39,756 nt of DNA from NCBI GenBank assembly GCA_012719135.1, contig JAAYAW010000026.1, positions 1 to 39,756 on the forward strand, read 5' to 3'. The position numbers were made by a program, and so were the translations under genes. Origin of the DNA: Chloroflexota bacterium. Its GTDB lineage: Bacteria > Chloroflexota > Anaerolineae > UBA1429. The stretch's first letter is position 1; every line of letters begins with the position of its first letter. The notes beneath the pieces are model-generated. The model had not been told where the DNA came from, ran no database searches, and worked only from the letters and a program-made list of their open reading frames with translations. Shown here one piece after another: positions 1-39,756 of this stretch.

Positions 1-1
1 A

Positions 2-2020
2 TGGAGCACGACGCTGGGATCGAACGGTGGTGGGAACCTGGCCACCGATCCCGCCTTTGCGAACGCCGCCGCGGGGAACTTGAGCCTGACGGCGGGCTCG
101 CCTGCGATCGACGTGGGCCTGAACACCGCCCTCCCGGAGGGCGTCCTCACGGATCTGGCGGGCCGGGACCGTGTGTACGACGGGGACGGCGATCTGACGG
201 CGACGGTGGATATGGGCGCCTACGAGTACGGTGCTCCGGCGGTGGCCGGCCTCAACGTGGCTACGGTGAACGGGACTCAGGGGCAGGAGGTGGCGGTGCC
301 GGTCCAGATCGCGCTGGACGAGGGCGAGGTCTATGGCGCCGACCTGGTCTTTGGCTACGATGCGAGCCGGCTCACGGCCACGAGGGTGGAGCAGGGCGCC
401 TTGACCGGCGCCTGGTCGCTGGAGGCCAATCTGTCCACCCCGGGCCAGGTCGCCGTATCGCTTGCAGGCGCGGTCCCCGTCACGGCAAGCGGCGAGTTCG
501 TCCGGCTGGTGTTCAGAGCCTCGGGGGCTCTCGGCTTTGCCGAGGTCGCTCTCTCTTCGGCCGACCTCAACGAGAACGGTTTCACGGTGACGTCGGTTCC
601 CGGGGGCGTCACGGTGCACAGCCCGGTTGCTGTGGACTTTTCCGGCGATGATACCGCCGGTCCTGCGCCCCACACGGTGACCTTTACAGCCCAGACCAGC
701 GGGGAGGTTGAGACCTACGCCTGGAGCTTTGGGGACGGCACCACCAGTGGGGAGGAGAGTCCGACGCATGTCTACGTCAACGCAGGCACTTTCGACGTCA
801 GCTTGACGGTCACGGGCCCCGGTGGGACGGACACCGAGACCAAGCTCGGGTACATCGTCGTTCACGAGCCGGCCCAGGCGGCGTTCAACGCCGCCCCCGT
901 CGGTGGCCTCGCCCCTCTGACGGTGGCCTTTACCAACCAGTCCACCGGAAAGGTGAGCACCTATCTGTGGGACTTTGGCGATGGTGCCACCAGCGCTGAG
1001 GCGAATCCCTCACACGTCTATGCCGAGCCCGGCAGCTACGACGTGAGCCTGACGGCCAGCGGCGATGGCGGCGAATCCACGAGCACACAGGAGGATCTGA
1101 TCACCGTCCGCCTGGGCACGATCTCTGGTGCGGTGACCTTCTGGAATGAGGATCGGGCGATCCCGGGTGTGCCCGTGGCCCTCTCCGGCAGCGCCACGAT
1201 CACCGCCACCTCCTCGATGACGGGCGCCTATACGCTCGGCGGGCTGTACCGGGGCGCTTACGCCGTTACCCCCGGAGACAGGGGTGTGTATGAGGAGGCC
1301 GTCTCCCCGTACGATGCCTCGCTGGCGCTCAAGCACGCAGCCGGGTTGATCACGCTGGCGGACGAGGCCCTGGCGGCCGCCGATGTGACCTTGAACAACG
1401 CCGCGACGGCCTACGATGCCTCCTACATCCTGCGCGCCTCCATCGAGAGCTTGCCCTATGCCTCGGTACTGACGGGTGCGGACTGGCGCTATACGCCCGC
1501 CAGCCGCACCTATCCGGAATATTCCGATGATCTCACCGCCCAGGACTATGTGGGGCTGCTGATGGGCGACATCTCCGGCAACTGGGGTGGCGGGCCCGAG
1601 GCCACCGGATCCGCCGGGCGGCCCGTGGTGCGGCTGCGGCTCACCTTGGCGGCGGCCGGTGCGGCGGGGCACGTCCGAGCGACGGTAGCGCTCGTCTCCT
1701 CGGATGCGCCGGCCTACAGCCTGCGGCTGGCTCTCCGAGCGCCCTCGGGCACGACGGTGGCCGGATGCAGCGCCGGCGAGGGTGCGCCCGGCTGGATGGC
1801 TGCCTGCCACGCTCCGGCGCCCGGCGAGATCCGGCTGGCGCTGGCCGGCAGCCAGGCCGCGCGGCCGGGCCCGCTGGCCGTGCTGGACTTGAGCCTGGGT
1901 ACGGACATGGCGATCGCCCTGGAGCCGGTGTCCGCCGAGATCGATGAGGGCGCCGCCACCGTCCGCTGGGAAGCCCAGGGAGACGGGCCACACCTCTGGT
2001 TCCCGCTGATGTGGCGCTAG
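2..2020 (+). CDS. Secreted PKD/cohesin-like/dockerin-like surface protein, 5' truncated
   Basis: The frame is open from base 2, so the start lies upstream of the window. Domains in order, by nucleotide: the tail of a beta-helix or choice-of-anchor repeat region ending MGAYEYG (about 2-235); a cohesin-like beta-sandwich (about 245-625); two PKD domains, each with the hallmark FGDG (WSFGDG and WDFGDG) and an HVY strand (about 630-875 and 880-1110); a carboxypeptidase-regulatory/CNA-B-like fold (about 1115-1300); a dockerin-like module with the paired SPYDASLALKHAAG and TAYDASYILRASIE helices and GDISGNW (about 1300-1600); and a second cohesin-like sandwich at the C-terminus. The family is extracellular, with roles in adhesion or polysaccharide binding. 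No C-terminal anchor is visible. A strong hairpin follows the TAG stop. The exact function is unknown. Confidence 0.85.
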   Translation, partial: WSTTLGSNGGGNLATDPAFANAAAGNLSLTAGSPAIDVGLNTALPEGVLTDLAGRDRVYDGDGDLTATVDMGAYEYGAPAVAGLNVATVNGTQGQEVAVPVQIALDEGEVYGADLVFGYDASRLTATRVEQGALTGAWSLEANLSTPGQVAVSLAGAVPVTASGEFVRLVFRASGALGFAEVALSSADLNENGFTVTSVPGGVTVHSPVAVDFSGDDTAGPAPHTVTFTAQTSGEVETYAWSFGDGTTSGEESPTHVYVNAGTFDVSLTVTGPGGTDTETKLGYIVVHEPAQAAFNAAPVGGLAPLTVAFTNQSTGKVSTYLWDFGDGATSAEANPSHVYAEPGSYDVSLTASGDGGESTSTQEDLITVRLGTISGAVTFWNEDRAIPGVPVALSGSATITATSSMTGAYTLGGLYRGAYAVTPGDRGVYEEAVSPYDASLALKHAAGLITLADEALAAADVTLNNAATAYDASYILRASIESLPYASVLTGADWRYTPASRTYPEYSDDLTAQDYVGLLMGDISGNWGGGPEATGSAGRPVVRLRLTLAAAGAAGHVRATVALVSSDAPAYSLRLALRAPSGTTVAGCSAGEGAPGWMAACHAPAPGEIRLALAGSQAARPGPLAVLDLSLGTDMAIALEPVSAEIDEGAATVRWEAQGDGPHLWFPLMWR

Positions 2021-2035
2021 CCGGGTTCACGCAGC

Positions 2036-2073
2036 GCAGGCGGCAGGGGGTACACCCCCTGCCGCCTGCTTTT
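2036..2073 (+). terminator. Intrinsic terminator after the PKD protein
   Basis: A perfect 15-bp GC-rich stem (2036-2050 with 2055-2069), a TACA loop and a TTTT tail lie 15 bases after the TAG stop. The hairpin also lies just past the end of the convergent DUF2202 gene. Confidence 0.9.
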
Positions 2074-2104
2074 CGCTTGCAGACCAGCGTTCAGGCCGCT
2101 GTCT

Positions 2105-2944
2105 TTAGCGGAGCCCGCCGCCTCGGCCCATCCGGCCTCCCCGGCCTACGCCGGTTCCGTCTCGGGGGGCGCCGTTTTCGCAGCTCTCAGTGCACTCGCC
2201 CGTCCCGACGCCGCTCATCTGGCGGCCAATGCCGCGGCGGGGGCCACGCTCGCCCTCGCTCGCGATGATCACCCCATAGCTCTCCGCATCCAGATGCTGG
2301 GGCTCATAAGTGACCGCCACCTCGCTCTCCAGCAGGCTGGCGAAGGCCCGCAGGTGGTTGTGGGAGCCGCTCAGCAGGTTGCTGTAGAGGCGCTGCAGGG
2401 CGATGTTCTCGGTGCCCGCCAGGTAGTCCTCGAGATCCAGGATGTCCAGTTCCTCGATGGCGGCGCCCACGCGGAGCGCCTCCTCCAGCGACGTGCCGCC
2501 CCGGGCGACGAGGTCATCGTACATCCGCTGCAGTTCGGCGTTCGCGAACTCGCCGGCCTCCAGACCTTCCGCGGGATCGGCGATCCCATAGTGCTCCAGC
2601 CACCTCAGGGCTGTCTCCAGGTGGCGCTGTTCGCTCCCGGCGATCCGCTGGAAGGCATCCAGCTCCCACCGCTCGTAGAGCGCCGTGTAGACATCACGCG
2701 CGAGCTTTTCCTCCTCGCGCATGAACTCGAGCCCGGCGATCTCGGCCTCGGTGAGTTCGGTGATATCCCCGCTCCCAGGCGCGAGGTTGCCCCAGGGGCT
2801 TCCCGCGGGAGGCCCGGCCAGCGGCGGTGCCCAGCGGCCCAGCGTACCTTCGGGCGAGGCGGGCCCCTGCGCCATGGCGGGGATGGCGATCGCTAGGAGG
2901 GCGGAGGCGACGATCACTGTGCTAACGATACGTTTGATGTTCAT
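2105..2944 (-). CDS. Secreted DUF2202 ferritin-like protein
   Basis: 279 aa. The start ATG at 2944 has GGAGG 7 bases upstream. Residues 1-25 form a signal peptide (basic MNIKR, hydrophobic core, AMA-Q cleavage site). Residues about 55-215 match DUF2202, a four-helix ferritin-like domain. The expected acidic and His helix motifs are present: FMREEEKLARDVY and SEQRHLETALRWLEHYG. DUF2202 proteins are usually secreted; metal binding is inferred from the fold and not proven. The last 40 residues are an unusual Gly/Arg-rich tail with two Cys (GECTESC). The gene is monocistronic and convergent with the PKD protein. Confidence 0.85.
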   Translation of the reverse strand: MNIKRIVSTVIVASALLAIAIPAMAQGPASPEGTLGRWAPPLAGPPAGSPWGNLAPGSGDITELTEAEIAGLEFMREEEKLARDVYTALYERWELDAFQRIAGSEQRHLETALRWLEHYGIADPAEGLEAGEFANAELQRMYDDLVARGGTSLEEALRVGAAIEELDILDLEDYLAGTENIALQRLYSNLLSGSHNHLRAFASLLESEVAVTYEPQHLDAESYGVIIASEGERGPRRGIGRQMSGVGTGECTESCENGAPRDGTGVGRGGRMGRGGGLR

Positions 2945-3094
2945 TCGGTGTCCTCCACGTGAACTGATCGGCTTGTTCAGTCACTTTGACTGTCACTGGC
3001 TATAGTGTACCGCCGTCATGTGGAGGATCTGTGAAGGGAGCATGGGCGGTTTGTGGGGTGCGGGGCGCCGGGTGGGCTCTCTCACAACGAGGGG

Positions 3095-3138
3095 CCCGCG
3101 GAGGCACAGGGGAGCCGGCTCCCCTGTGCCTTCGCGGG
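3095..3138 (-). terminator. Long GC-rich palindrome downstream of the glycosidase gene
   Basis: The left arm 3095-3116 pairs with the right arm 3117-3138 with only one G-T pair. The inner 30 bases (3102-3131) are a perfect palindrome. It begins a few bases past the TGA of the leftward glycosidase gene at 3145. There is no T-run on the exit side, so this is an atypical terminator or an mRNA 3'-end-stabilising hairpin. Confidence 0.65.
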
Positions 3139-3144
3139 TGGGGG

Positions 3145-4758
3145 TCAGTCGCTCATCACCACGCGCAGGACGCGGATATCCGGCTCGACCCAGGCGCCAT
3201 GGTCGATCTCGTCCCCGTTGCGCCGGCGGTCCACGACGAACGCACCCTCCTCAAAGTGCCCTTCGTCCACCGTAACAAAGTGACCTTGCCGGTCCAGGTG
3301 GAAATCGCGCAGCATGGTGAAGGAGGCCATCGAGCCCCAGCTGCCCTTGCGGCAGAGATGCAGTTGGTAAGCGCCACCCACCAGGTAGAAGGTATTGCGG
3401 TCCGCCTGGAAGAGGAGGCCGCGGCCGCGCGGCAGCGTCGCGTCGAGCACCCGTCGGTTTCCCGACGTGGCGTGGCGCCAATCCCGCCCGACAAAGCCGG
3501 GGGTTCCGTAGCCAAAGGTCACCACGCCATACCAGCCCTCCAGGTCCAGGAACTGCTCGCTCTGGTTCTCCTCCTGGGCGATAGCGTGGATCCGGTCGGT
3601 GCCCTGATACTGGAGGAGCAGCGGAATCGCCTCGGCGACGGCGCGAAAGCTCTCCACCGCCTGCTGCGCGGCGGGCACCACGGCGCCCTCGTCATCCAGG
3701 ATGTGCTCGATGCCAAAGCTGGCATAGCCGATGGCGTTGTACTCTCCGATCGCGTACATCATCTGCCAGGCGTTGGGTCCCATGGAGCCCGATTCAGGCA
3801 CAAACAGCGGGTTATCCGGGCGGGTGTAGTTGGCGCAGATCTGGCGATACCCCGCCGTGTAGGGGATGTAGATGTCCGGCGCGATCAGGTCGAGGTGCTT
3901 TTTCGTCCAGAGCCAGATGTCCAGCACGGGGCTCACCGCTCCGCCCGAGGGGTAGTCCCCCGCGAGCCGGAAGAACTGCTCGGCCAGCCAGACGTTGACG
4001 TACATGGGCAGGTCATACACCGCCTTGGCGCATCCGGTGATATGGTCGATGTAGCGGCAGATGGCCCAGGCGTTCATGTACTCGCCCGCGTAGCGTCCAA
4101 ACAACTCGGGCCAGTTCCCCTGCTTCTTCGCGCTCGCCATCTGCCAGGCGGCATGCACAGGGCTCTCGGGTGCCGCGGCAATGGCCTCCACCAGATCCTG
4201 AGGCACGGGCGCCTGAAAGATCGCCTCCGCCTCCGGGGCATAGTCGCGGTCGCTCCACAGGGTCCCCGGCTCGTTCTCCACCTGCACGGCGATGACCGAG
4301 CGCTCCCGGTCATGCTCCTTCAGGTAGCCCATGAGGTGCGCCAGTGCGTTGGCGTCGGCATCCCGGTTCGCCTGGCAGTAGGGCGAGAGTCCCCAGATCG
4401 GCACCCCCAGGGGGTTGATCACCCGGCGGAAGCGTTGCTGATCCGCCTTGACCCATCCCGGCGCGTAATCCATGTCCCCGTTCTTCCAGGTGGCGAACCA
4501 GAGCAGCACCAGCTTGCACCTGTACTCGCCCGCCAGCGCCAGCAGGTCGGCCACGCCGTCGAACACGAAGGTGCCCTCCACGGGCTCCACCTGCTCCCAA
4601 TAGACGGGGATCTCCAGGGTGTTGCCGTGCATCTCCCTCAAGGCGCGGAAGGCGGTCTCCGCCTCCGCCCGGTTATAGCCGCTCGAGTTCTTGGCCTGGC
4701 CCCCCAGCGGGAAAAAGGGCTGGCCGTCCACCTGAAAGATGCGCTTGATGTCTGCCAT
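3145..4758 (-). CDS. GH35/GH42-like beta-galactosidase-type glycoside hydrolase
   Basis: 537 aa, without a signal peptide, so probably cytoplasmic. The ATG at 4758 (MADIKRIF) is chosen because AAGGAGA lies just upstream; the open frame extends further 5' but has no ribosome site there. The protein begins with a GH-A clan TIM barrel (residues about 10-380). The putative acid/base pair is in VQVENEPG (Glu161 or Glu163), and the likely nucleophile is Glu322 in FVPESG. A C-terminal beta domain resembles the DUF5597 extension seen in some beta-galactosidase-like proteins. It is divergent from an aldolase and an RraA gene, which suggests use of a galactoside or sugar-acid conjugate. Family membership is fairly secure; the substrate is not. 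Confidence 0.8.
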   Translation of the reverse strand: MADIKRIFQVDGQPFFPLGGQAKNSSGYNRAEAETAFRALREMHGNTLEIPVYWEQVEPVEGTFVFDGVADLLALAGEYRCKLVLLWFATWKNGDMDYAPGWVKADQQRFRRVINPLGVPIWGLSPYCQANRDADANALAHLMGYLKEHDRERSVIAVQVENEPGTLWSDRDYAPEAEAIFQAPVPQDLVEAIAAAPESPVHAAWQMASAKKQGNWPELFGRYAGEYMNAWAICRYIDHITGCAKAVYDLPMYVNVWLAEQFFRLAGDYPSGGAVSPVLDIWLWTKKHLDLIAPDIYIPYTAGYRQICANYTRPDNPLFVPESGSMGPNAWQMMYAIGEYNAIGYASFGIEHILDDEGAVVPAAQQAVESFRAVAEAIPLLLQYQGTDRIHAIAQEENQSEQFLDLEGWYGVVTFGYGTPGFVGRDWRHATSGNRRVLDATLPRGRGLLFQADRNTFYLVGGAYQLHLCRKGSWGSMASFTMLRDFHLDRQGHFVTVDEGHFEEGAFVVDRRRNGDEIDHGAWVEPDIRVLRVVMSD

Positions 4759-4852
4759 CGGTCCGATCTCCTTCCTTGAGCAGGTGCGGCTCTGCATGAG
4801 TGGGCGTGCGCCCGTGGCGTGGGCAACCGGCCCGCGCCCTTCAGGCGCCCGC

Positions 4853-4881
4853 ATGATACGAGCGGGCTCGCTCCGGCGCAA
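4853..4881 (-). promoter_or_regulatory. Promoter of the glycosidase gene
   Basis: Read on the minus strand: TTGCGC (4881-4876), a 17-bp spacer, then TATCAT (4858-4853). It leaves a leader of about 90 bases before the ATG at 4758. Inferred from consensus match and position. Confidence 0.45.
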
Positions 4882-4905
4882 TCGAGCCAGGAGTCCACCG
4901 GAGGC

Positions 4906-4934
4906 TTGCCAGCCCATCGCGGCCGGCGTAGACT
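4906..4934 (+). promoter_or_regulatory. Promoter of the aldolase-RraA operon
   Basis: TTGCCA (4906-4911), a 17-bp spacer, TAGACT (4929-4934), about 60 bases before the aldolase ATG. It sits back-to-back with the glycosidase promoter, so one regulator could control both. Confidence 0.5.
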
Positions 4935-4992
4935 CGGACCGCCAGCCCCCCGCCCGGTTGCGTGCAGACGGACAAGCGATAGGAGGATCACG

Positions 4993-5763
4993 ATGAGACC
5001 GAACAGATTGCGTCAACTGCTGAACGAGGACAAGCCGAGCCTATGCGTGCGCGTGAACAGCATCTGGCCGGATATTGTAGAGATGGTCGGGCAGATGGGG
5101 TTGTATGACTATGTGGAGTTCGCCTCCGAGTACGGCCCCTTTGATATGGCGGGGATGGACAATTTCTGCCGGGCAGCCGAGTTGTACGGCATGGGCACCA
5201 TGATCAAACTGGATCAGGATCCGCGGCTGTTCCTCGCGCAGCGGGCCATCGGCTCCGGCTTCCAGAGCGTGCTTTTTGTCGATTGCCGCGATCGCGCCGA
5301 GGTGGAGGAGTGCGTGCGCATCTGCCGGCCCGATACCCCCACCGATGGCGGCCTGTATGGTGCGGCGGCCCGCCGCTTTGCCTATGATTCGAGCGGCCAT
5401 GCCGAGTTCTCGCAGGCCCTGCGGGACGTGGTGGTGGCCATCATGGCCGAGAAACGCTCCCTGGTGGACGATCTGGATAATTGCTTGGTCCCCGGCGTGG
5501 ACATGATTCAGTGGGGACCTTCGGACTATACCATGTCCAGCGGGATCAAGCGTGGCGACCCGGAGGTGAAGGAGGCGGAGCGCTTTGTCATCGAGACCTG
5601 CCTCAAGCGCGGCGTCGCTCCCCGCATCGAGCTGGAGAGCTTGGACAACGTGGACTATTACCGGAACCTGGGCGTCAAGCACTTTCGTATCGGGACCGAT
5701 GTGGGGATTCTGCGTCGCTTCTGGAGCGAGAACGGCAGCCGCTTGCGATCGATGCTATCCTGA
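4993..5763 (+). CDS. HpcH/HpaI-family aldolase
   Basis: 256 aa. The ATG at 4993 is preceded by AGGAGG. The sequence has the layout of the HpcH/HpaI class II aldolase family (2-keto-3-deoxy acid aldolases): an early YDYVEFASEYGPFD strand, a central AEK segment where the family places a metal-binding Glu, and VDMIQWGPSDYTMSSG near the end. These enzymes cleave 2-oxo acids to pyruvate plus an aldehyde using a divalent metal. RraA follows after 33 bases in the same operon, and the glycosidase is divergent. The role in sugar-acid breakdown is an inference from this context. Confidence 0.8.
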   Translation: MRPNRLRQLLNEDKPSLCVRVNSIWPDIVEMVGQMGLYDYVEFASEYGPFDMAGMDNFCRAAELYGMGTMIKLDQDPRLFLAQRAIGSGFQSVLFVDCRDRAEVEECVRICRPDTPTDGGLYGAAARRFAYDSSGHAEFSQALRDVVVAIMAEKRSLVDDLDNCLVPGVDMIQWGPSDYTMSSGIKRGDPEVKEAERFVIETCLKRGVAPRIELESLDNVDYYRNLGVKHFRIGTDVGILRRFWSENGSRLRSMLS

Positions 5764-5796
5764 TACGAAGCATCCCCAGGATTACAAGGAGGGGCA

Positions 5797-6504
5797 ATGG
5801 CGAACGAACGAGAGATGCTCGAGGCCCTCAAGGGCTTTGACACCCCCAGTATCACCAATGTGGTGGCCACCTATCCCAAGAATCCACTCTGTCTGAGCCT
5901 GTACCACCCCTGGAACATGAACTGGTACACCGATGCCAGCCTGCGCTGCTGGTATCCGGAGCTGGGGCCGGTTGTGGGCTACGCCGTGACGGCGATCTAT
6001 GGTCTGCCGGATCCCGGCTACGCGCGCTACACGATGGCGGATGTGGTCGCGGCCATGGAGGCCTCTTCGCAGCCGACGATCTTTGTCTTTGAGCAGCGTT
6101 TCCCGCCGGAGATCGCCAGGAAGGTGGGCCTCTCAGGCGGCAACATGACCACGGCGATGCAGGTGGCCGGCTGCGTGGGCGCCATCACCAACGGGCCTTC
6201 GCGGGATATCGACGAGATCCGGCCGATGGGCTTTCAGTATCTCACCAGCGGCGTCTGCGCGGGACACGGCGAGATGTCCATCCACGCGCTGCAGGCGCCT
6301 GTCTCGGTGGCCGGGATGGACGTCGCCCCGGGAGAGATCATCCACATGGACGAGAACGGCGCGGTCAAGTTCCCTGCGCGCTATCTCGCCGAGGTGCTCG
6401 ATCGCGTGACGAGGCTGCGCGACGAAGAGTCCGCCAGCATGGCGGCGGTGCGCGCCCGCCGTGAGGGTGCGGTGCCCGGGGGATCCTACGGCGCCAGGGG
6501 CTGA
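5797..6504 (+). CDS. RraA-family protein (HMG/CHA aldolase or regulator-like)
   Basis: 235 aa. The ATG at 5797 follows AAGGAGGGGCA. The RraA fold is recognised from the N-terminal FDTPSITNVV segment, the central GCVGAITNGPSRDIDEI motif (the family's conserved G-x-R-D loop, with the Arg/Asp pair that binds substrate and metal), and the C-terminal HMDENGAVKFPARY. Enzymatic members cleave 4-hydroxy-4-methyl-2-oxoglutarate-type acids to pyruvate; others inhibit RNase E. The adjacent aldolase favours an enzymatic role in 2-oxo-acid catabolism (inference). The protein is cytoplasmic. A hairpin without a T-run follows. Confidence 0.8.
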   Translation: MANEREMLEALKGFDTPSITNVVATYPKNPLCLSLYHPWNMNWYTDASLRCWYPELGPVVGYAVTAIYGLPDPGYARYTMADVVAAMEASSQPTIFVFEQRFPPEIARKVGLSGGNMTTAMQVAGCVGAITNGPSRDIDEIRPMGFQYLTSGVCAGHGEMSIHALQAPVSVAGMDVAPGEIIHMDENGAVKFPARYLAEVLDRVTRLRDEESASMAAVRARREGAVPGGSYGARG

Positions 6505-6522
6505 TGACCGCGAGTGAACGCC

Positions 6523-6551
6523 AGAGCCGGCCATGTAACGTGGCCGGCTCT
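6523..6551 (+). terminator. Hairpin after the RraA gene
   Basis: An 11-bp perfect stem (6523-6533 with 6541-6551) around a 7-base loop begins 19 bases after the stop. It has no T-run, so efficiency is uncertain. Confidence 0.5.
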
Positions 6552-6559
6552 CCCCATGC

Positions 6560-7306
6560 CGGCCCGCCGACGATGGGGCGCACGCCCCGGCAGCGGGGAT
6601 GGTTCGGGCATCCCCAGAAGGACGTCCCTTGCCGTGTGTCCCGCTTCGCCACGCGCACGACCATCCTCGGGCCGCACCGGGGGCAGAGGGGCGCCGCCTT
6701 CCGCGGGGCGGGGAGCGCCGGCGCCTCGGCCGTCAGCGTGAGCAAAGGCTCGCCCGGGCTGGCGGATCCGTCCTGAAGCGCCTGCTCGATCTCCGCTAGC
6801 ACGTCGGCCGTCCCGTACGCCCGGCGTAGGGGCACGCGCAGGAGAGCCAAACCGGCCTGCGCAAACACCGTTTCTACCAGCTCGTCACGCGCAGCGCGGC
6901 GGGACAGGTCATGGCTGCTGTCGTCCAACTCGATCGCCAGAACGGGTTGCAGGGTGAGGGGGGCACACAGGAGCAAGTCCGTGTGTTTCCGGTCGATCCG
7001 GTTCAGTGCGCTCCTCCGGCTGCTCGCGTTACCTCCGGCGGTGTAAAACTAGTCGCCCAGTGAGACCTTGGCCAGGATCGCCCAGCGTTCCACGCAGGCT
7101 TGCTGCAGGACCCCGTAGAAGGAGCGTTCTGCAGGCGAAAACAGATCATCGCGTCCGCGCTACCGCGGCCGCGAAAAGGCGTCCTCACGGAAGCGATGCT
7201 GCGCCGGCGATTGAGGCGCCGTCCCCCCCTTCGACCTCTGCAGGGCGAGGATCAGCGACGCGATGACGACCACGCACAGGATCCTATTCAGGCACTCGGG
7301 CATCAT
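6560..7306 (-). pseudogene. DUF2726 + topoisomerase-type zinc-ribbon protein, broken by two in-frame TAG codons
   Basis: One leftward frame runs from ATG at 7306 (or 7303). It encodes an N-terminal membrane segment (NRILCVVVIASLILAL), a TAG at 7162-7160, the start of DUF2726 (SPAERSFYGVLQQA, AILAKVSLGD), a second TAG at about 7050, then the rest of DUF2726 (ALNRIDRKHTDLLLCAPLTL, VLAIELDDSSHD) and a zinc ribbon (CPRCG, 18 residues, WGCPNHPRC) to about 6566. After the ribbon the frame stays open into the RraA gene, so the native stop also seems lost. DUF2726 has an endonuclease-like fold. Other genes here use TAG normally, so recoding is unlikely. This decayed gene accounts for most of the 980-base gap between RraA and the C11 peptidase. 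Confidence 0.75.
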
Positions 7307-7422
7307 TCCCCCGCGAATTGTGGAGTGAACCGGCCGCTGGATGCGAGCCTGCCCGCGGAAGCGTTTAGCCTTACGTCGGAAAGGGCGCCTACATGGCCAG
7401 GGGGACGCAAAGGGCGTTCGCG

Positions 7423-7450
7423 TTGACACGCCGTGCCGTCGGCCTATGCT
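7423..7450 (+). promoter_or_regulatory. Promoter of the C11 peptidase gene
   Basis: TTGACA (7423-7428), a 16-bp spacer, TATGCT (7445-7450), 34 bases before the ATG. Confidence 0.7.
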
Positions 7451-7484
7451 CAGGGTGATTGCAACGAGGCAACCGGAGGTAAAG

Positions 7485-10070
7485 ATGAGCGATAGCAATA
7501 GTTCGGGTGGCAAGCCCGTCGTGCGCGCGCAGCGGCGCAGGCGGGGAACCGATAGCAGCATTCCCCGTGGGAGGGCCGAGGCTCCCAGCCGTGAGGGGCG
7601 ACAGAATCGCCGTACAACGACGCCTACCTATACCGACGGTTCCGGCAGCGCCGGTCCTTCGAGCGGTTCGACAGGTTCGATGGGTTCGATGGGTTCGTTG
7701 CTCGGCGGGCTCCTGCAGGGAGCCGCGTCGGGCTCCGGGGCGGGAGGCGCAACCGGCGGTGGGCAGCGCACGGGCGGTTGTTCCTCCCGTACGCTGGTGC
7801 TCCTCGTCGGGTTGGCGCTCCTCTTTGTCTGTGTCCTCGTGCTGCTTTCCCGCTGTGGCGAGGGCCTGGGCGATCTCGGGTTGGACTCGCTTGGTTCCGT
7901 CGGCGGGATCGGCGAGATCAGTGAGCCAGGCGTGAGCTATGCGCCCGAGCCTACGGATACCCCCGTCCAGATGCAGCCTACCCGCCAGATCGTGATTCCC
8001 TCCGGGAGCGCCGACGGCGAGAGCTGGCTGGTGATGCTCTACCAGGACGCGGACGATAAGGTTCTGGAGCGGGACATCTACATCGACTTGAACGAGGCCG
8101 AGCGCGCCGGCTCGACGCAGAACGTCCGCATCGTGACGCAGATAGACCGGTACAACGGCGGTTACGAAGGCGATGGCAACTGGACCGGCACACGCCGGTA
8201 TCTGGTGACGCAGGATAGCGACCTGGAACGGCTCGGTTCTCAGCTCCTCGATGAACTGGGCGAGGCCGATATGTCCGACGGCGATACCCTGGTGGACTTT
8301 GTCACCTGGGCGATGGAGGCCTATCCGGCCGATCGATATGCGCTGATCATGTCCGACCACGGCATGGGTTGGCCGGGGGGGTGGTCCGATCCCGATCCCG
8401 CACGGCGCGCCAGCAACGAAACGCCCCTTTCGGCCGCGCTGGGCAACCAGATTTTCCTCAATGAGCTGGATCGTGCGCTCGCGACCATTCGCCAGCGAAC
8501 CGGTGTGGACAAGCTCGATCTCATCGGCATGGACGCCTGCCTGATGGGGCAACTGGAGGTCTACTCAACGCTGGCGGCTCATGCCCGCTATGCGGTTGCC
8601 TCTGAGGAGACGGAGCCCGCCCTTGGGTGGGCCTATGCGAGCTTCCTCGGCGACCTCACACGAAATCCCTCCATGGATGGCGCTCAACTGAGCCGCCTGA
8701 TCGTGGAAAGCTACATCCGTGACGACGAGCGGATTGTGGATGCCACCGCACGGGCCGAGTTGTTGCGGCAGGGCTCGCCCATGGGCGGCCTGTTCGGGTT
8801 CTCCGTGCCCACCAGCGACCAGTTGGCGGCGCAGATGGGCCAGGCGGTGACATTGAGTGCCGTGGACCTCTCTCAGGTTCAGGCTCTCACCAACCGTGTG
8901 AACGAGTTCAGCCTCGCGCTGCAGCAGGCGGATCAGCGCCAGGTGGCCCAGGCTCGGAGCTATGCGCAGAGCTTTACCAGCATCTTTGGCTCCTCGGTTC
9001 CCCCTTCCTATGTCGACCTTGGCCACCTGGCCTCGCTGATCGGGCAGCGCTCGACCGGCGCCGTTCAGCAGGCGGCCAGGAACGTTTTGGCTGCGCTGGA
9101 TGATGCGGTGCTAGCGGAGACTCACGGGTCCGGCAAGCCGGGCGCCACCGGCGTGGCGATCTATTTCCCCAACTCGACCCTGTACCGCACGCCGCAGACC
9201 GGGCCGCCCTCCTACGCCGTGATCGCCGATACGTTTGCCTCCACCTCGTTGTGGGACGACTATCTGGGCTACCACTACACCGGGCGATCCTTTACCGAGG
9301 ATGCGCTGGAGGCTGTCATCCCCGGCGCGGACGCTGTTGTGACTGCCCCCGGCGGAGGCGAGTTTTCCATCGCTCCCGTGCGGGCCTCCGCGCAGGAGGT
9401 GAGCGTGGGAGACGCGGTGCTCTTGAGCACCGACATCACGGCACAGAACCTCGGCCACGTGCTCCTCTTTGCGGGCTACTATGATCAACTGGCGAACTCG
9501 CTCATGGTTGTCGACCAGGACTACCTGGAGGCGCCCGAGACGCGCGAACTCGACGGCGTCTACTATCCCGTGTGGCCCGAGGCTGCCTTTACCCTCGAGT
9601 TCGAGTGGGAGCCGATCGTCTACTACCTCTACGACGGGCAGAATGCCGTCCCCGCGACGCTCAAGCCGCAGGCCTACGGGGCCAGCTATGAAGAGGCGGT
9701 GTATGCCGTGGATGGCATCTACACCTTTGGCACGGGGGAGGGCGACTCCCGCTATGCCCGGCTGTACTTTATGGATGGCGCCCTGCAACGCGTGTTTGGG
9801 TTTACGGGAGAGGCGTTCACGGGCGCGCCGCGCGAGATACACCCTCAGACCGGGGATTCCTTCACGGTGCTGGAGGAGTGGCTGGATCTGGACGCGCAGG
9901 GAAGGGTTGTGGAGCGAGCCTATGAGGCGGGGGGCACACTGGTGTTCCAGGACCGCATGTTCACCTGGGTGGAGATGGATGCGGCCGCGGGCGACTATGT
10001 TGTGGGCTTTATCGCCCAGGATCTCGATGGTCAGGCGCAGCAGGCCTACACTCAGATCCGGGTGCGCTAA
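7485..10070 (+). CDS. Membrane-anchored clostripain-type (C11) cysteine peptidase
   Basis: 861 aa. The ATG at 7485 has GGAGGT 4 bases upstream. The N-terminus (1-100) is basic, then Gly/Ser-rich; a single membrane helix (about 103-122) follows, then a Thr/Pro linker, giving a type II topology with the catalytic part outside the cytoplasm. The C11 domain spans about 178-600. The catalytic His292 lies in MSDHGMGW and the nucleophile Cys352 in GMDACLMGQLE, both in canonical spacing. The remaining 260 residues are beta-rich with no motif I recognise. C11 peptidases cleave after Arg or Lys, often after self-processing. The SMGSLLGGLLQG low-complexity stretch resembles one in the DUF937-like protein nearby. 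A shared terminator separates this gene from the LysM operon. Confidence 0.88.
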   Translation: MSDSNSSGGKPVVRAQRRRRGTDSSIPRGRAEAPSREGRQNRRTTTPTYTDGSGSAGPSSGSTGSMGSMGSLLGGLLQGAASGSGAGGATGGGQRTGGCSSRTLVLLVGLALLFVCVLVLLSRCGEGLGDLGLDSLGSVGGIGEISEPGVSYAPEPTDTPVQMQPTRQIVIPSGSADGESWLVMLYQDADDKVLERDIYIDLNEAERAGSTQNVRIVTQIDRYNGGYEGDGNWTGTRRYLVTQDSDLERLGSQLLDELGEADMSDGDTLVDFVTWAMEAYPADRYALIMSDHGMGWPGGWSDPDPARRASNETPLSAALGNQIFLNELDRALATIRQRTGVDKLDLIGMDACLMGQLEVYSTLAAHARYAVASEETEPALGWAYASFLGDLTRNPSMDGAQLSRLIVESYIRDDERIVDATARAELLRQGSPMGGLFGFSVPTSDQLAAQMGQAVTLSAVDLSQVQALTNRVNEFSLALQQADQRQVAQARSYAQSFTSIFGSSVPPSYVDLGHLASLIGQRSTGAVQQAARNVLAALDDAVLAETHGSGKPGATGVAIYFPNSTLYRTPQTGPPSYAVIADTFASTSLWDDYLGYHYTGRSFTEDALEAVIPGADAVVTAPGGGEFSIAPVRASAQEVSVGDAVLLSTDITAQNLGHVLLFAGYYDQLANSLMVVDQDYLEAPETRELDGVYYPVWPEAAFTLEFEWEPIVYYLYDGQNAVPATLKPQAYGASYEEAVYAVDGIYTFGTGEGDSRYARLYFMDGALQRVFGFTGEAFTGAPREIHPQTGDSFTVLEEWLDLDAQGRVVERAYEAGGTLVFQDRMFTWVEMDAAAGDYVVGFIAQDLDGQAQQAYTQIRVR

Positions 10071-10094
10071 AGAGGGCGCCCCAGTCGCACAAAG

Positions 10095-10121
10095 AGGAGG
10101 CGGGCTTTTGGCCCGCCTCCT
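10095..10121. terminator. Bidirectional terminator between the C11 peptidase and the LysM operon
   Basis: An 11-bp stem (10095-10105 with 10111-10121) around a TTTTG loop. A short T-run follows on the plus strand. It lies between two convergent stop codons (10070 and 10146). Confidence 0.75.
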
Positions 10122-10145
10122 TTCACTTGTTCGCGCTATTCGTTT

Positions 10146-10535
10146 CTACTTGGGCAGCGTCAGCTCGATGCCGGCCTTGATCACGTCCGGGTTGGCACCG
10201 ATGGCGGCCTTGTTGAGCTCGTAGATCTCCTTCCAGCGGGCGCCATCGCCCAGGATGTCCCGCGCGATCGTGCTCAGGGTGTCACCGGCCTTGACCGTGT
10301 ACTTGCCCGCCCCCGCCGCTTCCTTGGCCGCGGCAGACGCCTTTTCACGGGCCGCCGCGACGGCCTCATCCAGGCGACTGCGGGTCTCTTCTGCTCCGGC
10401 CTCGACCTTGGCCTTGAGGTCGTTCACCTTGCGCTCCGCGGCGGCCTTGCCCAATCTGGCCCGCTCGGAAGCGGCTTCCCGCTCTCTGGCGGCCTTCTCG
10501 GCCATCTCCTTGGCCTTGTCCTCTATGCTGGACAT
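10146..10535 (-). CDS. Cytoplasmic LysM protein with Ala/Glu-rich helix (Kbp/YgaU-like)
   Basis: 129 aa. The ATG at 10535 follows AGGAGG by 6 bases. Residues 1-77 are a highly charged Ala/Glu/Lys/Arg helix, probably a coiled coil. Residues about 78-129 are one LysM domain (YTVKAGDTLSTIARDILGD...WKEIYELNKAAI) ending in LTLPK. There is no signal peptide or membrane segment, so it is predicted cytoplasmic. This LysM variant, with WxEIYELNK, resembles that of E. coli Kbp/YgaU, a cytoplasmic potassium-binding protein; potassium sensing here is only a suggestion. It is the last gene of a four-gene leftward operon and is a paralog of the gene upstream. Confidence 0.8.
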   Translation of the reverse strand: MSSIEDKAKEMAEKAAREREAASERARLGKAAAERKVNDLKAKVEAGAEETRSRLDEAVAAAREKASAAAKEAAGAGKYTVKAGDTLSTIARDILGDGARWKEIYELNKAAIGANPDVIKAGIELTLPK

Positions 10536-10590
10536 ACCGTGCCTCCTATGCGCTATCCGCTGCACGGCACAGGTGCAGCTCGTCTGGCGG

Positions 10591-11154
10591 TCAGTCCGGG
10601 AGGGTCAGCACCATCCCGATATGGATGAGATTCGGGTTGCCACCGATGACAGCCTTATTCAGCTCATAGATCTCGGGCCACCGGGACGCGGCGCCGAGTT
10701 GGTCGCGCGCGATGACGCTCAGGGAATCCCCCGGCTTGACGGTATAGGTCCTGGGCGCCTTGGCCTCCTCAGCCGCCTCAGCGGCTTCCGCCGCCTTTTC
10801 CTCGGCCTCGGTACGTGCCGAAGCGACGGCCGCCTCGAACTTGGCCTTGCTATCCGCGGCCGCTGCCGCGATGCGAGCGTCCGCTTCCGCCTTCGCGGCG
10901 GCCCTCTCGGCCGCCTCCTTGGCCTTGGCCTTTTCCTCGTTGGCCCTGGCCTCTGCCGCCGCCCTGGCCTTGTCCTCCTCTGCCTTGCGTGCGGCCGCGG
11001 CCGCCTCCAGCCGGGACTTGGCCTCCGCTGCCGCCGCTTCCTGGCGGGCCTTGGCCTCGGCCGCCGCCGCCGCTTTCGCCTGCGCCTCGGCCTCTTCTCT
11101 CTTTTTCTTGCCTCGGCCCAAAAGCCCGCTGATCAGTCCTTCTCTCTTGGCCAC
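10591..11154 (-). CDS. Cytoplasmic LysM protein with long Ala-rich coiled coil
   Basis: 187 aa. The GTG at 11154 is the start because AGGAGG lies 6 bases upstream and no ATG is nearby. A short basic N-terminus (ISGLLGRGKKKREEAEAQ) leads into about 110 residues of Ala/Glu/Lys coiled coil, then one LysM domain (YTVKPGDSLSVIARDQLG...WPEIYELNKAVIG) ending LTLPD. No signal peptide is present. The LysM is closely similar to that of the downstream gene, pointing to tandem duplication with divergence of the helical part. The GLLGRG start echoes the GLLGSLLGGG stretch of the upstream DUF937-like protein. Confidence 0.8.
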   Translation of the reverse strand: MAKREGLISGLLGRGKKKREEAEAQAKAAAAAEAKARQEAAAAEAKSRLEAAAAARKAEEDKARAAAEARANEEKAKAKEAAERAAAKAEADARIAAAAADSKAKFEAAVASARTEAEEKAAEAAEAAEEAKAPRTYTVKPGDSLSVIARDQLGAASRWPEIYELNKAVIGGNPNLIHIGMVLTLPD

Positions 11155-11196
11155 GACGTGCCTCCTTGCACTCTACAATCGTTGATATGATATACG

Positions 11197-11889
11197 TTAC
11201 TCTCCGGCCAGCAGCCGGAGGGCCTCAGCGAGGCCACGTTCTGCGGTCGCCGGGTCGATCCCTGCCTGCGCGGCCAGCCGGGCCGAGGCCTGCGCTGGCA
11301 CAGGGGCGGCGGCCATCTCCCCGCGGCTGCCCAGAGTCTTGAGGACGTCCCCCAGATCAGGGGCCTCTGCCGTTTCCCGCGAGATCGCGATGCCCTCTCC
11401 CGGCGCCTGGCGCTGGACCATCCGCTTCTGCAGAGATTGCAGGAGCATCGAGACGGCAAAGGTGATGATGGTGCTGGCGATAGCTTCCGACACGCCGAGC
11501 TTTTGCGCGAGCGCGCTGGCGATGCCGCTGGTGAGCGGGCTCGCCGCCTGGGCCTGGCCGGCTCCTCCACCCAGCAATGAGCCCAGAAGCCCGCTGCTCT
11601 GCGCGGCTGGCGCCGGCTGTTGTGCGCTTGCCCCGGTGAGCATCCCCAGCAGATCGCCGAGGCCGCCACCCTGGGCGGGTGCCTGAGGCGTTGCGGCGCT
11701 TTGGCCGCCCAGCAGGCTCATCAGATCGGCGGCGCCCAGCCCGGCGCCCTGAGCCGGCTGAGCCTCCGCCGGGGCCCCTCCGGCGCCTGCGAGCAGACTG
11801 CCGAGCACCCCGCTCAGCGCACCCAGCCCGCGGGCCTCGTCTTCTTCGTTATCGTCTCCCGCGATCAGATCCTTCAATAGGTCATCCAT
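11197..11889 (-). CDS. DUF937-like Gly/Ala/Gln-rich protein
   Basis: 230 aa. The ATG at 11889 has AGAGGAG about 10 bases upstream. The N-terminal half is low complexity, with repeated LLG/GLL blocks (GVLGSLLAG, LMSLLGGQ, GLGDLLGMLTG, SGLLGSLLGGG). A hydrophobic amphipathic stretch follows (SGIASALAQKLGVSEAIASTII, then TFAVSMLLQSL). The pattern resembles the DUF937/YidB-like family, whose function is unknown. The C-terminal 60 residues are Ala-rich and helical. No signal peptide is present. It is the second gene of the LysM operon, with about 40 bases to each neighbour. The family call is tentative. Confidence 0.6.
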   Translation of the reverse strand: MDDLLKDLIAGDDNEEDEARGLGALSGVLGSLLAGAGGAPAEAQPAQGAGLGAADLMSLLGGQSAATPQAPAQGGGLGDLLGMLTGASAQQPAPAAQSSGLLGSLLGGGAGQAQAASPLTSGIASALAQKLGVSEAIASTIITFAVSMLLQSLQKRMVQRQAPGEGIAISRETAEAPDLGDVLKTLGSRGEMAAAPVPAQASARLAAQAGIDPATAERGLAEALRLLAGE

Positions 11890-11928
11890 ATAAATACGTC
11901 TCCTCTGCGGGCTTCAGGGCCCGCTGGC

Positions 11929-12104
11929 CTATACCTTGGCCGTGATGCTCTCGATCAACATGAGGACCAGCCCCGCAAAGGGCACCAGGCCGAGCAGTAT
12001 GGTGTCCGTGATGCCAGGGATGGTAAAGAGGATCGAGACGAGGGAGAGGACGGCGAGGGCGAGACCGATGTACCATGTGATTTGAGTCGGTCGTTCAGTT
12101 TCAC
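11929..12104 (-). CDS. Small two-helix membrane protein, apparent one-base frameshift
   Basis: A GTG at 12104 with GGAGGT 6 bases upstream starts the frame VKLNDRLK, but that frame then loses sense. The neighbouring frame carries a convincing two-helix membrane protein (ITWYIGLALAVLSLVSILF, then ILLGLVPFAGLVLMLIE) to the stop at 11929. Adding one A to the AAA run near 12084-12082 joins the two parts into a 58-residue protein. The alternative ATG at 12153 in the membrane frame lies inside the promoter -10 box, so it is probably not translated. Either a true mutation or a homopolymer sequencing error is possible. It is the first gene of the operon. Confidence 0.6.
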
Positions 12105-12149
12105 GACGATACCTCCATGTACCGGGTACGAACAGGATCGACACACAGG

Positions 12150-12178
12150 ACATTAGGCCCGCTTTGGTTTTCTGTCAA
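12150..12178 (-). promoter_or_regulatory. Promoter of the four-gene LysM/DUF937 operon
   Basis: On the minus strand: TTGACA (12178-12173), 17 bp, TAATGT (12155-12150). It lies 45 bases before the GTG at 12104 and is divergent from the TetR promoter about 65 bp away. Confidence 0.75.
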
Positions 12179-12240
12179 CAGTTGGCGTGGAAAGGGTCAA
12201 GCAGCCGATGGCCTGGCCGGGATCTGCCGCCCCGTGTCCC

Positions 12241-12269
12241 TTGACAGGTCCTATACCGATCGGTATACT
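12241..12269 (+). promoter_or_regulatory. TetR gene promoter
   Basis: TTGACA (12241-12246), 17-bp spacer, TATACT (12264-12269), 21 bases before the ATG. The match to the sigma-70 consensus is very good. Confidence 0.8.
12252..12267. promoter_or_regulatory. TetR-type operator, perfect 16-bp palindrome
   Basis: TATACCGATCGGTATA is perfectly self-complementary. It fills the spacer and overlaps the -10 box of the tetR-family gene, so protein bound there would block RNA polymerase. ACCGxxCGGT cores are typical of TetR-family operators. Autorepression is inferred. Confidence 0.8.
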
Positions 12270-12290
12270 GGAGGGCGGATCGGAGCAAAC

Positions 12291-12857
12291 ATGATGGCGA
12301 GAGAGCGGATACGGGCATGCGCCGGCAGACTCTTTGCGGCGCGCGGCTACGATGCGGTGGGCGTGCAGGAGATCGTCGATGCAGCCGGGATCACCAAGCC
12401 GACGCTATACCACTACTATGGCAGCAAACGAGGGCTCCTGGAGGCCCTGTTGGCTGGTGACTTTGAGGTGCTGCTCGATGATGTGGCGCAGGCCGCCTGC
12501 TACGAGCACGATCTGGTTGTGACGCTCCAGCGGGTGGTACGCGCCTGCTTTGCCCATGCCCTCGAGCACCCCGAGTTCTGCCGCCTGCAGCGGACCCTGT
12601 TCTATGCGCCGCCCGCAAGCGAGGCCTTCCAGGCCGTCAGGCCCTGGCATGCACGGCTGACGAGGAGAATCGAGGAGCTCTTTGCCCTCGCGGCGGCAGA
12701 CCACGGGAATATGCGGGGCCGCGAGCAGGCCTACGCCGCCACCTTCCTCGGGATGATCAACACCTACACCGGGCTCTGGCTGAGCGACGCGTTCGCCCTG
12801 GGGGATGACGTGATCTACCGGGCGGTGCACCAGTTCATGCACGGGATACTCTCCTGA
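12291..12857 (+). CDS. TetR-family transcriptional regulator
   Basis: 188 aa. The ATG at 12291 has GGAG 6 bases upstream. Residues 1-50 are a classic TetR DNA-binding domain: RERIRACAGRLFAARGYDAVGVQEIVDAAG followed by ITKPTLYHYYGSKRGLLEAL. The C-terminal part is helical and would hold the ligand pocket; its ligand cannot be told from sequence. The operator in its promoter points to autoregulation. It could also act on the divergent LysM operon or on the downstream GH13 gene (86-base gap), but no second copy of the operator is seen near either. Confidence 0.9.
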   Translation: MMARERIRACAGRLFAARGYDAVGVQEIVDAAGITKPTLYHYYGSKRGLLEALLAGDFEVLLDDVAQAACYEHDLVVTLQRVVRACFAHALEHPEFCRLQRTLFYAPPASEAFQAVRPWHARLTRRIEELFALAAADHGNMRGREQAYAATFLGMINTYTGLWLSDAFALGDDVIYRAVHQFMHGILS

Positions 12858-12942
12858 ACGCCGCGCGCCACCGGGCCGGCACGACCCGGCGTCCCGGGGC
12901 AGAGCCCGCCTCACTCTATCAAAGCTGGAAATGGAGCCTATC

Positions 12943-14292
12943 ATGACGTCCTGGGCGCAGAACGCCTTCTTTTACCATATCTACCCGCTGGGATTCTGCG
13001 GCGCGCCGCGCATGAACGACTTTTCGTCGGCTCCCGTCCCACGGCTTCACCAGATCGTGGACTGGCTCGATCACATCTCCTCCCTGGGGGCCAACGCCCT
13101 CTACCTGGGGCCCGTGTTCGAGGCTAGCGCGCACGGATACGATACGGCCGACTACTACACGGTGGATCGCCGCCTTGGCGATGGTGCGCTGCTGGCGGAG
13201 GTGGTGGCCCAGGCCCACGGCCGGGGCATGCGTGTGATCCTCGATGCCGTGTTCAACCATGTGGGGCGGGATTTCTGGGCCTTTCGCGATCTGCTCGAAC
13301 AGGGCCAACGTTCACGCTACACGGGCTGGTTCGCCGGGCTGGATTTCCACAAAGCCAGCCCCTATGGGGACCCCTTTGCCTACGAGGGCTGGAACGGTCA
13401 CTATGACCTGGTCAAGCTGAACCTCGCCGTACCCGAGGTCCGCGAGCATCTCTTTGGTGCCGTGGAGACCTGGTTCCACGTCTACGGCGTCGACGGGCTT
13501 CGCCTGGACGCGACCGACTGCCTGGAGACGAGCTTTCTACGTGCCCTGGCCGAGCACTGCCGTGCCGTGCGGCCGGACTGCTGGCTGCTGGGGGAGGTCG
13601 TGCTGGGCGATTACCGCCGCTTCGCCGCGCCAGGCCTGTTGGATTCCGTGACGAATTACGAGTGCTACAAGGCGCTCTACTCCAGCCATGTGGATCGCAA
13701 CTACTTTGAGTTGGCCCATGCTCTGGACCGGCAGTTCGGCGAGCAGGGGCTGTACCGCTCGTTGCCGCTCTACAACTTTGCCGACAACCACGATGTGAAC
13801 CGGGTGGCGACGTCCTTGCGCGAGCCGGCGCACCTCTTTCCCCTGTACTGCCTGCTGATGACCATGCCCGGGGTGCCCTCGCTCTACTATGGAAGCGAGT
13901 GGGGCCTGCCAGGAGCCAAGCGGGGTGGGGACGATGGCCCGCTGCGCCCCTACCTGCCGCGCCCGCCGGAGGGCGCAGCTCGTCCCCAGCCCGCGCTGCC
14001 GGATACCATCGCGCGCCTGGCGAAGATCCGGCGCACAACGCCGGCGCTGTACCTCGGGGATTATCGCACGGTCCTGGTCCGCCCTGAGCAACTGGCTTAC
14101 TCCCGGAGCGCCGAGGGGAGTTCCGTACTGGTGCTGGTGAATGCGGCAGCCAGCGCCGCGACTCTTCAGGTGCCCGCATCCGGGGAGACGTTGGACGATC
14201 TGCTGAATCCCGGCGAGAGGTTTCAGGTGCAGGGCGGCCAGGCGTCGGTCGACGTGCCGCCGCGGTGGGCCCGCATCCTGCGCGTCCGCTGA
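12943..14292 (+). CDS. GH13 alpha-amylase-family glycoside hydrolase
   Basis: 449 aa. The ATG at 12943 is preferred (GGAG 6 bases upstream); an in-frame ATG at 12931 is the alternative. A GH13 TIM barrel covers about 1-350 with all four conserved regions: DAVFNHVG; GLRLDATD with nucleophile Asp189; LLGEVV with acid/base Glu218; NFADNHDV with Asp284. The last 90 residues form the usual C-terminal beta domain. There is no signal peptide, so it probably acts on intracellular alpha-glucans or oligosaccharides, as neopullulanase or maltodextrin glucosidase-type enzymes do. The specificity is not determined. It is convergent with the MFS gene, with 17 bases between stops. Confidence 0.9.
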   Translation: MTSWAQNAFFYHIYPLGFCGAPRMNDFSSAPVPRLHQIVDWLDHISSLGANALYLGPVFEASAHGYDTADYYTVDRRLGDGALLAEVVAQAHGRGMRVILDAVFNHVGRDFWAFRDLLEQGQRSRYTGWFAGLDFHKASPYGDPFAYEGWNGHYDLVKLNLAVPEVREHLFGAVETWFHVYGVDGLRLDATDCLETSFLRALAEHCRAVRPDCWLLGEVVLGDYRRFAAPGLLDSVTNYECYKALYSSHVDRNYFELAHALDRQFGEQGLYRSLPLYNFADNHDVNRVATSLREPAHLFPLYCLLMTMPGVPSLYYGSEWGLPGAKRGGDDGPLRPYLPRPPEGAARPQPALPDTIARLAKIRRTTPALYLGDYRTVLVRPEQLAYSRSAEGSSVLVLVNAAASAATLQVPASGETLDDLLNPGERFQVQGGQASVDVPPRWARILRVR

Positions 14293-14298
14293 GTTCAG

Positions 14299-14322
14299 GC
14301 CCGGCAACATTACGCGCCGGGC
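14299..14322. terminator. Short hairpin between convergent GH13 and MFS genes
   Basis: A 7-bp GC stem (14299-14305 with 14316-14322) with a 10-base loop, overlapping the end of the MFS gene. No T-run; weak candidate. Confidence 0.35.
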
Positions 14323-15614
14323 GCCTGGTGCGGAACGGCATCCGGCAGATCGTCCTCGATCCGTCGGACCGGGCCGGCCATCGCGGCGACGACCGGAGCG
14401 AGCGTCACCACCAGGCCGGTGACCATGATGATCAGCCCGTAGCCACGGCCGGGGCCCGTGCCGATCCAGCGGCCCAGCGTTCCTGCCAGAGCACCCCCGT
14501 CGGCCATCAGGGGCTCGGCCACGTGATCCGCCAGGGGCCCCGCCAGCAGGTAGGCCAGGGGAGTGATGGCGCTGCCGAGCATCAGACGGGCGGCGAAGAC
14601 CCTCCCCTGGACGGCCGGGGCGACCTTGGCGAGCCAGATCGCCTGGCTGGCGGCGTTGGCCACGGGCACGACGGCAAAGAACAGCAGGTTGCCGGCGCCG
14701 ATCAGGAGGATGTCGGTGCTCTGGCCGATCAGTGCCATCCCGAGCCCTCCGGCGACGATGGCCGCGAACACCGTTCGGATCTTTTTCCGTGTGCCTCCCC
14801 AGACGCTCATCAGCAGGCTGCCGCCCAGCATGGCAAAGCCACTGATGGATAGCAGGCTGCCGAGCACCTGTGCATCGAACTGTGAGAGGATCAGTGGGGT
14901 GAGCATGGCGCTATAGAACCCCAGCGCAAAGTTCACCACGGCGAACATGAGCAACAGACCGAACAGCCCCTGGCGCTCACGGAGATAACGCCACCCGAAA
15001 ACGGCGTTTCGCAGGAGCGAAGGTTGCCCGCCGCCTTCCGCGAGGGTGTCATCCCTAGCGCGCGGGATCCGCACGAACAGCAGCGTCCCGGCGGCGAACA
15101 GGAAGGTGGCAAAGTCGATCAGGAACACGCCCTCTATCCGGATCGCGATGATCAGGAAACCGGCGAGTAGGGGGGCGACGATACTGGAGGCCGCTTCGGC
15201 CACCTGCATGAGCCCGCCGGCGCGGCCATAGTGCTCCCGGGGCACCAGGAGGCTGGGCAGGGCCAGATAGGCTGGCCTCTGGAAGGCGCCCAGGGCGGAG
15301 GTGGCCGCGTTCCCCAGGTACACATGCCAGATCTGCAGTCGCCCGGTGAGCACGAGCGCCCAGAGCGCCAGCGTCACGAGGGCGGCGCCCGTATCGCTCA
15401 GGATCAGAACCGTTCGCCGATCCCACCGGTCGACGAGCGCGCCGGCAAAGGGCAGCAGGAGCAGGTTGGGCACGCTGGCGGCCACCAGGGAGAGGGCCAG
15501 CTGCGTGGCCGCACCCGTCTGGTCGTAGAGATACACGCCCAGCGCGAATCCGGTGAGCCCCGAGCCGATCAGGGATATGAGCTGGCCGAACCAGACGATC
15601 AGAAATGCACGCAC
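14310..15614 (-). CDS. MFS transporter, DHA3-type drug/efflux family
   Basis: 434 aa. The GTG at 15614 has AGGAGGT about 8 bases upstream, overlapping the stop of the methyltransferase gene. About 12 hydrophobic segments are present. The loop after helix 2 carries the MFS signature GALVDRWDRRTVL. The layout matches the MFS_3/DHA3 family (macrolide-efflux-like proton antiporters). The substrate is unknown. It is translationally linked to the upstream methyltransferase (13-base gap), so the pair may modify and export a compound, or provide self-resistance (inference). Confidence 0.85.
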   Translation of the reverse strand: MRAFLIVWFGQLISLIGSGLTGFALGVYLYDQTGAATQLALSLVAASVPNLLLLPFAGALVDRWDRRTVLILSDTGAALVTLALWALVLTGRLQIWHVYLGNAATSALGAFQRPAYLALPSLLVPREHYGRAGGLMQVAEAASSIVAPLLAGFLIIAIRIEGVFLIDFATFLFAAGTLLFVRIPRARDDTLAEGGGQPSLLRNAVFGWRYLRERQGLFGLLLMFAVVNFALGFYSAMLTPLILSQFDAQVLGSLLSISGFAMLGGSLLMSVWGGTRKKIRTVFAAIVAGGLGMALIGQSTDILLIGAGNLLFFAVVPVANAASQAIWLAKVAPAVQGRVFAARLMLGSAITPLAYLLAGPLADHVAEPLMADGGALAGTLGRWIGTGPGRGYGLIIMVTGLVVTLAPVVAAMAGPVRRIEDDLPDAVPHQAPGA

Positions 15615-15627
15615 GCTGCCGTACCTC

Positions 15628-16452
15628 CTACTCCGCTGTACGCCCGCCGGCTGCGGCGGGTTTCTCGATGATGAGCCCGTAGGAGGTGAGCGTACGGCCG
15701 GCCAACTCCAGCTTCAGATGGACGTCCATCGTGTAGGGTGGGCGATCCACGTAGCGATCAGCCGGCAGATGGCCTCCGCGAAAGCTGAGATCCACCCGGT
15801 ACCCGGAGCGGCGCAGCTCGCGCCCGATGGCACGGATGTCCCGTCGCCGAAAGAGAATCGTGCTGTTGTTATCGATCGTGTGCCGCCGTGAGCTCACGTT
15901 GTACTCGATCGTGTGAACCGCCACGCCACCGGGCTTCAGGTACTTGACCGCGTTCACCAGGTAGGCTCGCCCCAGCGCTATGCTCCCCAGGTGCTCCGCC
16001 GCGCAGGATGACCACACAAAGTCGTACTGCCCCAGGTCGACGGGCAGTTGGCGCATGTCCACCGCGCAAAAGCTCACGTTGGAGCGAAACACCTCCGGCG
16101 GGCAAATGCCCCGGGTGTTGAGCGCCTCCAGCGAGGACGCATGCTGGCCCGTATCGATCCAGGCGCGGTCGGCATCGAGCTCGGTGGGCATGTCCGTCGC
16201 CACGATCTCGCAGCCCAGGCTGGCGAACATGGCCGGCAGCGGCTCCTGCCCCACGGCGAACCCCAGCCCGCGGCACCCCGGGCGCAGCATGCCGCGCTCG
16301 GCCAGTGCCTGCGCCACGTAGCAGAACTCCCAGATCTTGCGCCACATATGCGTCGGCTTTTCGCCCAGCCGCACGGCCCAGTCCTGAAAGGTATCGCTCT
16401 CCAGCTGAGCCTGCGTGCACGGCCCTGAGCGCAGTAGCTGTCTCCTGGCTAT
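15628..16452 (-). CDS. SAM-dependent methyltransferase, probable non-canonical ATA start
   Basis: About 274 aa. The class I methyltransferase core has motif I as LGFAVGQEPLPAMFASLG followed by IVATDMP, and a downstream motif LGQYDFVWSSCAAEHLG. The frame is open to 16521, but a promoter-like -10 box at 16516-16511 lies over that 5' end. The only good Shine-Dalgarno (AGGAGG, 16464-16459) sits 6 bases before an in-frame ATA at 16452. ATA is therefore the best-placed start; the in-frame ATG at 16506 has no ribosome site. The substrate is unknown. The MFS gene follows in an operon. Confidence 0.75.
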   Translation of the reverse strand: MARRQLLRSGPCTQAQLESDTFQDWAVRLGEKPTHMWRKIWEFCYVAQALAERGMLRPGCRGLGFAVGQEPLPAMFASLGCEIVATDMPTELDADRAWIDTGQHASSLEALNTRGICPPEVFRSNVSFCAVDMRQLPVDLGQYDFVWSSCAAEHLGSIALGRAYLVNAVKYLKPGGVAVHTIEYNVSSRRHTIDNNSTILFRRRDIRAIGRELRRSGYRVDLSFRGGHLPADRYVDRPPYTMDVHLKLELAGRTLTSYGLIIEKPAAAGGRTAE

Positions 16453-16510
16453 GCTGACCCTCCTCTCTCTCTCGCTCCCTGAGCACTGATGAAGCCCGAG
16501 TTCCATGCGG

Positions 16511-16539
16511 ATTATCCACAACGCGGGGAGGCGGGCAAA
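16511..16539 (-). promoter_or_regulatory. Promoter of the methyltransferase-MFS operon
   Basis: Minus strand: TTTGCC (16539-16534), 17 bp, GATAAT (16516-16511). Predicted transcription start about 16504, downstream of the most 5' in-frame start codons. Confidence 0.5.
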
Positions 16540-16606
16540 CGGCTCGCGCTTGGTGCGCTGTGACCGTGGCGCGCTGGGGCTGCTCTTAGCGCCCGATCTT
16601 TTCGCG

Positions 16607-16615
16607 TGCTATAAT
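16607..16615 (+). promoter_or_regulatory. Extended -10 promoter of the dUTPase-like gene
   Basis: TG-C-TATAAT (TG at 16607-16608, TATAAT at 16610-16615) is an extended -10 element with a perfect hexamer. The -35 region is poor. It lies 41 bases before the ATG. Confidence 0.6.
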
Positions 16616-16656
16616 CCGGCTATCTACATCCGTCTGGATCGCCGCGAGGAGTATCT

Positions 16657-17094
16657 ATGCAGGTTGGCGCGAGCAACGCCATCGATTACTGGCTGGTAGG
16701 GAAGGGCGCCCTAGCGCCGGAACAGCATCTGGGCGTCGCTCTAGACCTGCATGCGCGGCTCCCCGGGCGCGGGTGGCGCCTGGTATGGGGCCAGGCTCGA
16801 ATTCCCACCGGCGTGGCGCTGCGTATGCCGGAGGATGCCATCGTCCGCCTCACCGGCAGGAGCGGCGGGTTCCTGCGAGGGCTGATCGTACACGATGGCT
16901 TGATCGAGTCCGAGTTCAACGGTCGCGAGCTGTGCGCCCTGATCTATTGCCCATGGCCGCGGCTGGTGCGTCACGGTGAGCGTATTGCCCAGATGTGGGC
17001 TCTCCCCGCCAGGCGGGAGGCATTCAGCCGGCTCGCGGGACCGCCGGAGGACGTGGTCTCGCGGAAAGAGGGGTTCGGCTCAACCGGGCGCTGA
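16657..17094 (+). CDS. dUTPase-like protein (dUTPase/dCTP deaminase superfamily)
   Basis: 145 aa. The ATG at 16657 follows GAGGAG. The five trimeric-dUTPase motifs can be followed: 1, ALDLHA (28-33); 2, GRSGG (67-71); 3, GLIESEFNG (81-89); 4, GERIAQM (107-113); 5, the C-terminal RKEGFGSTGR (136-145) that closes over the triphosphate. dUTPase hydrolyses dUTP to dUMP and pyrophosphate. In motif 3 the usual catalytic Asp of GxID is Glu84, and motif 2 is followed by GFLRG rather than the common GxxKHG, so activity or substrate may differ. The gene after it starts 24 bases later. Confidence 0.75.
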   Translation: MQVGASNAIDYWLVGKGALAPEQHLGVALDLHARLPGRGWRLVWGQARIPTGVALRMPEDAIVRLTGRSGGFLRGLIVHDGLIESEFNGRELCALIYCPWPRLVRHGERIAQMWALPARREAFSRLAGPPEDVVSRKEGFGSTGR

Positions 17095-17117
17095 GGCAAC
17101 AGGAAGGCATTGGGTCT

Positions 17118-18908
17118 ATGCGAGACAAGGTCTCAAGTTGGTTTGCCGCCATCCGCAGGCTGGCTGCGGGGACCCCCGGCAAGATCGTGCTCGGGCTGAC
17201 CATCCTGGTGGCCTTTGCCGCGATCAGCTGGTCGATCCGTGCGGCCGTGGCGCCGACGCGCCGCGCCGCCTCCCCGGTCGATCTTGAGCCCTATGGCCTG
17301 CAAGGCGTTGAAGTGCGCCTGGTGTACCCCGTCCGCGTCCCGTACCATGGCGCTTTCGACGGTGACGCCGTGCTGACCGTCTACGCCCGCGCGATCGATC
17401 CCGAGCGCGAGGGCTCGTTTGATCTCTATTTCCCCCTGCCCGATACGACGGTGTCCTTTGTGGGGGAGGGCGGCCTACCGGTGGCGGGGCGCCTGAGCGT
17501 GGAACCCGGTTACCCCGATGCGCTGCCCTACAGCCTCAGGATGGAGCACGCCGACACCCAGTTGCAGCCCACGCTCTTTGGTTCGCGCGCGGTGCGCATC
17601 ACGCCGCTTCTTCGCACGGGTGCGGGGGTCGTCAGTGTACCGGAGCTCTCCTTCCGCACCGCGGTGGAAAGCCGTTTTGGGCACACCATGCGGCGCATCG
17701 TGTTCTGGCTCTCCGGTTGGGGCCTGCCCATCGGCTTGGTGGCCGTTCTGGCGGGTACGGTGGGGCGAGTGTGGTACGCGTCCGGGCTGCGCCGGCGTCA
17801 GTCTCGCGAGCAGCGGCTCTCCTCTCTCTACACCCGGCTCCGCGATGAGATCAAGGTAGAGAACTGGCCCGTTGCCCGCGAGCGTGCCGAAGAGCTGCGC
17901 CTGCTGTCGCCCAGCTACCGCGATCTGGATCGGCTCGACACCATGATCAGCACCGCCGAAACCGCTCAATGGCGCCGCGAGCAACTCTACAGGTCCGGCG
18001 TTGAGGCCTACCGCCAGCGGGATTGGCCTGCGGCCGTCCAGGCTTTTGCCGCGATCGAGGAGGAAACCCCGTATTACCGCGACGTGCGTTTTCTGCGGCG
18101 TACCGCGGCCCTCAGCGCGGATCTTCGCAGCCGGGATCGATCCCTCCGCCTGAAGGCCGCCGTCGAGATGGGGCAGGTGGCCGATCTCTTGGATATGTCC
18201 CCGCTCCTGCGGGCGCTCGGCGATGCCAGCATGGAGGTGGCCGACGCCGCAGAGGCAGCGTTTGCGCGCATCGGCGTCTCGTCCTTTGATGCGCTGATCG
18301 AGGGGCTTACGGCCGACCGCCTGGCCATTCGGGAGCGTTGCCAGCGGTTGCTCAAGGGATTGGGCCAGGGGGCTAGGGACCGGCTGCTGACGGCCCTGCA
18401 CAGCCCGGATCCCCGGGTGACGGGCCCGGTGGCGCGGCTGCTGGGCGGGCTCGGCGCACGGGATGCGCTCGCCAGGGCGCTCACCTTTAGTGCTCCCGAG
18501 CACCATGAGGGGCTGATCGAGGCGCTTCTGATGGAGGAGGTTGCCGCGGCGGAGCCGCTGGTGGACACACTCCTGGCTGCTCCCGAGGGGACCGAGGGCG
18601 TGATCATCCGGGCGCTCTCGGCGTTGCGCTCTCGTGCCGACATCGATCATTACCTGGAGGCACGGACGCGCGCCGCGCCCGATGCGGGCAGTCGCCAGCG
18701 TCTCCAGCGCGCCCTGCGTGCGCCTGCCGAGCCCTTCCAGAGCCTTGAACTCACTGCGGAAGCTGTCGGCGTCGAGCCGAGTGCTGACGGTGACGACGTC
18801 TCCGGCGCCATCGAGAACGGTATGGCGACCGCCGTGGAGGCAACGTCTCGGCCCATGACCGAGCGCCATCCGTTACGCCTGCCCTGGCCTCGGCGCCGCC
18901 GGGACTGA
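17118..18908 (+). CDS. Membrane protein with cytoplasmic TPR-like and HEAT-like repeats
   Basis: 596 aa. The ATG at 17118 has a weak AGGAAGG 11 bases upstream. A first membrane helix (22-42) is followed by a roughly 155-residue beta-rich extracytoplasmic segment, then a second helix (about 200-220) and a basic stop-transfer (RRRQSREQR). The cytoplasmic part begins with TPR-like helices (YTRLRDEIKVENWPVARERA, YRQRDWPAAVQAFAAI) and continues with HEAT/PBS-lyase-like repeats (PLLRALGDASMEVADAAEAA, ALHSPDPRVTGPVARLLGGL). The C-terminal 60 residues look disordered. No enzymatic motif is present; a scaffolding role is inferred. It is probably co-transcribed with the dUTPase-like gene. I do not recognise a named family. 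Confidence 0.7.
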   Translation: MRDKVSSWFAAIRRLAAGTPGKIVLGLTILVAFAAISWSIRAAVAPTRRAASPVDLEPYGLQGVEVRLVYPVRVPYHGAFDGDAVLTVYARAIDPEREGSFDLYFPLPDTTVSFVGEGGLPVAGRLSVEPGYPDALPYSLRMEHADTQLQPTLFGSRAVRITPLLRTGAGVVSVPELSFRTAVESRFGHTMRRIVFWLSGWGLPIGLVAVLAGTVGRVWYASGLRRRQSREQRLSSLYTRLRDEIKVENWPVARERAEELRLLSPSYRDLDRLDTMISTAETAQWRREQLYRSGVEAYRQRDWPAAVQAFAAIEEETPYYRDVRFLRRTAALSADLRSRDRSLRLKAAVEMGQVADLLDMSPLLRALGDASMEVADAAEAAFARIGVSSFDALIEGLTADRLAIRERCQRLLKGLGQGARDRLLTALHSPDPRVTGPVARLLGGLGARDALARALTFSAPEHHEGLIEALLMEEVAAAEPLVDTLLAAPEGTEGVIIRALSALRSRADIDHYLEARTRAAPDAGSRQRLQRALRAPAEPFQSLELTAEAVGVEPSADGDDVSGAIENGMATAVEATSRPMTERHPLRLPWPRRRRD

Positions 18909-19052
18909 GCCAGCCGCTCAGTGTGCCGAGCTTTGCTCTGGCCCTTCCTTTACGCCTGTTTTCCCCTTCCTCTCGGTCTCCATCCACGGATTACCTATCC
19001 TTCACACACAGTTCAGTGCTGCTTTACGATACTTTTAGCGTCGGCGCCCCAT

Positions 19053-19071
19053 GTGAGGGCTATACTCTCAC
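19053..19071. promoter_or_regulatory. Inverted repeat around a -10-like TATACT before the HD-GYP gene
   Basis: GTGAG (19053-19057) and CTCAC (19067-19071) are 9 bases apart and flank TATACT (19061-19066), about 60 bases before the ATG. The -35 region is poor, so activation by a bound factor is possible. The 217-base gap holds nothing else I can identify. Confidence 0.4.
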
Positions 19072-19125
19072 GTGTGGGAAAAGTACGGATTCGCCGGCGG
19101 TGACCGGCGCTGGCTTGGGGGCACT

Positions 19126-20619
19126 ATGACGCTTACTGGATCCGCGCGGATTCTCGTCGTGGACGATGAACCGGATGTCGGTGCGCTGATCGTTCAGGTG
19201 TTGGAGCGGGCCGGCTACCGGGCGCGGGCTGCTGGCAACGGTGCAGAGGCTTTGGATTGCCTGGCCAGGGCCAGCTACGACCTCGTGATCACCGACCTTC
19301 GTATGCCGATTATGAGCGGCGTCGAGCTTGTGGAGCACATCGGGGATCTCTATCCCGATGTGGGATCCATGGTGTTGACGGCACACGCCACGCTGGAGAG
19401 CGCCATCCAGGTGCTCAAGATGGGGGCGCAGGACTATGTCGTCAAGCCGTTTGACGTCCAGGAGCTGACGCAAAAGGTGGCCCGCTGCCTGGCCGAGCGT
19501 GAGGAGCGGCTGGCCGCGCGGCATGCGCCTCCCGCGCAGCTGCTATCACTGCATCGCACCATCGCACGCGCGCCCGATCCGGAATCGGCTTGCCGCGACA
19601 TCTTTTCCATGATCGAGCGATGGTTCGTCGTGGATAGCGCCTTGCTGACGCTGGCCACGCCGTATGCGGTCGAGGATACCTGCTCCCGGCTCGCCAAAGA
19701 GATGAAAGATCTCCCCACTCAGGTGGTTACATTGTCCCCCGTGGAGTTGGAAGCCACCGGGGCCGCTGTCTTTTCGGGCGACGAGCCCTGGGTTCTTCAT
19801 GAGCTTCCGCCGGAGCAGCCGAGCCTGCCGGGCCGCTATGCGGTGACCGTTCTGTTGGAGAGCGGCGGCCACCGCCTGGGGACGCTGAGGCTGGCGCGAG
19901 CGGCTGCCGGCGGAGCCTACACGCCTTCGGATGCGCAGGCTCTCTACATCCTCGGGGCGCAGTTTGCGCTGACACTTCGCCAGGCGCACACCCGACGGGA
20001 GCTGAGGGCGGCCGTCGAGAACCTCAGCGAGATGAACATGGGGGCGGCCCAGGCCCTGGTGGACGCTCTGGGTACCTATGATGATGATACGCGCGCGCAC
20101 TCGCGCCGCGTGTCCGAATATGCTCGGCGGCTCGCCGCGCGGGCCGGCCTTGAGGCGGCCGAGGTCGAGTCGATCGCGATTGCGGGCCTGCTTCATGATA
20201 TCGGCAAGCTGGGCGTATCCGGCCGTACGTTGCGCAAGAACGGCCGTCTCACGGAGACGGAGCGCCGGCGAGTCCTGCTCCACCCGGTGCAGGGTGCTCA
20301 GATCCTCATGGGGATGGAGAGCCTGCGCGAGATTGTGCCCCTGGTGCGGCACCATCACGAACGCTGGGATGGCACCGGATACCCCGACGCTCTGGGCGGG
20401 AACGGCATTCCGGTCGGCGCCCGCATCTTGGCCATCGTGGATGCCTACGATTCCATGACTTCGGATCGCCCCTATCGATCGACGCTGGATTCGCACGAGG
20501 CGCGGCGCCGGCTCAAGCGCGGCGCCGGATCGCAATGGGATGCGAGGCTTGTGGACCTCTGGTTGGAGTGCCTGGAGGAGATGGAGTTGGCGGCCGTGGC
20601 AACGGCAAGGGAAGGCTGA
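19126..20619 (+). CDS. Response regulator with HD-GYP c-di-GMP phosphodiesterase domain
   Basis: 497 aa. The ATG at 19126 is used because REC begins directly after it. REC (8-120) has acidic residues in VVDDEPD, phospho-acceptor Asp57 (ITDLRMP), Thr in VLTAHAT and Lys in VVKPFD. A GAF-like region (about 145-305) follows, then HD-GYP (about 320-485) with His357-Asp358 in LLHDIGKLG, HHERWDGTGYP (GYP at 418-420) and DAYDSMTSDRPYR. HD-GYP domains hydrolyse cyclic di-GMP, and all key residues are present, so activity is expected. The next response regulator starts one base after the stop. No histidine kinase lies next to it. Confidence 0.9.
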   Translation: MTLTGSARILVVDDEPDVGALIVQVLERAGYRARAAGNGAEALDCLARASYDLVITDLRMPIMSGVELVEHIGDLYPDVGSMVLTAHATLESAIQVLKMGAQDYVVKPFDVQELTQKVARCLAEREERLAARHAPPAQLLSLHRTIARAPDPESACRDIFSMIERWFVVDSALLTLATPYAVEDTCSRLAKEMKDLPTQVVTLSPVELEATGAAVFSGDEPWVLHELPPEQPSLPGRYAVTVLLESGGHRLGTLRLARAAAGGAYTPSDAQALYILGAQFALTLRQAHTRRELRAAVENLSEMNMGAAQALVDALGTYDDDTRAHSRRVSEYARRLAARAGLEAAEVESIAIAGLLHDIGKLGVSGRTLRKNGRLTETERRRVLLHPVQGAQILMGMESLREIVPLVRHHHERWDGTGYPDALGGNGIPVGARILAIVDAYDSMTSDRPYRSTLDSHEARRRLKRGAGSQWDARLVDLWLECLEEMELAAVATAREG

Positions 20620-20620
20620 C

Positions 20621-21499
20621 ATGTCGCGACGCGTTCTCGTGGTCGATGATGAGCCCAACGTCCTCAACTTTTGCGCGCGTGCCCTCGAGCTCAAAGGATA
20701 TGCGGTCCAGACGGCCTCCTCCGGAAAGGAAGCTCTGGCGCTGTTGGCCACGGAAAAGTTCGATCTGCTGGCCACCGACATTCGCATGCCCGAGATGTCC
20801 GGCCTGGACTTGATGGATCGCGTTTCTGCCATGGGCCTCGATCTTCCGGTGATTGTGATCACCGGTATGGGCTCACTGGAGGTGTCCATCCAGGCGCTGC
20901 GGGCGGGCGCCATCGACTTTATCACAAAGCCTTTTGGGCGCAATGACCTGGTGGACGCCGTGGCCCGCGCCCTGCTCCAGGCCCGAGTAGCCAGAGAGCG
21001 AGCCCGGCTGCGTGTTCTCGCACCGGTACTGGATCTCAGCCGGCGGGTACGCGAGGGGGCAGGACTCTGCGAGGTGTGCCAATCTCTGGTCAAGCTGGCC
21101 CTGGGCCAGCCCGGCGCTCTCGGGGCCGCGATCCTGCTGGAGGAGCCTGGAGAGGACGCACCTCTGGCGATTGCTGTGGCGGGTGTGCTGGAGGGGCTCA
21201 CGGTACTGGAGACTTCCTCCCTGCCGGCCGCACGGGATTCCCTGGCCGTCTGGCCCGCAGGCGACATCCCCGGAGAGGATCTGCGCCAGCGTCTTTTCGA
21301 GCAGGGTGCGCGGACCATCGTCGCGGCGCCCATGGAAACCCCAGACCGGCGTTTTGGAGAGATCTGGATGGCGCTGGAGTGGCTTCCGGAGCAGTTCGAT
21401 TCGCACTATGCGGAGGCTGTGGCGATCCTCGCCCGGCATGCCGCCAACCTCCTCGCCAACGTTCGTGAGGTGAGCCTGCCCGAGGCCTGCGGGTTCTAG
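20621..21499 (+). CDS. Response regulator with REC domain and GAF-like C-terminus, no DNA-binding domain
   Basis: 292 aa. The ATG at 20621 is one base after the previous stop, so translation is coupled. REC (3-118) carries VVDDEPN, Asp53 in LATDIRMP, Thr in VITGMGS and Lys in ITKPFG. A linker helix (QARVARERARLRVLAPVLDLSRRV) leads to a GAF-like domain (about 150-285: LGAAILLEEP, ARTIVAAPM, AEAVAILARHAANLLANV). There is no HTH or enzymatic output, so signalling must be through protein or ligand contacts. The operon with HD-GYP suggests a shared c-di-GMP or pilus-control pathway (inference). Confidence 0.85.
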   Translation: MSRRVLVVDDEPNVLNFCARALELKGYAVQTASSGKEALALLATEKFDLLATDIRMPEMSGLDLMDRVSAMGLDLPVIVITGMGSLEVSIQALRAGAIDFITKPFGRNDLVDAVARALLQARVARERARLRVLAPVLDLSRRVREGAGLCEVCQSLVKLALGQPGALGAAILLEEPGEDAPLAIAVAGVLEGLTVLETSSLPAARDSLAVWPAGDIPGEDLRQRLFEQGARTIVAAPMETPDRRFGEIWMALEWLPEQFDSHYAEAVAILARHAANLLANVREVSLPEACGF

Positions 21500-21549
21500 A
21501 ATCTTGGGTACCAGTGGAGAGAGCCGGCTGCCTCCGCTCTCCCGAGCGA

Positions 21550-21578
21550 CTGACAGAGGGCATCCGGGATAGTACAAT
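21550..21578 (+). promoter_or_regulatory. Promoter of the secreted LysM gene
   Basis: CTGACA (21550-21555), 17-bp spacer, TACAAT (21573-21578), about 50 bases before the ATG. Confidence 0.6.
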
Positions 21579-21628
21579 GATGGCAGGCTAACGGGCGCGC
21601 GTGTGGGATAAAGAGCGAGGAGGTCGGC

Positions 21629-22705
21629 ATGGGCACAGGTAGAGAGGCGTGCAGGCGGTGCCTTGTGGCATCTCTCGCCCTGGTGATCCTGCTCACCCTC
21701 GTCGCGCCTGTGAGCGCACAATCGGACCTCGCCACTCTGGGCGCGCAGATGGAGCGCGCCTGGAACAGCGCCAACTGGCCCGCCGCGCTGGCCCTCCTCG
21801 ATCACATGCGCACGCTGGTCCCCTCCGATGAGGGACTGATCGAGCGCGAGTTGCGCGGACGGCTGAACTATGGCTGGGACCTGATCTCCGCGGGCCTGTG
21901 TACTCAGGCGCGGACGCAGTTTGAGCGGGCTCTGGGCTTGCTGCCGGGCGATGCCGAGGCTCTGGCCGGGCTGGCGCTCACCCAGGTTCGCTGTCCGAAT
22001 GAGGCGCCCCCGGTGGTGCCCACGCCGGTGAGAGGCGACGCGACGCCTACGCGCGTGTTGCCGACGCCCGCCCCCGCCGGCCCATCACAGGGCGCTCGGC
22101 AGCACACCGTGCGCCGAGGAGATACGCTGTACAGCCTGGCGCGCCACTATGGCGTCACGGTGGAGCAGATCCAGCGAGCTAACGGCTTGCGGAGCGACGC
22201 CATCCAGGTGGGTGTGACGCTGCAGATTCCGGCGGAGCAGGGAGCCGATCAGGCGGGCCGGCACACGGTCGAGGCGGGCGATACGCTGGCGGCGCTGGCC
22301 CTGCGTTACGGTACTACCGTCGAGGCCATACGCCAGGCCAACGGGCTCACGGGCGATGCCATCCGCGCCGGCATGGTGCTGAGCATCCCCGCTGGGGATG
22401 TCCATATGGTGCGGGCCGGCGAGACGCTCTATAGCATCGCCCGGCAGTATGGGATCACGGTGGCCGACTTGATGGCTGCCAACGGGCTGAGCGGCAGCCG
22501 GATTCGCGTGGGGCAGCAGTTGCGCATCCCGGGGGCGGCCGGGAATTCTGGAGAATCGTCGGCTGCGCGGAGGCATACGGTGCAGGCCGGAGAGACGTTG
22601 TTCTCGATCGCCCGCGAGTACGGCACGACGGTCGCTGCGCTGCAGGCGGCCAACGGCCTGGCCGGAAGCGAGATCCATGCCGGCATGGAGTTGACGATTC
22701 GCTAG
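21629..22705 (+). CDS. Secreted protein with four LysM domains
   Basis: 358 aa. The ATG at 21629 follows GAGGAGGT. Residues 1-30 are a signal peptide (basic start, LVASLALVILLTLVAP core, VSA cleavage). Residues 32-122 form a TPR-like helical domain, followed by a Pro/Thr linker (PVVPTPVRGDATPTRVLPTP). Four LysM domains follow at about 159-201, 212-254, 259-301 and 316-357, each with GDTL or GETL and an ANGL turn. LysM binds peptidoglycan or other N-acetylglucosamine polymers, so this is a cell-wall or surface-layer binder. No catalytic domain is present. Prepilin peptidase follows 50 bases later on the same strand. Confidence 0.9.
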   Translation: MGTGREACRRCLVASLALVILLTLVAPVSAQSDLATLGAQMERAWNSANWPAALALLDHMRTLVPSDEGLIERELRGRLNYGWDLISAGLCTQARTQFERALGLLPGDAEALAGLALTQVRCPNEAPPVVPTPVRGDATPTRVLPTPAPAGPSQGARQHTVRRGDTLYSLARHYGVTVEQIQRANGLRSDAIQVGVTLQIPAEQGADQAGRHTVEAGDTLAALALRYGTTVEAIRQANGLTGDAIRAGMVLSIPAGDVHMVRAGETLYSIARQYGITVADLMAANGLSGSRIRVGQQLRIPGAAGNSGESSAARRHTVQAGETLFSIAREYGTTVAALQAANGLAGSEIHAGMELTIR

Positions 22706-22755
22706 AGGGGCCGGTGGGTACCGGCTGAGCGGTTTGTGACGAGGAGGGCTGCCCG

Positions 22756-23574
22756 ATGGATCTGGCGCTCGTCGCGCTGTTCGGGATTGTGGGGGCGCTG
22801 GTCGGCGGCCTGCTCAACCAGGTGATCGATCGCGCTCCGCGTCGTGTCCCGATCTGGCGACCCGCGCCCCATTGCGACTACTGCGGGATGGCGATATCCC
22901 GGCGCGATCTCGTGCCGGTGGTGAGCTATCTGGCTCTGCGTGGGAGATGCAGAATCTGTGGCGGGGCCATTCCCCGGCGCGTGCTCTGCGTTGAAGTGAT
23001 CACGGCGTTGCTCTTTGCTGCGCTTGCGTGGCACCACGGCTTGAGCCTTGATCTCCTTGCGGACAGCATCTATGCCGCGTTTCTGATCGCCATCGCTGTG
23101 ATCGATCTGGAGCATCGCCTGATCCTGAATCGCATCGTCTACCCGGGCATCTATGCCGCGCTGGCACTGGCGGCGCTGAGGGTGCCGCTGGGTCAGCCCC
23201 GGCCGCTCCACTATATGTTCTGGCAGCAAGCCGGGCATTCGGCCGGCATGTCGCCCGCATCGGCAGGGCTGAGCAGCCAACTCGCCGGCGGCATGGTCGC
23301 TCTCGGCATCTTTCTCGTGCTGTACCTGGTATCGCGCGGCAGCCTGGGCGATGGCGACGTCCGGCTCGCCCTTCTGTGCGGGTTGATCGTTGGGTACCCG
23401 GGGACGCTGCTGGTGGTGGTGAGCGCGATTCTGCTCGCGGGCCTGGTGAGTGCCCTGCTCCTGATCACCCGGCGCGCAACGCGCAAGACGCCGATACCTT
23501 TCGGCCCCTTTCTCGTCGTGGCGGTGGGGGCCGTGGAGATCGCGGGGGAGGCCTGGCTCCGCCTTTTGATCTAG
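22756..23574 (+). CDS. pilD: Type IV prepilin peptidase (A24 family)
   Basis: 272 aa. The ATG at 22756 follows GAGGAGGG. It is an integral membrane protein with about seven hydrophobic segments. The cytoplasmic loop has the zinc-binding CX2C pairs (Cys40/43, Cys65/68) typical of bifunctional PilD enzymes that cleave and N-methylate prepilins. The catalytic aspartates are Asp117 (AVIDLEHR) and Asp201 (SLGDGDVRLA). It is followed by a PilT-like ATPase, but no pilin or assembly gene lies in the window, so its substrates are encoded elsewhere. Confidence 0.92.
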   Translation: MDLALVALFGIVGALVGGLLNQVIDRAPRRVPIWRPAPHCDYCGMAISRRDLVPVVSYLALRGRCRICGGAIPRRVLCVEVITALLFAALAWHHGLSLDLLADSIYAAFLIAIAVIDLEHRLILNRIVYPGIYAALALAALRVPLGQPRPLHYMFWQQAGHSAGMSPASAGLSSQLAGGMVALGIFLVLYLVSRGSLGDGDVRLALLCGLIVGYPGTLLVVVSAILLAGLVSALLLITRRATRKTPIPFGPFLVVAVGAVEIAGEAWLRLLI

Positions 23575-23596
23575 TGCCCTGTGTGGCTGGGAGGCA

Positions 23597-24721
23597 ATGA
23601 GACAAGTGGACGAACGCATCGAACGTGAAGAGGAATATACTGTCAAGCCGTCAGCCATGGTGCAGATGCGCGAGCTCATGGTGCTCAGTGCGGAAACCGG
23701 GGCATCGGACGTGCACCTGAAGGCGGGAAGCCCGCCCGTGTTGCGCGTGAATGGCGAACTGGTCGCCCGTGAGGAGTTCGAGGCTCTCCGCCCTGATGAC
23801 ATGGTGCGCCTGTACCATCAGGTGACGAACGATGAGCAGCGGACGCGCTTTGACCGCGACAAGGAACTGGATCTCTCCTACGGCCTGGGCGGCGTGGGCC
23901 GGTTCCGCCTGAACGTGGCCAGCCAGCGTGGCACCGTGACGATCGTCATTCGCCGGCTCAGCTCCACCATCCCGGACATCGCCGAGCTCGGGCTGCCCGA
24001 GATATGCAAAGAGCTGGTGATGGAACCCTCAGGGCTATTGCTGATCACCGGCCCAACCGGGAGCGGGAGATCCACCACCCTGGCCGCGATGATCAACCAC
24101 CTGAACGCCCGCGAATCGCGACGTATCATCACCATCGAGGACCCGATCGAGTATCTGCTGCGGGACAGGCGCTGCTTTGTGACTCAGCGGGAGTTGGGGA
24201 GCGATACGCTCAGCTATGCTGACGCGTTGCGCCGGGCCCTGCGGCAGGATCCGGACGTCATCATGGTCGGCGACATGAGCACCGTGGAGACCATCAGCGC
24301 GGCCCTGACGGCGGCCGAGACCGGCCATCTGGTGCTCTCCACGCTGAACACCATCGGCGCGGCGCAGACCATCGATCGGCTGGTGGATGTGTTCCCGCCC
24401 TTCCAGCAGCAACAGATCCGGGTGCAGTTGGCCAGCGTGATCCAGGGTGTGCTATCCCAGGTGCTCGTCCCGCTGCGGGATGGTTCCGGGCGCACGGCCG
24501 CTGTGGAGGTGATGACCGCCACGCCCGCCATCCGTAACCTGGTACGGGAGGGCAAGACCATCCAGCTGGCCAGCGTCATTGAAACCAGCGGCCGCCTCGG
24601 CATGCAGACGCTGGATCAGGCGCTCGTCTCGCTGTGCGAACGCGGGCTCGTCTCGGTGGATGACGCCATGCAGCGGGCCCAGAATCGTGAGATGCTGCGT
24701 GCACGGCTGCGCGGGGCGTAA
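23597..24721 (+). CDS. PilT-like twitching-motility ATPase with altered Walker A and B
   Basis: 374 aa. ATG at 23597 (GGGAGG very close) or GTG at 23606 could be the start. The domain order is that of PilT: an N-terminal PAS-like domain (ASDVHLKAG), the Walker region, an Asp box (ITIEDPIE), a His box (AAETGHLVLSTL) and the C-terminal AIRNLVREGK plus GMQTLDQAL. The Walker A motif reads GPTGSGRST, with Arg158 in place of the nucleotide-binding Lys. Walker B reads IMVGDMS, with Asp in place of the catalytic Glu and without the usual RD. The HTN after the His box is NTI. The fold is clear; retraction ATPase activity is doubtful. Confidence 0.85.
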   Translation: MRQVDERIEREEEYTVKPSAMVQMRELMVLSAETGASDVHLKAGSPPVLRVNGELVAREEFEALRPDDMVRLYHQVTNDEQRTRFDRDKELDLSYGLGGVGRFRLNVASQRGTVTIVIRRLSSTIPDIAELGLPEICKELVMEPSGLLLITGPTGSGRSTTLAAMINHLNARESRRIITIEDPIEYLLRDRRCFVTQRELGSDTLSYADALRRALRQDPDVIMVGDMSTVETISAALTAAETGHLVLSTLNTIGAAQTIDRLVDVFPPFQQQQIRVQLASVIQGVLSQVLVPLRDGSGRTAAVEVMTATPAIRNLVREGKTIQLASVIETSGRLGMQTLDQALVSLCERGLVSVDDAMQRAQNREMLRARLRGA

Positions 24722-24764
24722 CCCGTCCGCACATTGAGGGTTATGGTACACAGTGGCGGTGGCA

Positions 24765-24793
24765 TTGACCGGGACCTCCGGCCATGCTAGAAT
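24765..24793 (+). promoter_or_regulatory. Promoter of the acyl carrier protein gene
   Basis: TTGACC (24765-24770), 17-bp spacer, TAGAAT (24788-24793) with an extended TGC just upstream; about 40 bases before the ATG. Strong consensus match. Confidence 0.75.
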
Positions 24794-24833
24794 CCCGCCC
24801 GAAGGCCGGGACATCAGGTTCGAGGAGGTACGG

Positions 24834-25067
24834 ATGTCAGTATTCGATCGCGTAAAGCAGATCATCGTGGACCAGCTGGGAGTCGAGCCCGAGCGCGTGG
24901 TGCTGGAGGCCAGCTTCCGGGAGGATCTTGAGGCCGATTCGCTCGATCTCGTCGAGCTCATCATGGCCTTTGAGGAAGAGTTCGGCGGCGAGATCTCGGA
25001 CGAGGACGCGCAGGCCATCACCACGGTCCAGGAGGCCGTGACGTTCCTGGAGAAGAGCCTCTCCTGA
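24834..25067 (+). CDS. acpP: Acyl carrier protein
   Basis: 77 aa, the usual ACP length. The ATG at 24834 has GGAGGT 4 bases upstream. The phosphopantetheine attachment Ser is in [18 protein letters not shown], the signature of the fatty-acid ACP. The protein is acidic with four predicted helices. It carries growing acyl chains for fatty-acid synthesis in the cytoplasm. No other fab gene is adjacent. It has its own strong promoter and terminator and is therefore monocistronic. Confidence 0.93.
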
Positions 25068-25090
25068 TACACCCGTTCAGTTGACGATTC

Positions 25091-25121
25091 CGGGGGTTCC
25101 GCGATGCGGATCCCCCGTTTT
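25091..25121 (+). terminator. Intrinsic terminator after acpP
   Basis: Stem 25091-25102 with 25106-25117 (one mismatch), GAT loop, TTTT tail, about 25 bases after the stop. Confidence 0.85.
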
Positions 25122-25167
25122 CCATTCCGGCGGCAGGCCGGCTACGCCTGCGCATGGAGGAGGCGTC

Positions 25168-25773
25168 GTGGATAGCGTGCCCGAAGCGAGCGCGGCGATC
25201 CTTGCCGGTGGGCAAGGGCGTCGTCTGGGCCACGACAAGGGGGCGATCCTGCTGGGCGGGCGCCCGCTCCTCACTCGGGTGGCGGAGCGACTGGCGCCCC
25301 TCACCGATGACCTCACGGTGGTGCTGCGCGCCGGGCAGGAACTGCCCATCAGCGGCCCCTGGCGCATCGTCCACGAGGGCGCCCTTTGCGGGGGCCTTCT
25401 TGCGGGCCTGGTGGCCGCTCTGGAGGGGGCGCAGCACGAACTGGTGTGGGTGGTGGGCTGCGACATGCCCTTTATTTCGGCCGCCCTGCTCTGCTATGAG
25501 CGCACGGTCATCGGCGATTCCGATGTCGCCATGCCGCGGGTGCCCCTGGGCCTGGAGCCGCTCCACGCCCTGTACCGGCGCCAGGCCGTCGCGAGCATCA
25601 GGGCGCTCGCGGCGAGCGGTGAGCGCCGCCTGAGCGCTCTGTCTCTTGGCCTGTCGGTGCGTTGCATCGACCTTGAGGAGCTCCCTCCCGCCGGTGACCC
25701 GCTGCGGCCCTTTTTCAACATCAACACCGCGTCCGACCTGGCCAGGGCCGAGCGATTGCTGGCGGATCGCTAG
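25168..25773 (+). CDS. mobA: Molybdenum cofactor guanylyltransferase
   Basis: 201 aa. The GTG at 25168 has GGAGGAGG 4 bases upstream and places the nucleotide-binding loop at the expected N-terminal position. The MobA motifs are LAGGQGRRLGHDKG (GTP-binding), VVGCDMPF (metal-binding Asp) and the C-terminal FFNINTASDL. MobA transfers GMP from GTP to molybdopterin to form the bis-MGD cofactor. No other moa or moe gene is in the window. The convergent histidine-kinase-like gene ends five bases away, with no terminator between them. Confidence 0.85.
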   Translation: MDSVPEASAAILAGGQGRRLGHDKGAILLGGRPLLTRVAERLAPLTDDLTVVLRAGQELPISGPWRIVHEGALCGGLLAGLVAALEGAQHELVWVVGCDMPFISAALLCYERTVIGDSDVAMPRVPLGLEPLHALYRRQAVASIRALAASGERRLSALSLGLSVRCIDLEELPPAGDPLRPFFNINTASDLARAERLLADR

Positions 25774-25778
25774 CCCCG

Positions 25779-27380
25779 CTAAACAGCGCCACGGCGCCGC
25801 GCCGTGGGGAGGATCAGCTGAAAGCGCAGGGCGCCGGGTTCCTGCGCCTGCCACAGATAACCTCCCAGAGCTTCGGCCAGGCGGCGGGCAACCTGCAGGC
25901 TGAGGGTCGCCTGAGTGGCGCCAAAGCCCAGCGAGTTCGCCTCTGGATCGCCGGCCGCCGAAGCGGCGGACGCCCGCACGGAAAAGACCATCTCGCCCGG
26001 CCTGCCCTCCACATCCAGCGTCAGAACCCCCTCGGGAGACGAGCGCGCCGCCTCCTCGACCAGCGTGATGAGCAGGTGATCGAGCCAGAGGTCCGGCACG
26101 GGCTGCGAGTCCAGGGCGGGATGAGAGTGCACCCGTACGCGGTCCTGGATGGCGCTTGAGAATTCCTCTTTCAGGCGCGTCAGCAATACGCCCCAGGTGA
26201 CGGATGCCGCGGCGCTTTGGGTCAGGTTCTCCAGCGGCTCGGCCACGGCGAGCAGGTCCTGCCGGAGCCGCTCCAACTGCCGCGCCGGCTCTGCCAGCTC
26301 GGGGCTCTCCGGGCGGGCGCTGAGCGCGGCCAGCGGTGCCTGGAGGCCATGTGCCGTGGCGCGCAGGAGCGTGGTCTGGGAATCGACCGCGTTGCTGGTG
26401 GACGTGACGTCGCGCATGCTGACCACACGGACGGTGCGCCCGGCCTCGTCCCGGACGGGCACCTGCTCAACGTCCAGTGTCGCGTGGATGGGCTCGTCGA
26501 TCTCGACGCGACGACGCGTGGCCCGGGGGGCGGATGTATCCCCCACCAGGTAGGCCAGCCGCTGGACGCGCACGTCCGGGCTGCGTACCTGCAGGCGAGA
26601 CCCCTTGAGGCCTGCGAGATCGGGGCCCAGAATCGTGGCCAGTGCGCCGTTGTGGAGCAGGATCTGATCGTGATCGTCCAGCACCACCACGGCATCGGTG
26701 AGCGCATCCAGCACCAGGTGCCCCTGGGGCAGGGCGGAAGCCAGCGACTGGCGCAGACGGTGTTCGAGGAGCATGACGCCCGCGGCCGCCGCCAAAAGGG
26801 CCGAGCGTGATTCCATCGCGCGATTCGGCCTCTGCTGCCCCTTGAGCTGGATCACCAGCACGCCGAGAGGCTCGCCCGTGGCGAGCACCGGGAGGGCATA
26901 GGAATCGGCACCGGGTTCCTGCGCAGAGAGCGCTGCGCCGGGGGCGAGATCGGCGCTCAGCAACTCGCGGCGCTCCTGGAAGGCGCGCTGGGCCACGGCC
27001 GGGATTGGGGCTCCATGGGGGCCCTGTGGGGCGGCGGCCGCGGTGTAGAGCGAGCGGCCCGCAGGATCGGCCAGGTACAGGGCGCAGCCTGCCGCGTCGG
27101 GGAGCAACTCGGTCCCCAGCGTTACCAGTGGCTGGAGCGGCGGCTCTTGAGTGGGAGCGCCCAGGAGTTGCCGGAGCCGGGCCAGGGCGCGCGCCTCGGC
27201 CGCAGACCTGTGGCTTGCCAGGCCGCTCTGTATCGCGAGCAACGCGACGCCCGCCAGAGAGGCCCACTTTAGCGCCGAAGCGGTTGGAGAGGGCGGCAGC
27301 GCCACGAGGAGGACCTGGAGAGCCAACAGCAGGGCCAGCAGGATGGCGCCAGGGCGCAGGCGGGACGAGAGTGATCGCAT
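25779..27380 (-). CDS. Histidine-kinase-like GAF-PAS protein with degenerate ATP-binding domain
   Basis: 533 aa. The ATG at 27380 has GAGGAAG close upstream and lies below a good promoter. Two membrane helices (about 11-30 and 37-53) lead to a GAF domain (about 80-205) and a PAS domain (about 220-330). The H-box-like segment TAHGLQAPL keeps a His (344). The ATPase region (about 390-533) resembles HATPase_c, but the N-box Asn is replaced (LVEEAARSSPEG) and the DxGxG motif is missing (VRASAASAAGDPEANSLGFG). It may be a pseudokinase or scaffold; ATP binding is doubtful. No response regulator is adjacent. Confidence 0.75.
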   Translation of the reverse strand: MRSLSSRLRPGAILLALLLALQVLLVALPPSPTASALKWASLAGVALLAIQSGLASHRSAAEARALARLRQLLGAPTQEPPLQPLVTLGTELLPDAAGCALYLADPAGRSLYTAAAAPQGPHGAPIPAVAQRAFQERRELLSADLAPGAALSAQEPGADSYALPVLATGEPLGVLVIQLKGQQRPNRAMESRSALLAAAAGVMLLEHRLRQSLASALPQGHLVLDALTDAVVVLDDHDQILLHNGALATILGPDLAGLKGSRLQVRSPDVRVQRLAYLVGDTSAPRATRRRVEIDEPIHATLDVEQVPVRDEAGRTVRVVSMRDVTSTSNAVDSQTTLLRATAHGLQAPLAALSARPESPELAEPARQLERLRQDLLAVAEPLENLTQSAAASVTWGVLLTRLKEEFSSAIQDRVRVHSHPALDSQPVPDLWLDHLLITLVEEAARSSPEGVLTLDVEGRPGEMVFSVRASAASAAGDPEANSLGFGATQATLSLQVARRLAEALGGYLWQAQEPGALRFQLILPTARRRGAV

Positions 27381-27421
27381 GGGCTTCCTCAGGTACGGGC
27401 ATGTCGTTACGGGCTCTGCGG

Positions 27422-27450
27422 AGTATAGCCAGGCCTCCGGTCGCAGGCAA
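27422..27450 (-). promoter_or_regulatory. Promoter of the GAF-PAS kinase-like gene
   Basis: Minus strand: TTGCCT (27450-27445), 17 bp, TATACT (27427-27422), about 40 bases before the ATG. Confidence 0.6.
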
Positions 27451-27501
27451 GGTCCCGGATCGAACGCTGGCACCGTGGCCGGCGTGCCCCGCCGGGTCGT
27501 C

Positions 27502-27529
27502 TTGATCGAGAGGCCGGGCGGACTATAAT
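27502..27529 (+). promoter_or_regulatory. Promoter of pepF
   Basis: TTGATC (27502-27507), 16-bp spacer, TATAAT (27524-27529), 41 bases before the ATG. Confidence 0.65.
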
Positions 27530-27570
27530 CGGAGTGTTGCGTTTTCTCTAAGCACCCGTAAGGAGCCGAT

Positions 27571-29385
27571 ATGACCGCACAACCGGTACGTCGTCGTGAC
27601 CAGGTTGCCGCCGAGGATCGTTGGAATATCGCCGCCATCTTCCCCAGCGACGAGGCCTGGGAGACCGCTCTGGAGTCAGCCCGGCGGCTGCCCGGACAGG
27701 TGGCGAGCTTCCAGGGCCGGCTCTCTGAATCCGCCGAGACCCTCGCCTCCGCTCTGGAGACCTACTTTGCCGCCGACCGCGAGATGGAGAGCGTCTTTCT
27801 CTATGCCCATCTGCACGCGGATGAGGACCTGGGTAACAGCCACTTTCAGCAACTCGAGGAGAGGGCGCGCTCCCTGTACATCGAGCTCTCTACCGCGGGC
27901 TCGTACATTGCGCCGGAGGTGCTCACCATCGAGGACGAGGTGATGGCGCAGTGGATGGCCTCGGACGCGCTGGCGCCCTACCGGATCTGGCTCAAGGAAC
28001 TGTTGCGAGGCAAGCCACACACCCTCTCGCCTGCCGAGGAGCGTCTGCTATCCATGGCGAGCGAGCCGCTGGGCACCTTTGAGCGCGTCTTTGGCGTGCT
28101 CAAGAATGTGGATCTGGCTGCTCGCCTGCCGGAGACGCCCAACGGCGAGGGAGTTGTGGAGCAGCTGACGCACGCCTCCTACCTGACGCGTCTGGAGAGC
28201 CCAGATCGGGAGGTTCGCCGCCAGGCCTTTGAGGGCTACTACAACGAGTTCAAGGGCAACCGGAACACCATCGCGGCCACAGTGGATGGTGCCGTCAAGA
28301 CTTCGATCTTCGTCGGGCGCGTGCGCCGGTTCGCATCCTCCATCGAGGCCGCTCTCTTTGACGACAACGTCGACGTGGCCGTCTACGATGCGCTGATCTC
28401 TGCGATCCATGATGCCCTGCCGGTCTTTTACCGCTACATGGCCCTGCGCAAGCGATTGCTCGGCGTCGACCGCATGCATCTCTACGACGTGTATGTGCCC
28501 GCCGTGCCCGAGGTTTCGCTCCGGTACACCTTTGACGAGTCCGCCGACCTGATCTGCCGCGCGCTGGCTCCCCTCGGAGAGGAGTACGTGGCCACGGTGC
28601 GCCAGGGCATTCAGGACCGCTGGATCGACCGTTACGAGAACGCCGGGAAGCATTCGGGGGCCTACTCGTCAGGGGGATATGACACCTATCCCTACATCCT
28701 GCTGAACTTTACGGGGACGCTGGATTCGGTCTTTACCATGGCCCACGAGCTCGGGCACTCGATGCACACCTGGTACGCGAACCACGCCCAGCCCTATCAT
28801 CAGGCCAACTACCGGATTCTCGTGGCGGAGGTAGCCAGCACCACCAACGAGGCCTTGCTGAACGACTATCTGCTCAGGACGATCGATGATCGCACCACGC
28901 GGGCTTACCTGATCGACCGGTATCTCGATGGCTTCCGCGGCACAATGTTCCGGCAGACGATGTTCGCCGAGTTCGAGAAGGAGATGCATGCTTCGGTGGA
29001 GCGGGGCGAGCCCCTCACTGCCGATGGGCTGGATGCGTCGTACTATCAGCTGGTGAGGCGCTACCACGGCGACGCGATCGCCTTTGATGAGGCCGATGAG
29101 CCCATCTCCTGGGAATGGGCCCGCATCGATCACTTTTTCTACAACTTTTACGTGTACAAGTACGCTACAGGCATGGCCTCCGCCGTAGCGATTGCCAAGG
29201 CCATCCTGGAGGGGCAGCCTGGCGCGCTGGAGCGCTACATCGCCTTCCTCAAGGCCGGCGCCAGCGACGAGCCCCTGGAGGTCCTGCGGCGGGCCGGTGT
29301 CGATCTGACGACTCCGCAGCCCGTGGCCTCGGCTCTCGCCGAGTTCGAGCGTCTGCTCGATGAACTGGAGAGCCTGGTATCCTAG
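27571..29385 (+). CDS. pepF: Oligoendopeptidase F (M3 metallopeptidase)
   Basis: 604 aa, normal PepF length. The ATG at 27571 follows AAGGAG. The helical N-terminal lobe is followed by the M3 catalytic domain. The zinc motif is HELGH (392-396: His392, Glu393, His396), and the third ligand is the Glu at the start of EVASTTNEALL. PepF is a cytoplasmic zinc enzyme that degrades oligopeptides, and all catalytic residues are intact. It has its own promoter and terminator. Confidence 0.95.
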   Translation: MTAQPVRRRDQVAAEDRWNIAAIFPSDEAWETALESARRLPGQVASFQGRLSESAETLASALETYFAADREMESVFLYAHLHADEDLGNSHFQQLEERARSLYIELSTAGSYIAPEVLTIEDEVMAQWMASDALAPYRIWLKELLRGKPHTLSPAEERLLSMASEPLGTFERVFGVLKNVDLAARLPETPNGEGVVEQLTHASYLTRLESPDREVRRQAFEGYYNEFKGNRNTIAATVDGAVKTSIFVGRVRRFASSIEAALFDDNVDVAVYDALISAIHDALPVFYRYMALRKRLLGVDRMHLYDVYVPAVPEVSLRYTFDESADLICRALAPLGEEYVATVRQGIQDRWIDRYENAGKHSGAYSSGGYDTYPYILLNFTGTLDSVFTMAHELGHSMHTWYANHAQPYHQANYRILVAEVASTTNEALLNDYLLRTIDDRTTRAYLIDRYLDGFRGTMFRQTMFAEFEKEMHASVERGEPLTADGLDASYYQLVRRYHGDAIAFDEADEPISWEWARIDHFFYNFYVYKYATGMASAVAIAKAILEGQPGALERYIAFLKAGASDEPLEVLRRAGVDLTTPQPVASALAEFERLLDELESLVS

Positions 29386-29405
29386 GCGCCCGCTCGCGCC
29401 AGCCA

Positions 29406-29443
29406 ACAGGGCCACCGATGAGAGATCGGTGGCCCTGTCTTTT
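29406..29443 (+). terminator. Intrinsic terminator after pepF
   Basis: A perfect 14-bp stem (29406-29419 with 29425-29438), GAGAG loop, followed by CTTTT. Confidence 0.9.
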
Positions 29444-29523
29444 GCCTGTCGCTGGCCGAGCCCGCGCGGCCCGGGTTTTGCTCTACCGGCGGCGCCTGCT
29501 GCCACCGCGCCTGGACCCGGCTC

Positions 29524-30093
29524 CTAGGCCTCCGGCTCGGCCAGTTCGTGCTGCAGCACGTGGGCCAGCCCGCGGGCGTTCGCCGTGATCACGGCCAGGT
29601 CGTGTTCGTTCGGGCGGCCGCGGATGTCGCCCAGCCAGCCCAGGCGGTTGTTCTCCTGATCCGGGTCGCCGTGGAAGGCGCCCACGGTGTACCACACACC
29701 GCGCACCTGCCTGCCGATATGCCGGAGCCCTTGGACGAGATAATCGCCGGCGGGCGTGGCTTCGTCGATGCCGGTATGAGGGCCGGCGTAGGTCACCATC
29801 GCCACGCCCCAGCGGTGCGTGAGGACGGGCGCCCGCGCCCGTACCTCGTGTTTACGAAGGGCTTGCTCGACATAACGTCTCACGGGCGCGGGCGCGCCAA
29901 AGTGGTAGGACGGGCAGGCCAGGCCAACGAGATGGTAGCCGGCGAGATCGATCTCCTCGGCTCGGAGATCGGTCATCGAGAGCAGCGTCACCTCGGCCCC
30001 GGCCTCCTGCAGGCCCTGGACGGCGGCCTGGGCCATCTGCGCGGTGTTGCCTCCCGCGGACCAGTACAGCACCACGCTGGATAGTGGCGGCAT
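29524..30093 (-). CDS. Flavodoxin-like / NADPH-dependent FMN reductase-type protein
   Basis: 189 aa. The ATG at 30093 follows AAAGGAG. The first strand and phosphate-binding loop read VVLYWSAGGNTAQMAQAAVQGL, a flavodoxin-type FMN loop. LVGLACPSYHFGAPAPVRRYVE is the second FMN-contact region of the NAD(P)H:quinone or flavodoxin family. It is cytoplasmic. The gene lies 12 bases after the DapA-family gene on the same strand, so they share a transcript. The electron partner is unknown. Confidence 0.75.
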   Translation of the reverse strand: MPPLSSVVLYWSAGGNTAQMAQAAVQGLQEAGAEVTLLSMTDLRAEEIDLAGYHLVGLACPSYHFGAPAPVRRYVEQALRKHEVRARAPVLTHRWGVAMVTYAGPHTGIDEATPAGDYLVQGLRHIGRQVRGVWYTVGAFHGDPDQENNRLGWLGDIRGRPNEHDLAVITANARGLAHVLQHELAEPEA

Positions 30094-30105
30094 GGCGGCT
30101 CCTTT

Positions 30106-30987
30106 CTAGAGCAGTTCGGCCTGGACGAGCAGCGCACGGATCTCGGCGCGCACCGCGTCACTGGCCGGCAACAGCGGCGCGCGAGGCTCGCCGCCATGAT
30201 ATCCCAGCAGGTCCAGCGCCGCCTTCAAGCCTGGGACTCCCCACCGGGAGGTCACGGCCTTGCCGATGGGAATCGTGCGCAGGTGGATCTCCCGCGCCTC
30301 TGCCAGCCGGCCGGACTGGACGAGGTCGTACACCCGCACGCACTGGCGCGGGGCCACGTTGGCGACGGCGAGTACGCCCCCCACGGCGCCCATCAGCAGG
30401 CCGGGGAGAAAGGCGGGCCCGTTCCCAATCAGGACATCGAACCCGGAGCGGCACTGCCGCACCAGGTCGCAGATCTGCGCGATGTCGCCGGCGCTATCCT
30501 TGATCCCCACGATGTTACCATGGCCGGCGATCCGCGCCACGGTGGCGGCATCAATGTTCAGGTGAGTGAACTTGGGGACATTGTACACCAGGACCGGGAT
30601 CGGCGAAGCGTCGGCCACGGCGCAATAATGCCGGTATAACGCCTCTGGCGTGGTCTCCACCGCAAAGAACGACGGTGTCATCACCAGCGCGATCTGCGCG
30701 CCGGCGCCCGCGGCGGCTCTGCTCAGTTCGATCGTCGCGCGAGTGGATTGCCGGCCCACGCCGGCGATCACCTGGCGCTCTGGCGCGGCGGCGCGCCGCA
30801 CCACCTCCACGGCCCGGGTAACCTCGTCATCCTCCAGCAGCGCGGATTCGCCGTTGGAGCCCGCCACCACATAGCCACTGAGGCCGGTGGACTCCCAGCG
30901 GGCGATGTTATCGGCGAGCGCCGCGGTATCCAGCGCGCCCTGGCCGGTGTAGGGCGTCGCGATCGGGGGGAATACGCCACGTATCAT
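30106..30987 (-). CDS. DHDPS/N-acetylneuraminate lyase (DapA)-family protein
   Basis: 293 aa. The ATG at 30987 follows AGAGGTGA. It has a TIM barrel with the family motifs GSNGE (43-47, where true DHDPS has GTTGE), catalytic Tyr135 (VYNVPK) and the Schiff-base Lys163 (VGIKDSAGD). The reaction is a pyruvate or 2-keto acid aldol addition or cleavage. The changed GSNGE loop and the context (flavodoxin partner, no lysine genes) favour a catabolic lyase such as a keto-deoxy-sugar-acid aldolase over lysine biosynthesis. The substrate remains open. Confidence 0.85.
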   Translation of the reverse strand: MIRGVFPPIATPYTGQGALDTAALADNIARWESTGLSGYVVAGSNGESALLEDDEVTRAVEVVRRAAAPERQVIAGVGRQSTRATIELSRAAAGAGAQIALVMTPSFFAVETTPEALYRHYCAVADASPIPVLVYNVPKFTHLNIDAATVARIAGHGNIVGIKDSAGDIAQICDLVRQCRSGFDVLIGNGPAFLPGLLMGAVGGVLAVANVAPRQCVRVYDLVQSGRLAEAREIHLRTIPIGKAVTSRWGVPGLKAALDLLGYHGGEPRAPLLPASDAVRAEIRALLVQAELL

Positions 30988-31024
30988 GGGTTCACCTCTC
31001 GCAAAAGTCTGGTGGACGGATCCG

Positions 31025-31052
31025 ATTATGCCGGCCGGCGGATGCCTGTCAA
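31025..31052 (-). promoter_or_regulatory. Promoter of the DapA-family/flavodoxin operon
   Basis: Minus strand: TTGACA (31052-31047), 16 bp, CATAAT (31030-31025), about 40 bases before the ATG. Confidence 0.7.
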
Positions 31053-31077
31053 GCAGGCGGCCTCGCGAACCTGCGCT

Positions 31078-31097
31078 TTGGGCTCCGCTCAGCCCAA
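31078..31097 (-). terminator. Small hairpin at the end of the HAD gene
   Basis: A 7-bp stem (31078-31084 with 31091-31097) overlapping the HAD stop codon. No T-run; weak. Confidence 0.3.
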
Positions 31098-31868
31098 CAG
31101 GCAGGGCAACTCGTCCAGGCTTTCGATCTCGGCGTTGGGCATGGAGTCATCCGGCAGCGGAGCACATTGGCGATTGAGCCAGACGGTGCGCAGGCCGGCG
31201 CGGCGGCCACCGGCGATGTCCGAGTGCAGGCTGTTGCCGACCATGACGGTGTCCGCGGGCAATACGTCCAGAGCGGCCATGGCGTGGCGGAAGATCGCCG
31301 GATGGGGCTTGGCCTGGCCGATATCCCCTGCAGCCACAAAGGCGTCCACCTGGCCTTCCAGGCCCGAGGCGCGGAGCTTGTCCCGCTGAAGGCAGGCCAG
31401 CCCGTTGGTGACGATGCCCAGGCGAAAGCGCGGCCGGAGCGCCGCGAGTGTACCAGGGACGTCTTCATACACGGTCATCAAACCTTGCCGCGTGAGGACG
31501 AACGTGCGGGCCATCTCATCTGCCAGATGCGGGTCCACGATGCCGTGCTCCCCCAGTGCGCCGCGCCAGGCGGCTCGGCGGTAGGCGGGCACCTGCGCGC
31601 GCAGGGCAACCAGGGCTGGGTCATCGCCCTCAAAGCGCGCCCAGAGGGCTTCCCAGGAGGAGATGGCGATCGCCTCCGCGTAGGGATGCTCGGGCAGGGC
31701 GTACCACTCACGCCGAGCCACGCGCCGGACGCTCTCGTGCAGCCGGTCCGGATGCACCGGATATCGCCGGACGGCCAACAGGCAGGCGCGGTATATGGCT
31801 TCGTCGGCGGAGGCGACCTCAACCAGCAGGGTATCGTCCAGATCCAGCAGCACCGCCTCTATGGGCAT
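31089..31868 (-). CDS. HAD-family hydrolase
   Basis: 259 aa. The ATG at 31868 overlaps the upstream membrane-protein gene by 10 bases. HAD motif I is LLDLDDTLL (Asp9 nucleophile, Asp11), motif II lies in GIVTNGL, motif III is the Lys in GQAKPHP, and motif IV is VGNSLHSDIAGG. A helical C1-type cap sits between motifs I and II, as in YjjG-type phosphatases. It is probably a small-molecule phosphatase (nucleotide or sugar phosphate); the substrate is not predictable. Confidence 0.88.
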   Translation of the reverse strand: MPIEAVLLDLDDTLLVEVASADEAIYRACLLAVRRYPVHPDRLHESVRRVARREWYALPEHPYAEAIAISSWEALWARFEGDDPALVALRAQVPAYRRAAWRGALGEHGIVDPHLADEMARTFVLTRQGLMTVYEDVPGTLAALRPRFRLGIVTNGLACLQRDKLRASGLEGQVDAFVAAGDIGQAKPHPAIFRHAMAALDVLPADTVMVGNSLHSDIAGGRRAGLRTVWLNRQCAPLPDDSMPNAEIESLDELPCLLG

Positions 31869-32437
31869 GGGCGGCCGTCTGCCTCAGTGGGGCGAGGAGC
31901 GAGCCTGGCCCGGCTGGCATGGGCCCACAGCGCCAGCAGCGCCGGCCCGGTGACGGCGCCGATCAGCATCCCCTGGAGGGCGCCGGCCAGCAACTGGGCC
32001 ACCAGCAGGTTGTTGCGCGCGGCCAGCCAGCCGGCCGCCAGCTGTGCGGCGGCTGCCGCCGGGCCGGCGATCAGCACCGTGGCGAGCAGCCAGAACTCGC
32101 CTCCCCGGAGTGAGCGGCGCAGCAACACTCCCTGTGCCAGGCCCCCGGCGCCCTCGATACACAGCGCCGCCAGGACGGGTGCGAGTAGCCCCTGAGCGAA
32201 GGAGCCAACGCCCATGCCCAGTGCCGTCGCCAGCGGCCACCAGGCATCTCCGCGCAGGCGCGGGGGCAGCAGGCCGCTGAGGAGCACCCACTGCAGCGTT
32301 CCCGCCAGCGCGCCTGCGGCCAGCCCGCCCCAGGGCGCGTGCAGGTAGAGCATCGCGGGCCGCCCCAGCGTGCGCGCGGAAAGCGAGGCCAGCGACCAGA
32401 GCCCCAGGAAGGCCACGGTTCGGAGTGCCCTTATCAT
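31859..32437 (-). CDS. Polytopic membrane protein of unknown function
   Basis: 192 aa. The ATG at 32437 (MIRALRTVAFLG) has GGGGGAG about 9 bases upstream. Roughly five hydrophobic segments are visible (TVAFLGLWSLASL, GLAAGALAGTLQWVLLSGLL, LATALGMGVGSFAQGLL, LLATVLIAGPAAAAAQLAAG, LLVAQLLAGALQGMLIGAVT). Short Gly/Ala-rich helices suggest a small integral protein or transporter component. I do not recognise the family. Its stop codon overlaps the start of the HAD phosphatase, so the two are translationally coupled. Confidence 0.65.
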   Translation of the reverse strand: MIRALRTVAFLGLWSLASLSARTLGRPAMLYLHAPWGGLAAGALAGTLQWVLLSGLLPPRLRGDAWWPLATALGMGVGSFAQGLLAPVLAALCIEGAGGLAQGVLLRRSLRGGEFWLLATVLIAGPAAAAAQLAAGWLAARNNLLVAQLLAGALQGMLIGAVTGPALLALWAHASRARLAPRPTEADGRPCP

Positions 32438-32548
32438 CGAACGCGTCTCCCCCAATCGTGCCGGGGTGGATGCATGTCCCCATGGTAGCACGGCTCTGGC
32501 TCGTTCGTAAACCGGGCGGAACTTGCCGTTGCGAGCCCGCGTATAGGG

Positions 32549-32577
32549 TTGAGAGTCTATGCTGGATCTGCTATGCT
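32549..32577 (+). promoter_or_regulatory. Promoter of the NatAB-like ABC operon
   Basis: TTGAGA (32549-32554), 17-bp spacer, TATGCT (32572-32577), about 37 bases before the ATG. Confidence 0.65.
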
Positions 32578-32614
32578 ATTCTCTGGCTTGGCTATCTGTG
32601 CGGGGAGGCGCTTT

Positions 32615-33544
32615 ATGGCAGCGATTGCGGTCGACGTTGAGCATCTGGTCAAGAGCTTTGGAACGGTTCGGGCGGTGCAGGAAGTGAGCTTTGCCGTGCT
32701 ACATGGGGAGATATTCGGGTTGCTCGGCTCGAACGGGGCGGGCAAGACCACTACGATACGGATGATCCTGGATCTGATCCGGCCGGATAGCGGCCGGATA
32801 GCGGTCCTGGGCGGGGCCTTCACAGAGGCAACCAAGGAGCGGATCGGCTACCTGCCAGAGGAACGCGGGCTGTACCGGGACATGAAGCTCTGGGACCTGA
32901 TGCTGTTCATGGGACAGCTCAAGGGCCTCTCGTTGGCGGCCGTCAAGGAGCGGGCGGAAAGATACCTCAAACAGGTGGACCTGTGGGATGCTCGTGAGCT
33001 CAAGGCCGAGGCTCTGAGCCGGGGCATGGGGCAAAAGGCGCAGTTCGTGGCGGCGGCGATGCACGAGCCGGACTTGGTGATCATCGATGAGCCTTTCTCG
33101 GGGCTGGACCCCGTGAACACGCAGGTCATCCGCGAACTGATCTACACCATGCGGGCGCGGGGCGCAGCGATCATCATGAGCACGCACCAGATGCACCAGG
33201 TTGAGGAGATGTGCCAGCGGATCCTGCTGATCGATCGTGGGCAGGCGATGCTGTACGGCGAGCTGGACGAGGTGCGCGATCGCTTTTCCACAAACACCGT
33301 GGAGGTGCAGCTGAGCGGCGATATCGGCGCCGTGCCGGGAGTTGTGAGCGCGGAAAGGCAGAATGGTGGTTACCGGCTGGCACTGGGCGACGGAACGGCG
33401 CCGGAAGATGTGCTGCGTGCCCTGGTGAACACGCCGGGCGTCCAGGTACACCGTTTCGAACGGCTGCGCACCTCTCTGGACGACATCTTTGTGCAGGTGG
33501 TCGGCCATCGCGTCGAGACCGGCGAGGAAGAGGTGCGGCCGTGA
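32615..33544 (+). CDS. ABC exporter ATP-binding protein (NatA-like)
   Basis: 309 aa. The ATG at 32615 follows GGGGAGG. Walker A is GSNGAGKTTT (38-47), the signature LSRGMGQK (134-141) and Walker B LVIIDEPFSGLD (154-165), with the switch His in MSTHQM. The C-terminal 80 residues match the DUF4162-type domain common in NatA/YhaQ-like exporters. ATP hydrolysis would drive the two permeases encoded next. The stop overlaps the next gene's GTG by 4 bases. The substrate is unknown; NatAB exports sodium and related systems export antibiotics or peptides. Confidence 0.92.
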   Translation: MAAIAVDVEHLVKSFGTVRAVQEVSFAVLHGEIFGLLGSNGAGKTTTIRMILDLIRPDSGRIAVLGGAFTEATKERIGYLPEERGLYRDMKLWDLMLFMGQLKGLSLAAVKERAERYLKQVDLWDARELKAEALSRGMGQKAQFVAAAMHEPDLVIIDEPFSGLDPVNTQVIRELIYTMRARGAAIIMSTHQMHQVEEMCQRILLIDRGQAMLYGELDEVRDRFSTNTVEVQLSGDIGAVPGVVSAERQNGGYRLALGDGTAPEDVLRALVNTPGVQVHRFERLRTSLDDIFVQVVGHRVETGEEEVRP

Positions 33545-34758
33545 ACTTTCGCAAGCTCTGGCTGGTGGCGCGCACAACCTACCTCGGGCAGGTGCGCTCC
33601 ACCACCTTTCTGGTGATGACGTTCGTTCTTCCCCTCATCGTGGTCGTGGTCGCTGCTGTGCCGATCCTTCTCGATGAGCGGGATAGTGCCGCGACGTACG
33701 GCCTGGTTGACCTGTCTGGCGCACTGGATCCTTCTACGCCTGTATCCGGCGAGGAGGAGATCTCTCTGCAACGCTATGACACCGAGGCCGACGCGGAGCA
33801 GGCCCGTGTGGCGGGCACTGTGGAAGGATACCTCGTGGTGGCCGCGGATTACCTCGCAGAGGGCACCCTCGCCTATCACGGTGCCGAGGCGCCGGACCCG
33901 AGCGCCATGGAGGGCCTGGAGCGTGCGCTTCGATACGGGCTGGCGCCCGAGGCCCCGCCCTGGCTGCACGAACGCCTGGCGGAGCCTGCTATCTGGCAGT
34001 ATGAGGCTCTCGCCAAGGGCGCGAGGCTAGATGATGGCTTTGAGGTGACGCTCTGGGCCATGGCGCCCATCGCGCTCAGCGTTCTTTTTGCGCTCATGCT
34101 GACGACGACGCTGAACGGCATCGCTCCGGCGATCATGCGCGAAAGGGAGGAGCGCTCCATGGAGATGGTGCTCACCTCCCTGCGCCCGGTGGAACTGGTG
34201 GGTGGCAAGTTGCTGGGCCTGTCGCTGCTCACCATCACGCAGGCGGGCATCTGGCTACTGGCTGCGGCCGTGGCGCTGGCCCTCGTCTGGATCAACCAGG
34301 GGACCGGGGGTTGGCCGGACGTGCCCTGGCACGTCCTGGGCTGGGCAGTGATGCTGTGCGTCCCCGGTTACCTGCTCTACGGCTCGCTGGCGGCAGGCCT
34401 GGGCGTCATTTCGGGCGGGCGTGAGCAGGCACGGCAGATCACTGGCCTGCTCGCCATCCTGGCCGTCTCGCCGATCTGGATGTTGACTTCTGTGATGAAG
34501 GCACCGCTATCGCCTGCGTCGACCATCCTGTCCGTCATACCGACCTTTGCACCGGTGCTGGCGCTCTTCCGGATGTCCATGGCGGAGGTGCCTCCCTGGC
34601 AACTCTGGCTCGCGGCGGTGCTGCTATGGGTCTCGGTGGCTTTGGCCATCGCCGCCGTCGCCCGGTTGTTTCGGGCGTCCGCGCTCCTGTACGGCCAGAT
34701 CCTCAGTCCCCGTGGCATCCTCAGCGCGCTGGGCACACGGAAGGAGGGCGCGGCGTGA
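33541..34758 (+). CDS. ABC exporter permease (NatB/ABC-2 type), first subunit
   Basis: 405 aa. The GTG at 33541 overlaps the ATPase stop as GTGA. One N-terminal membrane helix (LVMTFVLPLIVVVVAAVPIL) is followed by a roughly 150-residue extracytoplasmic domain, then a cluster of five or six helices, as in ABC-2/NatB permeases. The conserved cytoplasmic IMREREERSMEMVLTSLRP segment, which couples to the ATPase, is present. It is the same length as the second permease, so the two probably form a heterodimer. Confidence 0.88.
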   Translation: MNFRKLWLVARTTYLGQVRSTTFLVMTFVLPLIVVVVAAVPILLDERDSAATYGLVDLSGALDPSTPVSGEEEISLQRYDTEADAEQARVAGTVEGYLVVAADYLAEGTLAYHGAEAPDPSAMEGLERALRYGLAPEAPPWLHERLAEPAIWQYEALAKGARLDDGFEVTLWAMAPIALSVLFALMLTTTLNGIAPAIMREREERSMEMVLTSLRPVELVGGKLLGLSLLTITQAGIWLLAAAVALALVWINQGTGGWPDVPWHVLGWAVMLCVPGYLLYGSLAAGLGVISGGREQARQITGLLAILAVSPIWMLTSVMKAPLSPASTILSVIPTFAPVLALFRMSMAEVPPWQLWLAAVLLWVSVALAIAAVARLFRASALLYGQILSPRGILSALGTRKEGAA

Positions 34759-35972
34759 GCACGACCTGGATCATCGCACAACGCGAGTTCTTGCAGCGTA
34801 TCCGTAACCGTGGCTTTTGGATGTCCGCCCTGGGGACTCCGATCATGCTACTGGTCATCATGTTCGTGTCCGGGAACGTCGGTGCGGACGCTGATGCGTC
34901 CGCCCAGCAAGCGGTGGCGCCTGTTCAGGAGGCGACGGCTGCGGTGGGGTATGTGGACCAAGCGGGGCTGCTGGCGGCAGTGCCGGTGCCGGACGCGCTC
35001 CGAGCCTATGGGGATGAGGCGGAGGCCGCCGCCGCGCTCCGGGCCGGCCAGGTCAGCGCCTTCTATGTCATTCCGGCAGACTATCGCGAGAGCGGCAGTG
35101 TGCGCTACGTCAGCCGGACACTGCCCACCAGCCGACCGGAATCGGGTTTCATGGAGATGCTGTTGGCCAACGCTCTGGTGGCTGAGGTGGGAGGGGAACA
35201 CCCCGAACGGCTGCTCCTGCCCATGGGGCCTGGCGGCATGGATCTCGCTCTCGAGCAGAGCGCCGAGCCGGCGGGGGGCGGGTTGGATATGATGCCCTTT
35301 GCCGTGATGGCGGCCATCATGGTGCCTCTGCTGACCGGCGGCAGCCTGCTCTTGCGCAGCCTGTCTCAGGAGAAGGAGTCCCGCATCATGGAGGTGCTGC
35401 TCGTATCCATCCGGCCGAGGCAGTTGCTGATGGGCAAGCTGCTGGGGATGGGCGCGCTCATCGTGGTGCAATATCTGGGCTGGGTGCTGGCGTTGGCCCT
35501 GGTGGATCTGGTGCCCGGCATCAACCTGCAGCCGATGCTCGCGGGGCTCAACCTGGATGGCCCGCAGCTGTTGCTGCTCATGTGCTATGCGGCTGGCGGG
35601 TTTGTGCTCTATGCCGCGTTGATGGCTGGGCTGGGCGCGATCACACCGGATATCCACAGCAGCCAGAACTGGGTCTTTGTCATCACGCTGCCGATGATGA
35701 TCCCCATGTATTTCTGGCTGCCATTGGTAGAGTCGCCTCAGAGCGCCCTTTCCGTGGCCCTGAGCCTGATACCCTGGTCCGCGCCGATCTCGATGGTTCT
35801 GCGGCTCACGGTCGCGCAGGTGCCCCTCTGGCAGATCGTGCTCAGCATGGCGATCCTGATTGTGACTGCGATCCTTACGATCCGGCTGATGGCGCGCCTG
35901 TTCCGCGCGCAGGTGCTCCTCAGCGGCGAGCCCCTGAACGCTGCGCGTCTGCTTCAGGCCCTCCGGGCGTGA
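34755..35972 (+). CDS. ABC exporter permease (NatB/ABC-2 type), second subunit
   Basis: 405 aa. The GTG at 34755 overlaps the previous stop by 4 bases and has AAGGAGG upstream. The layout matches the first permease: an N-terminal helix (SALGTPIMLLVIMFVSG), a large extracytoplasmic loop, then a helix bundle with the coupling segment SQEKESRIMEVLLVSIRP. It is a paralog of its neighbour. The stop codon is inside a 24-bp perfect hairpin. Confidence 0.88.
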   Translation: MSTTWIIAQREFLQRIRNRGFWMSALGTPIMLLVIMFVSGNVGADADASAQQAVAPVQEATAAVGYVDQAGLLAAVPVPDALRAYGDEAEAAAALRAGQVSAFYVIPADYRESGSVRYVSRTLPTSRPESGFMEMLLANALVAEVGGEHPERLLLPMGPGGMDLALEQSAEPAGGGLDMMPFAVMAAIMVPLLTGGSLLLRSLSQEKESRIMEVLLVSIRPRQLLMGKLLGMGALIVVQYLGWVLALALVDLVPGINLQPMLAGLNLDGPQLLLLMCYAAGGFVLYAALMAGLGAITPDIHSSQNWVFVITLPMMIPMYFWLPLVESPQSALSVALSLIPWSAPISMVLRLTVAQVPLWQIVLSMAILIVTAILTIRLMARLFRAQVLLSGEPLNAARLLQALRA

Positions 35973-36018
35973 ATGCCACGAGGGGGGAGCCGATGGCTCC
36001 CCCCTCGTGGCATTCACG
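35968..36018. terminator. 24-bp perfect hairpin between convergent genes
   Basis: Arms 35968-35991 and 35995-36018 are perfectly complementary around a GAT loop. The left arm contains the permease stop codon and the right arm ends 6 bases before the flavoprotein stop. There is no T-run on either side. Probably a bidirectional terminator or 3'-end protector. Confidence 0.75.
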
Positions 36019-36024
36019 CTCACG

Positions 36025-36579
36025 TCAGCCGGGATAGCGCGCCAGGGCCTCCCCTGCGGCCCGGATCGTCTCGAGCTTGTAGGCTCTTGTGATCCGTTTG
36101 ATGCCGATCAGGTCAAAGGGCAGCGCGCGTACGTGCTGCGCCCATCGCTCCATGTTCGTCAGGCAGCTGATCAGGCCGTTCCCGCTGCCGCCGGCCGCTG
36201 CAACCAGCAGCACCGGTTTGCCCGCCAGCCGGCTCTCCTCGCCCAGGGTGGCCTCGCAGCGGCGCATCCGATCGGTAAAGTTCTTCATCGCTTCGCTCAG
36301 GTCGCCCCAATAGACCGGCGTGACGAGCGCCAGCGCATCCGCCGCGATGGCTCGTTCGTGCAGGGCCTGAAAGTCGTCCTGTACACCGCCGCAGCGGTGG
36401 TTCGGGCGGCAGCCCCCCCAACCGTCAGAGCACTGGTTGCAGGAGGCGATCCTGAGGTCCTTGAGCCGCACATCCTCGGCCGTGCCTCCCGCGGCCTCAA
36501 CGCCCCGAATGGCAGCCTGTGCGCAGGCGGCCGTTAGCCCATCACGGTTTGGGCTGGATTCGATGATCAGTACGTGCAT
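36025..36579 (-). CDS. NADPH-dependent FMN reductase family, iron-sulfur-flavoprotein-like
   Basis: 184 aa. The ATG at 36579 follows GGGAGGG. The FMN phosphate loop is IESSPNRDGLTAACAQAA, and PVYWGDLSEAMKNFTDRM is the second flavin-contact segment. Four Cys (47, 50, 57, 63) in a CX2CX6CX5C pattern resemble the iron-sulfur site of ISF proteins, though the spacing is wider than the known compact CX2CX2C motif. It is probably a cytoplasmic redox protein carrying FMN and perhaps a [4Fe-4S] cluster. It follows the GDT1 gene by 50 bases on the same strand. Confidence 0.8.
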   Translation of the reverse strand: MHVLIIESSPNRDGLTAACAQAAIRGVEAAGGTAEDVRLKDLRIASCNQCSDGWGGCRPNHRCGGVQDDFQALHERAIAADALALVTPVYWGDLSEAMKNFTDRMRRCEATLGEESRLAGKPVLLVAAAGGSGNGLISCLTNMERWAQHVRALPFDLIGIKRITRAYKLETIRAAGEALARYPG

Positions 36580-36629
36580 GTTTCCCTCCCTTGTCTCCTC
36601 ATCCCATGCCGTGCCATCGATGCGCCGCG

Positions 36630-37226
36630 CTAGATGATGCCAAGGCCCATCAGAATGCCCAGGCCCACAAAGAGCACGGCCGCGGTGCCGAGCATCTTGG
36701 GTCGGGGCACCAGCCGGCAAAGCTGCTGGCCACCCACCACCGCAAGGCCCGTCACGGCGGTGAGGGCCAGCGCACCGCCAGCGAACACCGGCCACAGCGA
36801 AGGCTCCCCGCTCGCCATCCCCATCACGGCCAGCTGGGTCTTGTCGCCCAGCTCGGCGACAAAGAGCAGTGCAAAGGTGGAGCCAAAGGCGCGCCAGTTC
36901 CAGCGCTGACCGCCCCCTTCGTCCAGGGCGCAGTCCGTTGCGTCATCGTCTGCCCGCCGGGATTCGCGCCACGTCATGATCCCCATAATGACAAAGGCGA
37001 TCCCGGCAGCAACCTGGATGATCTGCGGCGGCACGACGCGGCTGAGGAGTTGCCCGGCAACGGCGCCCAGGGCCGTCACCACGATCAGGGCCAGGCTGCC
37101 CCCGACGAATACCGGCCACGTGCACCGAAACTTGCAGGTCTGCGAAAGTATGGCCAGCTGGGTCTTGTCGCCCAGCTCGGCCACAAAGACGAGCCCCAAA
37201 GCACCGAAAAAGACGTCCCAGGACAA
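36630..37226 (-). CDS. GDT1/TMEM165-family cation transporter
   Basis: 198 aa. The TTG at 37226 is chosen because GGGAGGG lies 5 bases upstream and no ATG or GTG is in place. Two homologous halves of three helices each carry the family motif ELGDKTQLA (starting at residues 17 and 125). A charged loop rich in Asp (RADDDATDCALDEGGG) joins them. The family moves manganese or calcium in exchange for protons; bacterial MneA/MntX-type members export manganese. A yybP-ykoY riboswitch is absent, since there are only about 25 bases of leader. It is probably co-transcribed with the downstream flavoprotein. Confidence 0.9.
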   Translation of the reverse strand: MSWDVFFGALGLVFVAELGDKTQLAILSQTCKFRCTWPVFVGGSLALIVVTALGAVAGQLLSRVVPPQIIQVAAGIAFVIMGIMTWRESRRADDDATDCALDEGGGQRWNWRAFGSTFALLFVAELGDKTQLAVMGMASGEPSLWPVFAGGALALTAVTGLAVVGGQQLCRLVPRPKMLGTAAVLFVGLGILMGLGII

Positions 37227-37256
37227 CGCGCCCTCCCACCGAGTGCTAACCCGGTC

Positions 37257-37284
37257 ATTATAGCGCCTGGCGTCGCCGGCGCAA
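37257..37284 (-). promoter_or_regulatory. Promoter of the GDT1-flavoprotein operon
   Basis: Minus strand: TTGCGC (37284-37279), 16 bp, perfect TATAAT (37262-37257), about 30 bases before the TTG start. Confidence 0.6.
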
Positions 37285-37462
37285 CCGGGGAGCGTGCGTT
37301 TTTGGGCGCACCATCGTTGAGCGCGCAGGCCCTTACGGGAGCGCTCCGGCGCAGTCCAGGGCAATCCCCGGCATAGGGGTATGTTGGTGTATACTATAGG
37401 TTACGGCCCGGCCGGGACGCGTGGCTACGCGGGTTCTGCCGGGCGTGGAAAGGAGCACACAG

Positions 37463-38605
37463 ATGAAGATGACGCCTCTGCAGCTTGGGTTCATGGCCCT
37501 GGCGGTATTGATCGTGGCGGCCTGCGGGATACAGGAGGCATCGCCCACGGCCACGCCCCGCCTGCTGGCGACCAGTGAGCCTACGGAGACGCCCTATATC
37601 CCTGCAACGCAGACGCCCGCCCCTACGCGGACGGCTGAGCCGGCGACCGCAGCACCGACCCCTTCCCTGGAGGAGTCGACCACTCAAGTGTCTACCACGC
37701 TGGCACCCACGGCGCTCCCTCTGCCCACCGGCGAGCTGGCATACCGTTCCAATATCGGGCCCTATCTGCTGGCGCCGCCCGAGGCCGGCCAGCCGACCCA
37801 TGGGCTCCTCAGCGAGGGGAATATGCGGGCGTTCCTGGCCATCAACCCGGCCCACTGGGGTGCGGGCGATGTGCTGCCAGGTTTGGAGGGCTACGGGCGC
37901 AACTATCTGAACGAGGAGGAGGAGCTGGCCTTTATCCGCAGGCGTGAGCAGGGCGCCCGGGGGTATTACGACCGCTTCCGCACCACGTACGAGGCGACGC
38001 GGGGAAGCATCCACGCCTGGATGTCCACCTGGGCCTACGTCTATGGTGACGCCGCCTTTGCGGAGGACTGGATCGCCTTCCAGCGCGAGTGGCTCCGCCT
38101 TATGCATGCCGACGGCTATCTGGCCGGCATCGGCGGGATGAAGACGTATCCCTTCGCCGAGGGCGAGTTTGCGGCCCTGGCGCCGGCGATCGCTGAGGCG
38201 GACTATCTGTTCCTGGCAGAATCCGGCGCGCCTACCCTCACGGCGTCGATGGGACAGACCACGCTGCTGTACCGGCGTCTGATGGATGAGTTGGCCGTGG
38301 CGCTCCCCGGGCAGAGCCTCCCGCCGCTGATCTTGGACGTGTGCGTGGACGGCCAGGTGCTGGCCGCTTTCGATGCCCCGGGCGGGCCGCACTGGCAGCG
38401 CGGCTATCGGGATTACGGCACGAGCCCGGAGGACTATGCGGCCGATGTGCGCAACTATGACGTCGCGACGCTGTATGACCCGTACGTCCGGCACGTCTTC
38501 TGGTTCGCCACGAACATCACAGAGGATACAAAGTCCTTTGACGTGAACACGCCGATGCTCGCCATCGCCGATGGCTGGCACGCGGCGCCCGCTGTGGCGC
38601 CCTAG
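37463..38605 (+). CDS. Lipoprotein with Thr/Pro-rich linker and unidentified globular domain
   Basis: 380 aa. The ATG at 37463 follows AAAGGAG. A type II signal peptide ends in the lipobox VLIVAAC (Cys21), so the mature protein is lipid-anchored. A Thr/Pro/Ala-rich spacer follows (about 25-92), then a globular domain (about 95-380) rich in aromatics and Trp (FLAINPAHWGAGDVLPGL, IHAWMSTWAYVYGDAAFAED, DGQVLAAFDAPGGPHWQRGY). It might be a glycosidase-like or binding domain, but I see no catalytic signature and do not name one. A strong terminator follows. A TATACT-like -10 lies at 37390 without a clear -35. Confidence 0.75.
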   Translation: MKMTPLQLGFMALAVLIVAACGIQEASPTATPRLLATSEPTETPYIPATQTPAPTRTAEPATAAPTPSLEESTTQVSTTLAPTALPLPTGELAYRSNIGPYLLAPPEAGQPTHGLLSEGNMRAFLAINPAHWGAGDVLPGLEGYGRNYLNEEEELAFIRRREQGARGYYDRFRTTYEATRGSIHAWMSTWAYVYGDAAFAEDWIAFQREWLRLMHADGYLAGIGGMKTYPFAEGEFAALAPAIAEADYLFLAESGAPTLTASMGQTTLLYRRLMDELAVALPGQSLPPLILDVCVDGQVLAAFDAPGGPHWQRGYRDYGTSPEDYAADVRNYDVATLYDPYVRHVFWFATNITEDTKSFDVNTPMLAIADGWHAAPAVAP

Positions 38606-38630
38606 GGCGAGCGGTTCGTAGAGATAGAGG

Positions 38631-38666
38631 CGGGGCGGCGGAGATCACTCTCCGCCGCCCCGTTTT
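38631..38666 (+). terminator. Intrinsic terminator after the lipoprotein gene
   Basis: A perfect 14-bp stem (38631-38644 with 38649-38662), TCAC loop and TTTT tail. It also lies beyond the end of the convergent gene at 38694. Confidence 0.9.
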
Positions 38667-38693
38667 GTTACTACGGTTCCCCCCCGCCGCTGC

Positions 38694-39755
38694 TCAGCCG
38701 GCCTCCTCCAGGACGATCGTGGCCCCGCAGTACTCGCAGCGGATCGCCGAGGTCCCTCGGACGCGTCCAGCCTTGCCCTGGGCCCCGCCACAGGTCGGGC
38801 ACTTGGCGGGCACCAGATAATCCTTCACCGGCGGCGCGGAGGCGTCTCGTGCGGCGTCGATATCGCCGGACTTGCAGCGCAGCAACAGGGCGCGCCACTC
38901 GTCGGAATCGGTCTCCAGCCGGAAGCGCGCCGGAGGCGCCGCGGAGCCCGAGGCCGGTGTGATGGCGAGCAACTCGCGCTTGCTCAGCAGCTTGCGGGCC
39001 TCGCTGGCCTCCAGCGTCTCGATTTCGTTCAGCGGTGCCTCCCAGCGCAGCTCTTTCACCAGTTCCGAGGATGTGGTGATAAAGAGAACCTTCTTGCGCG
39101 CCACTTTTTCGCGCCGCTCAAAGAGCAGCCTCTGGTCCGTGGCAAAGAGGATCCCTTCCATGCCATCGTCGCCTTCGCCCTCCAGCAGGCGCGCTTCGGT
39201 GGCTTCCACCAGCGATTCCCCGGCGTTCAGCTGGAAAGAGGCGCCGTCCAACCAGTCCATGTTGCGCTCGCACTGCTTGACCTCGCGCTCCAGCGACTGG
39301 ACCTCTTTCTGCAGAGGCTCGTAGGTCGAGGCGACCGTGCGCTGGAGCGCGGCGACGCGCTTCTCGACCTCGTCCAGGGTCTGGTCGACCCGATCGATCG
39401 TGGGCTTGGCCGCGGTGAGGGGGCTTCTCTTGAGGCTGACGAGCCGTCCTACCGCTTCCGCTGCTCGAGCGCAGTCGTCCCGGACGGCGGTGGCCTGGAT
39501 CTGCAGGTTTCCGTTGGCCTGGCGTTGCGCCGCGGGCCAGCTTTTGGCCAGGTCGGCGATGCGTTCCTCAAAGGTGGCCTTGTAGGCGTAGCGGCGGGCA
39601 CGCAGCCCGGCCACACGCCCGGGCAATGCGGTCAGCAGGGCGTCCGTTTCCGCCAGGTTCTCGCGATCTCGGGTAAAGAGGGCATCGGATTGGAGCGTCT
39701 TGAGGCGGGATTCAAGCCGGTTGATCGTGGATTCGGCGGTGGTTTCCTGCGTCAT
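38694..39755 (-). CDS. Coiled-coil protein with PH-like domain and C-terminal zinc ribbon
   Basis: 353 aa. The ATG at 39755 is one base from the window edge, so upstream signals cannot be seen and a longer start is possible. Residues about 1-165 are helical and charged, probably a coiled coil. Residues about 175-300 have a beta-rich pattern (GILFATDQRLLFERREK, VKELRWEAPLNEIETLEAS) like bacterial PH/GRAM-type domains. The last 40 residues hold a zinc ribbon (CPTCGG, then CEYCGATIVLEE). There is no signal peptide. It is probably a cytoplasmic scaffold; no enzyme motif is present. Confidence 0.75.
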   Translation of the reverse strand: MTQETTAESTINRLESRLKTLQSDALFTRDRENLAETDALLTALPGRVAGLRARRYAYKATFEERIADLAKSWPAAQRQANGNLQIQATAVRDDCARAAEAVGRLVSLKRSPLTAAKPTIDRVDQTLDEVEKRVAALQRTVASTYEPLQKEVQSLEREVKQCERNMDWLDGASFQLNAGESLVEATEARLLEGEGDDGMEGILFATDQRLLFERREKVARKKVLFITTSSELVKELRWEAPLNEIETLEASEARKLLSKRELLAITPASGSAAPPARFRLETDSDEWRALLLRCKSGDIDAARDASAPPVKDYLVPAKCPTCGGAQGKAGRVRGTSAIRCEYCGATIVLEEAG

Positions 39756-39756
39756 G

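Follow-up and report, generated by a model that had tools for sequence, protein, structure and literature searches.

Recurrent linkage of genes for predicted cytoplasmic LysM proteins and DUF937/YidB-type proteins in Chloroflexota and in other bacteria

The assumption that a LysM domain means extracellular binding to the cell wall is called into question by LysM proteins that are predicted to stay in the cytoplasm. A 39,756 nt stretch of DNA from a Chloroflexota bacterium (the whole of which is called the window below) encodes two such proteins in one operon, raising the question of what they do there and with which partner. Inspection of the open reading frames of the window revealed one leftward cluster formed by a small membrane-protein gene (11929–12104; about 57 aa), a gene for a DUF937/YidB-like protein (11197–11889; 230 aa, assigned through its relatives and profiles), and the genes for two coil-LysM proteins, LysM1 (10591–11154; 187 aa) and LysM2 (10146–10535; 129 aa), all on the minus strand and separated by gaps of 39, 42 and 55 nt. 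A gene coding for a TetR-family regulator (12291–12857, plus strand) is divergent from the operon. The four leftward genes and the divergent TetR gene were all present as the original prediction had described them, except that LysM2, a shorter paralog devoid of the N-terminal segment, starts at the ATG at 10535 (129 aa) and not at the GTG upstream. The remaining neighbours identified with Pfam were a C11 peptidase, an amylase and an MFS transporter.

A probable promoter for the operon lies at 12150–12178 (minus strand), with a perfect -35 box (TTGACA, 12178–12173) separated by 17 nt from a weak -10 box (TAATGT, three matches of six). Since the -10 box is weak and a promoter scan did not report this site, its earlier description as a single strong promoter was overstated as regards strength. 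The anticipated terminator was found as a strong hairpin (GGAGGCGGGC / GCCCGCCTCC; 10096–10120, minus strand; -25.6 kcal/mol, z -4.8), although its T tract is short; it closes the cluster and is common to the convergent C11 peptidase gene. A perfect palindrome, TATACCGATCGGTATA (12252–12267), overlaps the -10 box of the TetR gene's own promoter, about 75 nt from the -35 box of the operon. This palindrome is likely to be the TetR operator, and TetR is likely to control its own gene. No TetR gene was found beside the relatives of the operon in genomes G001, G006 and G008, where the neighbours differ (loci L002, L003 and L004 were read). Given this, and the position of the palindrome on the TetR gene's own promoter, the proposal that TetR is a conserved part of the system was abandoned.

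The small membrane gene was indeed present in the operon, but not as a single clean reading frame. The ribosome site and the GTG at 12104 open one frame (MKLN...), while the membrane segment (PTQITWYIGLALAV..., also given as PTQITWYIGLALAVLSLVSILFTIP...) is encoded in the next. Relatives at loci L003, L004, L119, L246 and L314 read through with no frame break (MNLNAPKKVTWIVALVLAV in L314, MNLSEPKQITFWIAVIVAV in L119), so that the window copy appears to be one base out of register, whether by a real frameshift or by an assembly error. Sequence comparison placed two of these relatives at L003:794–1009 and L004:2101–2277, both on the minus strand. In G006 and G008 the small membrane gene lies immediately upstream of the DUF937-like gene, as in the window. 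At L314 it (929–1111) lies directly upstream of a coil-LysM gene (1288–1866) with no DUF937 gene in between, an adjacency suggesting that the small membrane protein may partner the LysM protein.

Pfam detected the LysM domain in both coil-LysM proteins (4.5e-8 and 6.6e-7), and the usual LysM residues (GD[ST]L.., NP..I..G) are conserved in them. The structure model of LysM1 (mean pLDDT 90) shows a rigid 129-residue helix rich in Ala, Glu and Lys, followed by a C-terminal strand-helix-helix-strand LysM fold; no BON domain was found by Pfam in LysM1 or LysM2. A hydropathy analysis detected no signal peptide or membrane segment in either protein, the maximum 19-residue hydropathy over the N-terminal 35 residues being -0.69 and -0.81. 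The claim that neither protein carries a signal peptide thus stood, and the absence of export signals predicts both to be cytoplasmic, in favour of a system that is located in the cytoplasm and built of LysM and DUF937-like proteins. An N-terminal amphipathic helix serving as a membrane anchor was considered and rejected: for most of the LysM proteins the hydrophobic moments did not exceed those of shuffled sequences, and the window protein fell below the shuffle mean, a negative result for the suggested tethering to the envelope through the LysM N-terminus. Elsewhere in the window, at 21581–22702 (plus strand), there is a gene whose product, a secreted protein, combines four LysM domains with a signal-like N-terminus; it is of the ordinary extracellular type, unlike the two proteins of the operon. 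A tandem resembling LysM1-LysM2, consisting of a long coil-LysM gene (1489–2046) and a short LysM gene (1075–1347), was seen at L324.

The DUF937-like protein could not be named directly, as no Pfam or NCBIfam model matched it, and the original designation held through its relatives and through profile comparison. Those relatives scored 19.8 and 17.7 bits against PF06078, below the Pfam cut-off of 25.4, and alignment of the group's profile by hhalign matched DUF937 (E 9e-7 over 113 columns; 91.5%) and YidB (E 7e-12 over 45 columns; 97.5%). These sequence comparisons show the protein to belong to the DUF937/YidB superfamily, as a divergent Chloroflexota branch. Its N-terminal half is of low complexity and rich in Gly and Leu; the structure model contains confident helical units at residues ∼118–161 and 199–229, while the rest of the chain, Gly/Leu-rich, is modelled with low confidence. 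A sequence search of the PDB gave no match, and a Foldseek search with the model returned nothing significant. We know of no function for DUF937/YidB proteins.

The association of the two genes was then considered within the Chloroflexota class. In the window's own family (f1), four of 15 genomes contain both the DUF937-like and the coil-LysM genes and the other 11 contain neither (Fisher, 7e-4). The two genes are adjacent in three of the four (the window, L002 and L004); in the fourth, G006, the two are on different contigs, the DUF937-like gene being cut off by the start of C438 and the LysM gene beginning at the end of C375, an arrangement that would fit a single interrupted operon. By genome, adjacent pairs were found in G000, G001 and G008 (f1), G084 (f2), and G341 and G179 (f4), and a canonical DUF937 gene lies beside a coil-LysM gene in G107 and G081 (f37). 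Across the class, co-occurrence was observed 23 times against 7.6 expected (p 1e-8, uncorrected for phylogeny). When wider flanks were read for 20 loci (up to ∼9 kb per side, contig permitting), no LysM gene appeared beyond the adjacent ones. Homologs were repeatedly adjacent in related genomes rather than scattered. The reverse search showed coil-LysM to be a class-wide family; among its best 30 loci, eight adjoin a DUF937-type gene (L305–L312), and most do not. Coil-LysM genes of further families in the class follow a gene for either a DUF4332 protein (>140 bits) or a degenerate, Dak2-like one that carries Gly/Leu repeats. Genes for these Dak2-like proteins (motif NGNHGDNM) were seen directly 5′ of coil-LysM genes at L319:2085–2894, L325:527–1381, L327:2249–3337, L328:2089–3375 and L333:2149–3240. 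DUF4332 helix-hairpin-helix genes occupy the same position at L320:1021–1428, L322:1963–2400, L323 and L330.

Beyond the Chloroflexota, LysM relatives were picked from 77 named genomes by their LysM pattern alone, regardless of DUF937. A DUF937 gene was present in 22 of these genomes and lay directly beside that LysM gene in four (Marinicaulis, Wenzhouxiangella, Spirosoma and a Gemmatimonadaceae genome; p 1.8e-8 when a single LysM gene per genome is assumed, 1.5e-4 if ten are allowed). Follow-up sampling covered the orders of three adjacency-positive genomes, with the seed genomes excluded. There, 5/58, 2/28 and 5/28 DUF937 loci had an adjacent BON-LysM-like gene (p 8e-11 for the last), against about 0.1 or fewer expected by chance, assuming one such gene per genome; in one targeted sampling, none of the 30 best DUF937 loci had a LysM neighbour. 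Most LysM partners of DUF937 outside the Chloroflexota belong to the Kbp type, with BON and LysM: Pfam found both domains in five of six tested partners, that of the Gemmatimonadaceae genome having LysM alone. In Raoultella a YidB gene lies directly behind Kbp; YidB was nonetheless rejected as the usual partner of Kbp, being adjacent in only one of 16 genomes that have it. At the gammaproteobacterial DUF937 loci L224, L230 and L232, a gene for an MltD-like transglycosylase with LysM was observed ∼2 kb away.

Counts inside a single order or family lack independence, and positives from the same order may share one ancestor; the linkage is therefore read as recurrence in distant groups and not as many separate events. 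On this sequence evidence, the pairing of a gene for a predicted cytoplasmic LysM protein with a DUF937-type gene recurs in five or more groups at the rank of phylum or class, namely several Chloroflexota families, Gemmatimonadota, Alphaproteobacteria, Gammaproteobacteria and Bacteroidota. The linkage is far above chance, yet it is a minority pattern, most DUF937 loci having no LysM neighbour. The component families are known, but the partnership was not found in the literature searched: no paper mentioned LysM together with DUF937, and YgaU appeared with YidB only in a genome announcement.

How might the two proteins work together? The reading favoured here, to which roughly even probability is given, is a cytoplasmic two-component assembly of Kbp/DUF937 type, made of an oligomerising DUF937 protein and a LysM reader. 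Self-assembly of the DUF937-like protein would involve its Gly/Leu-rich part together with the helical units, and the coil-LysM proteins would dock onto this assembly as reader or linker. The long helix could present LysM to a putative cytoplasmic ligand, either a wall precursor that contains GlcNAc or a second protein, while the small membrane protein might anchor the assembly to the inner membrane. Where the LysM reader is of the Kbp kind, a middle BON domain would make it ion-responsive; in the Chloroflexota version the middle would be a coil, the LysM–DUF937 partnership having been kept and the potassium site not. Beyond gene anatomy and linkage, this mechanism is inferred throughout. A broader form, held more tentatively, is that cytoplasmic LysM proteins of both types, Kbp and coil, make up with DUF937/YidB a widespread and so far undescribed system in which an exchangeable middle (BON or coil) sets the response.

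The main rival as regards ligand and output, judged by analogy, is that LysM binds wall precursors, either lipid II or UDP-sugars, on the inner face of the inner membrane, and that the DUF937-like partner gates wall synthesis according to its state of assembly. This has a precedent in Bacillus subtilis, where the cytosolic protein SpoVID uses a C-terminal LysM to bind lipid II and sequester it, as dictated by a partner's polymerisation state (PMC10659427). The retained LysM residues and the membrane-protein gene in the operon would suit it; however, neither sporulation genes nor genes of wall synthesis were recognised next to the operon or its homologs, and this reading is considered unlikely.

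Less probable still is that the operon serves potassium or osmotic sensing as the Chloroflexota counterpart of Kbp. In favour of this, the pair's relatives in other phyla include BON-LysM proteins of the Kbp type, and among cellular structures the LysM alignment matches Kbp itself best (7pvc, 2.7e-11). The comparison with Kbp in the original prediction has in fact become stronger than first claimed, since, where a LysM gene adjoins DUF937 in Proteobacteria or Bacteroidota, its product is usually of the BON-LysM kind. In Kbp, however, the K+ site lies in the BON domain (PMC9481166), which both window proteins lack; potassium sensing, as opposed to the family resemblance, cannot therefore be carried over to proteins in which a coil replaces BON. 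An ordinary loose neighbourhood, in which adjacency reflects partly chance and partly shared ancestry in a few clades, is likewise improbable. LysM is abundant (11–23 matches per genome in the window's family) and the linkage is a minority pattern, but a special cytoplasmic LysM type recurs in five distant groups, co-occurrence in f1 is perfect, and the wider flanks contain no LysM gene. That the operon is what remains of phage tail or injection machinery, with LysM acting in the cytoplasm during assembly, is scarcely credible and already disfavoured: in the PDB the LysM profile matches a phage tail tube initiator best (9g8s, 1.7e-17), but the identified neighbours of the operon are of the kinds listed above and no tail genes were among those read at homologous loci.

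Returning to the favoured assembly of DUF937 protein and LysM reader, the pairing suggests, as far as gene order and sequence can indicate, a two-part cytoplasmic system not described before. Kbp serves as the sensing part of potassium biosensors, and its cellular role is not settled; the recurrent pairing across phyla gives both the Kbp and the DUF937/YidB families a concrete, testable partner.

Compared with known systems, the LysM proteins of the operon differ from secreted wall-binding LysM proteins in having neither signal peptide nor membrane anchor. The DUF937-like protein shares helical units and Gly/Leu-rich repeats with DUF937 (PF06078) and YidB (PF20159; structure 1z67), although it scores below the Pfam cut-off for the former. 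The pairs of coil-LysM with DUF4332 or Dak2-like proteins in the same class have the LysM type and gene order (partner first) of the window, but their partner family is different. SpoVID resembles the window's proteins in being cytosolic, as these are predicted to be, in its C-terminal LysM and, under the favoured model, in working with an assembling partner; it is specific to sporulation and has no known likeness to them outside LysM. Kbp/YgaU of E. coli, in turn, has a BON domain where the window's proteins have a long Ala/Glu/Lys coil, but shares with them the lack of an export signal expected of a cytoplasmic protein, a short N-terminal segment and a C-terminal LysM, and its relatives in other bacteria adjoin DUF937 or YidB genes.
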